From Microlunatus kandeliicorticis (lineage in GTDB: Bacteria > Actinomycetota > Actinomycetes > Propionibacteriales > Propionibacteriaceae): a DNA stretch of 64,000 bases. Positions 1 to 64,000 of this stretch are shown piece after piece. The notes under the pieces were generated by a model. The model was not told the origin of the DNA. It worked only from the letters and a program-made list of their open reading frames with translations, and did no database searches. A program made the translations under genes and the position numbers. The stretch is taken from contig NZ_JACGWT010000001.1 of NCBI RefSeq assembly GCF_014137855.1, forward strand, positions 186,001 to 250,000. The letters are read 5' to 3'. Within the stretch, counting starts at the first letter, position 1. Every line of letters begins with the position of its first letter.

Positions 1-1320
1 CCCGGCGGCGTGCCGGGCCAGCACCGCGCGGACCCGTTCGATGGTGGCGAACCGGGCCGCGTCGACCTCCACCCCGGCGGGCGGGAGCAGCACGGCGTCC
101 GGGTCCTCCCCGAGGTCGCGGAGCACCTGCCGGAGCGGCCACCAGGCCGGCTGGCCGGGCTCGTCCGGGCAGCGGCCGACGACGAGCGAGCCGCCGGCGT
201 CGGCCCAGCGGGCCAGGCAGGCCTGGGCCAGCCGGCTCTTGCCGATCCCGGCGACGCCCTCGAGCACCGCCCAGCCGGTGCGCCCGGGCTCCAGCACCGC
301 GGCCAGCGCGGCCAGCTCGGTGCTGCGGCCGATCAGGGTGTCGCTCTCCTCGCCGGCGCTGCTCGGGTCGCTCGGGTCTCCCGGGCCTCCCGGGGCGCGG
401 TCTGCCGACGGGTCGCCCGGGTCCGCGGCCGGTCGGGTCGTCCTCGGGTGCGCCGCGTGGACCGGGGCCGGCTCGACCACCGGAGGGACCGACGAGACCG
501 CGGCGGCGGGCGGGCGACCAGCCGTGAGACCCACGGTCGCGAGCGGGACGGCCGGCCCGGGCCAGCCGGCGAGCGCGGCGTCCTGGCGCAGGATGGCGCC
601 CTGCAGGTCGCGGAGCGCGGGCCCGGGTTCGAGGCCGAGCTCTTCGTCGAGGCGGGTGGCGTGGGCGCGGTAGGTGTCCAGGGCCTCGGCGGTGCGACCG
701 GCCCGGTGCAGCGCGACCAGGTGCAGCCAGCAGGCGCGCTCGTCGAGCGGGTGGTCGGCGTGCAGGGCGGCCGAGGTGTGCACGGCCTCGGTGACCCGGT
801 CGAGCCCGAGCAGCCCGGCGACCAGCGTCTGTCGACAGGCGGTGCGCCGCTCCTCGGCGGCCGCGACCGCCGGGACGACCCAGTTTTCGTCGGCGAAGTC
901 GGCGAGCAGCGGGCCCCGCCAGCGGTCGAGCGCGGCGGTGGCCGCGGTGACCGCGGTCGCCCAGTCCCGGTCGTCGGCGGCCCGGACGGCGCGGTCGGCG
1001 TCCTCGCGGAACCGGGCCAGGTCGAGCCCACCGGGGCCGACGGTGCAGCGGTAGCCCGGGGGCTGGCGGACGATCGGGGTGGTGGCGTCCTCGTCGCGGA
1101 GGACGCGGCGCAGGTTCGAGACGTAGGCCTGCAGGCTGGTGAGCACGCTGCCGGGCGGGTCGTCCCCCCAGACGTCGGCGACGATCCGGTCGGTCGAGAC
1201 GGCGCGACCGGCCTCGAGCAGCAGCACGGCGAGCACCGCGCGCTGCTTGGGCGGGCCGAGCGGGAGCTGGACGCCGTCGCGCCGGACCTCGAGCGGGCCG
1301 AGGACGGCGAACTCCAGCAC
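1..1320 (-). CDS. SARP-type (AfsR/DnrI family) transcriptional regulator with NTPase domain, C-terminal part outside window
   Basis: The minus-strand frame begins with VLEFAVLGPLEVRRDG and stays open to the window edge (440 codons seen). Residues 1-95 form an OmpR-like winged helix (VSTDRIVADVWGDDPPGS, then LRRVLRDE and PGYRC). Residues 96-250 look like a bacterial transcriptional activation domain with helical repeats (DERACWLHLVALHRAGR, EELGLEPGPALRDLQ). After a low-complexity P/A/S linker an AAA-type NTPase starts with GRSTELAAL and a Walker A GVAGIGKS. This order is that of AfsR-like SARPs, which activate secondary-metabolite or stress genes. The GTG start is chosen because the family's conserved first strand starts there and a CAGAAT hexamer ends 6 nt upstream (leaderless pattern). 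The target is unknown; no biosynthetic cluster is visible beside it. Confidence 0.85.
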   Translation of the reverse strand, partial: MLEFAVLGPLEVRRDGVQLPLGPPKQRAVLAVLLLEAGRAVSTDRIVADVWGDDPPGSVLTSLQAYVSNLRRVLRDEDATTPIVRQPPGYRCTVGPGGLDLARFREDADRAVRAADDRDWATAVTAATAALDRWRGPLLADFADENWVVPAVAAAEERRTACRQTLVAGLLGLDRVTEAVHTSAALHADHPLDERACWLHLVALHRAGRTAEALDTYRAHATRLDEELGLEPGPALRDLQGAILRQDAALAGWPGPAVPLATVGLTAGRPPAAAVSSVPPVVEPAPVHAAHPRTTRPAADPGDPSADRAPGGPGDPSDPSSAGEESDTLIGRSTELAALAAVLEPGRTGWAVLEGVAGIGKSRLAQACLARWADAGGSLVVGRCPDEPGQPAWWPLRQVLRDLGEDPDAVLLPPAGVEVDAARFATIERVRAVLARHAAG

Positions 1321-1326
1321 GGAGCC

Positions 1327-1332
1327 ATTCTG
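1327..1332 (-). promoter_or_regulatory. -10-like hexamer of a leaderless promoter for the SARP gene
   Basis: On the minus strand the hexamer CAGAAT ends 6 nt before the GTG start at 1320, and there is no Shine-Dalgarno match in between. The same layout recurs in front of several genes of this window. Confidence 0.45.
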
Positions 1333-1420
1333 TCGAGTCCCGGCCCGCGGCGTGGGCGGTTGGTCCAGCATCGGCCGGCTTTCTGTCGGGTCCGCACGAT
1401 TTGGACCGGGGACCGGACGG

Positions 1421-1461
1421 GCGAGCGGCCGCCCCGGGTCGGACCCGGGACGGCCGCTCGC
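1421..1461 (-). terminator. Strong hairpin downstream of the FAD oxidoreductase gene
   Basis: GCGAGCGGCCG (1421-1431) pairs perfectly with CGGCCGCTCGC (1451-1461), and the loop itself folds as CCCGGGTC/GACCCGGG. It lies 20 nt after the stop codon at 1482 in the direction of transcription. No T-run follows, which is usual for terminators in high-GC actinobacteria. Confidence 0.65.
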
Positions 1462-1481
1462 GTGCGGTGCGGACGAGGGCG

Positions 1482-2927
1482 TCAGCCGCGGAACGGCTCG
1501 GCGGCCACCAGCACCCGGTGCGGGTCGTAGCTGTCGGCCAGCGACCCGAGCCGGGCGAACGTCGCCGCGTCGTACATCCGGGCCACGCCGGCCGGGTCGG
1601 CGGTGGCGCTGAAGTTGGGCAGGTTGGTCGCGCTCGCCCCACCCAGGCTCCACGGCGCCAGTGCGTCGAGCAGCGCCGCGGCGTGCTGCTGGGCCGGCCC
1701 GACCACCGGCGGGACACCGAGCGAGATGGCCAGCAGGGTGAAGGCCGCCTCGCGGTGGCAGAGCGCGCTCGGCGTCGCCCCCGGCTCGGCCAGCGCCCCG
1801 CCGAGCAGCCGGAGCTCGACGATGATCTGCGGGCACGGCCGGTCCGGCTGGTCCGCGTCCGGCCCGGCCAGGGCCAGCAGCGTCTCGACCGCGGCCTCGG
1901 GCAGCTCGGCCAACAGGGTGGCCGTCTCGGTGCTCGGCATCGGGTCGACCGGGTCGGCGTGGATCATCCCGATCGCCGCGTACGGCATCGGCCCGACCCC
2001 ACCGAACACCGGGGCGGCCACGCCGGTGACCGGCGCCAGCAGCGCCTGCGCCCGCTCGGGGTCGCCACCGACGTCGGCGAACCGGACGGCCAGCGTGGTC
2101 CGGCCGGCCAGCGGCTCGGGGACGCCGGGCATCGGCGGCAGCCGCAGCAGCGCGACCGAGGTGCTCACCTCGCGGGGCAGGGCCGGCGCCCAGGCGGCCC
2201 AGGCGCGGAGGACCTCGGCCGCGTGCTCGGCGGCGAAGAACAGGCAGCCGCCGACCAGCTCGGCGAGCTCGACCAGCTCGAACTCGACCGCGGTGACGAT
2301 CCCCAGCGCGCCCTTGCCGCCGCGGAGCGCCCAGAACAGCGCCGGGTTCTCGGTGGCGGTGGCCCGACGGAGCTCGCCGTCGCCGGTCACCACGTCGAAG
2401 GCGACCACCCGGTCGGAGGCCCAGCCGTAGCTGCGGGCGACCGGGCCGAGCCCGCCGCCGGTCAGGTAACCAACCACGCCGACGTCGGGGGAGGAGCCGG
2501 CCAGCCCGGCCAGCCCGTGCGGGGCGGCGGCCTCGAGCACCTGCGCCCACTTCACGCCGGCGCCGACCCGGGCGATCCGGGTGGCCGGGTCGACGGTCAG
2601 CTCCTGCAGCGCCCCGGTGCGCAGCAGCACGCTCGGCCCGCCGACGGCGTACGCGCCGTGCCCGGTGGCCCGGACGGTGACGGTGAGCCCGTGGCCGGCG
2701 GCGTGCCGGACGGTGGCAGCGACGTCGGCGGCGTCCGCGGCCTCGACCACGGCCAGGTGCGCGGTGGCGTCGGCGGGGACGGCCACGTTCCACGGCATCG
2801 CCGCCCCGAGGAAGTCGGGGTGGTCGGGCAGCAGCAACCGGCCGCGGAGCGTGGCGGCGAGCAGGTCGAGCCCGGCGGTCGGGTCGGTGGTCGGGCTGGT
2901 GCTGATCGGGCTGGCGACGGTGGTCAT
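1482..2927 (-). CDS. FAD-linked oxidoreductase, berberine-bridge-enzyme-like
   Basis: A 481-residue protein with an FAD_binding_4 fold at about residues 45-215 and a C-terminal BBE segment (MYDAATFARLGSLADSYDPHRVL) typical of the family. The FAD-binding stretch holds VRATGHGAYAVGG, whose His matches the residue that carries covalent flavin, and VVGYLTGGGLG. The Cys used for a second flavin bond in berberine bridge enzyme is not visible at the expected place, so single attachment is likely. The ATG at 2927 is preferred to farther upstream starts because CAGGAG lies 6 nt before it. Family members oxidise alcohols, sugars or alkaloids with O2; the substrate here is unknown. It follows the rhamnoside operon but is separated from it by a 74-nt palindrome, so it is probably a separate unit. 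Confidence 0.85.
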   Translation of the reverse strand: MTTVASPISTSPTTDPTAGLDLLAATLRGRLLLPDHPDFLGAAMPWNVAVPADATAHLAVVEAADAADVAATVRHAAGHGLTVTVRATGHGAYAVGGPSVLLRTGALQELTVDPATRIARVGAGVKWAQVLEAAAPHGLAGLAGSSPDVGVVGYLTGGGLGPVARSYGWASDRVVAFDVVTGDGELRRATATENPALFWALRGGKGALGIVTAVEFELVELAELVGGCLFFAAEHAAEVLRAWAAWAPALPREVSTSVALLRLPPMPGVPEPLAGRTTLAVRFADVGGDPERAQALLAPVTGVAAPVFGGVGPMPYAAIGMIHADPVDPMPSTETATLLAELPEAAVETLLALAGPDADQPDRPCPQIIVELRLLGGALAEPGATPSALCHREAAFTLLAISLGVPPVVGPAQQHAAALLDALAPWSLGGASATNLPNFSATADPAGVARMYDAATFARLGSLADSYDPHRVLVAAEPFRG

Positions 2928-3068
2928 GGCGACTCCTGCGGTGCGGTTCCGGTGGGCGATGACCGCAGCCTCACCGCAACCGCTTGGCGATCTCTTGGCC
3001 CCGCGGCCCGGGCTGCGTCGGGGCCCCGCCAAGCCGTCTCCAAGCCCGCTTGTCCCGACCGCCCTCCG

Positions 3069-3142
3069 CACCTTTGCGCCCCGCGCGTCATGGCTGCGCC
3101 CGGTCTACCGGGCGCCACCATGACCGCCGAGGCGCAAAGGTG
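3069..3142. repeat. 74-nt near-perfect palindrome between the rhamnosidase and oxidoreductase genes
   Basis: The sequence is symmetrical about 3105/3106. The outer arms CACCTTTGCGCC and GGCGCAAAGGTG match exactly, an inner arm GTCATGG/CCATGAC and a core GCGCCCGGT/ACCGGGCGC also match, and only six of 37 arm positions mismatch. It lies 26 nt downstream of the GH78 stop codon, so it can end the long rhamnose operon. Its length and A/T-containing arms also fit a small mobile palindromic element. Confidence 0.7.
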
Positions 3143-3167
3143 GCGAGAGGGGGCGGGAGGAGGGGTG

Positions 3168-5453
3168 TCAGGCGGTGACCGTGTGCCGACCGGGGTCGAG
3201 GGTCTGTTCCTCGCGGCCGGGCAGCCGCAGGGTCGCGGTGGTGCCCGCCGGCACCGTCGCCTCGACGGTCAGCCGGTCGCCGTCGAGCTCCCAGTGGACG
3301 GCCGCCTCGCCGTGCGGGGTCTCCAGGCTGGTCTCGGCCCAGGTCAGCCCGCCGCCCGGCTGCGGGGCGATGAGCAGCGAGGCGTAGCCCGGCTCGGCCG
3401 GGGCGAGCCCGCCCACCACCCGGTGCATCCAGTCGGCCACCGCGCCGAGCGCGTAGTGGTTGAAGCTGGTCATCTGACCGGGGTTGATGGTGCCGTCGGG
3501 GAGCATCGAGTCCCAGCGCTCCCAGACCGTGGTGGCCCCCATGGTCACCGGGTAGAGCCACGACGGACAGCCCTCCTCGAGCAGCAGCCCGTACGCCTCG
3601 TCGAGGTGCCCGGTCAGGGTCAGCGCGTCGGTGACGAACGGGGTCCCGGCGAAGCCGGTGGAGATCCTGAACCCGCTCTCCACGGCGAGCGCGGCCAGCC
3701 GGTCGCCGGCCGCGCGCTGGTGGTCCTCGTCGAGCAACCCGAACACGATGGCCAGCGCGTAGACGGTCTGGCAGTCGCTGTGCACGACCTGACCGTCGCG
3801 GTCGACGTACTCGCGGGTGAACGCCGCCCGCAGGTCGGCGGCCTGGGTCTCGAACTCGCCGGCGTCCTCGTCGTGGCCGAGCAGCCGGGCCGCCGCCGCG
3901 GTGAGCACCGCCGTCCGGTAGGCGCAGGCGGTGGCCACCACGCCGATGTCGGCGCGTGCCTTGAACGGGTCGTCCGGCGGGGCCCCCGGGTCGAGCCAGT
4001 CGCCGAACTGGAAGCCGGTGTCCCAGACCCCGTTCGCGCTCAGCTGGGCGCGTTCGCGGCGGGTGTGTGCGGCCATCGTCGGGTAGGCCTCAGCCAGCGC
4101 GCCGAGGTCGCCGTAGGCCTGCCAGGCCGACCACGGCACCCACACCGCGGCGTCGCTCCACAGGCAGGTGGTCTCCTGCGGCTCGCCGGTGCCGTCGACG
4201 TGCCGCGGGCTGTACTTGAGCACGTCGGGGATGACGAAGGGGACCATGCCGTCGGCGTGCGCGGCCTCCTGGGCGACGTCGCGCAGCCAGTCGCGCAGGA
4301 ACGCCGACGCGTCGTAGAGGTAGACCGCGCTCGGGGCGAACGCGGCGATGTCGCCGGTCCAGCCGAGCCGCTCGTCGCGCTGCGGGCAGTCGGTGGGGAC
4401 GTCGACGAAGTTGCCGCGCATGCCCCAGACCACGTTGGCGTGGAACTGGTTGAGCAGGTCGTGGCTCGAGGCGAACCGGCCGGTGCGACGCAGGTCGGAG
4501 CCGATCACCACCGCGGTCAGCGCGTCCGGGTCGGCCTGCAGCGCGTCGATCCCGCCCGGCCAGCCGTCGACCTCGGCGTAGCGGAACCCGTGGAAGGTGA
4601 AGGTGGGTTCGAAGACGTCCTCGCCGCCGCTGAGGGTGACGTGGTCGGTGGCCCGGGCGGTCCGCAGCGGGCGGGTGCCGAGCTCGTCGTGCTCGAGCAC
4701 CTCGGCGTGCCGCAGGGTGATCACCGCACCCGCGTCGCCCCGGGCCCTCACGCGCAGCCACCCGACCAGGTTCTGGCCGAAGTCGACCAGCACCTTGCCG
4801 GCCGGGGAGGTCCAGATGCGCTGCGGGGCGCGCTCCTCGGTGCGGACCACCGGCGGGCCGACGTACGGCTCGAGCATCACGGGATCGAGGTCGAGGGCGT
4901 GCACGCCGGTCCAGCCGTCCCCGGCGAAGCCGGGCGCCCGCCAGCCGTCGACCCGGCGCCGGGCGTCGATGTCCTCGCCGTCGTAGAGGTCGTTGGCGGT
5001 GACCGCGCTCGGCCCGGCGGTCCAGTGCTCGGTGTCGGTGGTGACCACCGCGGTGTGGCCGTCGGCGTAGGTCAGCTCGAGCTGCACCCAGCCACCGAGC
5101 TGCTCGCCGTAGATGTTCCGGCCGCCCGACCAGCCCAGCCGGCCGCGGTACCAGCCGTTGCCGAGCGCCAGCCCGATCACCAGCGGCCCGTCGCCCCCGG
5201 CGAGCACCTGCTCGGTGACGTCGTGGGTGCGGTAGCGGATCCGCCACTCGTAGCTCGTCCAGCCCGGGGTGAGCAGCTCGGCCGAGACCGGGCGGTCGTT
5301 GACCCAGGCCTCGACGACGCCCAGCGCGGACAGGTGCAGGGTGGCGCTGCTCACCTCCCCGTGCCCGGTCTCGAGGGTGAACTCGCCGCGGAGCAGCGGC
5401 GCGCCGTCGAACTCCTCGTCGGCGCTGATCATGGTGGCCTGCCAGTCGGGCAT
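3168..5453 (-). CDS. Alpha-L-rhamnosidase, glycoside hydrolase family 78
   Basis: A 761-residue protein that should release L-rhamnose from plant or bacterial rhamnosides. It has an N-terminal beta domain (GVVEAWVNDRPVS, TSYEWRIRYRTHDVT), a second beta domain (about 200-320), the alpha/alpha-barrel with the family signature DCPQRDERLGWTGD at 355-368 (catalytic acid region, E361), and GATTVWERWDS at 639-649 where E645 matches the general base. A C-terminal beta domain ends the protein. No signal peptide is seen, so it acts in the cytoplasm on imported rhamnosides. Start ATG at 5453 begins where homology begins; farther upstream codons would overlap lutC. It is the last gene of the rhamnose operon, 56 nt after lutC. 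Shorter than many GH78 enzymes, which carry an extra N-terminal domain. Confidence 0.9.
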   Translation of the reverse strand: MPDWQATMISADEEFDGAPLLRGEFTLETGHGEVSSATLHLSALGVVEAWVNDRPVSAELLTPGWTSYEWRIRYRTHDVTEQVLAGGDGPLVIGLALGNGWYRGRLGWSGGRNIYGEQLGGWVQLELTYADGHTAVVTTDTEHWTAGPSAVTANDLYDGEDIDARRRVDGWRAPGFAGDGWTGVHALDLDPVMLEPYVGPPVVRTEERAPQRIWTSPAGKVLVDFGQNLVGWLRVRARGDAGAVITLRHAEVLEHDELGTRPLRTARATDHVTLSGGEDVFEPTFTFHGFRYAEVDGWPGGIDALQADPDALTAVVIGSDLRRTGRFASSHDLLNQFHANVVWGMRGNFVDVPTDCPQRDERLGWTGDIAAFAPSAVYLYDASAFLRDWLRDVAQEAAHADGMVPFVIPDVLKYSPRHVDGTGEPQETTCLWSDAAVWVPWSAWQAYGDLGALAEAYPTMAAHTRRERAQLSANGVWDTGFQFGDWLDPGAPPDDPFKARADIGVVATACAYRTAVLTAAAARLLGHDEDAGEFETQAADLRAAFTREYVDRDGQVVHSDCQTVYALAIVFGLLDEDHQRAAGDRLAALAVESGFRISTGFAGTPFVTDALTLTGHLDEAYGLLLEEGCPSWLYPVTMGATTVWERWDSMLPDGTINPGQMTSFNHYALGAVADWMHRVVGGLAPAEPGYASLLIAPQPGGGLTWAETSLETPHGEAAVHWELDGDRLTVEATVPAGTTATLRLPGREEQTLDPGRHTVTA

Positions 5454-5509
5454 GGGGTTCCTTCGGTCTCGTCGGTGAGCGGTGGACGGAACGGGTGGAG
5501 GTGGTGTCC

Positions 5510-6160
5510 TCAGCGGACGATGATCACCTCGAGGGTGCGGGGGCCGTGGACGCCCTCGACCCGGTTGAGCTCGATGTCGCTGGTCGCGCTGGGTCCGCTG
5601 ATCATGGTGATCGGCTCGGTCACCCCGTCGAGCCGGGCGACCGCCTGCGGGACGTCGGCGCAGACCTGGTCGAGACGCACCACGCAGAGGTGGTAGTCGG
5701 GCACCAGGGTGATCGCGCGGCGGCCCTGGTCGGCGGACCCGTCGAGGATCAGGGTGCCGGTCTCGGCCACCGCCACCGCGCACGCGGTGATCACCCCGTC
5801 GGCCCCGTCGAGCTCGGCGACGCTCAGCGGCTGGTCGCGGCTGTCGGCGAGCTGATCATGGGGGTAGCCGGCCAGCCAGGCCCCCTCGAGGCCGGAGGGC
5901 CGGACCAGCCGGTGGACGCCTCGGTCGGCCAGCGCCGCCGCGACGGTGTCGGCCAGCCCGTCGGCGTCGGTCCGCCGGACCAGTGCCTTGTAGTCGACCA
6001 GCCGGTCCACCAGCAGCTCGACCAGCTGATCATGGTCGCCGCGGCTGTCGTCGGCGGCCGACCGGTAGTCGCGGCTGATCGCCTCGTAGGGCAGGTCGGG
6101 CGGGGGTGCCGTCCGGTGCGCCGCCGCGATCCGGGCCAGGATCTCGCTCCGGGCGCTCAC
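5510..6160 (-). CDS. lutC: Lactate utilization protein LutC (LUD domain)
   Basis: A 216-residue LUD-domain protein, third subunit of the LutABC iron-sulfur complex that oxidises L-lactate to pyruvate. The C-terminal block with GPSATSDIELN followed by RVEGVHGPR is diagnostic for LutC/YkgG. The GTG start at 6160 overlaps the lutB stop by 4 nt (GTGA), indicating translational coupling. In this operon the complex would consume lactate formed when L-lactaldehyde, the product of rhamnulose-1-phosphate cleavage, is oxidised. Two short D/H-containing stretches (GDHDQL, YPHDQL) are both encoded by AGCTGATCATG-type palindromic DNA, part of a motif that recurs through the window. Confidence 0.93.
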   Translation of the reverse strand: MSARSEILARIAAAHRTAPPPDLPYEAISRDYRSAADDSRGDHDQLVELLVDRLVDYKALVRRTDADGLADTVAAALADRGVHRLVRPSGLEGAWLAGYPHDQLADSRDQPLSVAELDGADGVITACAVAVAETGTLILDGSADQGRRAITLVPDYHLCVVRLDQVCADVPQAVARLDGVTEPITMISGPSATSDIELNRVEGVHGPRTLEVIIVR

Positions 6161-7713
6161 GGCTGCTGCCCTTCGACAGGCTCAGGGCGCGTGGGGGTGG
6201 GCTCAGGGCGCGTGGGTGCAGCGGACTGGTGGTGGGTGGCCCACCAGTCGCGGAAGGTCTGGCTCGGCGGCTGCGGCAGGTCGCGGGTGGCGCCCCACTG
6301 CCGGGCCACCGGGAGCGGGAGCTCGCCGATCACCCCGCGGCGGCGTCCGAGCACCCGGCCGAGCCGGCCGCCGCGGAGCGCCCGGGTCCACCGGCCCGGG
6401 TCGGCCATCACCCAGGACGCCGCCTTCATCGCGGCCGCCTCGGCGCCGGGCAGCCGCCGCTCGGCCGCGCGGGCCTCGGTGTGCTCGGCCCGCAGGTGCA
6501 CCAGGATCGAGGGGATGTCGATCTTGACCGGGCAGGCGTCGTAGCAGGCGCCGCACAGCGACGACGCGTACGGCAGCGACGCGTTGTCCTCCACGCCGGT
6601 CAGCTGCGGGGAGAGGATCGCGCCGATCGGGCCGGGATAGACCGACCCGTAGGCGTGCCCGCCGGCCCGTTCGTAGACCGGGCAGACGTTGAGACAGGCG
6701 CTGCAGCGGATGCAGTTGAGCGCGTCGCGGCCCTGGTCGTCGGACAGCACCGCGGTCCGGCCGTTGTCCATCAGCACCAGGTGGAAGGCCTGTGGCCCGT
6801 CGCCCGGCGTCACCCCGGTCCACATCGACGTGTACGGGTTCATCCGCTCGCCGGTCGAGCTGCGCGGCAGCAGCTGGAGGAAGACCTCGAGGTCGCGCAT
6901 CCGCGGGACCAGCTTTTCGATCCCCATCACGGTGATCAGAGTGTCGGGCAGGGTCAGGCACATCCGGCCGTTGCCCTCGGACTCGACCACGCCGAGGGTG
7001 CCGGTCTCGGCCACCGCGAAGTTCGCCCCGCTGATCGCCACCTTCGCCGAGAGGAACTTGCGCCGCAGGTGCAGCCGGGCCGCTCCGGCCAGCACCGCGG
7101 GCTCGTCGGTGAGGTCGGGGTCGACGTCGCCCATCTCGCGCAGGAAGATCTCCCGGATCTCCGCCCGGTTGCGGTGGATCGCCGGCACCAGGATGTGGCT
7201 CGGTTTGTCGTGCCCCAGCTGGACGATCAGCTCGGCCAGGTCGGTCTCGAAGGCGGCGATCCCGGCCGCCTCGAGCGCCTCGTTGAGCCCGGTCTCCTGG
7301 GTGGCCATCGACTTGATCTTGACCACCTCGTCGGACCCGGTGGCCCGGACCAGCTCGGTGACGATCGCGTTGGCCTCGGCGGCGTCGCGGGCCCAGTGCA
7401 CCACGCCGCCGCGGGCGGTGACCTGCTGCTCGAGCTGGACGAGGTAGTCGGGCAGGTGCGCCATGGTGTGCACCTTGAGCTGGCGGCCGGCCTCGCGGAG
7501 CGCCTCCCAGTCGGGCAGCTCGGCGACCACCCGGGCCCGCTTGGCCCGGATGGTGCGGGTGGCGTTGCCAAGGTTGGCCCGCAGCTGGGTGTCGCTCAGC
7601 GCGTGCCGGGCGGCGTCGGGGAACGACTCCTCGCCGCGCAGGTGCCCGACCCCGGCGGGCGCGGTCGGCACCGCTCCGCGGCGCTGCGGCATGCCGAGCA
7701 TGGTGGTGCTCAT
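6157..7713 (-). CDS. lutB: Lactate utilization iron-sulfur protein LutB
   Basis: A 518-residue protein with an N-terminal LUD domain (about 70-310; VKIKSMATQETGLNEAL) and two cysteine clusters, C334/C337/C340/C344 (CIRCSACLNVCPVY) and C387/C390/C394 (CGACYDACPVKID), that bind [4Fe-4S] centres. It is the electron-transfer subunit of the LutABC L-lactate oxidising complex. ATG at 7713 overlaps the lutA stop by 4 nt (ATGA), so an upstream start inside lutA is not needed. The last 16-18 residues (TRPEPTPTRPEPVEGQQP) are not part of the family and are encoded by a dispersed CTTCGACAGGCTCAG repeat that has replaced or extended the 3' end. Confidence 0.93.
   Translation of the reverse strand: MSTTMLGMPQRRGAVPTAPAGVGHLRGEESFPDAARHALSDTQLRANLGNATRTIRAKRARVVAELPDWEALREAGRQLKVHTMAHLPDYLVQLEQQVTARGGVVHWARDAAEANAIVTELVRATGSDEVVKIKSMATQETGLNEALEAAGIAAFETDLAELIVQLGHDKPSHILVPAIHRNRAEIREIFLREMGDVDPDLTDEPAVLAGAARLHLRRKFLSAKVAISGANFAVAETGTLGVVESEGNGRMCLTLPDTLITVMGIEKLVPRMRDLEVFLQLLPRSSTGERMNPYTSMWTGVTPGDGPQAFHLVLMDNGRTAVLSDDQGRDALNCIRCSACLNVCPVYERAGGHAYGSVYPGPIGAILSPQLTGVEDNASLPYASSLCGACYDACPVKIDIPSILVHLRAEHTEARAAERRLPGAEAAAMKAASWVMADPGRWTRALRGGRLGRVLGRRRGVIGELPLPVARQWGATRDLPQPPSQTFRDWWATHHQSAAPTRPEPTPTRPEPVEGQQP
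6169..6218. repeat. Dispersed CCCTTCGACAGGCTCAGGGCGCG repeat, copy 1, inside the 3' end of lutB
   Basis: CCCTTCGACAGGCTCAGGG followed by a GCGCG tail at 6169-6191, then a second half unit GGCTCAGGGCGCG. The same arrangement is found at 12153-12200 and, in modified form, several times at 50279-50440. This copy is translated as the lutB C-terminus. Confidence 0.8.
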
Positions 7714-8528
7714 CGGGCCCGCTCCTCGACCACGGCGCCGACCGCGCGGACGGTGGACGACGGCCCGGCCGGCGCGGTCGGGGTGATGATCAACGGGTCC
7801 TCCCGGGTCGAGGCGAGGATCTGGGCCAGGTGGACGGTCCGGGTGCCGGCCCGCAGCCGGGACAGCCCGCCGCCGATGTGCATCAGGCAGGAGCTGTCGC
7901 CCGCGGTGCAGATCTCGGCACCGGTGTCGAGCACGTGGCGCATCTTGTCGGTCAGCATTGCCGCCGAGGTCTCGGCGTTCTTGATCGCGAAGGTGCCGCC
8001 GAACCCGCAGCACTGGTCGGCGTCGGGCAGCTCCCGCAGGTCGAGGCCCTCCACGGCCCCGAGCAGCTGCAGCGGCTTCTCCCCGACGCGGAGCATCCGC
8101 AGCGAGTGACAGGTCGGGTGGTAGGTGACCGTGTGCGGGAAGTACGCGCCGACGTCGGTCAGCCCGAGCACGTCGACCAGCAGCTCGGAGAGCTCGTAGG
8201 TCTTGGCCGCGGCCGCCGCCACCTGGGTCTCGAGCGCGGCGTCGCCGAACCGGCGCGCGACGATCGCGTGCTGGTGGCGGACCGAGCCCACGCACGAGCC
8301 CGACGGCACCACCACCGCGTCGCAGTCGGCGAACACCTCGCCGAAGCTGCGCACCATCGGCAGCGCGTCGGCCTGGTAGCCGGTGTTGACGTGCATCTGG
8401 CCGCAGCAGGTCTGGTCGACGGGGAAGACCACCTCGTGCCCGAGCCGTTCGAGCAGCCGGACGGTGGCCCGACCGACGTCGGGGAACAGCGCGTCGGCCA
8501 GGCAGGTGATGAACAAGCCGATTCTCAC
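7710..8528 (-). CDS. lutA: Lactate utilization protein LutA (Fe-S oxidoreductase, CCG domains)
   Basis: A 272-residue protein with two cysteine-rich CCG domains: C41-C42-G43 (QTCCGQMHVNTGY) and a second CCG near residue 173 (DQCCGFGGTFAIKNAE), plus HPTCHS. This is the signature of LutA/GlpC-like subunits that bind a non-cubane or [4Fe-4S] cluster and pass electrons from L-lactate. It starts with GTG at 8528, 34 nt after rhaB, and overlaps lutB by 4 nt. Position in the rhamnose operon rather than beside a lactate permease suggests it serves endogenous lactate made from rhamnose. Confidence 0.92.
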   Translation of the reverse strand: MRIGLFITCLADALFPDVGRATVRLLERLGHEVVFPVDQTCCGQMHVNTGYQADALPMVRSFGEVFADCDAVVVPSGSCVGSVRHQHAIVARRFGDAALETQVAAAAAKTYELSELLVDVLGLTDVGAYFPHTVTYHPTCHSLRMLRVGEKPLQLLGAVEGLDLRELPDADQCCGFGGTFAIKNAETSAAMLTDKMRHVLDTGAEICTAGDSSCLMHIGGGLSRLRAGTRTVHLAQILASTREDPLIITPTAPAGPSSTVRAVGAVVEERAR

Positions 8529-8562
8529 CGAGCGAGTCTCCCCTCCGGGCGGTGGCGGGCGG

Positions 8563-10059
8563 TCATCGGGGCTCGTAGCCGGTCGGCGGGTGGGCGTCGG
8601 CGACCAGCGTCCGGAGCTCGGCCAGCCCGCCGCTCACCGTCCCGGCGGCGCGGGACTGCACCAGCACGTTGCCGATCGCGGTGGCCTCGACCGGTCCGGC
8701 CAGCACCCGGCGGCCGGTCCGGTCGGCGGTCAGCTGGCAGAGCAGCGGGTTCTGGCTGCCGCCGCCGACGACGTGGATCACCTCGACCCGACGTCCGCTC
8801 AGTCGTTCGGCCGACTCCAGGGTGGCGGCGTAGGCGGCGGCCAGGCTCGCGCAGATGCTGCGGACCAGCAGCACCCGCGCGCGGTCGGTGTCCCCGGTCA
8901 GCCCGGCACCGCCGGACCCGCAGAGCGCGGCGATCCGCTCGGGCATGTCGTCACCGGCCCGGAGCAGGCTGTCGTCCTCGGCGTCGAAGACCGGCACCTC
9001 GGCCGGGTCGACGTCGGCGGCGTCCGCGAGCAGCGCGGGCAGGTCGACCTCGACGCCGTCGCGCTCCCAGCGGCGGACCGACTCGTTGAGCAGCCACAGC
9101 CCCATCACGTTGTGCAGGAACCGGATCCGGTCGTCGACCCCGCCCTCGTTGGTGAAGCCGGCGGCGCGGGCGTCCTCGGTGAGCACCGGCGCGTCGAGCT
9201 CGAGCCCGACCAGCGACCAGGTGCCCGAGGAGATGTAGGCGGCAGTCGTCGGGTCGGCCATCGGGACGGCCACCACCGCCGAGGCGGTGTCGTGCGAGCC
9301 GACGGCGACCAGGGCGGGACCGCCCGGGTGCCTCCCGGGGTCGAGCCCGAGCTCGTCGGCGGCCGCACCGGTGACCGCGCCGATCCGGGTGCCCGGCTCG
9401 ACCAGGTCGGGCAGCAGCCCGCCGGGGAGCCCGAGCTTGTCGAGCAGCGTCGTGTTCCAGCCACCGGTGCGGACGTCGAGCAGCCCGGTGGTGGAGGCGT
9501 TGGTGCGCTCGGCGACCAGCGCGCCGGTCAGCCAGTGGCCGAACAGGTCGGGCAGCAGCAGCGCCCGGGTGCGGTCGTCGAGCTGCCCGTCGGCGGCGTC
9601 GACGGCCAGCTGGTAGAGCGTGTTGAACGGGAGGAACTGCAGTCCCGCGGACTGGTAAAGGACGTCGGGCTCGACCACGGCGTGCACCGCCTCGACCCCC
9701 CGGGCGGTGCGGTCGTCGCGGTAGTGGAACGGGCTGCCGACCAGCAGCGGCGGTGCGTCGTCGCGGACCCGGACCAGCCCGTAGTCGACCGCCCACGAGC
9801 AGATCCCGATGCTGACCAGCCCGGGACGCCGGCGGACCGCCTCGCGCAGCCCGGTGAGCACCTGCCGGTAGAGCTCGAGGACGTTCCAGCGCAGCCCGTC
9901 GGGGGTGCGGACCGGCTGGTTGGGGAACCGGTGCACCACGTCGATCTCGAGCGACCCGTCGTGCACCCGGCCGACCAATACCCGGCCGCTGGTCGCCCCG
10001 AGGTCGACCGCGGCCACCCAGCCCTCGGCGGGCGTCGGCGTCGGGGCGTCGGGCGTCAT
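8563..10059 (-). CDS. rhaB: Rhamnulokinase (FGGY carbohydrate kinase)
   Basis: A 498-residue FGGY-family kinase that phosphorylates L-rhamnulose to L-rhamnulose-1-phosphate with ATP. The N-terminal phosphate loop AAVDLGATSGRV (D19) and the sugar-contact segment ICSWAVDYGLV are as in RhaB; the second domain carries SSGTWSLVGLEL and the adenosine-site stretch VIHVVGGGSQNPLLCQLTA. ATG at 10059 overlaps the stop of the aldolase gene by 4 nt (ATGA). It sits between the aldolase/dehydrogenase gene and lutA. Confidence 0.94.
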   Translation of the reverse strand: MTPDAPTPTPAEGWVAAVDLGATSGRVLVGRVHDGSLEIDVVHRFPNQPVRTPDGLRWNVLELYRQVLTGLREAVRRRPGLVSIGICSWAVDYGLVRVRDDAPPLLVGSPFHYRDDRTARGVEAVHAVVEPDVLYQSAGLQFLPFNTLYQLAVDAADGQLDDRTRALLLPDLFGHWLTGALVAERTNASTTGLLDVRTGGWNTTLLDKLGLPGGLLPDLVEPGTRIGAVTGAAADELGLDPGRHPGGPALVAVGSHDTASAVVAVPMADPTTAAYISSGTWSLVGLELDAPVLTEDARAAGFTNEGGVDDRIRFLHNVMGLWLLNESVRRWERDGVEVDLPALLADAADVDPAEVPVFDAEDDSLLRAGDDMPERIAALCGSGGAGLTGDTDRARVLLVRSICASLAAAYAATLESAERLSGRRVEVIHVVGGGSQNPLLCQLTADRTGRRVLAGPVEATAIGNVLVQSRAAGTVSGGLAELRTLVADAHPPTGYEPR

Positions 10060-12134
10060 CGCAGGAACGCCGCCGCGACCCCGGCGTCGACCGGGATGTG
10101 CAGACCGGTGGTGTGGTCGAGGTCGCGGCTGCAGACCACGAAGACCGCGTTGGCCACGTGCTCGGGCAGCACCTCGCGCTTGAGGATGGTGCGGCCGGCG
10201 TAGTACTTGCCGAGGTCGTCCTCGGCCACGCCGTAGACGGCGGCCCGCTGCGCACCCCAGCCCCCGGCGAAGATCCCCGAGCCGCGGACCACGCCGTCGG
10301 GGTTGATCCCGTTGACCCGGATGCCGTGCTCGCCGAGCTCGGCGGCCAGCAGCCGCACCTGGTGGGCCTGGTCGGCCTTGGTGGCGGAGTAGGCGATGTT
10401 GTTGGGCCCGGCGAAGATCGAGTTCTTGCTCGAGATGTAGACGATGTCGCCGCCGAGCCGCTGCTCGATCATCGGGCCGGCCGCGGTCCGCGAGACCAGG
10501 AACGAGCCGCGGGCCATCACGTCGTGCTGCAGGTCCCAGTCGGCCACCGTGGTCTCGAGCAGCGGCTTGGAGAGCGACAGCCCGGCGTTGTTGACCACCA
10601 GGTCGAGCCCGCCGAAGGCGAGCAGCGCGTCGTCCACCGCCCGCTGCACCGCAGCCTCGTCGGTGACGTCGGCGACGATGCCCACCGCCACGTCGGCGGT
10701 GTTCTGCGCCGAGGCCCCGACGCCCCGGGCGATCTCGGCCGCCGCGGCCTCGGCCTTGGCCGCGTCGAGGTCGGCGATCACCACGCAGGCGCCTTCGGCG
10801 GCCAGCCGGGCGGCGGTCGCCTTGCCGATCCCGGACGCGGCCCCGGTGACCAGGGCGATCCGCCCGGCGAGCTCCTTCGGCTGCGGCATCCGGGCCAGCT
10901 TGGCCTCCTCGAGCGCCCAGTACTCGATCCGGAACTTCTCCGCCTCGTCGATCGGGGCGTAGGTCGAGACCGACTCGGCGCCGCGCATCACGTTGATCGC
11001 GTTGAGGTAGAACTCGCCGGCCACCCGGGCGGTCTGCTTGTCCTTGCCGAACGAGAACATCCCGACACCGGGCACCAGCACGATCGCGGGGTCGGTGCCG
11101 CGGATGGCGGGGGAGTCGGGCTCCGCGTGCGCGTCGTAGTAGGCCTGGTAGTCGGCGCGGTAGCTCTCGTGCAGCGCGCGGAGCCGCGCGGTCAGCTCCT
11201 CCACCGGCCGGTCCGGCGGCAGGTCCAGCAGCAGCGGCCGCACCTTGGTGCGGAGGAAGTGGTCGGGGCAGCTGGTGCCCAGCGCCGCCAGCCGCGGCGC
11301 CTCGCTGCCGGCCAGGAACTCGAGCACCCGCTCGTCGTCGGTGAAGTGGCCGACCATCCGGCGGCCCTGGGCGCCGCTGTCCTGCGAGGCGATCGAGCGG
11401 GCGGTCGGGGCCAGTGCGGCGGCGAGCGCGCGCCGGCGTTCGCGCGGCAGCGGTCCGAATCCGTCGCGCGGCGGACCGAACGGGTCCGGCCGTCCGTGCT
11501 CGGCCAGATAGCGGGCCGCGGTGTCGATGATGGTCAGCGAGTGCCGCTCGGTCTCGGCCGAGGTGTCGCCCCAGGCGGTGATCCCGTGCCCGCCGAGGAC
11601 ACAGCCGATCGCCTGCGGGTTCGCCTGCTTGATCGCGGCGATGTCCAGGCCGAGCTGGAACCCCGGACGCCGCCAGGGCACCCAGACCACGGTGTCGCCG
11701 AAGATCTCCCGGGTCAGCCGCTCGCCGTCGGCCGCCGTGGCCAGCGCGATGCCCGAGTCGGGGTGCAGGTGGTCGACGTGCGGGGCGTCGACCAGCCCGT
11801 GCATCGCGGTGTCGATGCTCGGCGCGGCACCGCCCTTGCCGAACAGGCAGTGGTCGAAGGCGGCCACCATCTCGTCCTCGCGCTCGACGCCGGGGTAGAC
11901 GTCGACCAGCGCGCGGAGCCGGTCGAGCCGGAGCACCGAGAGCCCGGGCTCGGTCAGGGTGCCGAGGTCGCCGCCGGAACCCTTGACCCAGAGCAGCTCG
12001 ACCGGTTGCGAGGTCACCGGGTCGGTCGCGGTGCCCTTGGCCGAGGTGTTGCCGCCTGCGTAGTTGGTGTTCTTCTTGTCCGCGCCGAGGCGGTGGGACC
12101 GTTCGATCAGCTCGGTCACGGCCTGGTTCGTCAT
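10056..12134 (-). CDS. Bifunctional rhamnulose-1-phosphate aldolase / L-lactaldehyde dehydrogenase
   Basis: A 692-residue fusion. Residues 1-400 are a class II aldolase (GGNTSAKG at 28-35; zinc ligands in HVDHLHPD at 119-126) that splits L-rhamnulose-1-phosphate into DHAP and L-lactaldehyde. Residues 420-692 are a short-chain dehydrogenase with TGAASGIG near 430, NNAGLS and the catalytic YSATK near 580, matching the lactaldehyde dehydrogenase half of the RhaEW/YuxG-type fusion. ATG at 12134 is chosen because GGAAAG lies 5 nt before it; a GTG two codons upstream would have no spacing. The upstream gap to rhaI holds a dispersed repeat. Its product L-lactate feeds the LutABC complex encoded by the same operon. 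Confidence 0.92.
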   Translation of the reverse strand: MTNQAVTELIERSHRLGADKKNTNYAGGNTSAKGTATDPVTSQPVELLWVKGSGGDLGTLTEPGLSVLRLDRLRALVDVYPGVEREDEMVAAFDHCLFGKGGAAPSIDTAMHGLVDAPHVDHLHPDSGIALATAADGERLTREIFGDTVVWVPWRRPGFQLGLDIAAIKQANPQAIGCVLGGHGITAWGDTSAETERHSLTIIDTAARYLAEHGRPDPFGPPRDGFGPLPRERRRALAAALAPTARSIASQDSGAQGRRMVGHFTDDERVLEFLAGSEAPRLAALGTSCPDHFLRTKVRPLLLDLPPDRPVEELTARLRALHESYRADYQAYYDAHAEPDSPAIRGTDPAIVLVPGVGMFSFGKDKQTARVAGEFYLNAINVMRGAESVSTYAPIDEAEKFRIEYWALEEAKLARMPQPKELAGRIALVTGAASGIGKATAARLAAEGACVVIADLDAAKAEAAAAEIARGVGASAQNTADVAVGIVADVTDEAAVQRAVDDALLAFGGLDLVVNNAGLSLSKPLLETTVADWDLQHDVMARGSFLVSRTAAGPMIEQRLGGDIVYISSKNSIFAGPNNIAYSATKADQAHQVRLLAAELGEHGIRVNGINPDGVVRGSGIFAGGWGAQRAAVYGVAEDDLGKYYAGRTILKREVLPEHVANAVFVVCSRDLDHTTGLHIPVDAGVAAAFLR

Positions 12135-12152
12135 GATCACTTTCCGGTGGGG

Positions 12153-12200
12153 CCCTTCGACAGGCTCAGGGCGCGGGTGGGGTGGCTCAGGGCGCGGGTG
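12153..12200. repeat. Dispersed CCCTTCGACAGGCTCAGGGCGCG repeat, copy 2, between rhaI and the aldolase gene
   Basis: Same head, spacer and second half unit (GGCTCAGGGCGCG) as the copy at 6169-6218, here intergenic. It splits the operon without any terminator-like T-run. Confidence 0.8.
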
Positions 12201-12209
12201 GTGACGGGA

Positions 12210-13373
12210 TCACGCGCCCCAGCCGGCCTGGGTGCCGCCGACCCGCTCGGACTCGATCCGGGTCTGGTAACCGGAGGCGGCATAGGCGGCCATCGGGTCG
12301 GCCGGCAGTCCGCGGGACTCGCGCCAGGTGGCCAGGCCGGGCCGGACGTCGGTGTAGAAGGCGTCCATCAGGATCCCGTTGGCACCGAGCACGTCGCCGG
12401 ACTCCTGGGCCTTGGCCAGCGCGTCGGTGTCGACCAGCAGCGCGCGCGCGGTCATCTCCTGGACGTTGAGCACCGAGCGGATCTGGCCGGGCACCTTGTC
12501 CTCGACGTTGTGGCACTGGTCGAGCATGAAGGCGACGGTCGAGTCCGGACCGAACCCGCCGCCCCGGATCACCTCGTAGAGGATCCGGAACAGCTGGAAC
12601 GGGTCCGCCGCGCCGACGATCAGGTCGTCGTCGGCGTAGAACCGCGAGTTGAAGTCGAACGAGCCGAGCTTCCCCAGCCGGAGCAGCTGGGCGACGATGA
12701 ACTCGATGTTGGTGCCCGGGGCGTGGTGGCCGGTGTCCAGGCAGACCACGGCACGCTCGCCGAGCGCGGCGGTCTGGGCGTACGCGGTTCCCCAGTCGGG
12801 GACGTCGGTGTGGTAGAAGGCGGGCTCGAAGAACTTGTACTCCAGCACCAGCCGCTGGTCGCCGGTCAGCCGGTCGTAGATCTGGGCCAGGCTGTCGGCC
12901 AGCCGGTCCTGCCGGCCGCGCAGGTCGCCCTGGCCGGGGTAGTTGGTGCCGTCGGCCAGCCAGATCTTGAGGTCCTGCGACCCGGTGGCGTCCATGATCG
13001 CGATGCACTCGAGGTGGTGGTCGATCGCCTTGCGGCGGACCGCTTCGTCGACGTGCGTCAGGCTGCCGAACTTGTAGACGTCGTCCTGGAAGGTGTTCGA
13101 GTTGATCGTCCCGAGCCGGACGCCGAGGGATTCGGCGTGCGACCGGAGCGCGGCGTAGTCGTCCACCTTGTCCCAGGGGATGTGCAGCGCAACCGACGGG
13201 GCCAGCCCGGTGAGCCGGTGGACCTCGGCGGCGTCGGCGATCTTCTCCTCGACGGTGCGCGGGGTGCCGGGAGTGCTGAACACCTTGAACCGGGTGCCCG
13301 AGTTGCCGAACGCCCACGAGGGCAGCTCGATCGCCTGGGTGGCGAGTTGGTCCAACACGTCGGACGGGATCAC
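12210..13373 (-). CDS. rhaI: L-rhamnose isomerase (RhaI type)
   Basis: A 387-residue TIM-barrel isomerase converting L-rhamnose to L-rhamnulose. Conserved metal and substrate blocks are visible: LGTINSNTF, GSQDLKIWLADGTNYPGQG, LVLEYKFFEPAFYHTD, VVCLDTGHHAPGTNIE, and GSFDFNSRFYADDDL. These match the Pseudomonas stutzeri-type isomerase rather than the E. coli RhaA type. The GTG at 13373 is preferred because AGGAG sits exactly 7 nt upstream; an ATG at 13412 in the same frame would add 13 residues. It is followed by the aldolase gene after a 75-nt gap. Confidence 0.92.
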   Translation of the reverse strand: MIPSDVLDQLATQAIELPSWAFGNSGTRFKVFSTPGTPRTVEEKIADAAEVHRLTGLAPSVALHIPWDKVDDYAALRSHAESLGVRLGTINSNTFQDDVYKFGSLTHVDEAVRRKAIDHHLECIAIMDATGSQDLKIWLADGTNYPGQGDLRGRQDRLADSLAQIYDRLTGDQRLVLEYKFFEPAFYHTDVPDWGTAYAQTAALGERAVVCLDTGHHAPGTNIEFIVAQLLRLGKLGSFDFNSRFYADDDLIVGAADPFQLFRILYEVIRGGGFGPDSTVAFMLDQCHNVEDKVPGQIRSVLNVQEMTARALLVDTDALAKAQESGDVLGANGILMDAFYTDVRPGLATWRESRGLPADPMAAYAASGYQTRIESERVGGTQAGWGA

Positions 13374-13452
13374 GACGTCGCTCCTGTCTGGTGGGGTGTG
13401 CTGCGGTTCCATGATCGTCCGACCGCTCGGCGGGCTCGCGGCCGGGTGCGGG

Positions 13453-14280
13453 TCAGCCCTTGACCGCGCCCGAGGTCATCCCGGCCACGATCTGCCGGTT
13501 GAAGAAGATGTACATGACCAGCGGCGGGATGGTGATCAGCAGGATGTCGGCGAACAACAGGTTCCACTGGTTCAGGGTCTGGCTCTGGAAGTTGTAGAGC
13601 GTGAGCTGCACCGTGACCCCGGCGTCGCCCGGCAGGAAGTAGAGCGGGCCGGTGAAGTCGTTGAACACCGCCACCGCCTGCACCACGATCACCGTGATCA
13701 TCACCGGCCGCAGCAGCGGGACGATCACCGAGAAGAACAGCCGGAGCGGCCCCGCGCCGTCGACGATCGCGGCCTCGTCGAGCTCGCGCGGGATGGTGCC
13801 CACGAAGGCCCGGAAGAGCAGCACGCAGAACGACAGCCCGAAGGTGACCTCGATCAGGATCATCCCGATCATGGTCTTGAAGATCCCCAGGCCCTGCAGC
13901 ACCCAGATGGTGGGCACCACGGCCGGCGGGACGATCAGCCCGGCCAGCACCAGGAAGTGCACCACCGTGTTGATCCGCGACCGGCGGCGCTGCAGCACGT
14001 AGCCGACCATCGCGGCCAGCACCACCATGACGGTCACGCTGCCCACGGTCAGGGTGATCGAGTTGATGAAGGCCCGCAGCACGACGTAGTCCTGGGTGTG
14101 CAGCACCTCCTTGATGTTCTCGATCAGCACCCACTGCTTCGGCAGGCTGAACGAGAGGTCGGAGGCGTCCGGGCCGGTCTTGCTCGCGGTCAGCAGGATG
14201 AACGCGAAGGGCACCAGGAACACGACGGCCGAGGCGGCGATGGCGACGATCCCGACCGGCCAACGGAGCTTCCAGGTCAC
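13453..14280 (-). CDS. ABC sugar transporter permease, MalG/UgpE type
   Basis: A 275-residue inner-membrane protein with six predicted membrane segments. The family EAA loop is present as ELDEAAIVDGAGPLRLFFSVIVPLLRP (shown in part: EAAIVDGAGPLRLF), which contacts the shared ATPase. The C-terminus ends QIVAGMTSGAVKG, typical of MalG-like permeases. GTG at 14280 overlaps the stop of the first permease by 4 nt (GTGA). With its partner and the solute-binding lipoprotein it should import L-rhamnose or rhamnosides. No ATP-binding subunit is in the operon. Confidence 0.92.
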   Translation of the reverse strand: MTWKLRWPVGIVAIAASAVVFLVPFAFILLTASKTGPDASDLSFSLPKQWVLIENIKEVLHTQDYVVLRAFINSITLTVGSVTVMVVLAAMVGYVLQRRRSRINTVVHFLVLAGLIVPPAVVPTIWVLQGLGIFKTMIGMILIEVTFGLSFCVLLFRAFVGTIPRELDEAAIVDGAGPLRLFFSVIVPLLRPVMITVIVVQAVAVFNDFTGPLYFLPGDAGVTVQLTLYNFQSQTLNQWNLLFADILLITIPPLVMYIFFNRQIVAGMTSGAVKG

Positions 14281-15200
14281 CGGTTCACCTCCCGTCGGGT
14301 CAGCAGGTAGGAGATCGGGACGACGATCGCGGTGACCACCACGAACAGCACCACGTTGCCCGCAGTGGAGAGGCCGTAGAAGCCGGCTTGGTACTGCTTG
14401 TAGATCACCGAGGCGATCACGTCGCTGGTGAAGCCGGGCCCGCCGTTGGTCATCGCCCAGATCAGGTCGAAGCTGCGCAGGCCGCCGATCAGCGAGAGCA
14501 GGATGACCGTGTTGGTGGCCGGCTGGACCAGGGGGACGGTGATGTTCCAGAAGTTGCGCCACCCGCTGGCCCCGTCGACCCGGGCCGCCTCGAAGTACTC
14601 CTGCGGGATGGCCACCAGCCCGGCGATGTAGATCAGGGTGGCGATGCCGACGCCCTTCCAGATGTCCACCGCGGCCACCGAGTAGAGCGCCAGGCTCGGG
14701 TCGGTCAGCCAGCCCGGCCCGCTCACCCCGAACCAGCTCAGGGTGGTGTTGATCAGCCCGGTGTCCGGCTTCATCATGATCTTGAACGTGACGCCGACCC
14801 CGATGGTCGAGACCAGCACCGGGAAGAAGATCACCGCACGCAGGTAGCCGCGGCCGACGATCGAGCTGGTCAGCAGCAGCCCGAGCAGCAGCCCGAGCAC
14901 CACCTTGGCGGCCGAGGTGAGGAAGCCGTAGATGAAGGCGTGCCCGAAGGCGCTGACCAGCATCGGTTCGCTGAAGAACTGGACGAAGTTGTCCAGCCCG
15001 ATGAACTCGGTCTTGAACAGCGTCCAGCGGGTCAGGCTGAAGTAGAACGAGGCGAAGGTCGGGATCGCGAACAGCACGACGAAGAGCACCCCGGCCGGGA
15101 GGTAGAACCACAGCGGGTAGGGGCTCTTGCGGCGCCGGGCCCGCGGGGCGGAGGCGACGACGCCGGTCGTCTCGACCCCGCGGGCGACGGTGGTGGCCAT
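14277..15200 (-). CDS. ABC sugar transporter permease, MalF/UgpA type
   Basis: A 307-residue permease with six to seven membrane spans. The opening PLWFYLPAGVLFVVLFAIPT is the usual first helix, and the EAA loop is EAARVDGASGWRNFWNITVP. The ATG at 15200 lies 7 nt after the solute-binding protein gene. It forms the membrane heterodimer with the downstream permease. Confidence 0.92.
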   Translation of the reverse strand: MATTVARGVETTGVVASAPRARRRKSPYPLWFYLPAGVLFVVLFAIPTFASFYFSLTRWTLFKTEFIGLDNFVQFFSEPMLVSAFGHAFIYGFLTSAAKVVLGLLLGLLLTSSIVGRGYLRAVIFFPVLVSTIGVGVTFKIMMKPDTGLINTTLSWFGVSGPGWLTDPSLALYSVAAVDIWKGVGIATLIYIAGLVAIPQEYFEAARVDGASGWRNFWNITVPLVQPATNTVILLSLIGGLRSFDLIWAMTNGGPGFTSDVIASVIYKQYQAGFYGLSTAGNVVLFVVVTAIVVPISYLLTRREVNR

Positions 15201-15207
15201 CAGGCGG

Positions 15208-16539
15208 TCACGACCAGCCGGGCAGGCCGAGCTGCTGCGCCTGCTTCTTCACGTCCTCGTCGTAGAGCTTCGCGCCCTGCGCCGCGGTGCTGATCCCCGA
15301 GCCCACCTGCACGGTGATGTTCGGCAGGCTCGGGCCCTTGATCGGCGAGCTGAACTCGAGCGCGGAGACGAAGTCCTTGCTGTCGAAGTAGGGCTGGAGG
15401 TCCTTGACCAGGGTGGGGGCGTCGCTCGGCAGCTTGCAGCTGCTGATCACGTACGGCCCGCTGGGCGGCGACTTCTCGGACTGGACCGCACAGCCCTCGG
15501 TCCCGTTGACCCAGGCGACGAACTTCTTGGCGGCGTCGAGCTTGGCACCGGTGGTGGTCTTGGGGATGTAGAGCGCGTTCGGCTGCCAGACGGTCAGCTT
15601 GGTGTCACTGGCCTTCTGCGCCGGCAGCGGGAAGACGCCGATGTCGTTGACGTCGTCGGGGTAGTTGGCCTGCAGCGCCGAGACCGCGCCGGTCAGCATC
15701 GGGTACTGGGCGCCCATCCCGGTGGCCAGCATCTTGATGCCGTCGTCGTAGGTGGCCGAGGCGTAGTTCTTGTTGAACAGCCCGGCCTGGTGGGCGTTCT
15801 GCTGGTTGAGGAAGCCCTGCAGCGCCGGCTGGTCGCTGTAGTGCACCTTGTTCTCGGTGTAGAGGGTGGCGAAGTCCGGCTGCTGCGCGGCCACGTTGCC
15901 GTAGTCGCCGAGGACGAACAGCTGGGCCGTCCAGTCGGTGCCGTAGGTCTGGATGATCGCGGTCTTGCCGGCCGCCTTGATCTTCTCGCTGTTGCTCATC
16001 AGGGTCGCCCAGTCCTTGGGGACCGACAGGCCGAGCTGGCTGTAGACCTTCTTGTTGTAGAGCACGGCCCCGGCCTGCGAGCTGCCCAGCGGCGCGCCGT
16101 AGAGCCCCTTCGAGGTGCTGACGGTGGCCTTGAACTGGTCGGTCAGCTGAGACACCCACGGCTGGTCGCCGAGCGGGGTCAGCGTGTTGTCGGGGTTGAG
16201 CGCCTGGAAGAGCGAGCCGTCGTTGTAGTTGAAGACGTCGTCCATCTCGCCGGTGCTGAGCTTGGTCTTGGTGAGGTTGTCACCCTCGGTCCCGCCCGGC
16301 TGGGTCTCCAGGTTGATCTTGATGTCGGGGTTCGCCTTCATGAACCCGTCGATCAGCGCGGTCTGGAAGGCGACGTTGGTCTGGTCGTTGCCGGTCAGGT
16401 AGGTGATCGTGGTCGTCCCGGATCCGGACGAGTCGCTGCCGGACCCGATGGATCCGACCGAGCAGGCGGACGCGGTCAGGGCCGCGACGGCCAGGACGGC
16501 CCCGGCCCGCAGTGCGCGCCGCGCACGTGATGGAAACAA
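15208..16539 (-). CDS. ABC sugar transporter solute-binding lipoprotein
   Basis: A 443-residue family 1 extracellular solute-binding protein. The N-terminus RARRALRAGAVLAVAALTASAC gives a type II signal peptide with lipobox LTASAC, so it is a membrane-anchored lipoprotein. The mature part has the usual two-lobe pattern (ITYLTGNDQTN, GTEGDNLTKTKLSTGEMDDV, GAVLYNKKVY). The start is TTG, decided by a strong GAGGAGGA 6 nt upstream. As the first gene of the operon it has its promoter and candidate LacI-type operator in 16540-16841. Ligand L-rhamnose or a rhamnoside is inferred from the neighbours only. Confidence 0.92.
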   Translation of the reverse strand: MFPSRARRALRAGAVLAVAALTASACSVGSIGSGSDSSGSGTTTITYLTGNDQTNVAFQTALIDGFMKANPDIKINLETQPGGTEGDNLTKTKLSTGEMDDVFNYNDGSLFQALNPDNTLTPLGDQPWVSQLTDQFKATVSTSKGLYGAPLGSSQAGAVLYNKKVYSQLGLSVPKDWATLMSNSEKIKAAGKTAIIQTYGTDWTAQLFVLGDYGNVAAQQPDFATLYTENKVHYSDQPALQGFLNQQNAHQAGLFNKNYASATYDDGIKMLATGMGAQYPMLTGAVSALQANYPDDVNDIGVFPLPAQKASDTKLTVWQPNALYIPKTTTGAKLDAAKKFVAWVNGTEGCAVQSEKSPPSGPYVISSCKLPSDAPTLVKDLQPYFDSKDFVSALEFSSPIKGPSLPNITVQVGSGISTAAQGAKLYDEDVKKQAQQLGLPGWS

Positions 16540-16618
16540 CGCTGTTCCTCCTCAGGTCGCCGGGCGCTTCGTTGCCACCGGTCGATGGTGAGTGCGGTGG
16601 CCGGGCCACCTGGCCGGA

Positions 16619-16633
16619 TTGAATCGGTTCATT
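16619..16633. promoter_or_regulatory. Candidate LacI-family operator upstream of the rhamnose operon
   Basis: TTGAATCGGTTCATT contains TGAATCGGTTCA, an imperfect 12-bp palindrome (five of six pairs) close to TGAAWCGTTTCA-type LacI sites. It is 80 nt upstream of the TTG start at 16539. Related sites precede the LacI-family gene at 22669-23757. Confidence 0.6.
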
Positions 16634-16742
16634 CCGGTTGGCTGGAACAGTAGGGGCGCCGTCCGGTGGACGTCAAGGCACACCCGCCCAGGGTGGCGGA
16701 ACCGTGATCTGGCGGGTCGGGCGCCGATAGGTAGCCGGGCTG

Positions 16743-16756
16743 TTGAATCGTTCGTA
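16743..16756. promoter_or_regulatory. Second, weaker LacI-like half-conserved site
   Basis: TTGAATCGTTCGTA keeps the left half TGAATCGTT of the sites at 23859 and 23941 but has a poor right half. It lies in the 302-nt gap between the rhamnose operon and the divergent GAF-kinase gene. Nothing else clear is seen in this gap apart from the promoter of the kinase gene. Confidence 0.35.
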
Positions 16757-16828
16757 CGGCCCGCACCGGTCGGGTCCGTCGTCCGCCGGACCGGTCGTGT
16801 CCGCCGGGACTGCGATCGCCGGGTTGCT

Positions 16829-16834
16829 TACGAT
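16829..16834 (+). promoter_or_regulatory. -10 hexamer TACGAT of a leaderless promoter for the tandem GAF-kinase gene
   Basis: TACGAT ends 7 nt before ATG at 16842, the spacing at which transcription would start at the A of the start codon. Confidence 0.5.
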
Positions 16835-16841
16835 GAGGGCG

Positions 16842-19553
16842 ATGGGAACCCCCCGATCCCAGCCGCGGACGCACCCTGCCCCCCGTGCGCGACGCGGCTC
16901 CGGAACCGCCGCCGGCCCCGACGGGCCCGCCCGGTCCGACGCGCAGGCCGTCACCGATGCGGTGGACGGTTCGTCGGACCGCACCCTCGGCCCGCTGCTG
17001 AGCACGGCCGTGCTCGACATGGTCCACCGGCTGACGGGGTTCCCGACCGCCTACCTGGTGGCCGTGGACGCCGGCCAGGACCGGCGAGAGGTGCTCGTCG
17101 CGAGCACCCGGCACGCCGCCGACGCCCAGCCCGGTCCCCGGCCCGACCTCGAACCGGGGGACGCACGACGGTGGCAGGGGTCGCTCGAGCAGCAGGCGGT
17201 CGACGCCGGCATCTGGGCCACCGCCGACGTCGGGCGCGAGCTCGGCGGGTCCCGGACCCCGGTGCGCTCACTGGTCGCGGTCCCCGTGTACGGCCCGGAC
17301 ACCGGTCCGGACGCGGCCCCGGTGGCCGTGCTCTGTGCGGCCGACCCGGCCAGCCGTGAGGTCCCGGACGCGGTGCGGACCGCGCTGACCGCGTTGACCC
17401 AGCTGGTGGCCGACCAGTGGCGGGTCGACCGCGACCACGCCGACCAGCTCGAGCGGCTGGTGCAGGCGGAGAGCCGATCGACCGAGCAGTCGCTGCGGCT
17501 GTCCGAGGACGAGCACAAGCTCAAGACCCCGCTCGCGGTGGTCAACGGCTGGACCGAGCTGCTGGTCGGCGACTGGGACGACCTCACCCCGGAGCACCGC
17601 GACCGGGCGGTCCGGACCGTGCTCCGCGCGGTGGCGACCGCCCGCGACCAGGCGTCCCAGCTGCTCGCCGACGCCCGACGGGGGGACGCGGGGCCGCTGT
17701 CCGACCAGCTCGCCTCGGCGCCGCTCGACCTGTCCGCGCTCCTCGAGCGGCTGGCCGGCCAGCTCGACGGCGTCCGGACGTCCGGCCAGCGGCTCCGCAC
17801 CGCGATCGAGCCGGGACTGTGGGTGCTCGGCGACCGCGACGCCGTCTGGCAGCTGGTCTGGCACCTCGCCGAGAACGCGGTCAAGTACTCACCCGGCGGC
17901 GGCACGATCACCCTGGCCGGCCGCCGGACCGACGTCGGGACCGGTCCGGGCGAGATCGAGGTCACCGTCGACGACGAGGGGATCGGCGTCCCGGTCGACG
18001 TCGACGTGTTCACCCCGTTCGTCCGCGGTGCCGGGGTCGGTGCGATCAAGGGCACCGGGCTGGGGCTGCACATCGTCCGCCGGCTCGTCACGGCCAGTGG
18101 CGGGACGGTGACGGCCGCCCGGCGCCCGACCGGTGGGTCCCGGTTCACCGTCCGGCTGCCGTCCATCGACCCATCCGACGACCAGGCCGAGCCCGCGTCC
18201 GAGTGGGAGTCCGAGTCCGAGTCGGGGGCCGAGTCCGGGTCCGAGGACGCCGGCAGCGCCCGGCACGTCCCCGACGGCGTCGTGCTGCCGTCGGCCGAGC
18301 CGCGCGTCGACGTCCCCCCGGCGCCGACGGCGTCCGCGCGGCCCGGGCAGCCGCGCGACTGGCGACGGGTCGACCCGGCGGTGCTCGACCTGGTGCACGA
18401 GCTGACCGGGCTCGACACCACCTACATCTCCGAGCTCGCCCCACCCGACGACCTGGTGATGGTGGAGGCCGAGGCGCGGGGGGCCATCGAGCTGACCGCC
18501 GGGGAGGTCGTCTCCTGGCCCGACTCGGTCTGCCGGAGTGCCCTCGACCGCGGGATCTGGGCGACCACCGACGCCCAGCACGACCTCCCGGACAGCCCGG
18601 TGGCGCGGTCGATGGACCTGCGGACCTACGTCGGGGTGCCGATCGTCGCCGCCGACCAGCAGGTGGTCGGGACGCTGTGCGGGATCGGCCGGGAGGCGGT
18701 CACCGTGCCGCCGACGGTGCGTCCGGTGCTGCTGGTGCTGGCCCAGCTGGTGGCCGAGCAGTGGGACCGCGGGCGGCTGCGCGACGGCGAGCTCGGGCAG
18801 GCCGCGGCGGCGGCGGTCCGGCTCCGCGAGCACGCCTGGCGGCTGGAGGGTGCGGCGCGCCGGCTGCTGGCCGCCCTCGACACCGTCGAACGCGAGCTGC
18901 AGCGGCTGCTCGTGCCGGTCGACCCGGACGAACGCCGACGCGTGCTCGGACTGGTCGCCGGGGCCGCCCGGGCGGCCGTGGTGCAGGTGGAGCGGCTGCT
19001 CGACGCCGGCCGGAGCGGGTCGCGCGCGCCGGCGCCGGTCGCCGCGCCGTTCGCGCTCGAGCCGCTGATCGCGACCGCGGCGGACGATCTGGCCGCGGTC
19101 TCCGGCCGTCCGGTCGACCGCGACCTCACCCCGGGTCTGGTGGTGACGGGCGATCCCGACGCCGTCCGGCAGGCGCTCTGGCACCTGACCGACAACGCGG
19201 TCCGCTACTCGCCGGAGGGCAGCGCGATCGAGCTGGTGCTGGCCGCCGACCCGGGCGGGCGCTGGGCCCGGATCGTGGTCGGGGACCGCGGGCCCGGGCT
19301 CGACCCGGCGATCGACGCCTTCGCCCCCGTGGTCCGCGCCTCGCAGGCGCAGACCAGCGGCGAGACGACCGTCGGAACCGCCGGGCCCGCCCGGAGCGCC
19401 GGGCTCGGGCTCCACATCGTCCGCACCCTGGTCGGCGCGCTCGGCGGCACGGTCGCGGTCCACCCCCGGCCCGGTGGCGGCTCGCGGTTCACCATCGCGC
19501 TGCCGCTCACCGCGTCCGACCCGGCGTCCGACCCCACGACGCCGGTGGCGTGA
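16842..19553 (+). CDS. Protein with two successive GAF-histidine kinase modules, second module degenerate
   Basis: A 903-residue soluble protein with an internal duplication. Module 1: GAF-like domain (50-195), dimerisation helix with H225 in DEHKLKTPLAVV, and a HATPase with N346 (LAENAVKYSPGGG), VDDEGIGVP and KGTGLGLHIV. Module 2, after an S/E-rich linker (441-505): GAF-like domain (507-642), a helical region with no H-x-[LIF]-[KR]-T-P box (LREHAWRLEGAARR), and a HATPase with N785 (LTDNAVRYSPEG), GDRGPGLDP and AGLGLHIV. So module 1 keeps a phosphoacceptor, although the usual acidic residue after the His is Lys, while module 2 has only an ATP-binding fold. No response regulator gene is adjacent. 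ATG at 16842 is chosen from the leaderless promoter. The sensed signal is unknown; absence of membrane segments indicates a cytoplasmic signal. Confidence 0.8.
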   Translation: MGTPRSQPRTHPAPRARRGSGTAAGPDGPARSDAQAVTDAVDGSSDRTLGPLLSTAVLDMVHRLTGFPTAYLVAVDAGQDRREVLVASTRHAADAQPGPRPDLEPGDARRWQGSLEQQAVDAGIWATADVGRELGGSRTPVRSLVAVPVYGPDTGPDAAPVAVLCAADPASREVPDAVRTALTALTQLVADQWRVDRDHADQLERLVQAESRSTEQSLRLSEDEHKLKTPLAVVNGWTELLVGDWDDLTPEHRDRAVRTVLRAVATARDQASQLLADARRGDAGPLSDQLASAPLDLSALLERLAGQLDGVRTSGQRLRTAIEPGLWVLGDRDAVWQLVWHLAENAVKYSPGGGTITLAGRRTDVGTGPGEIEVTVDDEGIGVPVDVDVFTPFVRGAGVGAIKGTGLGLHIVRRLVTASGGTVTAARRPTGGSRFTVRLPSIDPSDDQAEPASEWESESESGAESGSEDAGSARHVPDGVVLPSAEPRVDVPPAPTASARPGQPRDWRRVDPAVLDLVHELTGLDTTYISELAPPDDLVMVEAEARGAIELTAGEVVSWPDSVCRSALDRGIWATTDAQHDLPDSPVARSMDLRTYVGVPIVAADQQVVGTLCGIGREAVTVPPTVRPVLLVLAQLVAEQWDRGRLRDGELGQAAAAAVRLREHAWRLEGAARRLLAALDTVERELQRLLVPVDPDERRRVLGLVAGAARAAVVQVERLLDAGRSGSRAPAPVAAPFALEPLIATAADDLAAVSGRPVDRDLTPGLVVTGDPDAVRQALWHLTDNAVRYSPEGSAIELVLAADPGGRWARIVVGDRGPGLDPAIDAFAPVVRASQAQTSGETTVGTAGPARSAGLGLHIVRTLVGALGGTVAVHPRPGGGSRFTIALPLTASDPASDPTTPVA

Positions 19554-19654
19554 CTTTCCGACATCCCCGGACAGCCGGTCGGCAGCGGCCTACCGTGGCC
19601 GCACCCCGTCCCGCTCGTCGCGGCCCGGGAGCCGGACACGATCGGACGCGCACC

Positions 19655-22189
19655 ATGGCCAGACCCCCCGCGAACGTCACCACGCCCCCTCCCGTGCGAC
19701 CCACCGGGACGACGACCCCGCTGACGTCGCGCGTCGGGGCCCGCCGGACCCGCGCCCTGCTGGTGGCGCTGCTGCTCGCCCTCGCCGGCACGGCCGTCGT
19801 CGGCGCGGCCGGGCCGGTCGCGCCGGCCCGGGCGGCCACCGGCACCGTGCCGCGACCGGACCACGTCGTGATCGTGGTGGAGGAGAACGAGTCGGCCGCC
19901 CAGATCCTCGGCAACCCGGATGCGCCCTACATCAACGCGCTCGCCCGGCAGGGCGCGAACTTCACCCAGTCCTACGCGCTGACCCACCCGAGCCAGCCGA
20001 ACTACCTGGCGCTGTTCTCCGGGTCGACCCAGGGGGTCACCGACGACAGCTGCCCGCACAGCTTCGGCACCGGGAACCTCGGGGACCAGCTGCTGTCCGC
20101 CGGGCTCGGCTTCGTCGGCTACTCCGAGGACCTGCCGGCGGCCGGATCGACGGTCTGCGCCAGCGGGAAGTACGCCCGCAAGCACGCTCCCTGGACCGAC
20201 TGGCCGTCGCTGCCCGCCGCCACCCAGCAGCCGATGAGCGCGTTCCCGACCGACTTCTCGACCCTGCCGGCGGTCTCGTTCGTGATCCCGAACCTCGATC
20301 ACGACATGCACGACGGCACGGTCGCCCAGGCCGACGGCTGGCTGCACGACCACCTCGACGGCTACGTCCAGTGGGCCCGCACCCACAACAGCGTGCTGCT
20401 GTTCACCTTCGACGAGGACGACAGCCACAACGGCAACCGGATCCCCACCTTCCTGGTCGGCCAGCCGGTGGTGCCGGGCAGTTACGACGAGTACGTCGAC
20501 CACTACGCGGTGCTGCGGACCCTCGAGGACGCCTACGGGCTGCCCCCGCTCGGGGCGGCGGCGAGCGCCACCCCGATCACCGACGTCTGGACCGGACAGA
20601 CCACCCCGCCGCCGGCGAGCGGCACCCTGGCCACCGACGCCTTCGCCCGCACCGTCACCGGCGGGCTCGGGGCGGCCGACGTCGGTGGCGCCTGGTCGAC
20701 CACCGGATCGACCGCCAACTACGCGGTCAGCCCCGGGTCGGCGACCCTGCGGATGGCGTCCGGCGGGAGCCAGGTGGAGGCCCGGCTCGGTGCGGTCCGC
20801 AGCACCGACACCGACCTGCTGACCACCGTCGGGCTCGACCGGGCCACCACCGGGAGCGGCGTCTACCTGTCGGTGCTGCCGCGGTCGGTCGCGCCCGGGG
20901 TGCAGTACCGGGCCCGGCTGCTGATGCAGGCGTCCGGGGCGGTCGCCCTCGGCCTGTGGGCCGCGGTGCCGGCGGAGACGACGATCGTCGCCCCGCGGAT
21001 CGTCCCCGGGCTGACCTGGTCGCCGGGGAGCACCCTGTCGGTCCGGGCCGAGGCGGTCGGCACCAACCCGACCACCCTGCGTGCCCGGGTCTGGGCCACC
21101 GGGACCCCCGAGCCGACGGGCTGGTTCGCCTCGGCCACCGACACCACGGCCGCGCTGCAGGCCGCGGGCGGGGTCGGGCTGAACAGCTATCTGTCGAGCA
21201 CGGCGACCAACGCCCCGGTGACGGCCCGGCTCACCTCGCTGAGCGCGACGCCGAGCGGCAGCGCCAACCCGCCGACCCCGCCGCCCCCGAACCAGCCGCC
21301 GCACGCCGTCTTCACCACCTCGTGCACCGCCCTGACCTGCACCGTCGACGCGTCGGGGTCGAGCGACCCCGACGGGACGCTCACGGGGTACGCCTGGACC
21401 TTCGGCGACGGCACCGGCGCCACCGGGCGGACCGCCACCCACACCTATCCGGCGGCCGGGAGCTACCCGGTCGGCCTGACCGTCACCGACGACGCCGGGG
21501 CGACCGACCGGGCCACCGCGACGGCCACCGCGGTCGCGCCGAGCCCGTCGGTGCTGGCCGCCGACACCTTCGCCCGCTCGGTCAGCGCCGGGTTCGGCAG
21601 CGCGGACGTCGGTGGACCGTGGACGACCACCGGCAGCGCCGGGGCCTATGCCGTCGGCGGCGGCGTCGGGACCGTCCGGCTCGACCGGCCGGGCACCCAG
21701 CTCGCCGGGGCACTCGGCCAGGTCTCGGCGGTCGACCAGGACGTCACCCTCGACCTCGCCACCGACAAGGCGGTGGCCGGCAACGGGCTCTACGTCACCC
21801 TGGGCGCCCGACGGACGGCGGCGACCACCGAGTACCGGGCCCGCGTCCGACTGCTCGCCTCGGGGGCGGTGGTGCTCAACCTCAGCCGGCTGGTCGCCGG
21901 CAACGAGACCGCGCTGACCGGCGAGACCGTCCAGTCCGGGGTCAGCGGGGCGCCGGGCACCGTCGTCCACCTGCGGCTGCGCGTCACCGGCACCGCCCCG
22001 GCGACCCTGCGGGCCCACGTCTGGAACGGCACGAACGAGCCGACCGGCTGGCTGACCGCCACCGACGGCACCGCCGCGCTGCAGACCGCCGGTGCGCTCG
22101 GCTTCTGGACCTATCTGTCCAGCCAGGCCACCGACGTCCCGGTCACGCTGCGGCTGACCGGCCTCCGGGCGGTGGTCCCGACCGCCTGA
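19655..22189 (+). CDS. Secreted phosphoesterase (acid phosphatase-like) with PKD domain and duplicated C-terminal beta domains
   Basis: An 844-residue exported protein. A long signal peptide ends near residue 60 (PVAPARA). Residues 68-320 are a phosphoesterase/AcpA-like domain: DHVVIVVEENES with the metal-binding E-N-E, THPSQPNY, IPNLDHDMHDG, and TFDEDDSHNGNRIP. Two homologous domains of about 205 residues, each opening with DxFARxVxxGxGxADVGGxW, flank one PKD domain (VDASGSSDPDGTLTGYAWTF). These tail domains resemble beta-sandwich modules of actinobacterial exopolysaccharide-linked proteins and may bind carbohydrate or wall. The enzyme should hydrolyse phosphate esters outside the cell. No PHO-box-like sequence is seen upstream. 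ATG at 19655 was chosen for its signal peptide; the ribosome binding site is weak. Confidence 0.82.
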   Translation: MARPPANVTTPPPVRPTGTTTPLTSRVGARRTRALLVALLLALAGTAVVGAAGPVAPARAATGTVPRPDHVVIVVEENESAAQILGNPDAPYINALARQGANFTQSYALTHPSQPNYLALFSGSTQGVTDDSCPHSFGTGNLGDQLLSAGLGFVGYSEDLPAAGSTVCASGKYARKHAPWTDWPSLPAATQQPMSAFPTDFSTLPAVSFVIPNLDHDMHDGTVAQADGWLHDHLDGYVQWARTHNSVLLFTFDEDDSHNGNRIPTFLVGQPVVPGSYDEYVDHYAVLRTLEDAYGLPPLGAAASATPITDVWTGQTTPPPASGTLATDAFARTVTGGLGAADVGGAWSTTGSTANYAVSPGSATLRMASGGSQVEARLGAVRSTDTDLLTTVGLDRATTGSGVYLSVLPRSVAPGVQYRARLLMQASGAVALGLWAAVPAETTIVAPRIVPGLTWSPGSTLSVRAEAVGTNPTTLRARVWATGTPEPTGWFASATDTTAALQAAGGVGLNSYLSSTATNAPVTARLTSLSATPSGSANPPTPPPPNQPPHAVFTTSCTALTCTVDASGSSDPDGTLTGYAWTFGDGTGATGRTATHTYPAAGSYPVGLTVTDDAGATDRATATATAVAPSPSVLAADTFARSVSAGFGSADVGGPWTTTGSAGAYAVGGGVGTVRLDRPGTQLAGALGQVSAVDQDVTLDLATDKAVAGNGLYVTLGARRTAATTEYRARVRLLASGAVVLNLSRLVAGNETALTGETVQSGVSGAPGTVVHLRLRVTGTAPATLRAHVWNGTNEPTGWLTATDGTAALQTAGALGFWTYLSSQATDVPVTLRLTGLRAVVPTA

Positions 22190-22228
22190 GCGGTCGCCGG
22201 GCCGGGTCGTCGGGATCGACCTCGCCGA

Positions 22229-22261
22229 ACCCGGACCCGACGCCCGGGGAGGGGTCCGGGT
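22229..22261 (+). terminator. Hairpin downstream of the secreted phosphoesterase gene
   Basis: ACCCGGACCC (22229-22238) pairs perfectly with GGGTCCGGGT (22252-22261) around a 13-nt loop, 40 nt after the stop codon. Confidence 0.6.
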
Positions 22262-22378
22262 CGGTCCGGGGATCGTGACCGGTGTGCCCCTGAACGTCTC
22301 CTGTGACCGGTGGTGTATCTCTTGTCCAGGCGATCCGACCGACCCGGTCCGGACGCCCTCCATCGAGAGGAGTTCGTC

Positions 22379-22645
22379 GTGATCGGTCTCATCATCAGCT
22401 TGATCGTCATCGGCCTGATCGCCGGTGCCGTCGCTCGCCTGGTCGTCCCCGGCAAGCAGAACCTGTCCATCCCGATGACGATCCTGCTGGGCGTCATCGG
22501 TTCGTTCGTGGGTGGCTTCCTCGGCTACCTGATCTTCCGGACGAACTCGCCGCTGTCGCCCTCGGGCATCATCGGTTCGATCATCGGCGCGATCATCGTG
22601 CTGCTGCTCTGGACCCGCTTCGGGAACCGCAGCCGCCGCGCCTGA
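22379..22645 (+). CDS. GlsB/YeaQ/YmgE family small membrane protein, copy 1
   Basis: An 88-residue transglycosylase-associated (GlsB/YeaQ/YmgE) protein with three membrane segments: LIISLIVIGLIAGAVARLVV, MTILLGVIGSFVGGFLGYL and GIIGSIIGAIIVLLLW. The GTG start is fixed by GAGAGGAG 6 nt upstream. A very similar copy is encoded at 45107-45385; both share ARLVVPG and QNLSIPMTILLG. Members are stress-linked integral membrane proteins of unknown mechanism; the 'transglycosylase' name has little support. Confidence 0.88.
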   Translation: MIGLIISLIVIGLIAGAVARLVVPGKQNLSIPMTILLGVIGSFVGGFLGYLIFRTNSPLSPSGIIGSIIGAIIVLLLWTRFGNRSRRA

Positions 22646-22668
22646 CGCGACTCCCGGACCCCCGGGAC

Positions 22669-23757
22669 TCAGGAACGGGCTCGACCGCGTGCGGTCGGGC
22701 CCGTTCGTCGTTCGGGACCTCCGCGCCGGTGGGTCCCGACCGGGGCGGCGCTGGACCGGCGGACCACCAGCTCGGGACTGAACCGGACGTGCTCGTGCCG
22801 GTGCTCGCCCTCGTCGTCGGCGATCTCGCTGAACAGCAGCGCCGCCGCGCGTTCGCCGAGGGTCTCGCGCGGCTGCCGGACCGAGGACAGCGGGATCGCC
22901 GCCGCCTCGGCGAAGCTGATGTCGTCGTAGCCGACGATCGCCACGTCGTCGGGCACCCGCAGCCCGGAGGTGATCAACCCCTGCAGCAGGCCGAGGGCGA
23001 GCAGGTCGTTGGCCGCGAACACGGCGGTCGGGCGCTCGGCGACCGGCGTCGCGGCGATCTGCTCGGCGGCGGCCACCCCGGCCCCGACCTCGAGCCGGGT
23101 GGTGGGGACGACGACCAGCTCGGCGTCCGGGACGGCGCCGACGGCGAGCTCGGCGCCCAGCCGCCGGTCGCGGACCTGCTTGACCGAGCCCGGCCCGCCG
23201 ACGAAGGCGATCCGCCGGTGCCCGGTCCCGACCAGGTGGTCGACGGCGAGCCGGCCGCCCTCGAGGTCGTCGACCGAGACCGAGCAGCAGTCGAGGTCGT
23301 CTCCGGCCCGGTCGACGATCACCACCGGGATCCCGCGCCGGTGCAGCTGGAGCAGGTAGTCGGCGACGCCCTCGATCGGGGCCAGCAGCACGCCGCGGAC
23401 CCGCTGCTCCTCGAACAGCCGCAGCTGGGCGCGTTCGCGGTCGACCCGGCCGCCGCTGTTGCCGAGCTGGACCGACAGCCCGCGCTCCTCGACCGCCCGC
23501 TCGGCGCCGCTGATCACGTCGGTGAAGAACGGGTTGGCGATGTCCATCACCACCATCCCGATCGAGTGGCTGACGCCCGCGCGGAGCTGGCGGGCGGACT
23601 CGTTCCGCGACCAGCCGAGCTTGCGGATGGCGTCCTCGACCCGCAGCCGGGTCGGCTCGGAGACCTTGTCGGGAGAGTTGAGGACGTTGGAGACGGTGCC
23701 CATCGAGACGCCCGCGAGCGCGGCGACGTCCTTCACGCTCGCCTGCCTGCGGGCCAT
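22669..23757 (-). CDS. LacI-family transcriptional regulator, probable regulator of rhamnose use
   Basis: A 362-residue LacI/GalR protein with an N-terminal helix-turn-helix (VKDVAALAGVSMGTVSNVLN) and hinge (LGWSRNESARQLRAG), followed by a periplasmic-binding-protein-like effector domain (IGMVVMDIANPFFTDVI, VDDLEGGRLAVDHLVGTGHRRIAFVGG, PTAVFAANDLLALGLLQ, VAIVGYDD). ATG at 23757 is chosen because the DNA-binding domain starts there; the 43 codons upstream in frame have no family match. Two TGAAWCGTWTCR sites precede it, and related sites precede the rhamnose operon 6 kb away, so it is inferred to repress that operon and itself. The C-terminus is Arg/Gly-rich and overlaps a hairpin. Confidence 0.87.
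   Translation of the reverse strand: MARRQASVKDVAALAGVSMGTVSNVLNSPDKVSEPTRLRVEDAIRKLGWSRNESARQLRAGVSHSIGMVVMDIANPFFTDVISGAERAVEERGLSVQLGNSGGRVDRERAQLRLFEEQRVRGVLLAPIEGVADYLLQLHRRGIPVVIVDRAGDDLDCCSVSVDDLEGGRLAVDHLVGTGHRRIAFVGGPGSVKQVRDRRLGAELAVGAVPDAELVVVPTTRLEVGAGVAAAEQIAATPVAERPTAVFAANDLLALGLLQGLITSGLRVPDDVAIVGYDDISFAEAAAIPLSSVRQPRETLGERAAALLFSEIADDEGEHRHEHVRFSPELVVRRSSAAPVGTHRRGGPERRTGPTARGRARS
22673..22706. terminator. Bidirectional terminator between the GlsB-like and LacI genes
   Basis: GAACGGGCTCGACCGC and GCGGTCGGGCCCGTTC pair almost perfectly with a 2-nt loop. The hairpin overlaps the last codons of the minus-strand LacI gene and lies 27 nt after the plus-strand GlsB stop codon. Confidence 0.65.
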
Positions 23758-23858
23758 CCGGGCTCCCGTCGGTCGCGGGGCCGGTCGGCCCCCGGACGCT
23801 GTCGGGGCCGAGCCTAACGGCCGCGGGGCGCGGTGCGGGGTCATCGTCCACCTCCCGC

Positions 23859-23870
23859 TGAATCGTTTCG
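23859..23870. promoter_or_regulatory. Candidate LacI-family operator 1 in front of the regulator gene
   Basis: TGAATCGTTTCG, an imperfect palindrome of the LacI type, 100 nt upstream of the regulator start. The rest of the 291-nt gap 23758-24048 holds a second site and no other clear signal. Confidence 0.6.
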
Positions 23871-23940
23871 AGCGGCCGGACCGCACCGGGACGCACGGTC
23901 CGCGTGCGGAGCGGGGAGCGACGGTCGCCGGTGACGTGGC

Positions 23941-23952
23941 TGAAACGTATCA
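23941..23952. promoter_or_regulatory. Candidate LacI-family operator 2
   Basis: TGAAACGTATCA, the best palindrome of the set (T-G-A at both ends, central CG step). Its centre is 82 bp from the site at 23859, about eight helical turns, which would allow looping by a tetrameric or paired dimeric repressor. Confidence 0.65.
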
Positions 23953-24048
23953 AACCGAGCGCCGGCTGACCGGTGGGCTCGCGGACGTCCGGATCGGGAC
24001 GGCGGTCGACGGCCGGACGGCGCCGGGCGGGTGTGATGTGCTGGCGGG

Positions 24049-24585
24049 GTGGACGCACACCTGAGGGCCTGGCAGCCGGGCGACACCGAGGCGCTGGTGG
24101 CTGCCCTGCGGTCGAGCCCGGAGGTGGCCGACCAGCTCGGCGTCGGCGGCGTGGTCGGCTCGGCCGAGGCGCAGCGGCTGCTCCACCACCAGCTGATCAG
24201 CGACGGCCCGACGGCCTGGAACTTCGCCGTGGTGGTCGACGGCACGGCGGTCGGCAACGTCGGGGTCAGCCACGTCGAGCACCAGCACGACACCGGCTGG
24301 ATGCACTACTGGGTGGCCACCCCGCACCGTGGCCGAGGGCTGGCCAGCGCCGGCCTGGTCGCCGTCTCCGAGTTCGCGGTCACCGATCTCGGGCTCTTCC
24401 GGCTCGAGCTCGGGCACCGGGTCAACAACCCCGGGTCCTGCCGGGTCGCCGTCGCGGCCGGCTACCCCGCCGAGGGGATCGAGCGGTCCAAGCTGCGGTA
24501 CGGCGACCTGCGGTTCGACGTCGAGACCCACGCCCGGCTGGCCACCGACCCGCCGACCGGACGCGCCGCGCTGCCGTTCGGCTGA
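24049..24585 (+). CDS. GNAT-family N-acetyltransferase (RimJ/RimL-like)
   Basis: A 178-residue GNAT acetyltransferase. It has the acceptor-side start LRAWQPGDTEALVAAL, a beta-strand pair VVVDGTAVGNVGVSHV, the acetyl-CoA pyrophosphate loop in VATPHRGRGLASAGLVAV (R-G-x-G-L), and the C-terminal block RLELGHRVNNPGSCRVAVAAGY (shown in part) found in RimJ-like enzymes acting on small molecules or ribosomal protein N-termini. GTG start at 24049; no good ribosome binding site is visible. The substrate is unknown. Confidence 0.8.
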   Translation: MDAHLRAWQPGDTEALVAALRSSPEVADQLGVGGVVGSAEAQRLLHHQLISDGPTAWNFAVVVDGTAVGNVGVSHVEHQHDTGWMHYWVATPHRGRGLASAGLVAVSEFAVTDLGLFRLELGHRVNNPGSCRVAVAAGYPAEGIERSKLRYGDLRFDVETHARLATDPPTGRAALPFG

Positions 24586-24649
24586 GCCGACCGCCACCAC
24601 CGGGCGATATCCGGTTGCCCGGCTCCCGGGCGGTCGCTGATCGTGGACC

Positions 24650-25765
24650 ATGCCCTCGGCAACCTTCCTGCACGGCGTCCGGACCCCGTGGTCGGCCGTC
24701 CCGGCGGCGCTCCGGGACCGGCTGCTGGCCCGGACCGGACCTCTGGTCGCCGAGCCGGAGGACCGCACCGGCGGGATGGCCACCGGGCTCGCCGTGGTCC
24801 TCCACGGCCGGCGCGGATCGTTCTTCGCTAAGGCGATCGACGCGGTCGAGAACCCGGTCGGCGCGCAGATGTACCGGCGCGAGTCCGAGGTCGCCGACGC
24901 ACTGCCGGCGCACCCGACCGTGCCCGCCCTGGTCGGCGCCGAGCAGGTCGACCTGCCCGACGGCGGCCGCTGGTGGGTCAACCTGCTCGAGGCGCGCCCC
25001 GGCGAGCCCGTCACCCACCCCTGGTCGGGCCGCGACCTCGACCGGGTGCTGACCGCCTGGTGCGACCTGCGCACGCGTCTGCGCGCCACCCCGTGGTCGG
25101 GGTCGGCCGGTCTCTCGGAGCTGCTGACCGGGTGGCGCCGGATCGCCGAGGACCCGGACGACGACTGGCACCGGCTCGCGCTCCGGTGGAGGGACCGGGA
25201 GGCCGCGATGGCCGCGGTGGTCGACGGCGGCGCGGACGGCCGCAGCGGCGTGCTGAGTCACATCGACCTCCGTGCCGACAACATCCTGGTCACCGGTCCC
25301 GGTGACGATCCGCACACCGGTGATCATGGTGCGGTCGATCACGGCAGCGATGATCACCGCGGCGATGATCACGGCGCGGATGATCACCGCGGCGATGACC
25401 ACGGCCGGGATGATCACCGCGGCGATGATCACGGTGGGGCGGGACGCGAGGGCGTGACCTTCGTCGACTGGGCCCACCCGGGGCTCGCCGCACCCTGGGC
25501 CGACGTCGCGATCCTGCTGGCCGACGTGGTCGGCTCGGGCGCGGCGGTCGAGTGCGGCGGGACGATCGACGTCGTGGACGCCTTCTGCCGTTGCGAGCCC
25601 GGGACCGATCCCGAGCTGGCCGTCGGTCTGATCACCGGGCTCGGCGCGTTCCTGCACCTGCGGGCCGTCCGCGAGCCGGTGAACCCGCTGATGCCGCACC
25701 GGCACACCTGGTCGGCGGCACAGTCCGAGCAGCTCGGCCGGTTCGCCGAGGTGCACACCCGCTAG
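24650..25765 (+). CDS. Aminoglycoside phosphotransferase-like kinase with in-frame D/H-rich repeat insertion
   Basis: A 371-residue APH/choline-kinase-like protein. N-lobe: LAVVLHGRRGSFFAKAID, where the Lys contacts ATP, and the RRESEVADALPAHPTVPALV stretch. The catalytic loop is LSHIDLRADNILVT near 202-215 (H-x-D-x5-N), and the metal-binding motif is VTFVDWAHPGLAAPWADVAIL after residue 265. Between them lies an insertion of about 45 residues, built of DDHRGDDHG-type repeats, encoded by tandem TGATCAC-containing DNA (25312-25440) that related proteins lack. The active-site residues are intact. The substrate is unknown; a resistance role is not established. It lies just upstream of the rifamycin-associated element and helR, separated by a hairpin. 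Confidence 0.78.
   Translation: MPSATFLHGVRTPWSAVPAALRDRLLARTGPLVAEPEDRTGGMATGLAVVLHGRRGSFFAKAIDAVENPVGAQMYRRESEVADALPAHPTVPALVGAEQVDLPDGGRWWVNLLEARPGEPVTHPWSGRDLDRVLTAWCDLRTRLRATPWSGSAGLSELLTGWRRIAEDPDDDWHRLALRWRDREAAMAAVVDGGADGRSGVLSHIDLRADNILVTGPGDDPHTGDHGAVDHGSDDHRGDDHGADDHRGDDHGRDDHRGDDHGGAGREGVTFVDWAHPGLAAPWADVAILLADVVGSGAAVECGGTIDVVDAFCRCEPGTDPELAVGLITGLGAFLHLRAVREPVNPLMPHRHTWSAAQSEQLGRFAEVHTR
25312..25440. repeat. In-frame tandem repeat encoding a D/H/G-rich segment
   Basis: A 24-nt unit of the type GATGATCACCGCGGCGATGA is repeated about three times with degenerate flanking half units, each carrying TGATCAC. It is translated as DDHRGDDHGADDHRGDDHG-like sequence within the kinase gene. 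Confidence 0.85.
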
Positions 25766-25793
25766 GCGTGGGGCGGACCTCCACCAGGGCACG

Positions 25794-25817
25794 AAAAAGC
25801 CGGGATCGTCTCCCGGC
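25794..25817 (-). terminator. Rho-independent-like hairpin between the kinase and helR genes
   Basis: GCCGGGA (25799-25805) and TCCCGGC (25811-25817) pair perfectly; an A5 run precedes it, which reads as T5 on the minus strand. It can block plus-strand read-through from the kinase gene and minus-strand transcription coming out of the helR promoter region. Confidence 0.6.
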
Positions 25818-25840
25818 ATCTCCAAGGTATAGCTGAGGTG

Positions 25841-25860
25841 GGGGCTTGTGGCAAGGCCCC
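25841..25860 (+). promoter_or_regulatory. Rifamycin-associated element (RAE) upstream of helR
   Basis: GGGGCTTGTGGCAAGGCCCC matches the actinobacterial rifamycin-associated element GGGGCTTGCGGCAAGGCCCC at all but one position. It is an inverted repeat ending 55 nt before the helR start codon. RAEs precede rifampicin-inducible genes such as helR, rph, arr and rox. Confidence 0.85.
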
Positions 25861-25915
25861 GGTAGGGGCGCAGAATCGCCGGCCGGACCCGTTCCCGACC
25901 ACCCGGAGATGATCA

Positions 25916-28252
25916 GTGCCCGCTGCGGCCACCGTGTTCGACCTGCCCGCCCGTCTCGCCGCCAAGACCGACGACGCCCTGATCGGCGCCGACGAGGCCC
26001 ACCTGAGCGCCGTCGCCGCCGCGCTCGACGCCCAGGTCGCCGACCTGGTCGACCGGCTCGGTGCGCTCCGTCGCGCCCCGGGCGGGACGGGGCGTGCGGC
26101 GATGGACCGCGACCTCGAGATCCACCGGTTGACCGCCGACCTGCGGGTGCTCCGCCGGTTCGGGCTCGACGTCTGCCTCGGCCGGATGATCACCGACGAC
26201 CCTGCGGCCGGACCGCTCTACGTCGGTCGGATCGGGGTGACCGACCCGGACGGGGAGCGCCTGCTGATCGACTGGCGGACGCCCGCCGCCGAGCCGTTCT
26301 TCGCCGCCACACCGGCCGACCCGCAGGGGCTGGTCGCCCGCCGCCGCTACCGCTGGTCGGCCGGGCGGATCGTCGACTACTGGGACGAGGTGTTCACGCC
26401 CGAGGCGGCGGACGGGCCGTACGCGCTCGACGACGACTCCGCCTTCCTCCGCGGGCTCGCCGACAGCCGGTCGCCGCAGATGCGCGACGTGCTCGCCACC
26501 ATCGCCGCCGACCAGGACGCGATCATCCGGGCCGACTCGCACGGTGCGCTGGTGGTCGACGGCGGACCCGGCACCGGGAAGACGGTGGTGGCCCTGCACC
26601 GCGCCGCCTACCTGCTCTACGCCGACCCGCGGCTGTCCGGCCGGCGCGGCGGGGTGCTCGTCGTCGGTCCGCACCGGCCCTATCTGGCCTACGTCGCCGA
26701 CGTGCTGCCCAGCCTGGGTGAGGACGGCGTCCAGACCTGCACGCTCGCCGACCTGGTGCCGGAGGGGGCGACCGCGCTCGCCGAGTCCGATCCGGTGGTG
26801 GCGCGGCTCAAGGCCGGGGCGCGGATGGTCGAGGCGATCGAGCCGGCGGTCCGGCTGTACGAGGACCCGCCCCGGCAGCGGGTCGTGGTGGACACCGACT
26901 GGGGCGAGGTGAGCATCGGCCGGTCCGACTGGGCGGAGGCGTTCGCCGCGGTCGACCCCGGGACGCCGCACAACCTGGCCCACGACCAGATCTGGGACGC
27001 GCTCGCCGTCGGCGCGCTCGACCGGCTCGACCCCGGCCGTGGCCGCTGGCCGCGTGCCGACCCGGACGACGCCTTCGCCGACCCCGACGACGACTCTGAC
27101 GACGACCCTGGCGAGGACCTCGACGACCTCGACGACGAGCTACCGACGGTCGCCGAGCTGGGCCGGGTGCTGCGGGCCGACGGCGAGCTGGCCGAGCTGC
27201 TCCGGCGGTCCTGGACGCTGGTCGACCCGGCCGACCTGGTCGGCGACCTCTGGTCGGTGCCGGCCTACCTGCGGCGCTGTGCTCCCTGGCTGAGCGACGA
27301 CGAGGTCGCCCGGCTCCAGCGTCCGGAACCGCAGGCCTGGACCGCTGCGGACCTGCCGCTGCTCGACGCCGCCCGGCAGCGGCTGGGCGACCGCGACGCC
27401 GCGCTGCAGCGTCGCCGGCGGCAAGCCCTCGCCGACGCCGAGCGGGAACGGATGTACGAGGTGGTCGACGACCTGGTCCGCACCGACGACACCGGGCTGA
27501 TGATCATGCTCCGGCAGGAGATCTTCGCCGACGCGCTGGTCGACGAGGCGTCGCTGCCGGGACTCGCCCCGGACCGGCTGGCCGGGCCGTTCGCCCACGT
27601 GGTGGTCGACGAGGCGCAGGAGCTCACCGACGCCGAGTGGCAGGTGCTGCTGCGCCGCTGCCCGTCGCGGAGCTTCACCGTGGTCGGGGACCGCGCGCAG
27701 GCCCGGGCCGGGTTCCTCGAGACCTGGGCGGAGCGGCTCGGTCGGGTCGGCTTCGGTGCGCTCCGGCAGGCCGAGCTGACGCTCAACTACCGGACGCCGG
27801 CCGAGATCATGGAGGCCGCGACCCCGGTGATCACCGCGGTGTTCCCGGAGGCCAACGTGCCGCGCTCGGTGCGGCGCAGCGGGCGGGGGGTGCTCCGCGA
27901 CATGCTCGACCGGCTGCCCGCGCTGGTCGGGGAGTGGCTGGCCGGCCACGCCGAGGGGACCGTCTGTGTGATCACCGACCCCGGCCGACGTCCCGCGGTC
28001 GAGCAGGCGGTCGCGCAAGCGGTCGCGGGACTCCGCACCGGCACGGCCGACCGCGACGACGAGGCGAACGCCCGCGTGCGGGTGCTCCCGCCCGAGCAGG
28101 TCAAGGGGCTGGAGTTCGACCTGGTGGTGCTGGTCGACGAGCCGGCCCCGGCCGACGGCGTCCCGGTGCCGGTGATCACCGCCGCGGTGGACCGCTACGT
28201 GGCGATGACCCGGGCCACCCGCGAGCTGGTGGTGCTCAGCCCGGCGGGCTGA
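25916..28252 (+). CDS. helR: RNA polymerase recycling motor ATPase HelR (HelD-like superfamily 1 helicase)
   Basis: A 778-residue UvrD/HelD-like ATPase. It has an N-terminal coiled arm (1-95), a PIWI/1A-type region LIDWRTPAAEPFFAAT, Walker A GGPGTGKT at 216-223, an Asp-rich loop (382-408), Walker B VVVDEAQELTDAEW, motif III TVVGDRAQARAGF, LNYRTPAEI, and C-terminal VKGLEFDLVVLVD and YVAMTRATRELVVL. HelR displaces stalled or rifamycin-bound RNA polymerase from DNA and gives tolerance to rifamycins. The near-perfect RAE upstream strongly supports this assignment over UvrD or classic HelD. The GTG start is fixed by CGGAG 7-8 nt upstream. The Asp-rich loop is inserted in the region that, in HelR, reaches into the polymerase. 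Confidence 0.88.
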   Translation: MPAAATVFDLPARLAAKTDDALIGADEAHLSAVAAALDAQVADLVDRLGALRRAPGGTGRAAMDRDLEIHRLTADLRVLRRFGLDVCLGRMITDDPAAGPLYVGRIGVTDPDGERLLIDWRTPAAEPFFAATPADPQGLVARRRYRWSAGRIVDYWDEVFTPEAADGPYALDDDSAFLRGLADSRSPQMRDVLATIAADQDAIIRADSHGALVVDGGPGTGKTVVALHRAAYLLYADPRLSGRRGGVLVVGPHRPYLAYVADVLPSLGEDGVQTCTLADLVPEGATALAESDPVVARLKAGARMVEAIEPAVRLYEDPPRQRVVVDTDWGEVSIGRSDWAEAFAAVDPGTPHNLAHDQIWDALAVGALDRLDPGRGRWPRADPDDAFADPDDDSDDDPGEDLDDLDDELPTVAELGRVLRADGELAELLRRSWTLVDPADLVGDLWSVPAYLRRCAPWLSDDEVARLQRPEPQAWTAADLPLLDAARQRLGDRDAALQRRRRQALADAERERMYEVVDDLVRTDDTGLMIMLRQEIFADALVDEASLPGLAPDRLAGPFAHVVVDEAQELTDAEWQVLLRRCPSRSFTVVGDRAQARAGFLETWAERLGRVGFGALRQAELTLNYRTPAEIMEAATPVITAVFPEANVPRSVRRSGRGVLRDMLDRLPALVGEWLAGHAEGTVCVITDPGRRPAVEQAVAQAVAGLRTGTADRDDEANARVRVLPPEQVKGLEFDLVVLVDEPAPADGVPVPVITAAVDRYVAMTRATRELVVLSPAG

Positions 28253-28268
28253 GCCCGCGCGGGCTCAG
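28249..28268. terminator. 20-bp perfect palindrome shared by the helR and uppP stop codons
   Basis: CTGAGCCCGCGCGGGCTCAG is fully self-complementary. It contains the TGA of helR on the plus strand and the TGA of uppP on the minus strand, so one hairpin ends both convergent genes. Confidence 0.7.
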
Positions 28269-29101
28269 ACTGCGGTGATCACGCCGGTGCCGATCAGCAC
28301 CGCGACCACGATGGCGACCAGCACCCGGTAGGCCACGAAGACGGTGATCGGGTGCTTGGCCACGAACCGGAGCAGCCAGGCGATCGCGACGTAGGCGGTG
28401 ATCAGGCTGACCACGGTGGCCACGATGGTCGGCAGCCAGCCCACCGAGGCCGAGATCTGGTCGGCGCTGGTCGCCGCCTCGTAGGCACCGGCCGCGATCA
28501 GCGCCGGAATGGCCAGGAAGAAGGAGACCCGGGTGGCGGCGACCCGGTCGAGGCCGCGGAGCAGGCCGGCGCTGATCGTCGCGCCGGAGCGGGAGACGCC
28601 CGGGACCAGGGCGATGCACTGGACCACGCCGATGACGATCGCGTCGACCAGCCGGAGCTCGCCCTCGCCGCGGTTCTGCTTGCCGAGCCGCTCGGCGACG
28701 ATCATCACCACGCTCCAGACCACCAGTGCCCCGGCGACCACCCACAGGCTGCGGAGCGGCCCGGAGATCAGGTGTCGGCCGGCGAACCCGACGATGCCGA
28801 TCGGGATCGAACCGACGATCACGTACCAGGCGAGCCGGTAGTCCGGGTCGGTGCGCGCCTCGGCCGACCGCAGACCGCGGAACCAGGCCAGCGCCAGCCG
28901 GACGATGTCGGACCGGAAGTAGATGATGCTGGCGATGATCGCGCCCACCTGGATGATCGCGGTGAACGCGGTCACCCCCGGATCGTCGACGCGGAGCCCG
29001 AGCAGCTTCTCGACGATGGTCAGGTGGCCGGTGCTCGACACGGGGAGGAACTCGGTGATCCCCTCCACGATGCCGAGCAGGATCGCTTGCAGCAGGTTCA
29101 T
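28265..29101 (-). CDS. uppP: Undecaprenyl-diphosphatase UppP/BacA
   Basis: A 278-residue integral membrane enzyme that dephosphorylates undecaprenyl diphosphate to recycle the lipid carrier for cell-wall synthesis; it also gives bacitracin tolerance. The two catalytic motifs are present: EGITEFLPVSSTGHL near residue 13 and PGVSRSGATI near 165. About eight membrane segments fit the family. ATG at 29101 is the natural start with AAAG about 6 nt upstream. Convergent with helR. Confidence 0.95.
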   Translation of the reverse strand: MNLLQAILLGIVEGITEFLPVSSTGHLTIVEKLLGLRVDDPGVTAFTAIIQVGAIIASIIYFRSDIVRLALAWFRGLRSAEARTDPDYRLAWYVIVGSIPIGIVGFAGRHLISGPLRSLWVVAGALVVWSVVMIVAERLGKQNRGEGELRLVDAIVIGVVQCIALVPGVSRSGATISAGLLRGLDRVAATRVSFFLAIPALIAAGAYEAATSADQISASVGWLPTIVATVVSLITAYVAIAWLLRFVAKHPITVFVAYRVLVAIVVAVLIGTGVITAV

Positions 29102-29211
29102 GGTGTCTTTCGCTGGTCCGTCGGAGTCCGGAGGAGTCTTTCACGAGGTGGGCCGCCGGGCCGGGCGCTCTCAGCGGCCTGTGATCCGGTCCACACCGGC
29201 CGGGCCGGGGT

Positions 29212-29940
29212 TCAGGCGGGGGAGGCGAGCAGCAGCGCGCTGACCAGCAGCGCGATGATCACCGAGTTGAAGACGAAGGCGATCAAGGTCTGCCGGGTCA
29301 CCTGGCGCCGCATCCGCCGGGTGGTCACGCTGACGTCCGAGCTGGAGTGGGTGGTGCTGATCTGCAGCGCCAGATAGAGGTAGTCGCCGAACACCGGCGG
29401 TTCGTCCCCGGGGAACTCCAGGCCGCCGAGGCTGACGTCGCTGCGCAGGTAGTGCACCGCGAAGCTGATCGCCACCACCGCCCAGCCGGTCACCACCAGC
29501 GCGACGCAGACCAGCAGCGTGGAGGTCGTGGTGCGGATCGCCGGGGTGAAGGCGACGTAGACCACGACCCCGAGCGCGAACAGCGCGGCGGTGGAGGACC
29601 AGCTGGTCGAGCCGCCGCCGCTGAGCACCAGCGAGACCCGGGCCCACCGGGCGCGCGGCGTGGTGGCCGGCACCAGGTGTTCCAGCTCGGCGCGGTCACG
29701 GCGGTGGAACACCCACCAGGTGAGCACGGCGTAGAGCAGGAAGAACAGCGCCATCAGGCCGAGGAAGAGGTCGAACTGCACCCGGTCCACCAGGTCGAGC
29801 CGGTCGGTGCGGGCCAGCACGAAGCCGATCACGAACCCGGCGACCAGCGAGGCCGGCACGGTGGCCAGCAGGGCCACCCAGGCCCGGCGCGCGTCCGGGG
29901 CCAGCCACGGCACCCGCGCCGCCGGTGGGGCCGGGCTCAC
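29212..29940 (-). CDS. DUF1345 family membrane protein
   Basis: A 242-residue integral membrane protein with about six membrane spans (VALLATVPASLVAGFVIGFVL, LGLMALFFLLYAVLTWWVF, LVCVALVVTGWAVVAISFAV, LIAFVFNSVIIALLVSALLL) and the conserved loop LQISTTHSSSDVSVTTRRMRR. This is DUF1345, of unknown function; the polar loop with S/T and R residues is its hallmark. GTG at 29940 overlaps the stop of the response regulator gene by 4 nt (GTGA), so both are made from one transcript. Confidence 0.82.
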   Translation of the reverse strand: MSPAPPAARVPWLAPDARRAWVALLATVPASLVAGFVIGFVLARTDRLDLVDRVQFDLFLGLMALFFLLYAVLTWWVFHRRDRAELEHLVPATTPRARWARVSLVLSGGGSTSWSSTAALFALGVVVYVAFTPAIRTTTSTLLVCVALVVTGWAVVAISFAVHYLRSDVSLGGLEFPGDEPPVFGDYLYLALQISTTHSSSDVSVTTRRMRRQVTRQTLIAFVFNSVIIALLVSALLLASPA

Positions 29941-30656
29941 CCGCCCTGGCCCGCGCCCGCGTCCGAGGTGACCGCGGCGGCCGGCTCGTCCGGCACCAGC
30001 CGGTAGCCCATGCCGCGGACGTTCTGCAGGGTGGCGACACCGAAGGGGGCGTCGATCTTGCGCCGCAGGTAGCCGACGTAGACCTCGACGACGTTCTCGC
30101 CGCCCTCGTAGGCCGGGTCCCAGACGTTGTCGAGGATCTCGGCCTTGCTGACCACGTCGCCGGGGTTGCGCATCAGGTAGTGCAGCAGCCCGAACTCGCG
30201 GGCGGTGAGGGTGATCTCGGCGTCCCCGCGCTTGACGCTGCGACGGGCCGGGTCGAGGGTCAGCGTCCCCACGGTCAGGGTGGCCGGCCGGCGCGGCGCG
30301 CCGCGCCGGACCAGGGCGCGCAGGTGCGCAGCCAGCACGATCAGGTGGAACGGCTTGATCAGGTAGTCGTCGGCGCCCAGCTCGAAGGCGTCGGTCTGGT
30401 CGTACTCGCCGTCCTTGGCGGTCAGCATCAGCACCGGCGTCCAGACCTCGCGCTCGCGGAGCGTCTCGAGCACCTTGTAGCCGTTGAGTCGCGGCAACAT
30501 GATGTCGAGCACGATCACGTCGTAGGTGTTCTCGGTGGCCGACCAGAGACCGCTCAGGCCGTCCCGGACCCAGTCCACGACGAAGCCCTCGGCGGTCAAC
30601 CCCGCCTTGATCGATGTGCCGAGCAGCTTCTCGTCCTCGACGACCAGCACCTTCAC
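29937..30656 (-). CDS. OmpR/PhoB-family response regulator without adjacent kinase
   Basis: A 239-residue regulator. The receiver domain has E8-D9, phosphoacceptor D51 (VIVLDIMLP), T in MLTAKD and K near 102 in DDYLIKPF. The winged-helix domain starts near residue 128 (LTVGTLTLDPARRSVKRG) and ends with YVGYLRRKIDAPF and GMGYRLV. Start GTG at 30656 is chosen because GAGGAG lies 8 nt upstream; a GTG three codons earlier would overlap it. No sensor kinase is next to it; the coupled gene encodes DUF1345. Direct repeats of CTGA spaced by exactly 11 nt lie in its promoter region (30744-30770) and could be its own binding sites. Confidence 0.88.
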   Translation of the reverse strand: MKVLVVEDEKLLGTSIKAGLTAEGFVVDWVRDGLSGLWSATENTYDVIVLDIMLPRLNGYKVLETLREREVWTPVLMLTAKDGEYDQTDAFELGADDYLIKPFHLIVLAAHLRALVRRGAPRRPATLTVGTLTLDPARRSVKRGDAEITLTAREFGLLHYLMRNPGDVVSKAEILDNVWDPAYEGGENVVEVYVGYLRRKIDAPFGVATLQNVRGMGYRLVPDEPAAAVTSDAGAGQGG

Positions 30657-30743
30657 GCTCAGCACTCCTCACTGCCACGCTGCCGGGGCTCTCAGTATTC
30701 CCGATGGTGACGGTGCCCGCCTCCCCCGATCGCGGTCCTGGAC

Positions 30744-30770
30744 CTGAATCCAAGCTGAGAAATGGCTGAA
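30744..30770. promoter_or_regulatory. Three 11-bp-phased CTGAA/G repeats, candidate response regulator binding array
   Basis: CTGAA at 30744, CTGAG at 30755 and CTGAA at 30766 have an exact 11-bp period, the spacing at which OmpR-family dimers bind direct repeats. The array lies between the divergent response regulator and metallophosphatase genes. Confidence 0.5.
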
Positions 30771-30775
30771 GCATA

Positions 30776-30804
30776 GGTCACCAAACGTTCACCTGCCGTT
30801 GCCC
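30776..30804 (+). promoter_or_regulatory. PHO-box-like direct repeats upstream of the metallophosphatase gene
   Basis: GGTCACC at 30776, GTTCACC at 30787 and GTTGCCC at 30798 repeat with an 11-bp period and match the actinobacterial PhoP box unit GTTCACC plus four less conserved bases. The array ends 53 nt before the start codon of a secreted phosphatase, which is a typical PhoP target. Confidence 0.65.
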
Positions 30805-30857
30805 CGGCACCCGGTTCCACCAGTACGTCCGGCGGCCCAGACTGGCGGATCGTGACC

Positions 30858-32879
30858 ATGAACCAGAGCTCCACCGCAGGCCGCAGCGGCCTGACACGCC
30901 CGTCGAACCACCCGATGACCGTCGACGAGTACGCCGACTGGAACGCCACCGGTCTGGCCCGTCAGCAGGTCACCCGCCGCTCCGTGCTCAGGGGCGTGAT
31001 GGCCGGCGCCGGCGGGATCGCGGCGGCCCAGTTCGGGCTCGCGCAGACCGCCTTCGCCGCCGGCGGCGGGGTCGCCGGGACCGCGGGGGTGGTGATCGCG
31101 GGACGCCACCTCTCGTTCGTCCAGGACCGGCACGGCCGGCCCGAGAACGCGATGGCCGTCACCGCCCAGCTGGTGAGCCGGACCGGGACGCTGCCCCGGC
31201 GGCTCCGCGCGTTCCTCGAGATCGGCAGCGAGGTCGGGCGTTACGGCACCCGGATCGAGGCCGAGATCGTCCACCTGACCGGGATGTACACCATCCCCGG
31301 CGGGCCGGTGGGCAGCCAGTTCTACGTCAAGGCACGGGCCGAGGGCCTGCACGCCGACACCGTCTACCACTACCGGCTGCGGCTCTCCGACGGCACCCGC
31401 AGCGGCGACGCCTACTTCACCACCGCGCCGAAGCACCGCAACGGTCACGGGTCGGGGCACCGCCAGGTCGCGGCGCCGTTCACCTTCACCGCGTTCGCCG
31501 ACGTCGGCACCAACAACGCGCCGACCGACCCGCGCTATGCCTGGGGCAACGACCCCGACACGGTGCGGACCGCGGGCGGGACCTGGACCCGGGGCACCTT
31601 CGACAACAACTACTACAAGGACTCCGACCCGGTGGCCGGCCCGACCGGCACCGACCAGCGGCCGGCCGCGACGCTGACCAACCTGATGGCCAGCCAGCGC
31701 CCGGTGTTCACCCTGCTGGCCGGCGACATCTGCTACGCCGACCCGAGCGGTAGCGGGCTGCCCGCCGACGACACCGGCGCCCTGACCGGCACCACCAAGC
31801 CGGGCACGAACCTCTACAACCCCTACGTCTGGGACGTCTTCCTCAACCAGATCGAGTCGCAGGCCGCCTTCAGCCCGTGGATGTTCGCCACCGGCAACCA
31901 CGACATGGAGCCGCTCTACGGCAACACCCAGGCGCTCGGCGGCGACACCGCGACCCACGGGTACGGCGGCCACGCGGCCCGGCTCGACCTGCCGAAGAAC
32001 GGCCCGCGGTCCTGCCCGTCGGTCTACCAGTTCGTCTACGGCAACGTCGCGGTGATCTCGGTCGACGCGAACGACCTGTCGAACGAGATCCAGACCAACA
32101 AGGGCTACTCCGACGGGGCGCAGCTGACCTGGCTGACCCGGACCCTGCACAGCTGGCGCACCGACCCCGACCTGGCACCCGGGATCGACTTCGTGGTGGC
32201 GTTCTTCCACCACTGCGCCTACTCGACCACCAACCAGCACGCCTCCGACGGCGGGCTGCGCGAGGCGCTCGACCCGCTGTTCAGCAAGTACCAGGTCGAC
32301 CTCGTGGTGCAGGGCCACAACCACATCCTCGAGCGCACCGACCCGATCCGGTACGGCAAGAAGACCCGCTCGGCGCCGGACGGCTCGACCCTGCACCCGG
32401 CCAAGGACGGCGTCACCTACCTGACCGTGGGCAGCGGCGGCCGCCCGCGCTACCAGTTCCGGCCGGCGCCCGGCACCGCGGCGCCCGCGCCCGCCGGGGT
32501 CACCCCGTCCGGCCCGCAGCTGCTGCCCGAGGGCCAGCGCTACCGCGGCTACCAGCCGGCCGGGGGCAGGAACACCGCGGAGAACAACACCGAGAACGTC
32601 GTCAACAGCTACTACTGGGCCGCCGAGGTCTCCAGCACCGCCTCCGGGTACGCCCAGGGCACCCAGGTGCCGGAGCAGATCGACTGGTCGCAGGTGCGCT
32701 ACGACGACTACGCGTTCATCGCGGTCGACGTGGTCCCGGCGGCCACCGGCAGGACCACGACCTTCACCATCCGGACGCTCGCCGACGCCCTGCCGGGCAC
32801 CAACGAGCCCTACACCGAGATCGACGTGCTGACCCTGGAGCGGACCGCCGGCCACGGCCGGATCCGGCACCTGGCCTGA
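30858..32879 (+). CDS. Tat-exported purple acid phosphatase-like metallophosphoesterase
   Basis: A 673-residue exported enzyme. The N-terminus has a twin-arginine motif (TRRSVLRG, R40-R41) and a hydrophobic stretch ending AQTAFAAGG. A fibronectin-like N-terminal domain (about 75-200) ends YHYRLRLSDG. The metallophosphatase core holds GDICYADPS near 287, GNHDME near 345, FFHHCAYS near 448 and GHNHILERTD near 485, covering the expected metal ligands. Export by Tat suggests that it folds with its metal centre in the cytoplasm. It should release phosphate from organic esters outside the cell; the PHO-box-like array upstream fits induction by phosphate starvation. ATG at 30858 has GGCGGA 8 nt upstream and is preferred to GTG at 30852. 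Confidence 0.88.
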   Translation: MNQSSTAGRSGLTRPSNHPMTVDEYADWNATGLARQQVTRRSVLRGVMAGAGGIAAAQFGLAQTAFAAGGGVAGTAGVVIAGRHLSFVQDRHGRPENAMAVTAQLVSRTGTLPRRLRAFLEIGSEVGRYGTRIEAEIVHLTGMYTIPGGPVGSQFYVKARAEGLHADTVYHYRLRLSDGTRSGDAYFTTAPKHRNGHGSGHRQVAAPFTFTAFADVGTNNAPTDPRYAWGNDPDTVRTAGGTWTRGTFDNNYYKDSDPVAGPTGTDQRPAATLTNLMASQRPVFTLLAGDICYADPSGSGLPADDTGALTGTTKPGTNLYNPYVWDVFLNQIESQAAFSPWMFATGNHDMEPLYGNTQALGGDTATHGYGGHAARLDLPKNGPRSCPSVYQFVYGNVAVISVDANDLSNEIQTNKGYSDGAQLTWLTRTLHSWRTDPDLAPGIDFVVAFFHHCAYSTTNQHASDGGLREALDPLFSKYQVDLVVQGHNHILERTDPIRYGKKTRSAPDGSTLHPAKDGVTYLTVGSGGRPRYQFRPAPGTAAPAPAGVTPSGPQLLPEGQRYRGYQPAGGRNTAENNTENVVNSYYWAAEVSSTASGYAQGTQVPEQIDWSQVRYDDYAFIAVDVVPAATGRTTTFTIRTLADALPGTNEPYTEIDVLTLERTAGHGRIRHLA

Positions 32880-32900
32880 TCGGCTCTCCCTCCACCGCGC

Positions 32901-32926
32901 ACCCCGCAGGCTCCACCCTGCGGGGT
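32901..32926 (+). terminator. Terminator hairpin after the metallophosphatase gene
   Basis: ACCCCGCAGG pairs perfectly with CCTGCGGGGT around a 6-nt loop, 21 nt after the stop codon, followed by GTTCG. Confidence 0.75.
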
Positions 32927-32955
32927 GTTCGCGTCCCCGGGCGTCGGCGCCGGGT

Positions 32956-34668
32956 TCAGCGGGCCGACGCCACCCGTCCCGGCGCCCGGACGGTGGTGTC
33001 GCCGTGGGTGCTGTCGGCGTGCACGGCGAGCAGCGGCCAGGAGCGGATCCGGCGCAGGCTGGCCTCGGTGAAGGCGAGGTAGTCCGGGCCCTGCAGCCGG
33101 CTGAGCACCGTGGTGGCGCCCGAGCCGAGGTAGGCCAGGGCGGCGGTCTGGAACGCCGGGCTGTCGGCCCGCGGGACCTCGTGGCCGTGCACCCGCTCGT
33201 CGTAGATGAAGCCGCCGAGGTCGACCACCACCCGACAGCGGCGGGCGATGTTGCGGCCGACGACGTCGAGCTCGATGAGGTTGATCGGGTCGTCGCTGGT
33301 GACGCAACCCCGGGTCCGGGCGGCCACCGCGAGCGTCCGGTGCGGGAACCGGAGGCCGATCCGGGTGGTCAGGCTCGGGACGGCGACCGCGGCCAGGGCG
33401 GCCACGGTGACCAGCGCCAGCCCGGCGGTGCCGGCGCGCCGGAGCCGTGCCCGGTCCGCCGAGCGCCGGTGCCAGCGGTCGAGGACCACGGCGAAGGCCG
33501 AGCCGACGACCAGCGCCAGCGGTCCGGCGGCGAAGGCCGGGTAGTGCTGGTACCAGGTCGGGGTCAGCAGCAGGGCGCCGGCCTCGACCGCGAACAGGGC
33601 GACCAGCGGGCGGGCACCCCGGTCGGTCGCGGCCAGCACCACCACCAGCAGCAGCGCCAGGCCGGGCAGCACGGAGAGCAGCAGTCCGGGGTGGTCGATC
33701 CCGTAGTTCTGCAGCCCGACGATCGCCGCGACCCGGGTGGTCGGCGGGAGCGACGAGTGCTGCCGGCCCAGCTGGTCGAGCACCACCTCGCGCCACATCG
33801 GGCCCGGCGCGGCCAGCCAGAACGGCAGACAGACCGCCACCGCGGTGGCGGCGGCACCGGCCACGACGAGCAGCGCCCGGCGGGCGCCGCGGACGGCGAG
33901 CACCCAGCCGGCCAGCACCAGCACCGAGGCCGCGCCCCAGATCTTGAGACACGGGGAGGCGCCGACCAGCACGCCGGCCAGCAACCAGGGCACCCAGCGG
34001 TCGGTCGGCCGCGCTCCCGCCCCGCCTGTCGTCTCGTCCGTCGTCCTGTCCGCCGTCCCGTCCGCAGCCCGCGCGGCCGGATGCGTGCGTCCGAGCGCGC
34101 GCACCAGCACCAGCACCGCGAGCAGCTGGACCAGCGCCTGCGGGGTCTCGAGCAGGGTCAGGTGCTCGTCGAACACCGCGGGCCAGTAGCCGGCGTAGAA
34201 CAGTCCGGCCACCCAGGCGGCCGGCCGGGACCGGCGCCGGAGGACGGCGACCACCAGGGCCGCGTTGACGCCGCCGAGTAGGCACCAGGCGATCCGCGCC
34301 ACCGCGAACGCGGCGGGCTCCCTGACCCACCGGCTCAACGCGGCGAACGGGCTCAGCACCAACAGGATCCCCGGCGGGTGCAGCAGCAGGAAGTCGCGGT
34401 ACGGCAACCGCCCGTCGACCAGGGCCAGCGCGGCCGCGAAGTGGACGCCGTCGTCGTAGTTGCCGTAGCCGTACAGCCCGGTGCCGCGGAGCAGCAGGGC
34501 GAGCCGGACCGCGGCGGCCAGCGCGCCGACCACCACCGGGGCCGGGTCCGGCCGCGGTCGACGGTCGCGCAGCCGTCGGCCGCCGACCTTGCCGGACAGC
34601 CCTGCCTGCCCTCCTGCCCGCACCCGCGCCCGCACCCCTGTCTCGGTGCTCACCACCCCGGTCGCCAC
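32956..34668 (-). CDS. Polytopic membrane glycosyltransferase-like protein (GT-C fold)
   Basis: A membrane protein of about 570 residues with ten or more hydrophobic segments. Near the N-terminus GLYGYGNYDDGVHFAAALALVDGRLPYRDF has the D-D/E-containing first outer loop and the YRDFxxxHPPG pattern (YRDFLLLHPPGILLV) typical of GT-C transferases that use polyprenyl-phosphate sugars. A soluble C-terminal part (about 440-570) includes ARTRGCVTSDDPINLIEL. A R/T/G-rich loop around 205-225 is low complexity. Donor and acceptor are unknown. The start is uncertain: GTG at 34668 has a TACGGT hexamer ending 7 nt upstream; longer starts to 34737 are possible. Confidence 0.7.
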   Translation of the reverse strand: MATGVVSTETGVRARVRAGGQAGLSGKVGGRRLRDRRPRPDPAPVVVGALAAAVRLALLLRGTGLYGYGNYDDGVHFAAALALVDGRLPYRDFLLLHPPGILLVLSPFAALSRWVREPAAFAVARIAWCLLGGVNAALVVAVLRRRSRPAAWVAGLFYAGYWPAVFDEHLTLLETPQALVQLLAVLVLVRALGRTHPAARAADGTADRTTDETTGGAGARPTDRWVPWLLAGVLVGASPCLKIWGAASVLVLAGWVLAVRGARRALLVVAGAAATAVAVCLPFWLAAPGPMWREVVLDQLGRQHSSLPPTTRVAAIVGLQNYGIDHPGLLLSVLPGLALLLVVVLAATDRGARPLVALFAVEAGALLLTPTWYQHYPAFAAGPLALVVGSAFAVVLDRWHRRSADRARLRRAGTAGLALVTVAALAAVAVPSLTTRIGLRFPHRTLAVAARTRGCVTSDDPINLIELDVVGRNIARRCRVVVDLGGFIYDERVHGHEVPRADSPAFQTAALAYLGSGATTVLSRLQGPDYLAFTEASLRRIRSWPLLAVHADSTHGDTTVRAPGRVASAR

Positions 34669-34675
34669 GGCGGGC

Positions 34676-34681
34676 ACCGTA
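34676..34681 (-). promoter_or_regulatory. -10-like hexamer TACGGT of a leaderless promoter
   Basis: On the minus strand TACGGT ends 7 nt before the GTG at 34668, supporting that start for the membrane glycosyltransferase-like gene. Confidence 0.4.
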
Positions 34682-34804
34682 GGTCGACCCGGTGGCCGGC
34701 CGGGAACGCGCGGGCGGACACCACAGGCGCGGCTCACCAGCCCTCAGCCGCTCCCCAGCCGCCCGTCGGACCATTCCGGACGGGGGTGGCCGGCTGAGAA
34801 TCCG

Positions 34805-34835
34805 CCGCGGATCCCGGGCTCGGGACAATCCGCGG
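34805..34835. promoter_or_regulatory. Inverted repeat in the region upstream of the sigK-like operon
   Basis: CCGCGGAT (34805-34812) and ATCCGCGG (34828-34835) are perfectly complementary with an inner CCCG/CGGG pair. It lies 86 nt before the leader peptide start, in the 252-nt gap between divergent genes; it could be an operator or a 5' leader hairpin. Confidence 0.4.
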
Positions 34836-34920
34836 CCGGGTGGGCTGCGAATCGCCGGTGTCCAGTGACCAGCAGGACCGACCACCGGGTGACAGCCCGG
34901 CCACCACGCGAGGAGCCCAC

Positions 34921-34974
34921 GTGACCGACCACCCGACGTGTCCGGTCCCGGCCTCCGCGACCAGGGCCGGCTGA
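34921..34974 (+). CDS. Short leader ORF translationally coupled to the ECF sigma factor gene
   Basis: A 17-codon frame (VTDHPTCPVPASATRAG, stop TGA) starts at GTG with a strong GAGGAG 6 nt upstream. Its TGA overlaps the ATG of the sigma factor gene as TGATG, while the sigma gene itself has only a weak ribosome binding site. This is the usual geometry of translational coupling. The peptide resembles nothing known. It may simply deliver ribosomes, or it may sense translation of its Thr/Pro/Ala-rich codons. Confidence 0.5.
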   Translation: MTDHPTCPVPASATRAG

Positions 34975-35639
34975 TGCCGTTGCACGCGGTCCCCGACGGC
35001 GCCGGTCGCGGCGCCGACCCGGGTCGCAGTGCGACGGACCCGGCCGTCGCGGCGTCCGCCGCCGGTGCGGCGACGTCGGGGCCGGAGCTCAACGTACGGC
35101 TCACCACGTTGCTCGCGGCCAGCGCCCGCGGCGACGAGCAGGCGTTCGCCGAGCTGTACGACGTCACCAACGCCCGCATGTACGGCGTGATCCTCCGCGT
35201 GCTCCGCGCGGTCGACCACGCCACCGAGGTCACCCAGGAGTTCTACGTGGAGGTCTGGCGCCAGGCCGGTCGGTACGACCGCAGCCGCGGCTCCGTGCTG
35301 GCCTGGATGACCACGATGGCGCACCGCCGGGCCGTCGACCGGGTGCGGACGGTGACCAGCGACACGGCGCGCGACGACCGGTACGCCCGCGAGACCGAAC
35401 CGCGGGCCTTCGACCAGGTCTGGGGCGAGGTCGAGCAGAGCCTCGACCGGCAGCGGGTCCGCAGTGCGCTCGAAGGGCTGACCCCGGTGCAGCGCGAGGC
35501 CGTCACCCTTACCTACTTCGGCGGCTACACCCACGTCCAGGCCGCCGAGCTGCTCCAGGTGCCGCTCGGCACCGTCAAGACCAGGATCCGGGACGGACTG
35601 ATCCGGCTCCGCGACACGCTCGGGATCGACCATGGCTAG
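34974..35639 (+). CDS. sigK: ECF RNA polymerase sigma factor, SigK-like
   Basis: A 221-residue ECF sigma factor with region 2 (FAELYDVTNARMYGVILRVL, VTQEFYVEVWRQAGRYD, VLAWMTTMAHRRAVDRVR) and region 4 (LTPVQREAVTLTYFGGYTH, then AAELLQVPLGTVKTRIRDGL). The order sigma-RskA and the sequence style fit the SigK (ECF19) group, which responds to redox or envelope stress. Start ATG at 34974 sits on the stop codon of the leader ORF; a GTG at 34938 in frame is a less likely start. It overlaps the anti-sigma gene by 8 nt. Confidence 0.88.
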   Translation: MPLHAVPDGAGRGADPGRSATDPAVAASAAGAATSGPELNVRLTTLLAASARGDEQAFAELYDVTNARMYGVILRVLRAVDHATEVTQEFYVEVWRQAGRYDRSRGSVLAWMTTMAHRRAVDRVRTVTSDTARDDRYARETEPRAFDQVWGEVEQSLDRQRVRSALEGLTPVQREAVTLTYFGGYTHVQAAELLQVPLGTVKTRIRDGLIRLRDTLGIDHG

Positions 35640-36549
35640 CCGTCTCTTCGGGCCCCGTCCGCGCCGCTCGGTGCCCTCGCCCGGACCCGAGCCGGAGGAA
35701 GCGCACGTCGGTCTCGGCGCGCTGGCCACCGACGCGCTCGAGCCGTGGGAGCTCGCCGACCTCGACGCGCACCTCGCCGAGTGCCGCTGGTGCCGCCAGG
35801 AGGCCGTCGGGTTCACCGAGACCACCGCCGAGCTGGCGCGGCTGACCGCGAGCCCGGCACCGGCCGCGGTCCGGGTCGCGGTGCTCGAGGCCATCACCAC
35901 CGTCCGGCAGCTGCCGCCGACGCCGCGGGCGATCGGCGGGCTGGGGGAGCGCCGTGAGGTCGAGGCCGCCGAGGCCATCGCCGTCGGCGCCGACCCGCGC
36001 GACCAGAGCCGCCGCCGGGCCGGTCGTCGACCCGGCCGACGGACGCTGCCGCTGCGGGCGGCGATCGGGCTGGCCGCCGCGGTCGCGGTGGTCGCCGGGT
36101 TCGGCGGGGTCGCGGTGCACGGCGAGCTGCAGCAGCGGGCCGACCAGCGGGCGGCGCAGGCGGTCCCGGGCGCGGACGCCTCGACGCGTGCGGCCGCGGA
36201 CCGGCAGGAGTCGGAGATCCTCGCCGCCCCGGACGCCCGGGTGGTCAACCGGCGAATGCCGGACGGCAGCACCCTGACCTTCCTGGTCTCGCGGAGCCGG
36301 AACGCCGCGCTGGTGATCACCGCCCAGCTGGCCGACCCCGGTGCCGGGCGCACCTACCAGCTCTGGACCGGGCTCGGCTCGGGCCAGGACGCGACGTTCC
36401 TGCCCGACCGGACCTTCGGCGGCGGGTCGGGCCAGCGGATCCTGGTCAGCGGGGACGTCCGCGACGCCACCGCGCTCGCGGTCACCGTCGAGCACGCCGG
36501 CGGAGCGCTGACCCCTTCCGGGCCGCCCGTCGCGGTCGCGCCGATCTGA
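35632..36549 (+). CDS. rskA: Anti-sigma-K factor, RskA family membrane protein
   Basis: A 305-residue membrane anti-sigma factor. The N-terminal cytoplasmic part has a zinc-finger-like H47-x3-C51-x2-C54 motif (AHLAECRWCRQE) that would hold the sigma factor, one membrane segment at about 141-162 (LRAAIGLAAAVAVVAGFGGV), and an extracytoplasmic RskA domain (SRSRNAALVITAQL, YQLWTGLGSGQDATFL, ALAVTVEHAGGALTPSGPPV shown in part). Overlap of 8 nt with the sigma gene indicates coupled synthesis. In the family, the domain outside the membrane is cut on a signal to release the sigma factor. Confidence 0.9.
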   Translation: MASRLFGPRPRRSVPSPGPEPEEAHVGLGALATDALEPWELADLDAHLAECRWCRQEAVGFTETTAELARLTASPAPAAVRVAVLEAITTVRQLPPTPRAIGGLGERREVEAAEAIAVGADPRDQSRRRAGRRPGRRTLPLRAAIGLAAAVAVVAGFGGVAVHGELQQRADQRAAQAVPGADASTRAAADRQESEILAAPDARVVNRRMPDGSTLTFLVSRSRNAALVITAQLADPGAGRTYQLWTGLGSGQDATFLPDRTFGGGSGQRILVSGDVRDATALAVTVEHAGGALTPSGPPVAVAPI

Positions 36550-36574
36550 GCCCCGCCCGGCCGGCTCCTGCTGG

Positions 36575-37900
36575 TCAGGCGGTGAACCCGCGCCCGGGCG
36601 TCAGCGCGTCGGCCAGGTCGGCGGCCAGCCGCGGCACCGCACCGGGGTCGAGGTGGCTGACCGTGATCCGGATCCCGGGGGCGGCGCGGAGCCGGAACCG
36701 GGTGCCCGGGGCCACCGCCCACCCGGCGGTCAGCAGCCGGGCGGTCACCGCCGCCTCGTCGGGCACCCGGACCCAGACGTTGAGCCCGGTGCCGCCGACG
36801 GCGTCCAGACCGGCGCCGGTCAGCGCCTGGACCAGCGTGGAGCGCCGGAGGTCGTAGGCCGCGGCCGCCCGACCGACCTGGGCGGCGACGTCCGCCGACT
36901 GCCAGCAGCCGAGCAGCAGCCGCTGCAGCACGGTGCTGACCCAGCCCGGACCGACCCGGAGCCCGTCCTCGACCCGGGTCATCGTCTCCTCGTCGCCGGT
37001 GACCACCGCGGCCCGCAGGTCCGGCCCGTACGGCTTCGAGGCGGAACGAACGAAGGCCCACCACCGGGTGGCGCCGGCCAGCGCGTGCAGCGGGGTGCCG
37101 GCCAGCTCGGCGGCGTGGTCGTCCTCGACCAGCAGCGTGTCCGGGTGCCGGGTGAGCACGGCGCGCAGCTCGGCCGCGCGGTCGGCGTCGAGCCGGGCGC
37201 CGGTCGGGTTCTGCGCCCGGTCGGTGACCACCACCGCGGTGGCACCGCCGGCCAGCGCCCGGTCGAGCGCGTCGGGTCGCGGCCCGGCGTCGTCGACGGC
37301 CACCGGGACCGTCCGCAGCCCGAGCCCGGCGGCCAGTGCCAGCGCGTTGGGCCAGCCCGGGTCCTCGACCGCGACCGCGTCCCCGGGACGCAGCCGGGTC
37401 CGCAGCACCCGGCCGAGGCCGTCGAGCCCGCCGTGGGTCAACGCCACCGGCCCGGCGGGCACCCCGTCGCCGTCGAGCCGGCGCCGCGCCTCGGCGGCCA
37501 CCTCGGGCAGCACGCCGCCGGTCGGGGCGGCCGCCACCAGCCCGGCGCCGAAGACGTCGCCGGCCAGGGCGGACAGATCAGGCAGCAGCTGCGGGTCGGG
37601 CTGTCCGCCGGCCAGGTCGACCGCACCGGGCGGTGCGTCGTCGAGCACCCGGGTGGCTCCGGCCGGGCGGTAGCGGACGAACGTCCCGGCCCGCCCGCGG
37701 GTCTCGAGCAGGCCGCGGTCGCGGAGGGTGGCGTAGGCGCCGGCCACCGTCCCCGGAGCGACCCCGAGGTCGTCGGCCAGCGCCCGGATCGGCGGCAACG
37801 GTGCCTCGGGCGGCAGCGTCCCGGCGGCGATCGCCTGCTCGAGGTCGGCCACCAGCTCTTTGACCGTGCCACCGCGCGGGCGATATCGTACTGCGTCCAT
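36575..37900 (-). CDS. MocR-type regulator: GntR helix-turn-helix fused to PLP aminotransferase fold
   Basis: A 441-residue MocR/PdxR-family protein. Residues 1-75 form a GntR winged helix (LPPIRALADDLGVAPGTVAGAY). The rest is a fold-type I aminotransferase domain (LTHGGLDGLGRVL, VEDPGWPN, TDRAQNPTGARLDADR) with the PLP-binding Lys near residue 289 (RSASKPYGPDL). Such proteins sense PLP or an amino-acid aldimine. The ATG at 37900 has a TACATT hexamer ending 6 nt before it and lies in the middle of a palindrome, so it should control its own gene. The divergent gene encodes a PNPOx-like flavoprotein, the obvious second target. Confidence 0.88.
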   Translation of the reverse strand: MDAVRYRPRGGTVKELVADLEQAIAAGTLPPEAPLPPIRALADDLGVAPGTVAGAYATLRDRGLLETRGRAGTFVRYRPAGATRVLDDAPPGAVDLAGGQPDPQLLPDLSALAGDVFGAGLVAAAPTGGVLPEVAAEARRRLDGDGVPAGPVALTHGGLDGLGRVLRTRLRPGDAVAVEDPGWPNALALAAGLGLRTVPVAVDDAGPRPDALDRALAGGATAVVVTDRAQNPTGARLDADRAAELRAVLTRHPDTLLVEDDHAAELAGTPLHALAGATRWWAFVRSASKPYGPDLRAAVVTGDEETMTRVEDGLRVGPGWVSTVLQRLLLGCWQSADVAAQVGRAAAAYDLRRSTLVQALTGAGLDAVGGTGLNVWVRVPDEAAVTARLLTAGWAVAPGTRFRLRAAPGIRITVSHLDPGAVPRLAADLADALTPGRGFTA

Positions 37901-37907
37901 AGACGCA
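37892..37907. promoter_or_regulatory. Operator palindrome over the MocR start codon
   Basis: TGCGTC-CATA-GACGCA is a perfect inverted repeat whose centre contains the MocR ATG. It lies in an unusually A/T-rich 35-nt divergent promoter that also holds TATCAT (37911-37916), a possible -10 for the plus-strand gene. Confidence 0.55.
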
Positions 37908-37935
37908 ATGTATCATTACAAAGTGAGGAGCTCCG

Positions 37936-38613
37936 GTGGACTACCAGGTCACCGCGGCGACCACCCCGACCCGGCTCCGCGAGCGGGTCGGCTACGACCG
38001 GGAGGCCGTGCACGCGGTGCTCGACGAGGCGCTGCTGTGTCACGTCGGGTTCGTGGTCGACGGCACGCCGGTGGTGCTGCCGCAGCTGCACGCCCGGGTG
38101 GGGGAGGAGCTGCTGCTCCACGGGTCGACCGGCGCCCGCGCGCTCCGCGCCGCCCGCACCGGCGGTCTCGACGTCTGCGTCACGGTGACCCTGGTCGACG
38201 GGCTGGTGCTGGCCCGGTCCGCGTTCCACCACTCGATCAACTACCGGTCGGTGGTGGTGATCGGCCGCGCCGTCGAGGTGGTTGGCGAGGGGGCCAAGCA
38301 GCAGGCACTCCGGGCGCTGGTCGACGCGGTGGTGCCGGGGCGTTCCGACCACGTCCGCGGCCCGTCCCGCCGCGAGCTCGCGGCGACCACCGTGCTCTCG
38401 GTGTCGCTGGCCCAGTCCTCGGTCAAGACCCGCTCCGGTCCGCCGGGCGACGACGCCGAGGACCTCGGGCTGCCGTTCTGGGCCGGCGTGCTGCCGGTCA
38501 GCGGACCGGCACCCGGCCGTCCCGAGCCCGCGCCCGACCTCGCCGCCGGCATCGAGGTGCCCGCCCACGTCCGCGGGTGGAGCCGGCCCGGTGGGGGCGT
38601 GTCGAGCCGCTGA
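37936..38613 (+). CDS. Pyridoxamine 5'-phosphate oxidase-like flavin-binding protein
   Basis: A 225-residue split-barrel protein of the PNPOx-like/flavin-nucleotide-binding group. The pattern VGYDREAVHAVLDEALLCHVGFVVDGTPVVLPQL (shown in part: LCHVGFVVDGTPVVLPQ), LLHGSTGARALRA, and FHHSINYRSVVVIGRAVEV is that of the family, which binds FMN or F420 and often serves as nitroreductase or haem-utilising protein. GTG at 37936 has GAGGAG 5 nt upstream. It is divergent from the MocR gene, sharing its promoter region, so vitamin B6-related control is likely. Confidence 0.82.
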   Translation: MDYQVTAATTPTRLRERVGYDREAVHAVLDEALLCHVGFVVDGTPVVLPQLHARVGEELLLHGSTGARALRAARTGGLDVCVTVTLVDGLVLARSAFHHSINYRSVVVIGRAVEVVGEGAKQQALRALVDAVVPGRSDHVRGPSRRELAATTVLSVSLAQSSVKTRSGPPGDDAEDLGLPFWAGVLPVSGPAPGRPEPAPDLAAGIEVPAHVRGWSRPGGGVSSR

Positions 38614-38686
38614 GGTCGGCTCCGTCCGGCTGGCGTGCACCGCCCGAGCGCGTGCCGCAGGATGGACGACGACACGAGGAGCCGAC

Positions 38687-39181
38687 ATGCCCACCTACCT
38701 GATCGGGGTCACCTTCGCCGCCGGAGCGGAGGAGGTGCCGATGGACCAGTGGCGCCCGGAGGAGATCCAGGCGCACCTCGACTACTACGCCGCGCTCGAC
38801 GCCGAGCTGCGCCGCACCGGCGAGCTGGTCGGCGGCTCGATCCTCACCGGACCCGACCTGGCCAAGATCGTCACCGTCGACCCCGACGACCCGGACCGGG
38901 CCCCGGTGGTCAGCGACGGTCCGTTCGCCGAGTTCAAGGAGTGGCTGGCCGGCTTCCAGCTGGTCGAGGTCGATAGCGAGGAACGCGCCGTCGAGATCGC
39001 CGCGCTCGTCTCGGCGGTGCCCGGCCGTGGCGGGCGCCCGACCGCGCAGCCGATCCAGCTGCGTCGGGTGATGGACGACACCCCCGGGGACGTCACCGGG
39101 ATGGAGGCCTACCTGCGTACCGCCGACGGCCCGGCTCACGACTCTGCCGACGACTCTGCCGACGACTCTGCCGAGGGCTGA
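38687..39181 (+). CDS. YCII-related domain protein (DGPF family) upstream of ECF42 sigma factor
   Basis: A 164-residue protein with the DGPF/YCII signature: VVSDGPFAEFKEWLAGFQLVEV near residue 80-100, preceded by LDYYAALDAELRRTGELVGGSIL. The start ATG at 38687 has GAGGAG 7 nt upstream. It is 16 nt before the ECF42 gene; DGPF proteins are the constant genomic partners of that sigma group and are thought to bind the sigma factor or act as antioxidants. The C-terminal 35 residues are not conserved and end in a tandem repeat (DSADDSADDSAEG). Confidence 0.87.
   Translation: MPTYLIGVTFAAGAEEVPMDQWRPEEIQAHLDYYAALDAELRRTGELVGGSILTGPDLAKIVTVDPDDPDRAPVVSDGPFAEFKEWLAGFQLVEVDSEERAVEIAALVSAVPGRGGRPTAQPIQLRRVMDDTPGDVTGMEAYLRTADGPAHDSADDSADDSAEG
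39140..39175. repeat. Three tandem 12-bp repeats at the 3' end of the YCII gene
   Basis: GACTCTGCCGAC occurs twice and GACTCTGCCGAG once, head to tail and in frame, encoding D-S-A-D/E units. It is a candidate site for length change by slippage. Confidence 0.85.
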
Positions 39182-39197
39182 GGACGGGGCAGGGCCG

Positions 39198-40538
39198 GTG
39201 GAGCGGGCCGGGGCGGACCGGGAGGTCGAGGCGGTGCTGCGGGCCGAGGCTCCGCACGTGCTGGCTCGGCTGGCCCGCCGGGTCGGTGACTTCGCCTCCG
39301 CCGAGGATGCCGTCCAGGAGGCGATGATCGCGGCCGCCCGGCACTGGCCCGCCGAGGGCGTCCCGGACCGGCCGCGCGGCTGGCTGCTGCGCACCGCGGA
39401 GCGCCGGTTCGTCGACCAGGTGCGTTCGGAGCAGAGCCGCCGCGCTCGCGAGCAGGCGGTGGCCCGGGACCGGGAACGGCTGGCGCCGGCGACCGACGCG
39501 CAGGACGGCTCCGACGACGAGGACGACTCGCTCCAGCTGCTGTTCCTGTGCTGTCACCCGGTCCTCAGCCCCGGGTCGGCGGTCGCCCTGACCCTGCGCG
39601 CGGTCGGCGGGCTCGGCACCGCCGCGATCGCGGCCGCCTTCCTGGTCCCGGAGAACACCGTCGCCACCCGCATCAGCCGGGCCAAGCAGCAGATCCGCGC
39701 GGCCGGGGCCAGGTTCGTCCCGCCCGACCCGGCGGAGGAACGCCGCCGGCTGCGCAGCGTCCGGCAGGTGCTCTACCTGATGTTCAACGAGGGGTACGCG
39801 GCCACGGCCAGCGACCAGCTCCAGCGGCGCGCGCTGGCCGACGAGGCGGTCCGACTGACCCGGACGGTCCACGACCGTCGGCCCGCGGACGCCGAGACCG
39901 CCGGACTGCTGGCCCTGCTGCTGCTGGCCCACGCCCGGCGCGACGCCCGGACGACGGCCGACGGCACGCTGGTCCCGCTCGCCGACCAGGACCGGCGGCG
40001 CTGGGACGTGACCATGATCGCGGACGGGCTGCGGCTGCTGGACGCGGCGCTGGTGGAGGGCGCGGTGGGGGAGTACCAGCTGCAGGCCGCGATCGCCGCC
40101 GAGCACGCACGCGCCCCTCACGCCGACGCGGTGGACTGGACCCGGATCGCCACCCTCTACGGGCTGCTCGAGCAGGTGACCCGGAACCCGGTGGTCCGGC
40201 TCAACCGCGCGGTCGCGGTGGCCGAGGCGGACGGCCCCGAGGCCGGACTGATGATCATGGACGGGGCCGCCGACCATGATCATCCCGGGCAGCCCGACCA
40301 TGATCGCGCCCGGGACGGCCGCGGTGATCAGGAGCGCGGGCGCGTCCACGACCAGCTGCGGCAGACCCACCGCTGGTGGGCGGTCCGGGCCCAGCTGCTG
40401 GAGCGGGCGGGACGGCTCGACGAGGCGAGGGCGCACTACCGCGAGGCCGCCGCGCGGGCCACCAACCGGGTCGAGCAGCGCTACTTGGTCGGCCGGGCCG
40501 CGGCGCTCGGCCCGGACGACGACAGCGAGCCGCGGTGA
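39198..40538 (+). CDS. ECF42-type RNA polymerase sigma factor with C-terminal helical extension
   Basis: A 446-residue sigma factor, far longer than ordinary ECF factors. Region 2 is at about 20-90 (FASAEDAVQEAMIAAARHWP, GWLLRTAERRFVDQVR), region 4 at about 135-190 (LRAVGGLGTAAIAAAFLVPE, TVATRISRAKQQI). The DUF6596/TPR-like extension follows with VLYLMFNEGYAAT and ADEAVRLTR. Near residue 350-382 a D/H-rich stretch (MIMDGAADHDHPGQPDHDRA) interrupts the helical repeats where relatives have only a short loop; it is encoded by an inverted repeat of GATGATCATGG. GTG start at 39198. ECF42 factors work with DGPF proteins, here encoded 16 nt upstream. Confidence 0.88.
   Translation: MERAGADREVEAVLRAEAPHVLARLARRVGDFASAEDAVQEAMIAAARHWPAEGVPDRPRGWLLRTAERRFVDQVRSEQSRRAREQAVARDRERLAPATDAQDGSDDEDDSLQLLFLCCHPVLSPGSAVALTLRAVGGLGTAAIAAAFLVPENTVATRISRAKQQIRAAGARFVPPDPAEERRRLRSVRQVLYLMFNEGYAATASDQLQRRALADEAVRLTRTVHDRRPADAETAGLLALLLLAHARRDARTTADGTLVPLADQDRRRWDVTMIADGLRLLDAALVEGAVGEYQLQAAIAAEHARAPHADAVDWTRIATLYGLLEQVTRNPVVRLNRAVAVAEADGPEAGLMIMDGAADHDHPGQPDHDRARDGRGDQERGRVHDQLRQTHRWWAVRAQLLERAGRLDEARAHYREAAARATNRVEQRYLVGRAAALGPDDDSEPR
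40250..40284. repeat. Inverted GATGATCATGG repeat inside the ECF42 gene
   Basis: GATGATCATGG (40250-40260) and CCATGATCATC (40274-40284) are perfectly complementary around 13 nt, and GACCATGATC occurs again at 40298. The DNA codes for the D/H-rich stretch that is absent from relatives. Confidence 0.75.
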
Positions 40539-41407
40539 CCCACGCGGCCGGCCCGGGATCGGCGCCGACCGAGCTCGGGGCGGCGGCGCGGGCCGCCCTC
40601 GCGCACGTCGCCGCGGCCGTCACGCCGGACGGACCACCGCTCGACCCGCGCTGGCGGGTCACCGTGCACTTCCACCCCGACCGCGCGGTGCCCGGCGGCG
40701 GGACGGTGATCGAGCGGCTGGTGCGCGACGGGATCTACCGCAGCCAGTTCGAGACCATGATCAGCAACGGCGGGCTGACCGCCCACCCCGGCGGCGACCG
40801 GTGGCGGTGGGAGCAGCGGATCTTCGGCGGCGCCTACGACCGGGCACCCGCCTCGGAGCGGCCCGTCTACGGCTCGCTCGACCACCGCGGGCGGGCCGAG
40901 GGCGGGTCGATCCGGTTCGGGTCGGCGCACCTGCGGCTGACCGCCGACGCGCTCGACCGCTGCACCTTCTGCTATCCGGACAGCACCTTCGCGCCGACCG
41001 CGTTCGGCACCCGGGCGCAGGCCGGGCTGGTCGGGCTGGCGGACGCCGACCGGCGCGACCGGCTCGACGACTACGTCGAGGCCCAGCTGCACGGCGGGCT
41101 CCGGATCGCCCGCGACGTCGAGGCGCTCGTGCTCGACCCGGCCCACCGGGGCACCCGGGTGGAGCAGCAGGCCCGAGCGCTCGGCGTCTCGCTCGCCTGG
41201 CACCAGGGCTTCCGGCTCCGCGTCGCGGTGCTCGCCGCCCACGCCGTCTACCGGGGGCCCGACGTCGTCGCGCTCGGGCGGGCGGTGGCCGTGGACGGGG
41301 TTATCGACGCCGACGTGCTCGGCCGGGCCGCCCGTGCCGGTCACGACCTGCAGACCGTCAAGCGGCTCTGGCACTGCGTCGCCCGGTTCGGCGACCCGGC
41401 GGACTGA
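40535..41407 (+). CDS. DUF3626 domain protein
   Basis: A 290-residue protein with the DUF3626 pattern: WRVTVHFHPDRAVPGG, RLVRDGIYRSQFETMISNGG, GGDRWRWEQRIFGGAYD, RPVYGSLDHRG, and the DRCTFCYPDSTFAPTAFGT block. Function is unknown; the H/D/E-rich conserved segments suggest a hydrolase or toxin-like enzyme, but this is only inference. GTG at 40535 overlaps the ECF42 stop by 4 nt (GTGA), so it is cotranslated with the sigma factor. It converges with the DUF5666-like gene 14 nt away. Confidence 0.8.
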   Translation: MTHAAGPGSAPTELGAAARAALAHVAAAVTPDGPPLDPRWRVTVHFHPDRAVPGGGTVIERLVRDGIYRSQFETMISNGGLTAHPGGDRWRWEQRIFGGAYDRAPASERPVYGSLDHRGRAEGGSIRFGSAHLRLTADALDRCTFCYPDSTFAPTAFGTRAQAGLVGLADADRRDRLDDYVEAQLHGGLRIARDVEALVLDPAHRGTRVEQQARALGVSLAWHQGFRLRVAVLAAHAVYRGPDVVALGRAVAVDGVIDADVLGRAARAGHDLQTVKRLWHCVARFGDPAD

Positions 41408-41421
41408 CGGTCCGACCGGGA

Positions 41422-42069
41422 TCAGCCGTCGACGGCGGGCGCGTCCTGCTGGGTCCCACCGGGCCGGCCCTGGCTCGTCCCGCCCGGCTGCTGCGATCCG
41501 GTCGGTCGCTGCGTCGCCGAGGTGCCGGCCAGGATCCGGTCGGCGACCAGCCCGCTGGTGCCGGTGCCGCCGGCTCCACCGGCCGCACCGGGAGCGCCGG
41601 TCAGCACGACGACGGTCTCGCCGGTGGACAGGTCGGAGAGGGCAGCCGTGGCGCCGTCCTTCTGCACCGTGGTGTCGGCGGTGACCGTGTAGGTGGTCGT
41701 GCCGCTGGTCGTCCTCACGGTCAGCGTGCCGGCGGTGAGCGCGCTGATCGTGCCCTGCGCCGGGCGTCCGGCCCCGTCCCGCCCGCCGGAGCCGCCCTGC
41801 CCGCCGAACCCGCTCCCGACACCGCCCGGGCCGCCGCCGGTGACCGAGGCGGCCGCGGTGCCGTCCGCGTGCACCGCCGCGTAGGTGCCGCCGCCGGCCA
41901 CCGCGGCGACCGCGAACAGCGTGCCGACGACCACCGCGCGCCGGCGGCCGGGCCGGGCGGTGCGGTCGCCGCCCGGCGGCGGGTCGCCCGCCCGGAGGTC
42001 TCTTCGGTCTGGTTCGGGCTGCGGCGTCGAGCCGGTCGGGCCGGTCGGGCCGGTCGGGTGGTCGGTCAT
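41422..42069 (-). CDS. Single-pass membrane or secreted protein with DUF5666-like domain
   Basis: A 215-residue protein. The N-terminal 45 residues are Pro/Gly/Arg-rich and cytoplasmic, then one membrane segment (AVVVGTLFAVAAVAGGGTYAAV), a Gly-rich linker, and a small beta domain GTISALTAGTLTVRTTSGTT with TYTVTADTTVQKDG and LSTGETVVVLTG, the DUF5666 pattern of an OB-like barrel. The tail is Gln/Gly/Pro/Thr-rich. Function unknown. ATG at 42069 has AGGAA 6 nt upstream. No signal peptidase site is convincing, so it is probably membrane-anchored with its domain outside. Confidence 0.7.
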   Translation of the reverse strand: MTDHPTGPTGPTGSTPQPEPDRRDLRAGDPPPGGDRTARPGRRRAVVVGTLFAVAAVAGGGTYAAVHADGTAAASVTGGGPGGVGSGFGGQGGSGGRDGAGRPAQGTISALTAGTLTVRTTSGTTTYTVTADTTVQKDGATAALSDLSTGETVVVLTGAPGAAGGAGGTGTSGLVADRILAGTSATQRPTGSQQPGGTSQGRPGGTQQDAPAVDG

Positions 42070-42245
42070 CGTCGTTCCTGTCGTCGTGCTGATCGGTCCC
42101 CCGCCGGTCGCGGTGGGCGTCCCCAGCGTGCGGACGCTGCTTGTCCCCGGCATGTCCCCGGGCTGGGAGCCCGCTGTCGGTTCCGGATCCGGCCGGACGC
42201 GTCCGCCGGGCCTGCCGGGGAGGAACAAGTGGTGTCGGCGCAGAA

Positions 42246-42278
42246 GCCCGCTGCCGGTCCCCGGCGACGGCAGCGGGC
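42246..42278. promoter_or_regulatory. Inverted repeat upstream of the DUF5666-like gene
   Basis: GCCCGCTGCCG (42246-42256) pairs perfectly with CGGCAGCGGGC (42268-42278). It is 177 nt upstream of the gene, after the large terminator of the preceding gene. Role unknown: second terminator or 5' leader hairpin. Between 42070 and 42245 nothing else is clear. Confidence 0.4.
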
Positions 42279-42303
42279 CCGCGCCGAACCACGGACACCC
42301 ACG

Positions 42304-42353
42304 CACAACGGGGGCGATCCGCACCGATCTCGGTGCGGATCGCCCCCGTTGTG
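42304..42353 (-). terminator. 50-bp perfect hairpin downstream of the FAD-dependent oxidoreductase gene
   Basis: 24-nt arms, the left starting CACAACGGGGGCGATCCGCA and the right its exact complement, with a 2-nt loop. It begins 25 nt after the stop codon at 42378 in the direction of transcription. This is the strongest hairpin in the window. Confidence 0.8.
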
Positions 42354-42377
42354 GCATTCCGGGCTGGATGCGGCCGC

Positions 42378-43370
42378 TCAGCCCCGGGCCAGCGCCGCCT
42401 CGGCGAGCCGGCGACCCGAGACGAACGCTGCCTCGACGCTCGGCTTCGCCGCCCAGCCGTCGCCGCACGCGGCCAGGCCGGACGGAGTGAGCAGGTAGGG
42501 CTCGTCGCGGGGCGTGGCCGGGCGGGCGAAGCTCCACCGCTGGACGTGGGTGCTGGCCGGCGGCCCGGCCAGCCCGAGCCGGTCGACCAGCCGCTCGGCC
42601 ATCGGGCCGGCCGCCGCGGCCGGGTCCTCGAGCCGTGGCCGGGCGAAGTCCGGGGTGGAGTGCGCCACCAGCACCGGGGCGCGGTCGCCGCGGCGGAGCC
42701 CGTCGTCGGCCACCCAGGCCAGCACGTCGTCGCCGTTCACGAAGACCCCGTCGCGATCGGGCCAGCTGCGCTCGGGCCAGGCCGCGGTCAGCGCCAGCAC
42801 CGGCTCGAACTCCAGCCCGAACGCCTCGCGCTCCGGACCGTCGGCGAGCAGCCGCCGGGCCTGCGGGTCGGGCATGGCCAGCACCACCACGTCGGCCGGA
42901 CCGGCGTCGCCGGTGCTGCGGCCGTCGTCGGTGCGGGTCTCGGTGCGGACCGTCCAGCCGTCGTCGCCGTGCTCGACCGCGGTGACCGTGACCGAGCTGC
43001 TGACGTCGAGCCCGGCGGCCAGGTCGTCGACCAGCGAGCGCAGCCCGCTCGGGGCCGCCCACCGGGTCGGGCCCTGCTTGGTCTGTTCGCCGTCGTCGTC
43101 GATCACCGCGAAGGTGTCGGTCCACGGCCGGGCCAGCCCCCGTGCCCGCCAGTCCTCGGCCACCGCGCCGAACCCGTCGTCGGAGACGGTGAAGTACGAG
43201 CCGCCGGTGTCGACGACCCGCTCACCGCCGTCGACCGTGAGCCGGCGCAGCCCGAGCCGCCCGCCGGGACGTCGTCCCCGGTCGAGCACCCGCACCGGCA
43301 CGCCGGCCGCCGCCAGCGTCCGGGCGCAGCTCACCCCGGCGATCCCCGCGCCGACCACGATCACGCTCAT
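42378..43370 (-). CDS. FAD-dependent amine-oxidase-like oxidoreductase (renalase-like)
   Basis: A 330-residue flavoprotein. It opens with the dinucleotide-binding VIVVGAGIAGVSCARTLAAA and the second FAD motif VRVLDRGRRPGGRLGLRR, and closes with the FAD-binding SGLAACGDGWAAKPSVEAAF. The size and the motif RPGGRLGxRR fit NAD(P)-binding, renalase-like FAD oxidoreductases. The substrate is unknown. ATG at 43370 is chosen over a GTG nine nt upstream because the Rossmann strand starts directly after it. It is divergent from the 2'-5' RNA ligase-like gene 50 nt away. Confidence 0.82.
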   Translation of the reverse strand: MSVIVVGAGIAGVSCARTLAAAGVPVRVLDRGRRPGGRLGLRRLTVDGGERVVDTGGSYFTVSDDGFGAVAEDWRARGLARPWTDTFAVIDDDGEQTKQGPTRWAAPSGLRSLVDDLAAGLDVSSSVTVTAVEHGDDGWTVRTETRTDDGRSTGDAGPADVVVLAMPDPQARRLLADGPEREAFGLEFEPVLALTAAWPERSWPDRDGVFVNGDDVLAWVADDGLRRGDRAPVLVAHSTPDFARPRLEDPAAAAGPMAERLVDRLGLAGPPASTHVQRWSFARPATPRDEPYLLTPSGLAACGDGWAAKPSVEAAFVSGRRLAEAALARG

Positions 43371-43408
43371 GCCGCCCACCGTGTCACGAGGATGGTCTTC
43401 GGTCTCAC

Positions 43409-43414
43409 TAGGGT
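43409..43414 (+). promoter_or_regulatory. -10-like hexamer TAGGGT of a leaderless promoter
   Basis: TAGGGT ends 6 nt before ATG at 43421; no Shine-Dalgarno sequence is present between them. Confidence 0.45.
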
Positions 43415-43420
43415 GACCGG

Positions 43421-43996
43421 ATGCCCGACGCGGAGACCCCGGCCGAGAACGTCCCCGAGAGCGGGCTGGTCGTGGTGGTCGACGAGGCCCGACCGCTGGT
43501 CGACGGGGTGCGCGCCGAGTTCGACGCCGGCGCCGCGCTCGGCGTCCCGCCGCACGTCACGGTGCTCTATCCGTTCCTGCCGCCCGAGCAAATAGACGCC
43601 ACGGTCCTCGACCGGCTGACCGCGCTGCTGGCCGGCGACGCCGGGTTCGACACGGTGTTCCGCGGTCTCGGGTGGTTCGACGACCGGGTGCTCTGGCTGG
43701 CCCCCGAACCCGCCGACGCCTTCCGCGACCTCACCGGCCGGCTGGTCGAGGCCTACCCCGAGTGCCCGCCCTACGGCGGCCGGCACGACACGGTCGTCCC
43801 GCACCTGACCGTCGGCGCCCTGGGCGACCAGCCGGAACCGGACCGGCGGGAGCGGCTGGAGGCGGCGGCCGCGACGCTCACCGCCGGGCTGCCGCTGCAC
43901 GCCCGGGTCCGCGAGGTGGCGCTGCTGGTCCAGGACGCCCCGGGTGGGAGCTTCCGCCGTCGGGCCACCTTCCCCCTCGGTCCAGCCGGCGGCTGA
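43421..43996 (+). CDS. 2'-5' RNA ligase family protein (2H phosphoesterase fold)
   Basis: A 191-residue 2H-superfamily protein. Both H-x-T/S-x motifs are present: HVTVLYPFLP near residue 48 and HLTVGALGD near residue 128, the paired catalytic histidines. Family members act on 2',5'- or cyclic phosphodiesters of RNA or nucleotides; the actual substrate is unknown. Start ATG at 43421 is set by the leaderless promoter. It converges with the alcohol dehydrogenase gene. Confidence 0.85.
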   Translation: MPDAETPAENVPESGLVVVVDEARPLVDGVRAEFDAGAALGVPPHVTVLYPFLPPEQIDATVLDRLTALLAGDAGFDTVFRGLGWFDDRVLWLAPEPADAFRDLTGRLVEAYPECPPYGGRHDTVVPHLTVGALGDQPEPDRRERLEAAAATLTAGLPLHARVREVALLVQDAPGGSFRRRATFPLGPAGG

Positions 43997-44006
43997 CCCG
44001 ACCGGC

Positions 44007-45074
44007 TCAGTCGAGCCTGATCACGGTGGCGCCGGCCCGGCCGGTCACCGGCGCGTCCATCGCGGTGAGGGCCTCGGCGGCCCCGTCGAGACCGATCACC
44101 GCCCCGACCAGCCGGTCCGGGCGGAGCCGGCCCTCCGCGATCAGCGCGAGCATCTCCGGGTAGTCGGCCGCGGCCATCCCGTGGCTGCCGTGCACCGACA
44201 GCTCACGGGCGACCAGGAGGTCCCAGGGCAGCGGGGCGGCGGCCTCCGGCCCGAGCATCAACCCGGCCTGGACGTGGTGACCGCGGCGGGCCAGCGACCG
44301 GACCGACGCCTCCGCGGTCGCGGCCGACCCGAAGCAGTCGATCGCCAGCACGGCCCCGTCCACGTCGTCCTCGCGGTCCGGGGACCGCAGGGCCGCGGCG
44401 ACCTCTGCGGCGGTCGCGGCGGGTTCGCCGGCGGCCAGCGCGGCGACCGCGCCGAGCTCGCGGGCTCGCGTCCGCGCCGCCTCGGACGGGTCGACGGCGA
44501 CCACCCGGGCGCCCAGGGCGGTGGCGATCATCACCGCGGACAGCCCGACGCCGCCGCAGCCGACCACCGCGACCGGGTCGCCGGGTGCGGGTCGGTGGTG
44601 CCCGGTGACCGCGCGGAACGCGGTGGCGAACCGGCAGCCGAGGGCGGCAGCGGCGACGAAGTCGACCTGGTCGGGCAGTCGGACCAGGTTGGTCCCGGCG
44701 GCCCGGACGACCACGCGTTCGGCGAACGACCCGGGGCCGGTGAAGCCCGGCTGGGTCTGGTCCGGGCAGACCTGGGCCTGCCCGGTCCGGCACCAGCGGC
44801 ACCGGCCGCACCCGTTGACGAACGGCGCGGTGACCCGGTCACCGACGGCGAACCCCTCGACCGCCGAGCCGACCTCGGCCACCGTGCCGGCGAACTCGTG
44901 TCCGGGAACGTGCGGCAGCGGCACCGCCTCGTGGCCGCGCCAGGCGTGCCAGTCGGACCGGCAGACGCCGGTGGCCCGGACCGCGACCACTACCCCGTCC
45001 GCCGGGCAGACCGGATCGGCGGTCTCGGTCAGCCGGGGCGGTGCCCCGACCGCGGAGTAGACGACGGCCCGCAT
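44007..45074 (-). CDS. Zinc-dependent alcohol dehydrogenase (MDR superfamily)
   Basis: A 355-residue medium-chain dehydrogenase. Catalytic zinc ligands are in GVCRSDWHAW (Cys) and PGHEFAG (His-Glu); the structural zinc site is CGRCRWCRTGQAQVC. The NAD(P) loop is VAVVGCGGVGLSAVMIA followed by VDPSEAART, where the Asp after the second strand favours NAD. The substrate is unknown. ATG at 45074 follows a CAGAAT hexamer by 6 nt, the leaderless pattern. The downstream neighbour is convergent; upstream on the same strand lies the second GlsB-like gene. Confidence 0.9.
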   Translation of the reverse strand: MRAVVYSAVGAPPRLTETADPVCPADGVVVAVRATGVCRSDWHAWRGHEAVPLPHVPGHEFAGTVAEVGSAVEGFAVGDRVTAPFVNGCGRCRWCRTGQAQVCPDQTQPGFTGPGSFAERVVVRAAGTNLVRLPDQVDFVAAAALGCRFATAFRAVTGHHRPAPGDPVAVVGCGGVGLSAVMIATALGARVVAVDPSEAARTRARELGAVAALAAGEPAATAAEVAAALRSPDREDDVDGAVLAIDCFGSAATAEASVRSLARRGHHVQAGLMLGPEAAAPLPWDLLVARELSVHGSHGMAAADYPEMLALIAEGRLRPDRLVGAVIGLDGAAEALTAMDAPVTGRAGATVIRLD

Positions 45075-45080
45075 GCGCCC

Positions 45081-45086
45081 ATTCTG
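45081..45086 (-). promoter_or_regulatory. -10-like hexamer CAGAAT of a leaderless promoter
   Basis: On the minus strand CAGAAT ends 6 nt before the ATG at 45074 of the alcohol dehydrogenase gene, inside the 32-nt gap to the GlsB-like gene. Confidence 0.4.
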
Positions 45087-45106
45087 CGACGTGCCGCGCG
45101 CCGGGT

Positions 45107-45385
45107 TCAGCCGCGAGCGGTCCGGCGGCGCCCCACCGAGACCCAGATCAGCAGGACGATGATCGCCCCGATGATCGAGCCGATGATCCCGGCCGGCTGG
45201 AAGAAGCCGCTACCGGCGTCCTTGCCGAAGAGCAGGTAGCCGAGGAAGCCACCCACGAACGAGCCGACGATCCCGAGCAGGATCGTCATCGGGATGGACA
45301 GGTTCTGCCGGCCCGGCACGACCAGGCGGGCGACCGCTCCGGCGATCAGGCCGATCACGATCAGGCTGACGATGAGTCCCAACAT
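45107..45385 (-). CDS. GlsB/YeaQ/YmgE family small membrane protein, copy 2
   Basis: A 92-residue paralogue of the protein encoded at 22379-22645. It shares VSLIVIGLIAGAVARLVVPG and QNLSIPMTILLGIVGSFVGG nearly identically and differs in the second loop (FGKDAGSGFFQPAG) and the Arg-rich tail. Three membrane spans. The start ATG at 45385 has GGAAGGAC about 5 nt upstream. It is divergent from a LuxR-type response regulator gene that could control it. Confidence 0.88.
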   Translation of the reverse strand: MLGLIVSLIVIGLIAGAVARLVVPGRQNLSIPMTILLGIVGSFVGGFLGYLLFGKDAGSGFFQPAGIIGSIIGAIIVLLIWVSVGRRRTARG

Positions 45386-45480
45386 GGTGGGTCCTTCCGG
45401 TGGAGGTCGGGCCGCCGGACGGCGACCGCAGGCTCGACGTTTCCACCCCCACGGGGGCTGCGGTACACCCCAAAGGGGGT

Positions 45481-45486
45481 TAGCGT
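45481..45486 (+). promoter_or_regulatory. -10-like hexamer TAGCGT of a leaderless promoter
   Basis: TAGCGT ends 7 nt before the GTG at 45494 of the response regulator gene. The divergent gap 45386-45493 also holds short CCCCC/GGGGG inverted repeats just upstream of it. Confidence 0.45.
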
Positions 45487-45493
45487 CGGCCGG

Positions 45494-46177
45494 GTGAGCG
45501 ACCTGCGGACGTCCCCCGGCGACCCCCGGCCGATCAGCGTCGCGCTGGTCGACGACTACGACGTGGTCGTGATGGGCGTGGCCAACATGCTCGAGCGCTA
45601 CCGCGACCGCGTGGTGATCGCCGAGATCGACACCAACCGGCCGCTGCACGACACCGTCGACATCGTGCTCTACGACTCGTTCGCCCAGCAGGAGGCCGAC
45701 GGCGACCACGTCGCCGAGCTGGTGGCCAGCCCGCACGCCGGCCGGGTGGTGGTCTACACCTGGAACTTCGAACCGGACCTGGTGCAGACGGCCCTCCGGA
45801 AGGGAGCGGCGGGCTATCTGTCCAAGGCGCTGCCCGCCCGGGAGCTGGTCGAGGCGCTCGAGGCGGTGCACCGCGGCGAGCGGGTGGTCAGCGACCCGCC
45901 GCGCCGGACCCGGCCGGCCAGCGGGCTCGACTGGCCCGGGCGCGGCGAGGGGCTGACCGACCGCGAGGCCGAGATCCTCGCGCTGATCACCCAGGGCCGC
46001 AGCAACGCCGATGTGGCCCGGCTGACCTACCTCAGCCCGAACACCGTGAAGTCCTACATCCGCACCGTCTATCGCAAGATCGGCGCAGGCAGCAGGACCC
46101 AGGCGGTGCTCTGGGGGATCGACCACGGCTTCGCACCGGACCACCGGCGGATCGACCACTGGCGCGGCGGCCCCTGA
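45494..46177 (+). CDS. NarL/LuxR-family response regulator
   Basis: A 227-residue regulator. The receiver domain (13-130) has D20-D21 (ALVDDYDVV), phosphoacceptor D61 (VDIVLYDSFAQ) in an unusual context lacking the usual L-D-L/V-x-M-P, T in VVYTWN and K near 117 (AGYLSKALPARELVEAL). The GerE helix-turn-helix is GLTDREAEILALITQGRSNA plus SPNTVKSYIRTVYRKIGA. The altered acceptor loop may reduce dependence on a kinase. No kinase is adjacent. GTG start from the leaderless promoter. Confidence 0.86.
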   Translation: MSDLRTSPGDPRPISVALVDDYDVVVMGVANMLERYRDRVVIAEIDTNRPLHDTVDIVLYDSFAQQEADGDHVAELVASPHAGRVVVYTWNFEPDLVQTALRKGAAGYLSKALPARELVEALEAVHRGERVVSDPPRRTRPASGLDWPGRGEGLTDREAEILALITQGRSNADVARLTYLSPNTVKSYIRTVYRKIGAGSRTQAVLWGIDHGFAPDHRRIDHWRGGP

Positions 46178-46180
46178 CCA

Positions 46181-46255
46181 TCAGGCCCTGGTGATCAGGC
46201 CCCGGTGATTGGCCCCGGTGATCGGCCCCTGTGACCGGCCCCGGTGATCGGCCGG
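46181..46255. repeat. Degenerate 13-14 bp tandem repeat after the response regulator gene
   Basis: Five to six units of the type TCGGCCCCGGTGA follow each other directly behind the stop codon at 46177. The units carry TGATC-like steps as do the coding repeats at 25312 and 40250. Confidence 0.75.
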
Positions 46256-46336
46256 GCCCGTCCCGGATCGCGACACGCGTGTCTGCCGACTGAGACGTGC
46301 TCAGGATCGCGGCCGACTCCCGGCACGATTTACCCA

Positions 46337-46363
46337 CTATCCCGTGTCCGACTGCCGGGATAG
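46337..46363. promoter_or_regulatory. Inverted repeat in the sulfate operon promoter region
   Basis: CTATCCCG (46337-46344) and CGGGATAG (46356-46363) are perfectly complementary with an 11-nt spacer, ending 23 nt before the sulfate-binding protein start. It may be an operator for a sulfur regulator or a hairpin in the 5' leader. The preceding 46256-46336 shows nothing else. Confidence 0.5.
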
Positions 46364-46386
46364 CTGGCTTACTCGGGAGACTTCTC

Positions 46387-47442
46387 ATGCGCACCCTTTC
46401 TCGGCGGACCCTGCTGGCCGGTCTCGGCGGCCTCGGCGCGGCCGCGATCACCGCCGGCTGCAGCAGCGTCGGCCCGTCCTCGTCGGGCTCGGGCGCGGGT
46501 GCCGGCGGCTCCGGCGCGGGCGCGAAGCTCGCGCTGGTCGCGTTCTCGGTGCCCAAGCCCGCCTACGACGACCTGCAGAAGCAGTTCGCGGACACTCCCG
46601 ACGGCAAGGGCGTCAGCTGGACCTCCTCCTACGGGGCCAGCGGCGACCAGGCCCGCGCGGTGATCTCCGGGCTGCCCGCCGACTACGTGGCGTTCTCGCT
46701 GAGCTCGGACATGACCAAGCTGGTCGACAAGGGGCTGGTCGCCGAGGACTGGGACTCCGGCGCGAACAAGGGGATCGTCAGCACCTCGGTGGTGGTGATG
46801 GCGGTCCGCAAGGGCAACCCGAAGAACATCCGCACCTGGGCCGACCTCACCCGCAGCGACGTCAAGATCGTCACCCCCAACCCGGGCTCGTCCGGCTCGG
46901 CGCGCTGGAACGTGCTGGCCGCCTGGACCCAGATCACTGCGAACGGTGGCAGCGAGGACGACGCCAAGGCCTACCTGACCAAGTTCTACGCCAACGTGGT
47001 GAGCCTGCCGTCGTCCGGACGGGAGGCGACCAGCGCCTTCACCAGCGGCACCGGTGACGTGCTGATCTCCTACGAGAACGAGGCGATCGCGGCCCGGCAG
47101 AAGGGCCAGGACCTCGAGTACCTCGTGCCCGACACCACCCTCAAGATCGAGAACCCCGGGGCGGTCACCGCCAAGGCACCCGCCGCGGCGAAGGCGTTCC
47201 TCGGCTACGTCGGGTCCGACACCGGGCAGAAGATCTTCGCCGCCCACGGCTTCCGGCCGCTGAACAACTCCGACGTCCCGTCGAGCGTCGAGGGCGCGAC
47301 CGACCCGGCGAATCCGTTCCCGGCGGTGCAGAAGCTGGTGACCATCGATCAGCTCGGCGGCTGGAAGGCGGTGACGAGCAAGTTCTTCGACGAGAACACC
47401 GGCATCGTCACCAAGATCCAGGACGCCGCGAAGATCAGCTGA
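46387..47442 (+). CDS. sbp: Sulfate ABC transporter substrate-binding lipoprotein
   Basis: A 351-residue sulfate/thiosulfate-binding protein. It carries a signal with twin arginine (LSRRTLLAGLGGLGAAAITAGC) and a lipobox ITAGC. Sulfate-binding blocks are ALVAFSVPKPAYDDL, SYGASGDQARAVISGLPADY, NPKNIRTWADL, VTPNPGSSGSARWN and VLISYENEAI. The ATG at 46387 follows GGGAG by 8 nt. First gene of the sulfate import operon. Confidence 0.94.
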   Translation: MRTLSRRTLLAGLGGLGAAAITAGCSSVGPSSSGSGAGAGGSGAGAKLALVAFSVPKPAYDDLQKQFADTPDGKGVSWTSSYGASGDQARAVISGLPADYVAFSLSSDMTKLVDKGLVAEDWDSGANKGIVSTSVVVMAVRKGNPKNIRTWADLTRSDVKIVTPNPGSSGSARWNVLAAWTQITANGGSEDDAKAYLTKFYANVVSLPSSGREATSAFTSGTGDVLISYENEAIAARQKGQDLEYLVPDTTLKIENPGAVTAKAPAAAKAFLGYVGSDTGQKIFAAHGFRPLNNSDVPSSVEGATDPANPFPAVQKLVTIDQLGGWKAVTSKFFDENTGIVTKIQDAAKIS

Positions 47443-47446
47443 TCCG

Positions 47447-48307
47447 ATGGCCGCCACCACGACGACCCCGGTCCGTCCGACCCGTGCGCGGGCCGGACGC
47501 CGGCCGCTGCCGCCGGGGGTGCTGCCGCTCGGAGCCGGCTCCGGCCTGGGCCTCGGGCTGGTCACGCTCTACCTGAGCATCCTGGTGCTGCTGCCGTTGA
47601 TCGCGGTGGTGATCACCTCGACCGAGGGCGGGGTCGCCGGCTTCGTCGACACCCTGACCAACCCCGCCGTCAGCTCCGCGATCGTGCTCACCGTGCTGTC
47701 CGCGCTGGCCGCCACCGCGGTCAACGTGGTGGCCGGGACGCTGGTGGCCTGGGTGCTGGTGCGGGACCGCTTCGTCGGCCGTCGGCTGCTCAGCCTGGTG
47801 ATCGACATCCCGTTCGCGCTGCCGACGATCGTCGCTGGGCTGGTGCTGATCGCGCTCTACGGTATCGACAGCCCGATCGGCATCACCCTGGCCCAGACCC
47901 GGGCGGCGATCTTCGTCGCGCTGCTCTTCGTCACGCTGCCCTTCGTGGTGCGAGCGGTGCAGCCGGTGCTCGAGGAGCTCGACCCCGACGTCGAGCAGGC
48001 CGGGGCCTCGCTGGGGGCCGGCCGGCTGGCGATCTTCGTCCGGCTGGTGCTGCCCAACCTGGTGCCCGCCATCGCGGCCGGCGCGGCGCTGTCCTTCGCC
48101 CGCAGCCTGGGGGAGTACGGCTCGGTGACGCTGATCTCCGGGAGCCTGCCGCGACGGACCGAGGTCGCCTCGGCCCGGATGCTCTCGCAGATCGAGAACG
48201 ACAACCTGACCGGGGCGTCCGTGGTCGCGGTGGTGCTGCTGGTGATCGCGCTGATCGTGATCGTCGGGCTCAACCTGGTGCAACGACGGGCGGCCCGCCG
48301 TGGCTGA
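47447..48307 (+). CDS. cysT: Sulfate ABC transporter permease CysT
   Basis: A 286-residue permease with six membrane segments and the EAA loop EQAGASLGAGRLAIFVRLVLP. Conserved LPTIVAGLVLIALYG and ARSLGEYGSVTLISG are typical of CysT/CysU. It begins 4 nt after the binding-protein gene and ends 8 nt inside cysW. Forms the membrane channel with CysW. Confidence 0.95.
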   Translation: MAATTTTPVRPTRARAGRRPLPPGVLPLGAGSGLGLGLVTLYLSILVLLPLIAVVITSTEGGVAGFVDTLTNPAVSSAIVLTVLSALAATAVNVVAGTLVAWVLVRDRFVGRRLLSLVIDIPFALPTIVAGLVLIALYGIDSPIGITLAQTRAAIFVALLFVTLPFVVRAVQPVLEELDPDVEQAGASLGAGRLAIFVRLVLPNLVPAIAAGAALSFARSLGEYGSVTLISGSLPRRTEVASARMLSQIENDNLTGASVVAVVLLVIALIVIVGLNLVQRRAARRG

Positions 48308-49256
48308 GCGCACCCGCGAGGACGTCCTCGACGACCTCGACCGCGTCGACCGGATCGACGGCGCGGGATCGTCCGGTCCGGACCAGCCGGGGGAGCCGGA
48401 CGGCAGCGTCGGAGGACCGACGCCGCGTCCCGGGCGGACCCGTCCGCCGCGACCGGCCGGCTCCGGCCCGGTGCGCTGGACGTTGCGGCTGGTGGCGATC
48501 GGTTACGTGGTGGTGCTGGTGCTGCTGCCGCTGGCGGTGATGCTGGTCCGGGTGTTCGGCGACGGGCTCGGGGCCTTCGTGGCCTCGGTCACCGCACCCG
48601 AGGCGGTCACCTCGATCATCCTGTCGGTCGAGGTGGCGGTGCAGTCGGTGGTGATCAACACCGTGTTCGGGCTGGCCGCCGCGTTGTTGATCACCCGCTA
48701 CCGGTTCTGGGGGCGGTCGGCGCTGAACGCGCTGATCGACGTCCCGGTGTCCGTGTCGCCGGTGATCGCCGGTCTGGCCCTGATCCTGGTCTACGGGCAG
48801 AACGGCTGGTTCGGCGGCGCACTGGCCGCGGTCGGCGTCCAGGTGATCTACAACGCCCCCGGCATCGTGCTCGCGACGTCGTTCGTCACGTTGCCGCTGG
48901 TGGTGCGCGAGCTGGTGCCGGTGCTGGAGGAGATCGGGCTCGAGCAGGACCAGGCCGGCCGAGCGCTCGGGGCCAACGCCTGGCAGCGGCTGTGGCGGCT
49001 CACGCTGCCGAGCGTCCGCTGGGCGCTGGCCTACGGCGTGGTGCTGAGCCTGGCCCGCGCGCTCGGCGAGTACGGCGCGGTCCGGGTGGTGGCCGGCAAC
49101 ATCTTGGGCTACACCCAGACCATGCCGCTGCTGGCGGCGCAGCGCTACACCGACCTGGACGAGAACGGCGCCTTCGCCATCAGCTTCGTGATGGTGGCGA
49201 TCGCCGTGCTGAGCATCGTGGTGGTCGCGATCCTGCGGCCCAAGGAGGAGTCGTAG
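48300..49256 (+). CDS. cysW: Sulfate ABC transporter permease CysW
   Basis: A 318-residue permease with [24 protein letters not shown] loop [21 protein letters not shown] and [16 protein letters not shown], the CysW pattern. The N-terminal 60 residues form a charged, Pro/Gly-rich cytoplasmic extension that CysW of other bacteria lacks. The GTG start overlaps the cysT stop by 8 nt; if the extension is not made, an internal start near residue 55 would be needed, but none with a good ribosome binding site is seen. Confidence 0.93.
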
Positions 49257-49258
49257 GG

Positions 49259-50254
49259 ATGGCGGACGCACAGCGCGCGGCGGGGATCCGCGCCGACGGG
49301 ATCAGCAAGCGGTTCGGCGACTTCGTCGCACTCGACGACGTCGACCTGGCGGTGCCGAGCGGCCGGCTGACCGCACTGCTCGGGCCGAGCGGGGGCGGCA
49401 AGTCGACGCTGCTGCGGATCATCGCCGGGCTCGACACCGCCGACACCGGCACCGTGGTGATCGACGGCCAGGACGCCACCCGACTGCCGCCGCAGCGTCG
49501 TGAGGTCGGGTTCGTCTTCCAGCACTACGCCGCGTTCAAGCACCTCAGCGTGTTCCGCAACGTGGCCTTCGGGCTCGAGGTGCGGCGCCGGCCCAAGGCC
49601 GAGATCCGGGCCCGGGTGCACGAGCTGCTCGAGCTGGTGCACCTGACCCAGTTCGCCGACCGGTTGCCCGCGCAGCTCTCCGGCGGGCAGCGGCAGCGGA
49701 TGGCGCTGGCCCGCGCGCTGGCCGCCGAACCCAAGGTGCTGCTGCTCGACGAGCCGTTCGGCGCGCTCGACGCCAAGGTGCGCAAGGAGCTCCGCGACTG
49801 GCTCCGCCGGCTGCACGACGAGGTGCACGTGACCACGGTCTTCGTCACCCACGACCAGGAGGAGGCGCTCGAGGTCTCCGACGAGATCGTGGTGATCAAC
49901 CACGGTCGAGTCGAGCAGGTCGGCAGCCCCAACGACCTCTACGACCGCCCGGCCAACGAGTTCGTGATGGAGTTCCTCGGCCCGACCACCCGGCTCGACG
50001 GCCGGCTGCTCCGCCCGCACGACATCGACGTCTTCGCCGACGCGGCGCCGGGCACCGTGCCCGCGGTGGTCCAGCGGCTGCAGCGCGTCGGCTTCGAGGT
50101 GCGGGCCGATCTCAGGCGGACCGACGGCGACCAGCAGACCTTCTGGGTCCAGCTCACCCCCGGCCAGGTCGAGACCCTCGACCTCGCCGTCGACACCCCG
50201 GTCTGGGTCCGCCCGGCCCGACGCGCCGCGGTGATCGAACCCGCCCTGACCTGA
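49259..50254 (+). CDS. cysA: Sulfate ABC transporter ATP-binding protein CysA
   Basis: A 331-residue ATPase: Walker [10 protein letters not shown] at 42-50, Q-loop [12 protein letters not shown], signature [15 protein letters not shown], Walker [13 protein letters not shown] and H-loop [12 protein letters not shown]-terminal TOBE-like regulatory domain (about 255-331, [10 protein letters not shown]) follows. It starts 2 nt after the cysW stop with AAGGAGGAG shortly upstream and completes the importer. Confidence 0.95.
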
Positions 50255-50278
50255 GGCGCCGCGAGGAACGCCATCGAC

Positions 50279-50440
50279 GTTCCCTGAGCCTGTCGAAGGG
50301 GCGGAGCGGCGCTTCGACAGGCTCAGCGCGCGTGCGACGGGCTCAGCGCGCGTGCGACGGGCTCAGCGCGCGGACGCCACGTTCCCTGAGCCTGTCGAAG
50401 GGAGAGCGGCGCTTCGACAGGCTCAGCGCGCGTGCGACGA
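50279..50440. repeat. Cluster of dispersed CTTCGACAGGCTCAG repeats in both orientations
   Basis: Two copies of TTCCCTGAGCCTGTCGAAGG-type sequence (50280 and 50392) are each followed by the reverse arm CGCTTCGACAGGCTCAGCGC, forming large hairpins, with extra CGACGGGCTCAGCGCGCGTG units between. The block fills most of the 203-nt gap behind cysA. The same core occurs at 6169 and 12153. Confidence 0.85.
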
Positions 50441-50457
50441 GGTCGCCGCAGAAGGGC

Positions 50458-51039
50458 TCAGCGGGTGCCGGTGATGATCACCGTGGGGAGGGTGATGGTG
50501 GCGCCGGTGGCGGTGCAGGTGGCCGAACCGGTGGTGCCGGTGGGGACGATCCGGTCGGCGATCTGACGGGCGCTCGAGGTCCGGTCGACGCCGAAGCCCT
50601 TGAGCCGGGCGCTGCCGGTGGCGTCAGTAACCGTCATGGTGAGGTCGTCCGGGCTGCCGGAGTAGTCCCCGGTGATCGTCCCGTCGAAGGTCAGGTCGAC
50701 GGTGCCGGGGCCGACGTCGAGCTTCATCGCCGAGGCGCCGTCGGAGTCGAGGGTCCAGCGTCCGTCGGTGAAGGCCAGGGTGAGGTCGCCGCCGGTCCCG
50801 GTGCCCAGTGCGGACGCCGATCCCTGCCCCTCCAGCCGGGTGATCGTGTACCGGCCGTCGGGGCAGCGGTCGCTCGCCGTCGGGCTCGCAGCGGCGCTGG
50901 TCGCGCTGCTGGCCGGGGCCGGCACCGGGCTGGGCGGGCTCGACGGCGACCCGGTGCACCCGGCGGTGAACGCCGTCAGCAGCACCGTCGCGGCCGCAGG
51001 CACCCCGCCGACCACACCCCACCGTCGTCCCGACACCAT
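50458..51039 (-). CDS. Secreted lipoprotein of unknown function
   Basis: A 193-residue lipoprotein with signal peptide and lipobox LTAFTAGC, a Ser/Pro/Ala-rich linker, and a beta-rich domain (YTITRLEGQGSASALGTGTG, LTLAFTDGRWTLDSDG, VDLTFDGTITGDYSGSPDDL) closed by a Cys pair (RCPDG and ATCTA). No family could be named with confidence. It is the sole gene of its unit, with the repeat cluster downstream. Confidence 0.75.
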   Translation of the reverse strand: MVSGRRWGVVGGVPAAATVLLTAFTAGCTGSPSSPPSPVPAPASSATSAAASPTASDRCPDGRYTITRLEGQGSASALGTGTGGDLTLAFTDGRWTLDSDGASAMKLDVGPGTVDLTFDGTITGDYSGSPDDLTMTVTDATGSARLKGFGVDRTSSARQIADRIVPTGTTGSATCTATGATITLPTVIITGTR

Positions 51040-51137
51040 GGTGCGGATCTCCCCCCGATCGTCCGTCCGAGGTGATCACTCTAGGTGGGCGTTCCTGTGC
51101 GTGATCATCACCGGCGGCTCGGGACGCGGCGCCCGGC

Positions 51138-51743
51138 TCAGGCCCGGGCCTCGCGGGCCACCCGTTCGAGCCGGTCGCGGTAGCCGGCCCACCAGTCGGC
51201 GTCCCCGCCGGGGAGGTTGGCGTTGCCCTGCTGCATCCCCGCCGCACCGTCGACCAGCTCGCGCACCAGGTCGGCCTGGCCGGCGTGCCGGTGGGTCTCG
51301 GCGATCATGTGGGTGAGGATCTGCAGCAGGGTCACCGTGGACCGCTCCGGCGGCCACCACGGGACGGTGCCGGTGGCGTCCAGCGCGAGCGCCTCGATCG
51401 TCGCGTCGGCGTGTGCGGCGACCCGACGGTAGAGCCCGGTGACCTGCTCGGCGGTCTCGTCGGCGGTCGCCCACATGTCGGCGTTGTCCTCGGCGTCGTC
51501 GTCCATCCAGGGCATCGGCTCGGGGAACGGCCGGCCGAAGCAGTCGCCGAAGTAGCCGGCCTCGGTGCTCGCCGCGTGCTTGACCAGCCCGAGCAGGTTG
51601 GTCCCGGTCGGCACCAGCGGGCGGCGCTGGTCGTACGGCGACAGCCCCTCGACCTTCCACAACAGCGCGTCCCGCCCGCGCCGCAGGTAGCCGTGCAGGT
51701 GCTGCTTGGCCGCCGCGGCCGCCGCCTCGTCCAGACCGGTCAT
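51138..51743 (-). CDS. DinB-like protein, DUF664 family
   Basis: A 201-residue four-helix-bundle protein of the DinB/DUF664 group. Candidate metal-binding histidines are in VKHAASTEAGYFGDCF and ILTHMIAETHRHAGQADLVR. Related proteins include metal-dependent thiol transferases (mycothiol- or bacillithiol-linked), so a mycothiol-related role is possible but not shown. ATG at 51743 overlaps the threonine synthase stop by 4 nt (ATGA). Confidence 0.85.
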   Translation of the reverse strand: MTGLDEAAAAAAKQHLHGYLRRGRDALLWKVEGLSPYDQRRPLVPTGTNLLGLVKHAASTEAGYFGDCFGRPFPEPMPWMDDDAEDNADMWATADETAEQVTGLYRRVAAHADATIEALALDATGTVPWWPPERSTVTLLQILTHMIAETHRHAGQADLVRELVDGAAGMQQGNANLPGGDADWWAGYRDRLERVAREARA

Positions 51744-53023
51744 CGCCCCATGCTGGCAGACCCCGCCGAGGCCGACGAGCCCTCACCGGCCGGTCGCCCG
51801 TCCCGGTCGACCAGCGGCAGCCGGTAGTCGACGGTCTCGGGATAGATCAGCCCGCTGCCGGTGTTGAGCACCACCACGCGCTCGGAGCCGTCGAGCCAGC
51901 CGTCGGCGCGGAGCCGACGCACCGCGGCCAGGCAGGCGCCGCCCTCGGGACAGACGAACAGCCCCTCGGCCGCCGTCACCGCCCGTTCCTCGGCCAGCAG
52001 GTCGGCGTCGCCCACCGCCACCGCGGTGCCGCCGGTCTCGCGGACCGCGGTGAGCATCAGCCGGTCGCCCAGCGCGGTGGGCACGTTGATCCCGAACGCG
52101 ACGCTCGGGGTGACCTCGACCGGCTCGGCGTGGTCGAGCCCCGCCTCGTACGCCGCGACGATCGGCGCGCAGCCCGCAGCCTGGACCGCAACCAGCCGGG
52201 GCAGCGGCCCCTCGACCCAGCCGAGCATGACCAGCTCCTGCAGCGCCTTGTGGATGCCGATCAGCCCGACGCCGCCGCCGGCCGGGTAGACGATCACCTC
52301 GGGCAGCCGCCAGCCGAGCTGCTCGGCGATCTCGTAGCCCATGGTCTTCTTGCCCTCGATCCGGTACGGCTCGCGCAGCGTCGAGACGTCCTGCCAGCCG
52401 GCGAACCGCTCGGGCTCGGCGGCCATCCGCTCGCGGACCAGCCGCCCGGCGTCGTTGATTAGGCCGTCGACCAGCACCACGTCGGCGCCGGCGGCCACCG
52501 CCTCGCGCCGGCAGACGTCCGGCGCACCCACCGGCATCATGATCATCGACGCCAGCCCGGCCCGCGCCGCGTAGAGCGCCCAGGCCGCGCCGGCGTTCCC
52601 GTTGCTGGGCATGGCGATGCCGCCGACGCCGAGCTCGCGGGCCCGGGACACCCCGACCGCCGCGCCCCGCGCCTTGAACGACGCCGTGGGCAGCGCGCCC
52701 TCGTCCTTGATCATCAGCCCGGGGACGCTGATCGCCGCGCCGTACCGAGCGGCCGGCAGCAACGGCGTCCAGCCCTCCCCGAGGGTGGTCACGTGCGCGG
52801 GGCCACGGACCGGGAGCACCTCGTGGTAGCGCCACAGGTCGGCCGGCCGGGCGGCCAGCGCGTCCCGGTCGACGGTGGCCCGGACGTGGTCGAGGTCGTA
52901 GCGGACCAGCAGCGGGGCACCCGTCGGGCTCAGCCCGGCGACGACGTCGGCGTCCTGGCGGGTGCCGGTGCGCGAGCACTCGAGGTGGCTGAGGGCGGAG
53001 AAGTCGTTCACCGGGTCAGTCAA
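51740..53023 (-). CDS. thrC: Threonine synthase (PLP-dependent)
   Basis: A 427-residue fold-type II PLP enzyme of the threonine synthase type, which converts O-phosphohomoserine to threonine. It has an N-terminal zinc-site remnant region (SALSHLECSRTG), the start-lobe TTLGEGWTPLLPA, PLP Lys K117 in LPTASFKARG, the asparagine loop SNGNAGAAWALYAARAG, and the phosphate loop YPAGGGVGLIG. Threonine synthase is the best match; related threonine dehydratase-like enzymes cannot be fully excluded. The TTG start at 53023 overlaps the upstream stop as TTGA, which supports it over GTG at 53011. Confidence 0.85.
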   Translation of the reverse strand: MTDPVNDFSALSHLECSRTGTRQDADVVAGLSPTGAPLLVRYDLDHVRATVDRDALAARPADLWRYHEVLPVRGPAHVTTLGEGWTPLLPAARYGAAISVPGLMIKDEGALPTASFKARGAAVGVSRARELGVGGIAMPSNGNAGAAWALYAARAGLASMIMMPVGAPDVCRREAVAAGADVVLVDGLINDAGRLVRERMAAEPERFAGWQDVSTLREPYRIEGKKTMGYEIAEQLGWRLPEVIVYPAGGGVGLIGIHKALQELVMLGWVEGPLPRLVAVQAAGCAPIVAAYEAGLDHAEPVEVTPSVAFGINVPTALGDRLMLTAVRETGGTAVAVGDADLLAEERAVTAAEGLFVCPEGGACLAAVRRLRADGWLDGSERVVVLNTGSGLIYPETVDYRLPLVDRDGRPAGEGSSASAGSASMGR

Positions 53024-53328
53024 CCGTCCCGCTCCGACCCGGTCGCGGCCGGTCCGTCACCGACCGGACGCCACTCGCGGAGGAAGGCCAGCACCCGTTC
53101 CGCGGGCATCTCGCACGGACGGAGCAGGTCCCCGGCCCGGGTCCGGTAGACGTTGGTGGACACCAGACCGTCGCCGCCGAGCTCCTCGGCCACCACAGCG
53201 ACCGCACCGCCGCCGGCGGCGTCGGTGCGGCGCATCCCGTACCGGCGTCCGCGCCAGACCACCGCTGTCCACCCCGTCGGCACCCGCGCGAGCAGCGCAG
53301 CCAGCCCGTCGTCGGCGTCCTCGCTCAT
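53020..53328 (-). CDS. Small conserved hypothetical protein coupled to thrC
   Basis: A 102-residue protein beginning MSEDADDGLAALLARVPTGW and containing AVVWRGRRYGMRRTDAAGG, then VVAEELGGDGLVSTNVYRT and LRPCEMPAERVLAFLREW. Related small proteins are sometimes labelled as methionine sulfoxide reductases, but no reductase active-site motif is seen, so no function is assigned. Its stop overlaps the thrC start by 4 nt. Confidence 0.7.
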   Translation of the reverse strand: MSEDADDGLAALLARVPTGWTAVVWRGRRYGMRRTDAAGGGAVAVVAEELGGDGLVSTNVYRTRAGDLLRPCEMPAERVLAFLREWRPVGDGPAATGSERDG

Positions 53329-53363
53329 CGGGTGATCACCCGAGCCAGTCTGCAGCGCGCGCA

Positions 53364-53369
53364 TACATT
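53364..53369 (+). promoter_or_regulatory. -10-like hexamer TACATT of a leaderless promoter
   Basis: TACATT ends 7 nt before ATG at 53377, in a locally A/T-rich patch, and no Shine-Dalgarno sequence is present. Confidence 0.5.
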
Positions 53370-53376
53370 GGCGGGC

Positions 53377-54507
53377 ATGACCACCCGCCGCTGGCTGCTG
53401 ACCGCGGGGGCCGCGGCCGCGCTGGTCGGCGGTCCGCTGGCCTTCGGTGCCCGGCCGGTGCGCGCGCCCGCCGTCTCGGCGCCCGAGCTGGCCCGACGGA
53501 TCCGCGGCACCGCAGGACTCGGCTGGTCGGGTCTGGTCGAGACCACCGGCGGGCTCCGGGTCCCGGCCGCCGCCACCTTCGCCAACCTCGGTCCGCTGCT
53601 CGGCAGCGACCAGCGGTTGCGGGCCTGGTGGCGCGGGGCGACCGACTGGCGGATCGACCGGATCACCGGCAGCGGCGAGACCGACCTGGTCCGGCACCAC
53701 GACCTCCAGCTGCGCTGGACGTTCGGTTCGCAGCGCGCGGTCTTCACCCCGGTCTCGGCGCTCCGGCTGCCCGACGTCTCCGACCTGCTCCCGCCGACGC
53801 TCGGACGGCGCCTGCTGGCCGGCGCCCGCGACGCCGAGCTGACCGCGCTACCCTCCGCCCGCGTCGCCGGAGTGGCCGCCGCCGGGCTCCGGCTGGTGCC
53901 CCAGCAGGAGGGCGGGACGATCCGCCGGGTCGACCTCTGGGCCGACCCGGCGACCGGGACGGTGCTGCGGCTCGCGGTGCACGCGACCGATCCGGACCGG
54001 CCGGTGCTGACCACCGGGTTCACCGAGGTCGACCTGGCCGTCCCACCAGCCGAGCGGACCCAGTTCGTCCCGGCCGAGGGCATGCGGGTCAGCGTCGACC
54101 AGTCCGTCGACGCGGCCGCCGAGGCCAACGCGCTCACCGGCGTCCGGCTGCCCGCCAGCCTGGCCGGGTTGCCGCTGCGGACCGCGGCCGACGGCCGGCT
54201 CGGGGTCTACGGCCGTGGACCGACGTCGATCTTCCTGCTCCCGCTGCGCGCCACGGTGGCCCGGCCGTTGCGGCTCCAGCTGCGCCGCACCGGTGCCCGC
54301 CGCGACCCGGCCGGGACGCTCGGCCGGACCGGCCCGATCGGGCTGCTGCTCACCGGCTGGCGGCGTCCGACCTCCGGCACCCCGGGGTCGAGCGCCGGCT
54401 ACGGCGGGGTCCCGGGCGGCGGGTTCGGCTCGGGCTACCTGCTCACCGGGACGGTGACCGACCCGCTGCTCCGCCGGGCGGCCGGTGGGCTGGTGTTCGG
54501 CTCGTGA
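53377..54507 (+). CDS. Exported RseB/MucB/LolA-like protein coupled to an ABC exporter
   Basis: A 376-residue protein with an N-terminal signal segment (TTRRWLLTAGAAAALVGGPLAFG, shown in part, with twin Arg). The body has the LolA/RseB-like pattern: SGLVETTGGLRVP, LRAWWRGATDWRIDRI, ETDLVRHHDLQLRW, LRLVPQQEGGTIRRVDLWAD and GTVLRLAVHATD, that is, a half-barrel that binds lipid or an anti-sigma factor. A Gly-rich tail includes GSSAGYGGVPGGGFGSGYL. It overlaps the ATPase gene by 4 nt (GTGA), so it probably serves the exporter, for example by handling an exported lipid or sensing envelope state. Confidence 0.75.
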   Translation: MTTRRWLLTAGAAAALVGGPLAFGARPVRAPAVSAPELARRIRGTAGLGWSGLVETTGGLRVPAAATFANLGPLLGSDQRLRAWWRGATDWRIDRITGSGETDLVRHHDLQLRWTFGSQRAVFTPVSALRLPDVSDLLPPTLGRRLLAGARDAELTALPSARVAGVAAAGLRLVPQQEGGTIRRVDLWADPATGTVLRLAVHATDPDRPVLTTGFTEVDLAVPPAERTQFVPAEGMRVSVDQSVDAAAEANALTGVRLPASLAGLPLRTAADGRLGVYGRGPTSIFLLPLRATVARPLRLQLRRTGARRDPAGTLGRTGPIGLLLTGWRRPTSGTPGSSAGYGGVPGGGFGSGYLLTGTVTDPLLRRAAGGLVFGS

Positions 54508-55469
54508 TCCGCACCCGGGGGCTGACCAAGCAGTACGGCGCCGTCCGCGCGGTCGACGGCGTCGGTCTGGACGTCCGCGAGGGCGACGTCTACGGCTTCC
54601 TCGGCGCCAACGGCTCGGGCAAGACCACCACGGTCCGGATGCTGCTCGGGCTGGTGCTCCCCACCTCGGGGGCGATGGAGGTGCTGGGCTCGTCGATGCC
54701 CGCGGCCCGCGCCCAGGTGCTGCCCCGGGTGGGCGCTCTGGTCGAGGGGCCGGGGGCGCACGCGCACCTCTCGGGCCGGACCAATCTCGACCTGCTCGAC
54801 CGGGCCGGTCGCGACCGGCTGGCCACCGGGGCCCGGGCCGAGCGGATCACCGAGGTGCTGGCCGAGGTCGGGCTCGACCCGGCCGACCGGCGTCCGGTCC
54901 GGACCTACTCGCTCGGGATGCGGCAGCGGCTCGGGCTGGCCGCCGCGCTGCTCCGGCGCCCGGCGCTGCTGGTGCTCGACGAGCCGACCAACGGGCTCGA
55001 CCCGCAGGGCATCGGCGAGATCCGCGACCTGCTGCTCCGGCTCAACGCCGCGGGCACCACCGTCTTCCTGTCCAGCCACCTGCTCGCCGAGGTCGAGCAG
55101 CTGTGCACCCGGGTCGGGGTGATCGACCGCGGCCGACTGGTCCTGCAGGAGCCGCTCGAGGGCCTGCTGACCCCGCCGGGGGTGGTCGCGGTGAGCACCC
55201 CGGAGACCGGGCGGGCCGCGTCGCTGCTCGGGCGTCGGGTGCTCGGCGCCGAGCCCGGCCGGCTGCTGGTGGAGTCCTGGGACCCGGCGGCGCTCAACGC
55301 CGAGCTGGTCGGCGCCGGGGTGCCGGTCACCGCGTTCGGACCCTGGCGCCGCGAGCTCGAGCAGGTGGTGCGGGAGGCGACCGCGGTGCGCCGCGATCCC
55401 GTGCTGCCGGACCCGCCCGAGGACGCGGCCCCGGCCGGCACCCGCGAGTACCTGAGCACCCGACCATGA
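54504..55469 (+). CDS. ABC transporter ATP-binding protein (CcmA/NatA type)
   Basis: A 321-residue ATPase with Walker A GANGSGKTT (about 34-42), Q-loop GALVEGPGAHAHLSG, signature YSLGMRQRLGLAAAL, Walker B LLVLDEPTNGLDP and H-loop VFLSSHLLAEVEQL. The C-terminal 90 residues form a DUF4162-like extension. It pairs with the permease that starts in its stop codon (ATGA). This layout is of drug, bacteriocin or lipid exporters; the substrate is unknown. Confidence 0.9.
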   Translation: MIRTRGLTKQYGAVRAVDGVGLDVREGDVYGFLGANGSGKTTTVRMLLGLVLPTSGAMEVLGSSMPAARAQVLPRVGALVEGPGAHAHLSGRTNLDLLDRAGRDRLATGARAERITEVLAEVGLDPADRRPVRTYSLGMRQRLGLAAALLRRPALLVLDEPTNGLDPQGIGEIRDLLLRLNAAGTTVFLSSHLLAEVEQLCTRVGVIDRGRLVLQEPLEGLLTPPGVVAVSTPETGRAASLLGRRVLGAEPGRLLVESWDPAALNAELVGAGVPVTAFGPWRRELEQVVREATAVRRDPVLPDPPEDAAPAGTREYLSTRP

Positions 55470-56290
55470 TCACGTTGCTCCAGGTCGAGCTGATCAAGCT
55501 GTTCCGCCGGCCGCGGACCTGGGTGATCATCGCGATGCTGCTCGCGCTGCCCACCCTGGTCGCGGTGCTGCTGGCGATCACCGGGATCGCGCCCGGGCCG
55601 GGGGAGGGGCCGCCGTTCCTGTCCGCGGTGCTCAGCGACGGCACGCTGTTCCCGCTGGCCGCGCTCGGCGTGGTGCTGCCGCTGTTCCTGCCGATCGCGG
55701 TGGCGGTGCTCGGTGGCGACGCGATCGCCGGCGAGGCCCAGGCGGGCACCCTGCGCTATCTGCTGATCCGGCCGGTCGGCCGGGCCCAGCTGCTGGTCGC
55801 CAAGCTGGTCACGGTGGTGGTCTTCGTGGTCGTCGCGGTGGCGGTGGTGGCGGCGGTCACCGCGCTCGAGGGCCGGCTGCTGCTCGGCCAGGCCCCGCCG
55901 GGCGCCGGCGTGATCGGGCTCAGCGGCCAGTCGCTGGACCCGCAGGAGCTGGCCTGGCGGACGGCGCTGGCGCTCGCCTACGTGGTGGTGTGCATGCTCG
56001 GTGTCGCCGCCGTCGCGGTGTTCTTCTCCACCGTCACCGGCTCGTCGGTCGGGGCCGCGCTGGCCACCATCGGGGTGCTGATCGCCTCCACCGTGCTGCT
56101 CGGGCTGGACGCCGCCGCCGCGCTGCACCCCTATCTGCCGACCCGCTACTGGCTGGCCTTCGTCGACCTGTTCCGCGAGCCGATCCTGTGGCGCGACGTG
56201 GTCCGCGGCTTCCAGGTGCAGCTCGGCTACCTGGTTGTGTTCGGGCTGGCCGCCTGGGCCAGCTTCGGCACCAAGGACGTCGTCGACTGA
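55466..56290 (+). CDS. ABC-2 type transporter permease
   Basis: A 274-residue membrane protein with six membrane segments: LFRRPRTWVIIAMLLALPTL opens it, then GDAIAGEAQAGTLRYLLIRP, the conserved turn of ABC-2 permeases, then VAKLVTVVVFVVVAVAVVAA and further spans. The ATG overlaps the ATPase stop by 4 nt. It should act as a homodimer with the ATPase. Confidence 0.9.
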   Translation: MITLLQVELIKLFRRPRTWVIIAMLLALPTLVAVLLAITGIAPGPGEGPPFLSAVLSDGTLFPLAALGVVLPLFLPIAVAVLGGDAIAGEAQAGTLRYLLIRPVGRAQLLVAKLVTVVVFVVVAVAVVAAVTALEGRLLLGQAPPGAGVIGLSGQSLDPQELAWRTALALAYVVVCMLGVAAVAVFFSTVTGSSVGAALATIGVLIASTVLLGLDAAAALHPYLPTRYWLAFVDLFREPILWRDVVRGFQVQLGYLVVFGLAAWASFGTKDVVD

Positions 56291-56313
56291 GGCCGGCGCG
56301 GCCGTCCGGGCGA

Positions 56314-56343
56314 GCCGGACTCAGCCGGACTCAGCCGGACTCA
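56314..56343. repeat. Three tandem 10-bp repeats GCCGGACTCA between convergent genes
   Basis: GCCGGACTCA occurs three times head to tail just behind the permease gene; the last unit reaches into the stop codon of the minus-strand lipase gene (C-terminal C-stop). Confidence 0.85.
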
Positions 56344-57126
56344 GCAGCGGACGACGGTGGGGGCGCTCGGCGGCCCGACCCCGAGCGCGGACCGGACCAG
56401 CGCCCGGGTGACCGGGTCGTCCGGCAGCCCGGCGTGCGTCGTCCGGGCCGCCGGGCAGACCTGCTGGACGACCACGTTGAGCGCGCCGTCGAGCGCGGCG
56501 CTGTCCACCGGGGTCACCACCTGGTCGGCGGTCGAGCGCAGCGTCACCCAGACCGGCCCGGGCGGGGTCTCACCGTCGGCGGCCAGCCGCCGCAGGAGCG
56601 GGCTGTCGGGGACCAGCTGCTCACAGGCCGTCGGACAGCCGCCGCCGAGCTCGCCGGCGAGCTGGGCCTGGGTGGTGCCGTGCTGGGGCGCGCCGAGCGA
56701 CACCACCCGGCGGGCCAGCCGGTGGCCGGTGCCGTCGGCGACCCAGAGCCGGGCGACCACGCCGCCGGCCGAGTAGCCGACCACGTCCACCGACGGAGCG
56801 CCGGTGCGGTCCAGCACCGACGCGGCGAACCGCCCGAGCGCGTCGGCCTGCGCGGACAGGTCACCCGTGCCGTCGCCGACCTCGGGGACCACCAGCGCGT
56901 CGCGTCCGGTGCCACGCAGCTCGGCGGCCAGCCCCTGCAGCGAGGCGCCGGTGCCGCCGTACCCGGGGACCAGCAGCACCGGACCGGGCCGGTCCTGCGG
57001 CGCCGTGCGGCTCTCGCGGACCGTTCGGACCACCACCGCCGTCCCCACCGCGAGCACCAGAGCGACTGCGAGTGCGAGCAGCCCGAGCCCCAGCCGGCGA
57101 CGCGGCGGTGATAGCGCCTCGAACAT
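56341..57126 (-). CDS. Membrane-anchored or secreted lipase-like alpha/beta hydrolase
   Basis: A 261-residue hydrolase. A signal-anchor follows a basic start (LSPPRRRLGLGLLALAVALVLAV). The oxyanion side is VLLVPGYGGTGAS, the nucleophile elbow GYSAGGVVARLW (Ser of G-Y-S-A-G), and VTLRSTADQVVTPVDSA supplies the acidic residue; the catalytic His is in TTHAGLPDDPVTRALV. The Cys pair CPTAC and CPAA could form a disulfide outside the cell. This is the Streptomyces lipase class 2/LipA-like pattern; it should cleave lipid or ester substrates. Confidence 0.85.
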   Translation of the reverse strand: MFEALSPPRRRLGLGLLALAVALVLAVGTAVVVRTVRESRTAPQDRPGPVLLVPGYGGTGASLQGLAAELRGTGRDALVVPEVGDGTGDLSAQADALGRFAASVLDRTGAPSVDVVGYSAGGVVARLWVADGTGHRLARRVVSLGAPQHGTTQAQLAGELGGGCPTACEQLVPDSPLLRRLAADGETPPGPVWVTLRSTADQVVTPVDSAALDGALNVVVQQVCPAARTTHAGLPDDPVTRALVRSALGVGPPSAPTVVRC

Positions 57127-57183
57127 CGGTCTCCTCGGACGGCGAGCGGGGTCTCCAGCCTGACCGGTCGCTCCAACCCGACC

Positions 57184-57227
57184 GCGTCGGGGATCCGACC
57201 GGGTCCACGCGGCCGGATCCCCGACGC
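57184..57227. promoter_or_regulatory. Long inverted repeat between the lipase and PQQ-propeller genes
   Basis: GCGTCGGGGATCCG (57184-57197) and CGGATCCCCGACGC (57214-57227) are perfectly complementary with a 16-nt spacer. It lies in the 196-nt gap between divergently transcribed genes where a terminator is not expected, so it may be an operator or 5' leader element. Confidence 0.45.
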
Positions 57228-57322
57228 GCCGACCGGAGGCGATGCGCAACCGTCACCCGCCGGGCCTGGTCGGGACCCGTCGCCGGTCCGTACGATCCGA
57301 AGCCTCACCCCCCGGAGGCCCG

Positions 57323-59305
57323 ATGACGCCGCACGCTCGTCCGCCCGCTGCCCGTTCCCGCGTCCGCGCCGCGCTCGCGGTCGGAGCCCTGACGCTGCTG
57401 GTCGCGAGCGCGCTGGCGGTGCCGGCCGCACCACCGGCCGGCGCCGCGACCCCGCCGCCGATCGTGACGACGACCAACCCCACCGTGGTGGCCGGCCGGC
57501 CGATGGAGGTGTTCGTCGGCTTCTTCCCGACCGACCACCTGGTCCGCACCTACCTCGGGGTCACCCCGCTGGCCGAGCTGAGGACGGGGTCGAGCGGGAG
57601 CGCCGAGACCTACGTGCCGGTCCCGGTCGGGCTGATCGCGGGACCGACCCAGCTGGTGGCCACCGACGCGCTGACCGGACTCACCGTGACGACGCCGGTG
57701 ACCGTCCGCACCGACTGGCAGCAGCAGGGCTCCGATCCGGGCCACGCCGGCTCGAACCCCGGCCAACAGCTGTTGACCCCCTCGACGGTCGGCCAGGCGG
57801 TCACCCGCTGGCAGGTCACCGATCCCGGTCCCGACGAGATCCCGAGTCAGCCGGTGGTCACCCTCGACTCCCGCGGAGCCAGCCGGGTGCTGGTGCTGCG
57901 CGGGGCGAGACTGACCGCCAGCCGCACCACCGACGGTGGCACGGTCTGGGAGCGGACCTTCACCGGATCCGGCTACGGCACGGACTTCGCGGCCGGCCCG
58001 GACGGCTTCGGCTACGTCGTCCGCGGCGGCTCGGTGTCCCGGATCGACCTGTTCGACGGCTCCACGGTGTGGACCAAGGACCTCGGTCTCGGTGCGTCGG
58101 TCTCCGCGCAGAGCCTCACCTGGGCGTCCCGCATCGAGGGCGCCGTCGTGGTGACCGCGAACACCGTGCCGGCCGACCCCGCCGTCGCCGGCACCGGGCT
58201 GGTCGCCTGCTACGACGCGGTCAGCGGCCGGCTGCTGTGGGCGTTCCGGACCGGCGTCCCGGTGACCGAGGCCGCGGTCCAGGACGGCAGCGGCCCCCCG
58301 GCCCGGGTCTTCGTCGGCACCACCACCGGCAAGGTGTTCGCGCTCTCGCTCACCGACTCCGCGTTGCTGTGGTCGGTGCAGACCGGCGCGCAGCGACTCG
58401 GCCGGCCGTCCTACGCCGACGGCACCGTGGTCTTCGCGGCGACCACCGTCTTCGGACCGAACCCGTCCGGACCGGTCGGTGCCTACGCGTTCACCGCCGA
58501 CCGCGGTCGCGCGCTGTGGCATTACGACACCGGCTACGGCGTCGGCACGGCGACCCGGGCCGCGATCGCGGGCGGCACCGCCTACCTCGGCTTCACCGAG
58601 TCGGGCTATTACCCGGAGCGGGCGGAGATCCGTGCCGTCGACCTGGCCACCGGGAGCACCCGCTGGGTCACCCCGGCCCCGTTCCAGACCGCCTGGGAGC
58701 GGGGGATGAGCGATCCCGCGGTCGCCGGCGGCGTCGTCTACCTCGGGTCCTGCGGCCCCAACCACCTGTTCCTGGGGTACGCCGCCGCCTCCGGCACGAA
58801 GCTGCTCGACCTCGCGCAGAACTGCGGCAGCGGGGCGCCGGCCAACCAGCGGCTCTACCTGGCCGACCAGCTGCGGTCGACCGCCCTCGGGCTGCGCACC
58901 GAGGTCGCCCCGCTGGCCGTGCTCAACGACAGCGTGACCGGGACCGGGGCCGAGCAGATCGACTACTCGGGGGGCTGGCGGGTCGGGCACACCGCCGGCG
59001 AGTACCGCGGCGACGACCACTACAGCTACACCATGGACGCGACGGCGACCGTGCGGTTCACCGGCACCGGCGTCCGCTGGTGGTACACCGAGCAGCGCGA
59101 CCACGGGATCGCCGCGGTGAGCATCGACGGCGGCCCGGAGACGTTGGTCAACCAGCAGACCGCCTCGGGTACCGTCCTCGCCGCCTGGACCAGCCCGGTG
59201 CTCAGCCGGGGGCCGCACGTGCTCCGGGTCCGGGTCACCGGGACCAAGAGCAACGGTTCGACGTCGTCGGTGGTGACGCTGGACCGGGTCGACGTCGTCC
59301 GCTGA
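57323..59305 (+). CDS. Secreted PQQ-like beta-propeller protein with C-terminal carbohydrate-binding-like domain
   Basis: A 660-residue exported protein. The signal peptide ends near PPAGAAT (about 42). An Ig-like domain follows (about 44-125), then a PQQ-type seven- or eight-blade propeller (about 135-530) with repeats of the G-x-W/L-x-W type: DGGTVWERTF, DGSTVWTKDL, SGRLLWAFRTG, DSALLWSVQTG, RGRALWHYDTG, TGSTRWVTPA. The last 120 residues (IDYSGGWRVGHTAGEYRGDD, VRFTGTGVRWWYTEQRDHG) form a jelly-roll module often attached to actinobacterial exported enzymes. No redox cofactor motif is visible, so it may be a binding scaffold instead of a dehydrogenase. ATG at 57323 has GGAGG 5 nt upstream. 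Confidence 0.78.
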   Translation: MTPHARPPAARSRVRAALAVGALTLLVASALAVPAAPPAGAATPPPIVTTTNPTVVAGRPMEVFVGFFPTDHLVRTYLGVTPLAELRTGSSGSAETYVPVPVGLIAGPTQLVATDALTGLTVTTPVTVRTDWQQQGSDPGHAGSNPGQQLLTPSTVGQAVTRWQVTDPGPDEIPSQPVVTLDSRGASRVLVLRGARLTASRTTDGGTVWERTFTGSGYGTDFAAGPDGFGYVVRGGSVSRIDLFDGSTVWTKDLGLGASVSAQSLTWASRIEGAVVVTANTVPADPAVAGTGLVACYDAVSGRLLWAFRTGVPVTEAAVQDGSGPPARVFVGTTTGKVFALSLTDSALLWSVQTGAQRLGRPSYADGTVVFAATTVFGPNPSGPVGAYAFTADRGRALWHYDTGYGVGTATRAAIAGGTAYLGFTESGYYPERAEIRAVDLATGSTRWVTPAPFQTAWERGMSDPAVAGGVVYLGSCGPNHLFLGYAAASGTKLLDLAQNCGSGAPANQRLYLADQLRSTALGLRTEVAPLAVLNDSVTGTGAEQIDYSGGWRVGHTAGEYRGDDHYSYTMDATATVRFTGTGVRWWYTEQRDHGIAAVSIDGGPETLVNQQTASGTVLAAWTSPVLSRGPHVLRVRVTGTKSNGSTSSVVTLDRVDVVR

Positions 59306-59318
59306 CCCGGGAGGCCGG

Positions 59319-60095
59319 TCAGTCCAGGTGCGGCTGCCCGGTGGAGGCGGTGGTGCCGCCGTCGACGGCCAGCGTCGTCCCGGTGATGTAGCGCGCGTCC
59401 TCGCTGGCCAGGAACAGCACCGCCGGCGCGACGTCCTCGGGACGGCCCGGACGGCCGAGCGCGACCCGGTTGGTGAAGCGGGCCAGCAGCTGCTCGTCCT
59501 CGGCGATCCCCTCGGTGATCGGGGTGACTGTGAAGGCCGGCGCCACCGAGTTGAGCCGGACCCCGCGCGGACCGTAGTCGAGGGCCAGCGACTGGACCAG
59601 GTTCATGATCAGCGCCTTGGTCGCGTTGTAGACCGACTGGCCCCAGTCGCCGCGGAGCCCGGACACCGAGCCGACCACCACCACGTTGCCGCCGGTCCGC
59701 TCGAGCTCGGGCAGCGCCCGCTGCAGCAGGTGGACGAAGGCGTCCGCGTTCGCGCTGCGGATCCCGGTCCACTCCTCCCGGGTCACCTCGGTGAACGGCT
59801 TGGCCACGAACTGGGCGGCGTTGTTGACCAGCACGTCGAGCCGGCCGAACCGCTCGACCACCCGGTCGATCACCCCGGCCGCCTGGTCGGGGTCGGCCAG
59901 GTCCGCCCCGATCGCCAGCGTGGTGTCCGGGTCGGCCCCAGCCAGGGTCTCGTCCAGCGGCGCGGTCCGGCGCCCGGTGACCGCCACGGTCGCCCCGTTG
60001 TTGAGGAACGCCCGGGCGATGGCGCGGCCGATCCCGCTGCCGCCGCCCGTCACCAGCACGACCTTGCCGCCGAAGGGGTAGGAGTTGCTCGTCAT
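59319..60095 (-). CDS. Short-chain dehydrogenase/reductase
   Basis: A 258-residue SDR with the cofactor loop VVLVTGGGSGIGRAIARAF, NNAAQF, catalytic Ser in VVGSVSGLRGDWG, YNATK with catalytic Tyr and Lys, and the closing GTTLAVDGGTTA. The residue pattern VTGRR after the second strand suggests NADP use. The substrate is unknown. The C-terminus is near that of the convergent PQQ gene (13-nt gap); on the same strand upstream lies the PhyH gene, 58 nt away, so the two may be cotranscribed. Confidence 0.88.
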   Translation of the reverse strand: MTSNSYPFGGKVVLVTGGGSGIGRAIARAFLNNGATVAVTGRRTAPLDETLAGADPDTTLAIGADLADPDQAAGVIDRVVERFGRLDVLVNNAAQFVAKPFTEVTREEWTGIRSANADAFVHLLQRALPELERTGGNVVVVGSVSGLRGDWGQSVYNATKALIMNLVQSLALDYGPRGVRLNSVAPAFTVTPITEGIAEDEQLLARFTNRVALGRPGRPEDVAPAVLFLASEDARYITGTTLAVDGGTTASTGQPHLD

Positions 60096-60153
60096 GCCCG
60101 GGCCAACCGCGGCGGTCCGGACGGCATTCCCCCGGGCCGGACCGGCCGCCGGA

Positions 60154-61095
60154 TCAGCCGGCGAGCCGCAGGTCGGTCAGCTGGTCGCGCTCGGCCTCGA
60201 CCGCCGGACGCAGGGTGCGCGGCCGCGAGGACGCCCGCGAGGCGTAGGTGATCTGGGCCAGCACCCGCTCCTGCGTGGTGGCGAAGCCACCCTTGTGGAT
60301 CCCCCGGGTGTCGGCGAAGACCACGGTGCCGAGGTCGCCGCGACCGACGGTGATCCGGTCGGCGCCGAAGTGCGCGGCCACGTCGTCGTCGCTCAGCCGG
60401 TAACCGATCCCGTCGAACTCGGCCGGCAGCTTCTGCTTGCGTCCGGCGCGGGTGTTGCTGCCGGTCACGTAGGACAGCGGGCCGGCGCCGTCGGGGACGT
60501 CGGAGAGGTAGACGAAGCACTTGACGATGTCGTGGTCCTCCGGCAGGTCGCGGTGCCAGCGCTGCGACTGCGTCGGGCCGCCGTCGACCGGGGTGTTGAC
60601 CCAGATGTTGACGTCCTGGATCTGCAGCTCCATCCCGCTGTAGGCCTCGGCGATGCCGCGGACCTGGCTGTGCCGGGCGAAGCGGAGCAGCGCGTCCGAG
60701 GGCCGGACCGCGGGGCGGTCGCCGAGCAGCTCGGTGAGGAACGGCTTGGCCGGGTCGCGGGGCAGATCGGGCCGGGCCCGCAGCTCGGCGGTCTCGGCCC
60801 GCAGGTCCTCGAACAGCGCGCTGTCCCCGAGCAGGTCGATCACGTTGGTGATCGCGATCCCGTCGTGGGCCAGCGTGCGGTGCACCCGTGCCGCCTCCGG
60901 CGTGAGCACGGCGGGGCGCCGGTTGTAGCGACGGACCGGACCGGCGTTGAACAGGTAGCGGGCCACGTGCCGCTGGCTGCGGACCGCCCGCAGGCCCACC
61001 CGGGCGCCGCGTCGGGCCGTGCCCACCGCCTGCTCGAGCCGGCCGGGCGTGGACACGGCGGGGCTCCCGCCGTTCGTGCTGTGCGTGGTGGTCAT
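60154..61095 (-). CDS. Phytanoyl-CoA dioxygenase (PhyH) family protein
   Basis: A 313-residue Fe(II)/2-oxoglutarate-dependent dioxygenase-like protein. The iron-binding H-x-D is in QRWHRDLPEDHDIVKCFVYL, and the distal His and a 2-oxoglutarate-binding Arg/Lys are in VVFADTRGIHKGGFAT. The loop SDVPDGAGPLSYVTGS is typical. The N-terminal 60 residues are variable. ATG at 61095 is chosen because AGGGGGA lies about 4 nt upstream. It precedes the SDR gene on the same strand, suggesting a two-step oxidation of an unknown small molecule. The region 61096-61310 holds a GTTTC/GAAAC inverted repeat close to the start and otherwise nothing clear. Confidence 0.85.
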   Translation of the reverse strand: MTTTHSTNGGSPAVSTPGRLEQAVGTARRGARVGLRAVRSQRHVARYLFNAGPVRRYNRRPAVLTPEAARVHRTLAHDGIAITNVIDLLGDSALFEDLRAETAELRARPDLPRDPAKPFLTELLGDRPAVRPSDALLRFARHSQVRGIAEAYSGMELQIQDVNIWVNTPVDGGPTQSQRWHRDLPEDHDIVKCFVYLSDVPDGAGPLSYVTGSNTRAGRKQKLPAEFDGIGYRLSDDDVAAHFGADRITVGRGDLGTVVFADTRGIHKGGFATTQERVLAQITYASRASSRPRTLRPAVEAERDQLTDLRLAG

Positions 61096-61310
61096 GCATC
61101 CCCCTGAGACGGTTTCCCCAAGAAACGTCCGGCCGCGGGACGGTGCGTTCGGCCGACGTCGCGGGTGGGATCCGTCGGGGTCGTGGCGGGCGACCGGGAC
61201 CGGTGCGCCCGGGCGACCTGGCCGCTCTGCCCGCCCCACCCGGTGAGGTCAGCCTAAGCAGGGCCCGTCGTGGTGTCCATTCCCCGGTCCGGCGGCCCGG
61301 CCCCGGAGAA

Positions 61311-61346
61311 CGACGCACGCCCGACCGGTCGGTCGGGCGTGCGTCG
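61311..61346 (-). terminator. Strong terminator hairpin downstream of the first GH16-like gene
   Basis: CGACGCACGCCCGACC pairs perfectly with GGTCGGGCGTGCGTCG around a GGTC loop (16-bp stem), 37 nt after the stop codon at 61383. Confidence 0.75.
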
Positions 61347-61382
61347 GTGGAGGTGGAGCAAGGGGTGCTCCGGTCGGGGAGG

Positions 61383-62315
61383 TCAGGCGCGCCGGTAGTG
61401 GGCCACCCAGTCGATCGAGATGGCCGCGGACTTCGGGGTCTTCTTCGACAGGCACTGCCCGGTGGAGACCCGGCAGTCCTTGACCCCGGCCTGGATGCCG
61501 AGCCACATCGGCACCTTGGGGGAGTTCTTGGTCTTGACGGTGGCCCAGACCTTGCCGTCGATCGTGTACTGGATCTTGTTGGTGGACAGGATCACGCCGT
61601 AGGTGTGCCACTTGGTCATGTCGACGTCGTGCCGGAACCGCTGAATCTGCTTGTGGTTCTTGGCGGTGCCGTAGTGGACGGTCGACATGATCCGCGGGCC
61701 GCCCATGACGCCCTCGGCGAAGTCGACCTCGGGCGGCCAGGCGCCGCCCTTGGGGTAGAGCAGGAAGACGTAGCCGACGCCGTAGGCCCGGTCGAACTTG
61801 GCCTTGACCTGCCACATGCCCTGCTTGGCGGCGAAGCCGCGGCCCGAGGACATCCCGGCCGAGGTCCACTTGCCGTTGCTGTAGCGGGTGCGCATCTGCA
61901 GGATGCCGTTGTTCGCCTTGAGCGGCGACGGGGTGACGGTCGCGTTGTCGAGCATGTAGGTGCTCTTGGTGCCCTGCGGGATGCCGCCCATGTAGCGGCC
62001 CCAGACGTTGGTGTTGAGCGGGCCGTTGAAGTTCTCGACGAAGTCGGCCTTCCAGCCCTTCTGCGTGCGGGGCGCACTGGGCATCCAGGTGCCGGCCTCG
62101 GTGAACAGCTTGGCGGTCGCGGCGCGGGCCTTGGCCTGCGCGGCCCGGTCCGCGGCGGTGGACGCGGCGGCGGCGCTCGAGCTGGTGGTGGTCGGGGTGA
62201 CGCTGGCCTCGGCGGGAGCGGTGGCGAAGCCGGCGTAGGCGGCGGTCGGGAGGGCGGCGGCCAGAGCGAGGCCGGTGAGCCGACGGGCGGCGCGGGCGGA
62301 AGTCGCGTTGATCAT
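61383..62315 (-). CDS. Secreted GH16-like glycoside hydrolase, paralogue A
   Basis: A 310-residue exported protein. The signal peptide ends near residue 37 (TAPAEA). After an A/S/T-rich, partly helical linker (38-75) a jelly-roll domain starts (GWKADFVENFNGPLNTNVWG). The GH16 catalytic box E-x-D-x-x-E is present: PPEVDFAEG with E196, D198 and E201. Further family blocks are MSSGRGFAAKQGMWQVKAKF and WHTYGVIL. Two cysteines near the C-terminus (KDCRVSTGQCL) may pair. It should hydrolyse or bind an extracellular beta-glucan-type polysaccharide; the exact linkage is unknown. Paralogue B lies directly upstream with the same 5' leader. Confidence 0.87.
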   Translation of the reverse strand: MINATSARAARRLTGLALAAALPTAAYAGFATAPAEASVTPTTTSSSAAAASTAADRAAQAKARAATAKLFTEAGTWMPSAPRTQKGWKADFVENFNGPLNTNVWGRYMGGIPQGTKSTYMLDNATVTPSPLKANNGILQMRTRYSNGKWTSAGMSSGRGFAAKQGMWQVKAKFDRAYGVGYVFLLYPKGGAWPPEVDFAEGVMGGPRIMSTVHYGTAKNHKQIQRFRHDVDMTKWHTYGVILSTNKIQYTIDGKVWATVKTKNSPKVPMWLGIQAGVKDCRVSTGQCLSKKTPKSAAISIDWVAHYRRA

Positions 62316-62352
62316 GGCGGGGGGCTCCACGGAATCGGGGTGGTGTGCAGGA

Positions 62353-62398
62353 AGGTGGTCTTCGCCCCCGCGAATCGATGTCGCTCCCCTGAGCTGAC
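62353..62398 (-). ncRNA. Conserved structured 5' leader element, copy A (candidate cis-regulatory RNA)
   Basis: Read on the minus strand, GUCAGCUC/GAGCGAC forms hairpin 1 (bulged A, G-rich loop) and UUCGC-GGGG-GCGAA forms hairpin 2, followed by GACCACCU; it ends 37 nt before the ATG. The same 45-nt element, at 36 nt from the ATG, precedes paralogue B, while the flanking leader differs. The whole 350-nt gap 62316-62665 holds this leader, an upstream inverted repeat, a terminator for paralogue B and a tandem repeat. Confidence 0.65.
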
Positions 62399-62443
62399 AC
62401 CGGAAATCCTCGCAGCGGCTCCGGCGGGGGCCAAGGGCGCGGT

Positions 62444-62470
62444 GTGCACGGCGATCGGCATTCCGTGCAC
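62444..62470. promoter_or_regulatory. Shared 27-bp inverted repeat upstream of GH16-like gene A
   Basis: GTGCAC ends both sides of a 27-bp element with inner TCGGCA; the matching element at 63764-63790 follows the pattern GTGCAC-n2-CG-n-TCGGCA-n-TC-n-GTGCAC. It lies 46 nt upstream of the leader element, a plausible activator or repressor site. Confidence 0.6.
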
Positions 62471-62511
62471 AGCTCAGAGGGCTCCCGCCGCCGGGGGTCC
62501 CGGCGGACGAC

Positions 62512-62553
62512 GGAGCCCGCGCCGCCGGCAGCTGGGCCGGTGGCGCGGGCTCC
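62512..62553 (-). terminator. Hairpin downstream of the second GH16-like gene
   Basis: GGAGCCCGCGCC (62512-62523) pairs perfectly with GGCGCGGGCTCC (62542-62553); the loop folds further as CCGGC/GCCGG. It is 113 nt after the stop codon at 62666, beyond the tandem repeat. Confidence 0.55.
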
Positions 62554-62593
62554 GGGTCGGGCTCGCTGGGTGTGCGTTCGGTTGTGGGGTTCT

Positions 62594-62639
62594 GTTGTGG
62601 GATGCGGTTGTGGGATGCGGTTGTGGGATGCGGTTGTGG
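62594..62639. repeat. 13-bp tandem repeat GTTGTGGGATGCG, three and a half units
   Basis: Units start at 62594, 62607 and 62620, with a partial unit at 62633; GTTGTGGGG also occurs at 62581. The repeat is noncoding and sits between the stop of paralogue B and its terminator hairpin. Confidence 0.9.
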
Positions 62640-62665
62640 CAGCGCGGTGGTGCAGGTGACCGGGG

Positions 62666-63637
62666 TCAGGACTGCTTGTAGTGGGCGATCCAGTCGATCG
62701 AGATGGCCGAGTCCTTGGGGGTGTCGGGGGAGAGGCACTCGCCGGTGGTGATGGCGCAGTCCTTGACGCCGGACTGGACGCCGAGCCACATCGGCACCTT
62801 CGGGACGTGCGGGGTGGTGACGGTGGCCCAGGTGCGGCCGTCGATCGTGTACTCGATGGTGTTGTCGCCGAGGATGACGCCGTAGGTGTGCCACTTGGTC
62901 ATGTCGACGTTGTGCAGCCAGCGCTGGATCTGGTAGTTCTTCGGGTCGTAGTGGACGGTGGCCATGATCGACTTGCCGCCGGCGGTGCCCTCGGCAAAGT
63001 CGACCTCGGGCGGCCAGGCGCCACCCTTGGGGTAGAGCAGGAACGCGTAGCCGACGCCGTAGGCGCGGTCGAACTTGGCCTTGACGACCCACTTGCCGCC
63101 GGTGGCGGCGAAGCCGCGGCCCGAGGACATCCCGGCCGAGGTCCAGCGGCCGTTCTCGTACTTGGTGTGCAGCTGGAGGATGCCGCTGCCCGGGGCGCTG
63201 GGCGAGGGGGTGACGGTGGCGTTGTCGAGCATGTAGGTGGCGTGGCTGCCGTGCGGGGCGCCACCCATGTAGCGGCCCCAGGTCTTGACGTCGAGCGGGG
63301 CGTCGAAGTTGTCGACGAAGTCGGCGGTCCAGCCGCCGGTGCTCTTCGGCGCCTTGGGCATGTAGGACCCGGCGCTGGTGAACATCGCGGCGGTGCGGGC
63401 GGCCTGGGCGGCCTGGGCGGACTGGGCGCTCGAGCTGTTGGTGGTCGGGCCGGTGGCGGTCGGGCTGGTGCTGCCGCCGGCCGGGGCGTCGGCGCGGGCG
63501 GTGCCCGGGGTGAGGGTGCCGACGAGGGCCACCGGGATCAGGGTGGCGGCGGCGAGGCCGGCCAGCTTGCGGAGCCGGAACCGACGCTTCGGGTCGACGG
63601 CGGTGGGCGAGCTGGTGGTGGGGATCGAGGCGATCAT
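62666..63637 (-). CDS. Secreted GH16-like glycoside hydrolase, paralogue B
   Basis: A 323-residue exported paralogue of the protein encoded at 61383-62315. Signal peptide RLRKLAGLAAATLIPVALVG ends near residue 49 (TARA). The linker is S/T/Q/A-rich (50-85). The catalytic box is PPEVDFAEG with E211, D213 and E216, and long blocks (MSSGRGFAATGGKWVVKAKF, RAYGVGYAFLLYPKGGAWPP) are nearly the same as in paralogue A, while signal peptide and linker differ. Cysteines KDCAITTGECL are kept. The ATG at 63637 has GGAG 8 nt upstream. Confidence 0.87.
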   Translation of the reverse strand: MIASIPTTSSPTAVDPKRRFRLRKLAGLAAATLIPVALVGTLTPGTARADAPAGGSTSPTATGPTTNSSSAQSAQAAQAARTAAMFTSAGSYMPKAPKSTGGWTADFVDNFDAPLDVKTWGRYMGGAPHGSHATYMLDNATVTPSPSAPGSGILQLHTKYENGRWTSAGMSSGRGFAATGGKWVVKAKFDRAYGVGYAFLLYPKGGAWPPEVDFAEGTAGGKSIMATVHYDPKNYQIQRWLHNVDMTKWHTYGVILGDNTIEYTIDGRTWATVTTPHVPKVPMWLGVQSGVKDCAITTGECLSPDTPKDSAISIDWIAHYKQS

Positions 63638-63673
63638 GGGGGACTCCAGGCGAGAGACGTGCGGTCGGATGAG

Positions 63674-63718
63674 AGGTGGTCTTCGCCCCCGCGAATCTGG
63701 TCGCTCCCCAGAGCTGAC
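63674..63718 (-). ncRNA. Conserved structured 5' leader element, copy B
   Basis: Same two-hairpin element as at 62353-62398; the spacer between hairpins (CAG versus AUCG) and one loop base differ, while both stems are unchanged. It lies 36 nt before the ATG of paralogue B. Confidence 0.65.
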
Positions 63719-63763
63719 GAGAAGAACTCTGCCAGCGCACCGGAGTCCGCGCGATGGCCTCAG

Positions 63764-63790
63764 GTGCACACCGCTCGGCAATCTGTGCAC
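63764..63790. promoter_or_regulatory. Shared 27-bp inverted repeat upstream of GH16-like gene B
   Basis: GTGCAC half sites flank CCGCTCGGCAATC; same element and almost the same distance (about 46 nt) from the leader as in the copy at 62444-62470. Confidence 0.6.
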
Positions 63791-63865
63791 TCCCTGAGCC
63801 GGCCGGTCCCACGCCCGGAACGACGACGGCCCCGGCGCCGGGGCCGGGTCGGAGATGATCATGAC

Positions 63866-63882
63866 GGGCGGCGCGGCCGCCC
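63866..63882 (-). terminator. Short hairpin after the gene at the right edge
   Basis: GGGCGGC-GCG-GCCGCCC is a perfect 7-bp stem with a 3-nt loop, flanked on both sides by TGATCATGACG direct repeats; it is 6 nt after the stop codon at 63888. Confidence 0.5.
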
Positions 63883-63887
63883 GGTGA

Positions 63888-64000
63888 TCATGACGCGGGC
63901 GTGATGTTCTCGATCAGGAACATGTTGTCGTTGTAGTCGTAGTTGATCCCGTTGAGGTCCTCGGTGAAGAGGTAGCTGCCGGGGATCACGTTGCCGTCGG
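63888..64000 (-). CDS. C-terminal end of an unidentified protein, rest outside window
   Basis: The last 36 codons of a minus-strand gene are seen, ending DYNDNMFLIENITPAS before TGA at 63888-63890. The stretch SYLFTEDLNGINYDYNDNMF resembles the closing segment of exported actinobacterial proteins with beta-sandwich domains, but the fragment is too short to name a family. Confidence 0.55.
   Translation of the reverse strand, partial: DGNVIPGSYLFTEDLNGINYDYNDNMFLIENITPAS

Follow-up and report, generated by a model that had tools for sequence, protein, structure and literature searches.

A GTGCAC operator predicted to connect exported GH16 enzymes and seven sRNA-like genes with C-rich loops in Microlunatus kandeliicorticis

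Results

Two GH16 genes with an identical leader block

The window, that is the whole analysed stretch of 64,000 nucleotides, contains near its right end two minus-strand genes, gh16A and gh16B, 350 nt apart. Both products match PF00722 (Pfam, cut-off 22; gh16A: E 6.4e-8, 32.7 bits; gh16B: E 2.3e-11, 43.9 bits), and so does that of a third paralogue on contig 2 (36.5 bits), which is 62% identical to gh16A. All three translations contain EVDFAE, which we take to be the catalytic ExDxxE-type motif of GH16. The features of the two genes are, all on the minus strand:

61383..62315, gh16B, exported GH16 protein, 310 aa (open reading frame and Pfam match)
62353..62376, 24-nt conserved block GATTCGCGGGGGCGAAGACCACCT of gh16B (sequence identity)
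62354-62370, candidate sRNA site CGGGGGC...CCACC in the gh16B block (complementarity)
62380..62398, hairpin-1 sequence of gh16B
62406..62411, -10-like hexamer GAGGAT of gh16B, 32 bp past the operator (putative)
62444..62470, gh16B operator GTGCAC-N15-GTGCAC, a dyad of a genome-wide family
62666..63637, gh16A, exported GH16 protein, 323 aa (open reading frame and Pfam match)
63674..63697, 24-nt conserved block GATTCGCGGGGGCGAAGACCACCT of gh16A (sequence identity)
63675-63691, candidate sRNA site CGGGGGC...CCACC in the gh16A block (complementarity)
63700..63718, hairpin-1 sequence of gh16A; transcription is predicted to begin at 63718 or immediately beside it
63726..63731, -10-like hexamer CAGAGT of gh16A, 32 bp past the operator (putative)
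63764..63790, gh16A operator GTGCAC-N15-GTGCAC, a dyad of the same family

A GC-rich inverted repeat 3' of gh16A (62506-62558), to which microRNA models matched spuriously, is probably the terminator of this gene, and a tandem GGTTGTGGGATGC-type repeat (62580-62640) lies between gh16A and the gh16B operator.

Both leaders follow the same order: 27-bp dyad, 45 nt, hairpin-1 sequence, 24-nt block, 36 nt (gh16A) or 37 nt (gh16B) and ATG. An earlier reading of the sequence alone had noted the same element before both genes with diverged surroundings, and this is borne out: the block is identical at 24/24 positions and the dyad at 22/27, the spacer with the -10 region at 21/38 and the stretch 3' of the block at 13/26. 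The GTGCAC...GTGCAC element that had been placed about 46 nt farther upstream is likewise present in both leaders, at a distance of 45 nt. The third paralogue has the same block and two GTGCAC dyads upstream. In the three paralogue pairs the block is identical throughout (24/24), and identity amounts to 0.70-0.81 in the dyad, 0.55-0.58 in the spacer with the -10 region, 0.45-0.66 in the hairpin-1 stretch, 0.50 after the block and 0.72-0.75 in the ribosome-site stretch. The same aligner returns 0.44 for random GC-rich 38-mers.

When up to three mismatches were allowed, the 22-mer TTCGCGGGGGCGAAGACCACCT was found three times in the 4.3-Mb genome, each time exactly and before a GH16 paralogue, and its reversed control not at all. 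The fourth GH16 gene of the genome (44% identical) lacks the leader block. In a search of 57 genomes for relatives of the GH16 genes, six genomes gave a total of 11 matches. Three of these matches (gh16A, gh16B and the third copy) follow the block; neither a block-like stretch (up to 7 mismatches) nor CGGGGGC...CCACC occurs in the 1.5 kb upstream of the other eight. An additional GH16 search covered 20 genomes of the genus. The 18-mer TTCGCGGGGGCGAAGACC with up to two mismatches has matches in 44 of the 57 genomes, far above the reversed control; exact copies number three in the source genome and one in a relative (G047). The G047 copy sits in unrelated sequence without a following CCACCT, and the leader, as judged by these exact copies, was rejected as a widespread element. 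An extension of the block beyond the duplicated GH16 genes, on which its earlier interpretation as an undescribed cis-regulatory RNA or protein-binding leader depended, was not found, the block being confined to three GH16 paralogues of one genome.

The sequence-only reading had further proposed that the leader is under selection for its RNA structure, which folding does not support. The z values of the 45-46-nt elements relative to shuffles were -0.08 (gh16A), -0.99 (gh16B) and +0.43 (third copy). The two-hairpin fold is not that of minimum energy in gh16A, although it is in gh16B and, with hairpin 1 shifted, in the third copy; hairpin 2 had a probability of 0.0 in all three leaders folded together with the first 45 coding nucleotides. 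Blocking of the G-run in silico raised the predicted opening of the start region from 0.32 to 0.40 (gh16B), from 0.58 to 0.60 (gh16A) and from 0.43 to 0.53 (third copy); since these changes are slight, cis-inhibition by the leader appears to be weak. A comparison with Rfam, advised in the sequence-only reading, yielded no match in the window to any family, the ydaO c-di-AMP riboswitch included, and, below threshold in 62280-63900, five matches at E 1.4-3.2, none of which lies over the leaders. A riboswitch reading of the leaders, which has no Rfam support and folding no better than that of shuffles, was discarded.

The GTGCAC dyad in the genome

The pattern TGCACN{14,18}GTGCAC returned 15 + 21 rows in the genome and 5 + 5 when reversed, with palindromic sites entering the count once per strand; the operators of the third GH16 gene and of sec2, one of two further exported-protein genes, were found with it. 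For GTGCACGGAWTGCCGANC with up to three mismatches, 59 genome sites compare with 10 for the reversed pattern, and the ten sites with at most one mismatch precede gh16A, gh16B, sec1 and seven sRNA-like genes. Twelve of the 59 sites, those with up to two mismatches, were read, and from the 47 with three mismatches sec2 only. Altogether 17 sites were read and 13 aligned, namely those of three GH16 genes, two other exported proteins, the seven sRNA-like genes and one ATPase-like open reading frame. The operator consensus, drawn by eye, is STGCACGGAWTGCCGANC...TSTGCAS with a length of 27-28 bp. According to the alignment table, NANNNT is present 31-33 bp past the operator at 13/13 aligned sites and TANNNT at 9/13, the background of the latter being 0.0002 per position in the window.

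Operator and -10-like hexamer precede 12 units: the three GH16 genes, the two genes for other exported proteins (sec1 matches PG_binding_1, sec2 DUF5648 and DUF1565), one of which has a weaker operator, and the seven sRNA-like genes. The latter are homologous and therefore not independent witnesses for the spacing of the -10 hexamer; sec1 and sec2 are such witnesses for the arrangement. As judged from these sites, assignment of the GTGCAC dyad as a genome-wide operator is well supported. The leader is probably transcribed, because the predicted start falls at hairpin 1. The operator centre would then lie about 56-59 bp upstream of the start, a position typical of activators. An operator-like GTGCAC dyad is also found directly 5' of an open reading frame (L057, G000 C1:466306) that looked AAA-ATPase-like when read by eye and may be leaderless.

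Seven sRNA-like genes

The GTGCAC element is also located before seven sRNA-like genes with predicted loops complementary to the leader block, a fact overlooked in the sequence-only reading. Each of these operators is followed by a stretch of 212-337 nt (about 210-340) with 8-11% T. The genes, recognised by operator and motif, are:

C2:429.3-429.7 kb, sRNA-like gene
C2:491.1-491.4 kb, sRNA-like gene
C3:498.8-499.1 kb, sRNA-like gene
C3:518.7-519.1 kb, sRNA-like gene
C3:521.7-522.1 kb, sRNA-like gene
C4:157.6-157.9 kb, sRNA-like gene
C6:148.2-148.7 kb, sRNA-like gene

Two of them reside 3 kb apart in the same orientation (C3:518.7-522.1 kb), which suggests a local duplication.

Each gene contains two to three copies of a C-rich motif, which in minimum-energy folds forms a hairpin with the loop GCCCCCGA, and ends with GGACCGG...CCGGTCC; the predicted sRNA core is GGUGGCCCCCG. 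All 17 exact genomic copies of GGYGGCCCCCGACRCC fall within the seven loci. In an alignment of 18 C-loop copies, from which one of 19 occurrences of GCCCCCGA (L086, without a stem) was left out, 80.2% of cells in the stem pair compared with 74.2 in shuffles, 3 of 500 of which are as high, and its covariation was reached by 8 of 500 shuffles. Doubly changed pairs and cells are unexceptional (matched by 443 and 59 of 500 shuffles) and more numerous in one slid register than in the stem itself. Pairing in the 3' hairpin amounts to 90.7%, with 9/20 pairs changed on both sides, and its covariation was reached by none of 500 shuffles and no slid register. Tests of this kind are biased towards a positive outcome, because the structure was derived from the very alignment on which it was tested and the copies are paralogues. 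Folding of three of the seven complete RNAs gave z values of -3.19, -1.77 and -1.28. The ten nucleotides 3' of the hairpin contain three to five T, and four T in a row occur only in L079, which renders intrinsic termination uncertain.

A protein-coding repeat was considered and rejected, as the spacing of the C-loops breaks the frame in five of the seven genes. A codon-biased open reading frame is absent from six loci, and in L086 a called one starts inside. The rejection does not depend on a lack of open frames, because frames of 0-553 codons cross the sRNA loci. Long open frames of this sort are frequent in GC-rich DNA.

With operator and -10 hexamer aligned at seven loci and GCCCCCGA loops repeated within them, the genes have the layout of multicopy regulatory sRNAs with C-rich loops, and they are predicted to be siblings that are apparently non-coding. 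No Rfam match was found for the sRNA-like loci. The 6C model (RF01066) had no match at E <= 1 in the eight loci comprising the seven sRNA-like genes and sec1, and none at E <= 0.001 in the genome, where 150 of 2984 candidates were scored; the sensitivity of this search is limited, the control having matched in 1/14 genomes and above the cut-off in 0/14. On the strength of these sequence features, we consider the operator and the seven RNA genes very probably real.

Complementarity between the putative sRNAs and the GH16 leaders

The leader block, read as CGGGGGC-GAAGA-CCACC, complements the loop and the 5' arm of the stem of the sRNA motif, with 5-6 nt in between. In the window, CGGGGG-N0-12-CCACC occurs twice on both strands taken together, exactly in the two gh16 leaders. 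In the genome, CGGGGGC-N0-12-CCACCT has 12 occurrences versus 16 for the reversed control and is hence not enriched, and the pattern was picked after the match had been seen. Three of the 12 sites belong to the operator-preceded GH16 leaders; the remaining nine are located within open frames of 304-810 codons, and TGCAC is absent from the 150 nt upstream of each.

Duplex prediction with the CAGGUGG form of the motif placed the best site of all three leaders at the block (-22.8 kcal/mol). This energy is nothing unusual. With one form of the motif, 97, 115 and 213 of 1000 shuffles of the leaders pair as well, and with the other form 186, 196 and 444 do; among 126 upstream regions called mechanically in the window, 35 equal the GH16 leaders. 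For the sec1 leader no good pairing was predicted (668 and 723 of 1000 shuffles as low). The position of the candidate site, 36-37 nt from the ATG and off the ribosome site, counts against pairing. What speaks for it is the identity of the block, the order of its parts and the operator held in common, rather than energy, and we put the likelihood that the predicted sRNAs pair with the GH16 leaders at a little under an even chance.

Distribution

In the other relatives, 17 copies of GGYGGCCCCCGACRCC were detected in 14 of 56 genomes, at most two in each, all of them in open frames of 94-1005 codons. A model of the 3' hairpin applied with stricter filters to 198 genomes of the family found seven besides its own, with one weak match each; none has GCCCCCGA in the 450 nt upstream (six loci read). 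A search for tandem C-loops gave 11 matches in the own genome and single matches in 4 others of 391 (order) and 6 others of 394 (class), three genomes being common to both sets; the seven matches in other genomes lie in open frames of 202-891 codons. No relatives of the sRNA family were seen among these 198, 391 and 394 genomes. The operator family returned 17 stretches of scattered taxa from the GTDB r220 contigs, judged by their titles to be chance matches; this set may omit the source genome and very near ones. Since the single matches elsewhere lack C-loops or reside in coding-like frames, the putative circuit is so far one of a single species, and nearer relatives may be missing from the collections. 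A description of the sRNA family was not found among the matches listed for open PMC text.

Discussion

With moderate confidence we regard a regulon in which the C-loop sRNAs pair with the GH16 leaders as the best explanation. A single regulator, with its site centred about 56-59 bp 5' of the start, would switch all 12 units together. First contact would be made between the sRNA loop CCCCCG and CGGGGG in the leader, and in a second step GGUGG, from the 5' arm of the stem, would pair with CCACC while 5-6 leader nucleotides are bulged. Such pairing would set translation of the GH16 genes or stability of their mRNAs, so that the polysaccharide enzymes would come under a feed-forward loop. The examples of LhrC, sX13 and B11 make repression more likely than activation. 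A bolder version, which we put forward tentatively, is a lineage-specific circuit in which an envelope or polysaccharide regulator would fire both the GH16 enzymes and the seven C-loop sRNAs, whose 18 near-identical hairpins would kiss the G-run and invade via the stem arm; enzyme output would then follow the ratio of sRNA to mRNA arising from matching promoters. Because pairing of this G-run near the start codon is predicted as well, the sRNAs might in this version even activate by competing with the cis contact.

It is possible, with lower probability, that only the regulator is shared, that other mRNAs are the targets of the sRNAs, perhaps through G-rich ribosome sites, and that the block serves another purpose, for instance as a translation enhancer or 5' stabiliser. 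The unexceptional pairing energies of the leaders and the poor pairing of the sec1 leader agree with this, as does the report that G-rich motifs near starts can enhance translation in Xanthomonas (PMC3771888). It leaves unexplained, however, why complements of both loop and stem arm stand in the right order in an invariant block. Less probable still is that the block acts as DNA, its palindrome TTCGC-N4-GCGAA downstream of the start binding a second protein as repressor or roadblock: the palindromic arms are perfect, the block is base-identical in three paralogues and folding of the longer RNA does not favour the hairpin, but the 22-mer has only three genome copies at up to three mismatches and the conserved CCACCT lies outside the palindrome. 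A free-standing cis-regulatory RNA, riboswitch-like or protein-binding, is very improbable. In its favour, each of the three leaders allows a 5' hairpin to be drawn where transcription is predicted to start, the third differing in sequence; against it, Rfam matches and excess folding are lacking, hairpin 2 is unformed in the longer fold and the block is confined to the GH16 paralogue group. Of the proposal made in the sequence-only reading, we retain the idea that the genes for exported polysaccharide enzymes have a regulatory leader of an undescribed kind, and give up that of a free-standing RNA class, as the block was found nowhere but in front of three GH16 paralogues in a single genome.

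The preferred reading, a regulon with sRNAs pairing to GH16 leaders, has parallels in known systems. LhrC1-5 of Listeria need one two-component system, LisRK, which answers envelope stress, and each RNA carries three redundant C-rich sites that make contact by the loop before the 5' side of the stem is engaged (PMC4132741). Several homologous sRNAs under one regulator, repeated C-rich sites, the proposed contact in which the stem joins the duplex after the loop, and a wall-associated target protein are points of likeness. In contrast to the genes studied here, LhrC has five copies in a low-GC Firmicute and uses a UCCC motif that is CU-rich and directed at the ribosome site (PMC4132741). The likeness is one of anatomy, and kinship in sequence is not claimed. 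The streptococcal csRNAs of the CiaRH regulon were found as regulator promoters plus terminators in intergenic regions and, similarly, constitute several sRNA genes recognisable by the regulator promoter; they measure 51-202 nt and are present in all streptococci examined (PMC3091779), as opposed to 212-337 nt and one species in our case. 6C RNA and mycobacterial B11, the C-rich terminator loop of which is the seed (PMC12395582), are likewise actinobacterial sRNAs with C-rich loops, but 6C is a model of 75 positions, usually a single gene and widespread (RF01066; PMC9569102, PMC12395582). sX13 of Xanthomonas combines stable stems with three apical C-rich loops directed against G-rich mRNA motifs, the same pairing of partners as proposed here; it belongs to another phylum, and the sections available describe a single sRNA and mention no operator common with its targets (PMC3771888). 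By anatomy, the present system would work like LhrC, csRNAs, sX13 and B11, and it appears to be a member of no described family tested.

Multicopy sRNAs with C-rich loops tied to an envelope regulator are already known from Listeria and streptococci. If true, the circuit would be new in a GC-rich actinobacterium and would consist of a seven-gene, multi-loop family sharing one operator with exported GH16 enzymes; given that none was seen in the other genomes searched, it would have arisen recently. Three candidate target leaders are ready for a direct test.

The gene neighbourhood offers some further observations. Minus-strand open reading frames upstream of gh16A, past the end of the window (L005, G000 C1:245000-262000), look by eye like an exopolysaccharide cluster with similarities to glycosyltransferases, a flippase and a polymerase, and a further GH16-like C-terminus was noticed by eye at L005 12336-14366. 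The same region encodes, in tandem, two secreted proteins for which weak Ig-like matches (HYDIN/DUF1573) were obtained. Within the window, the minus-strand gene at 60154-61095 has a sub-threshold PhyH match (20.5 bits, cut-off 22).
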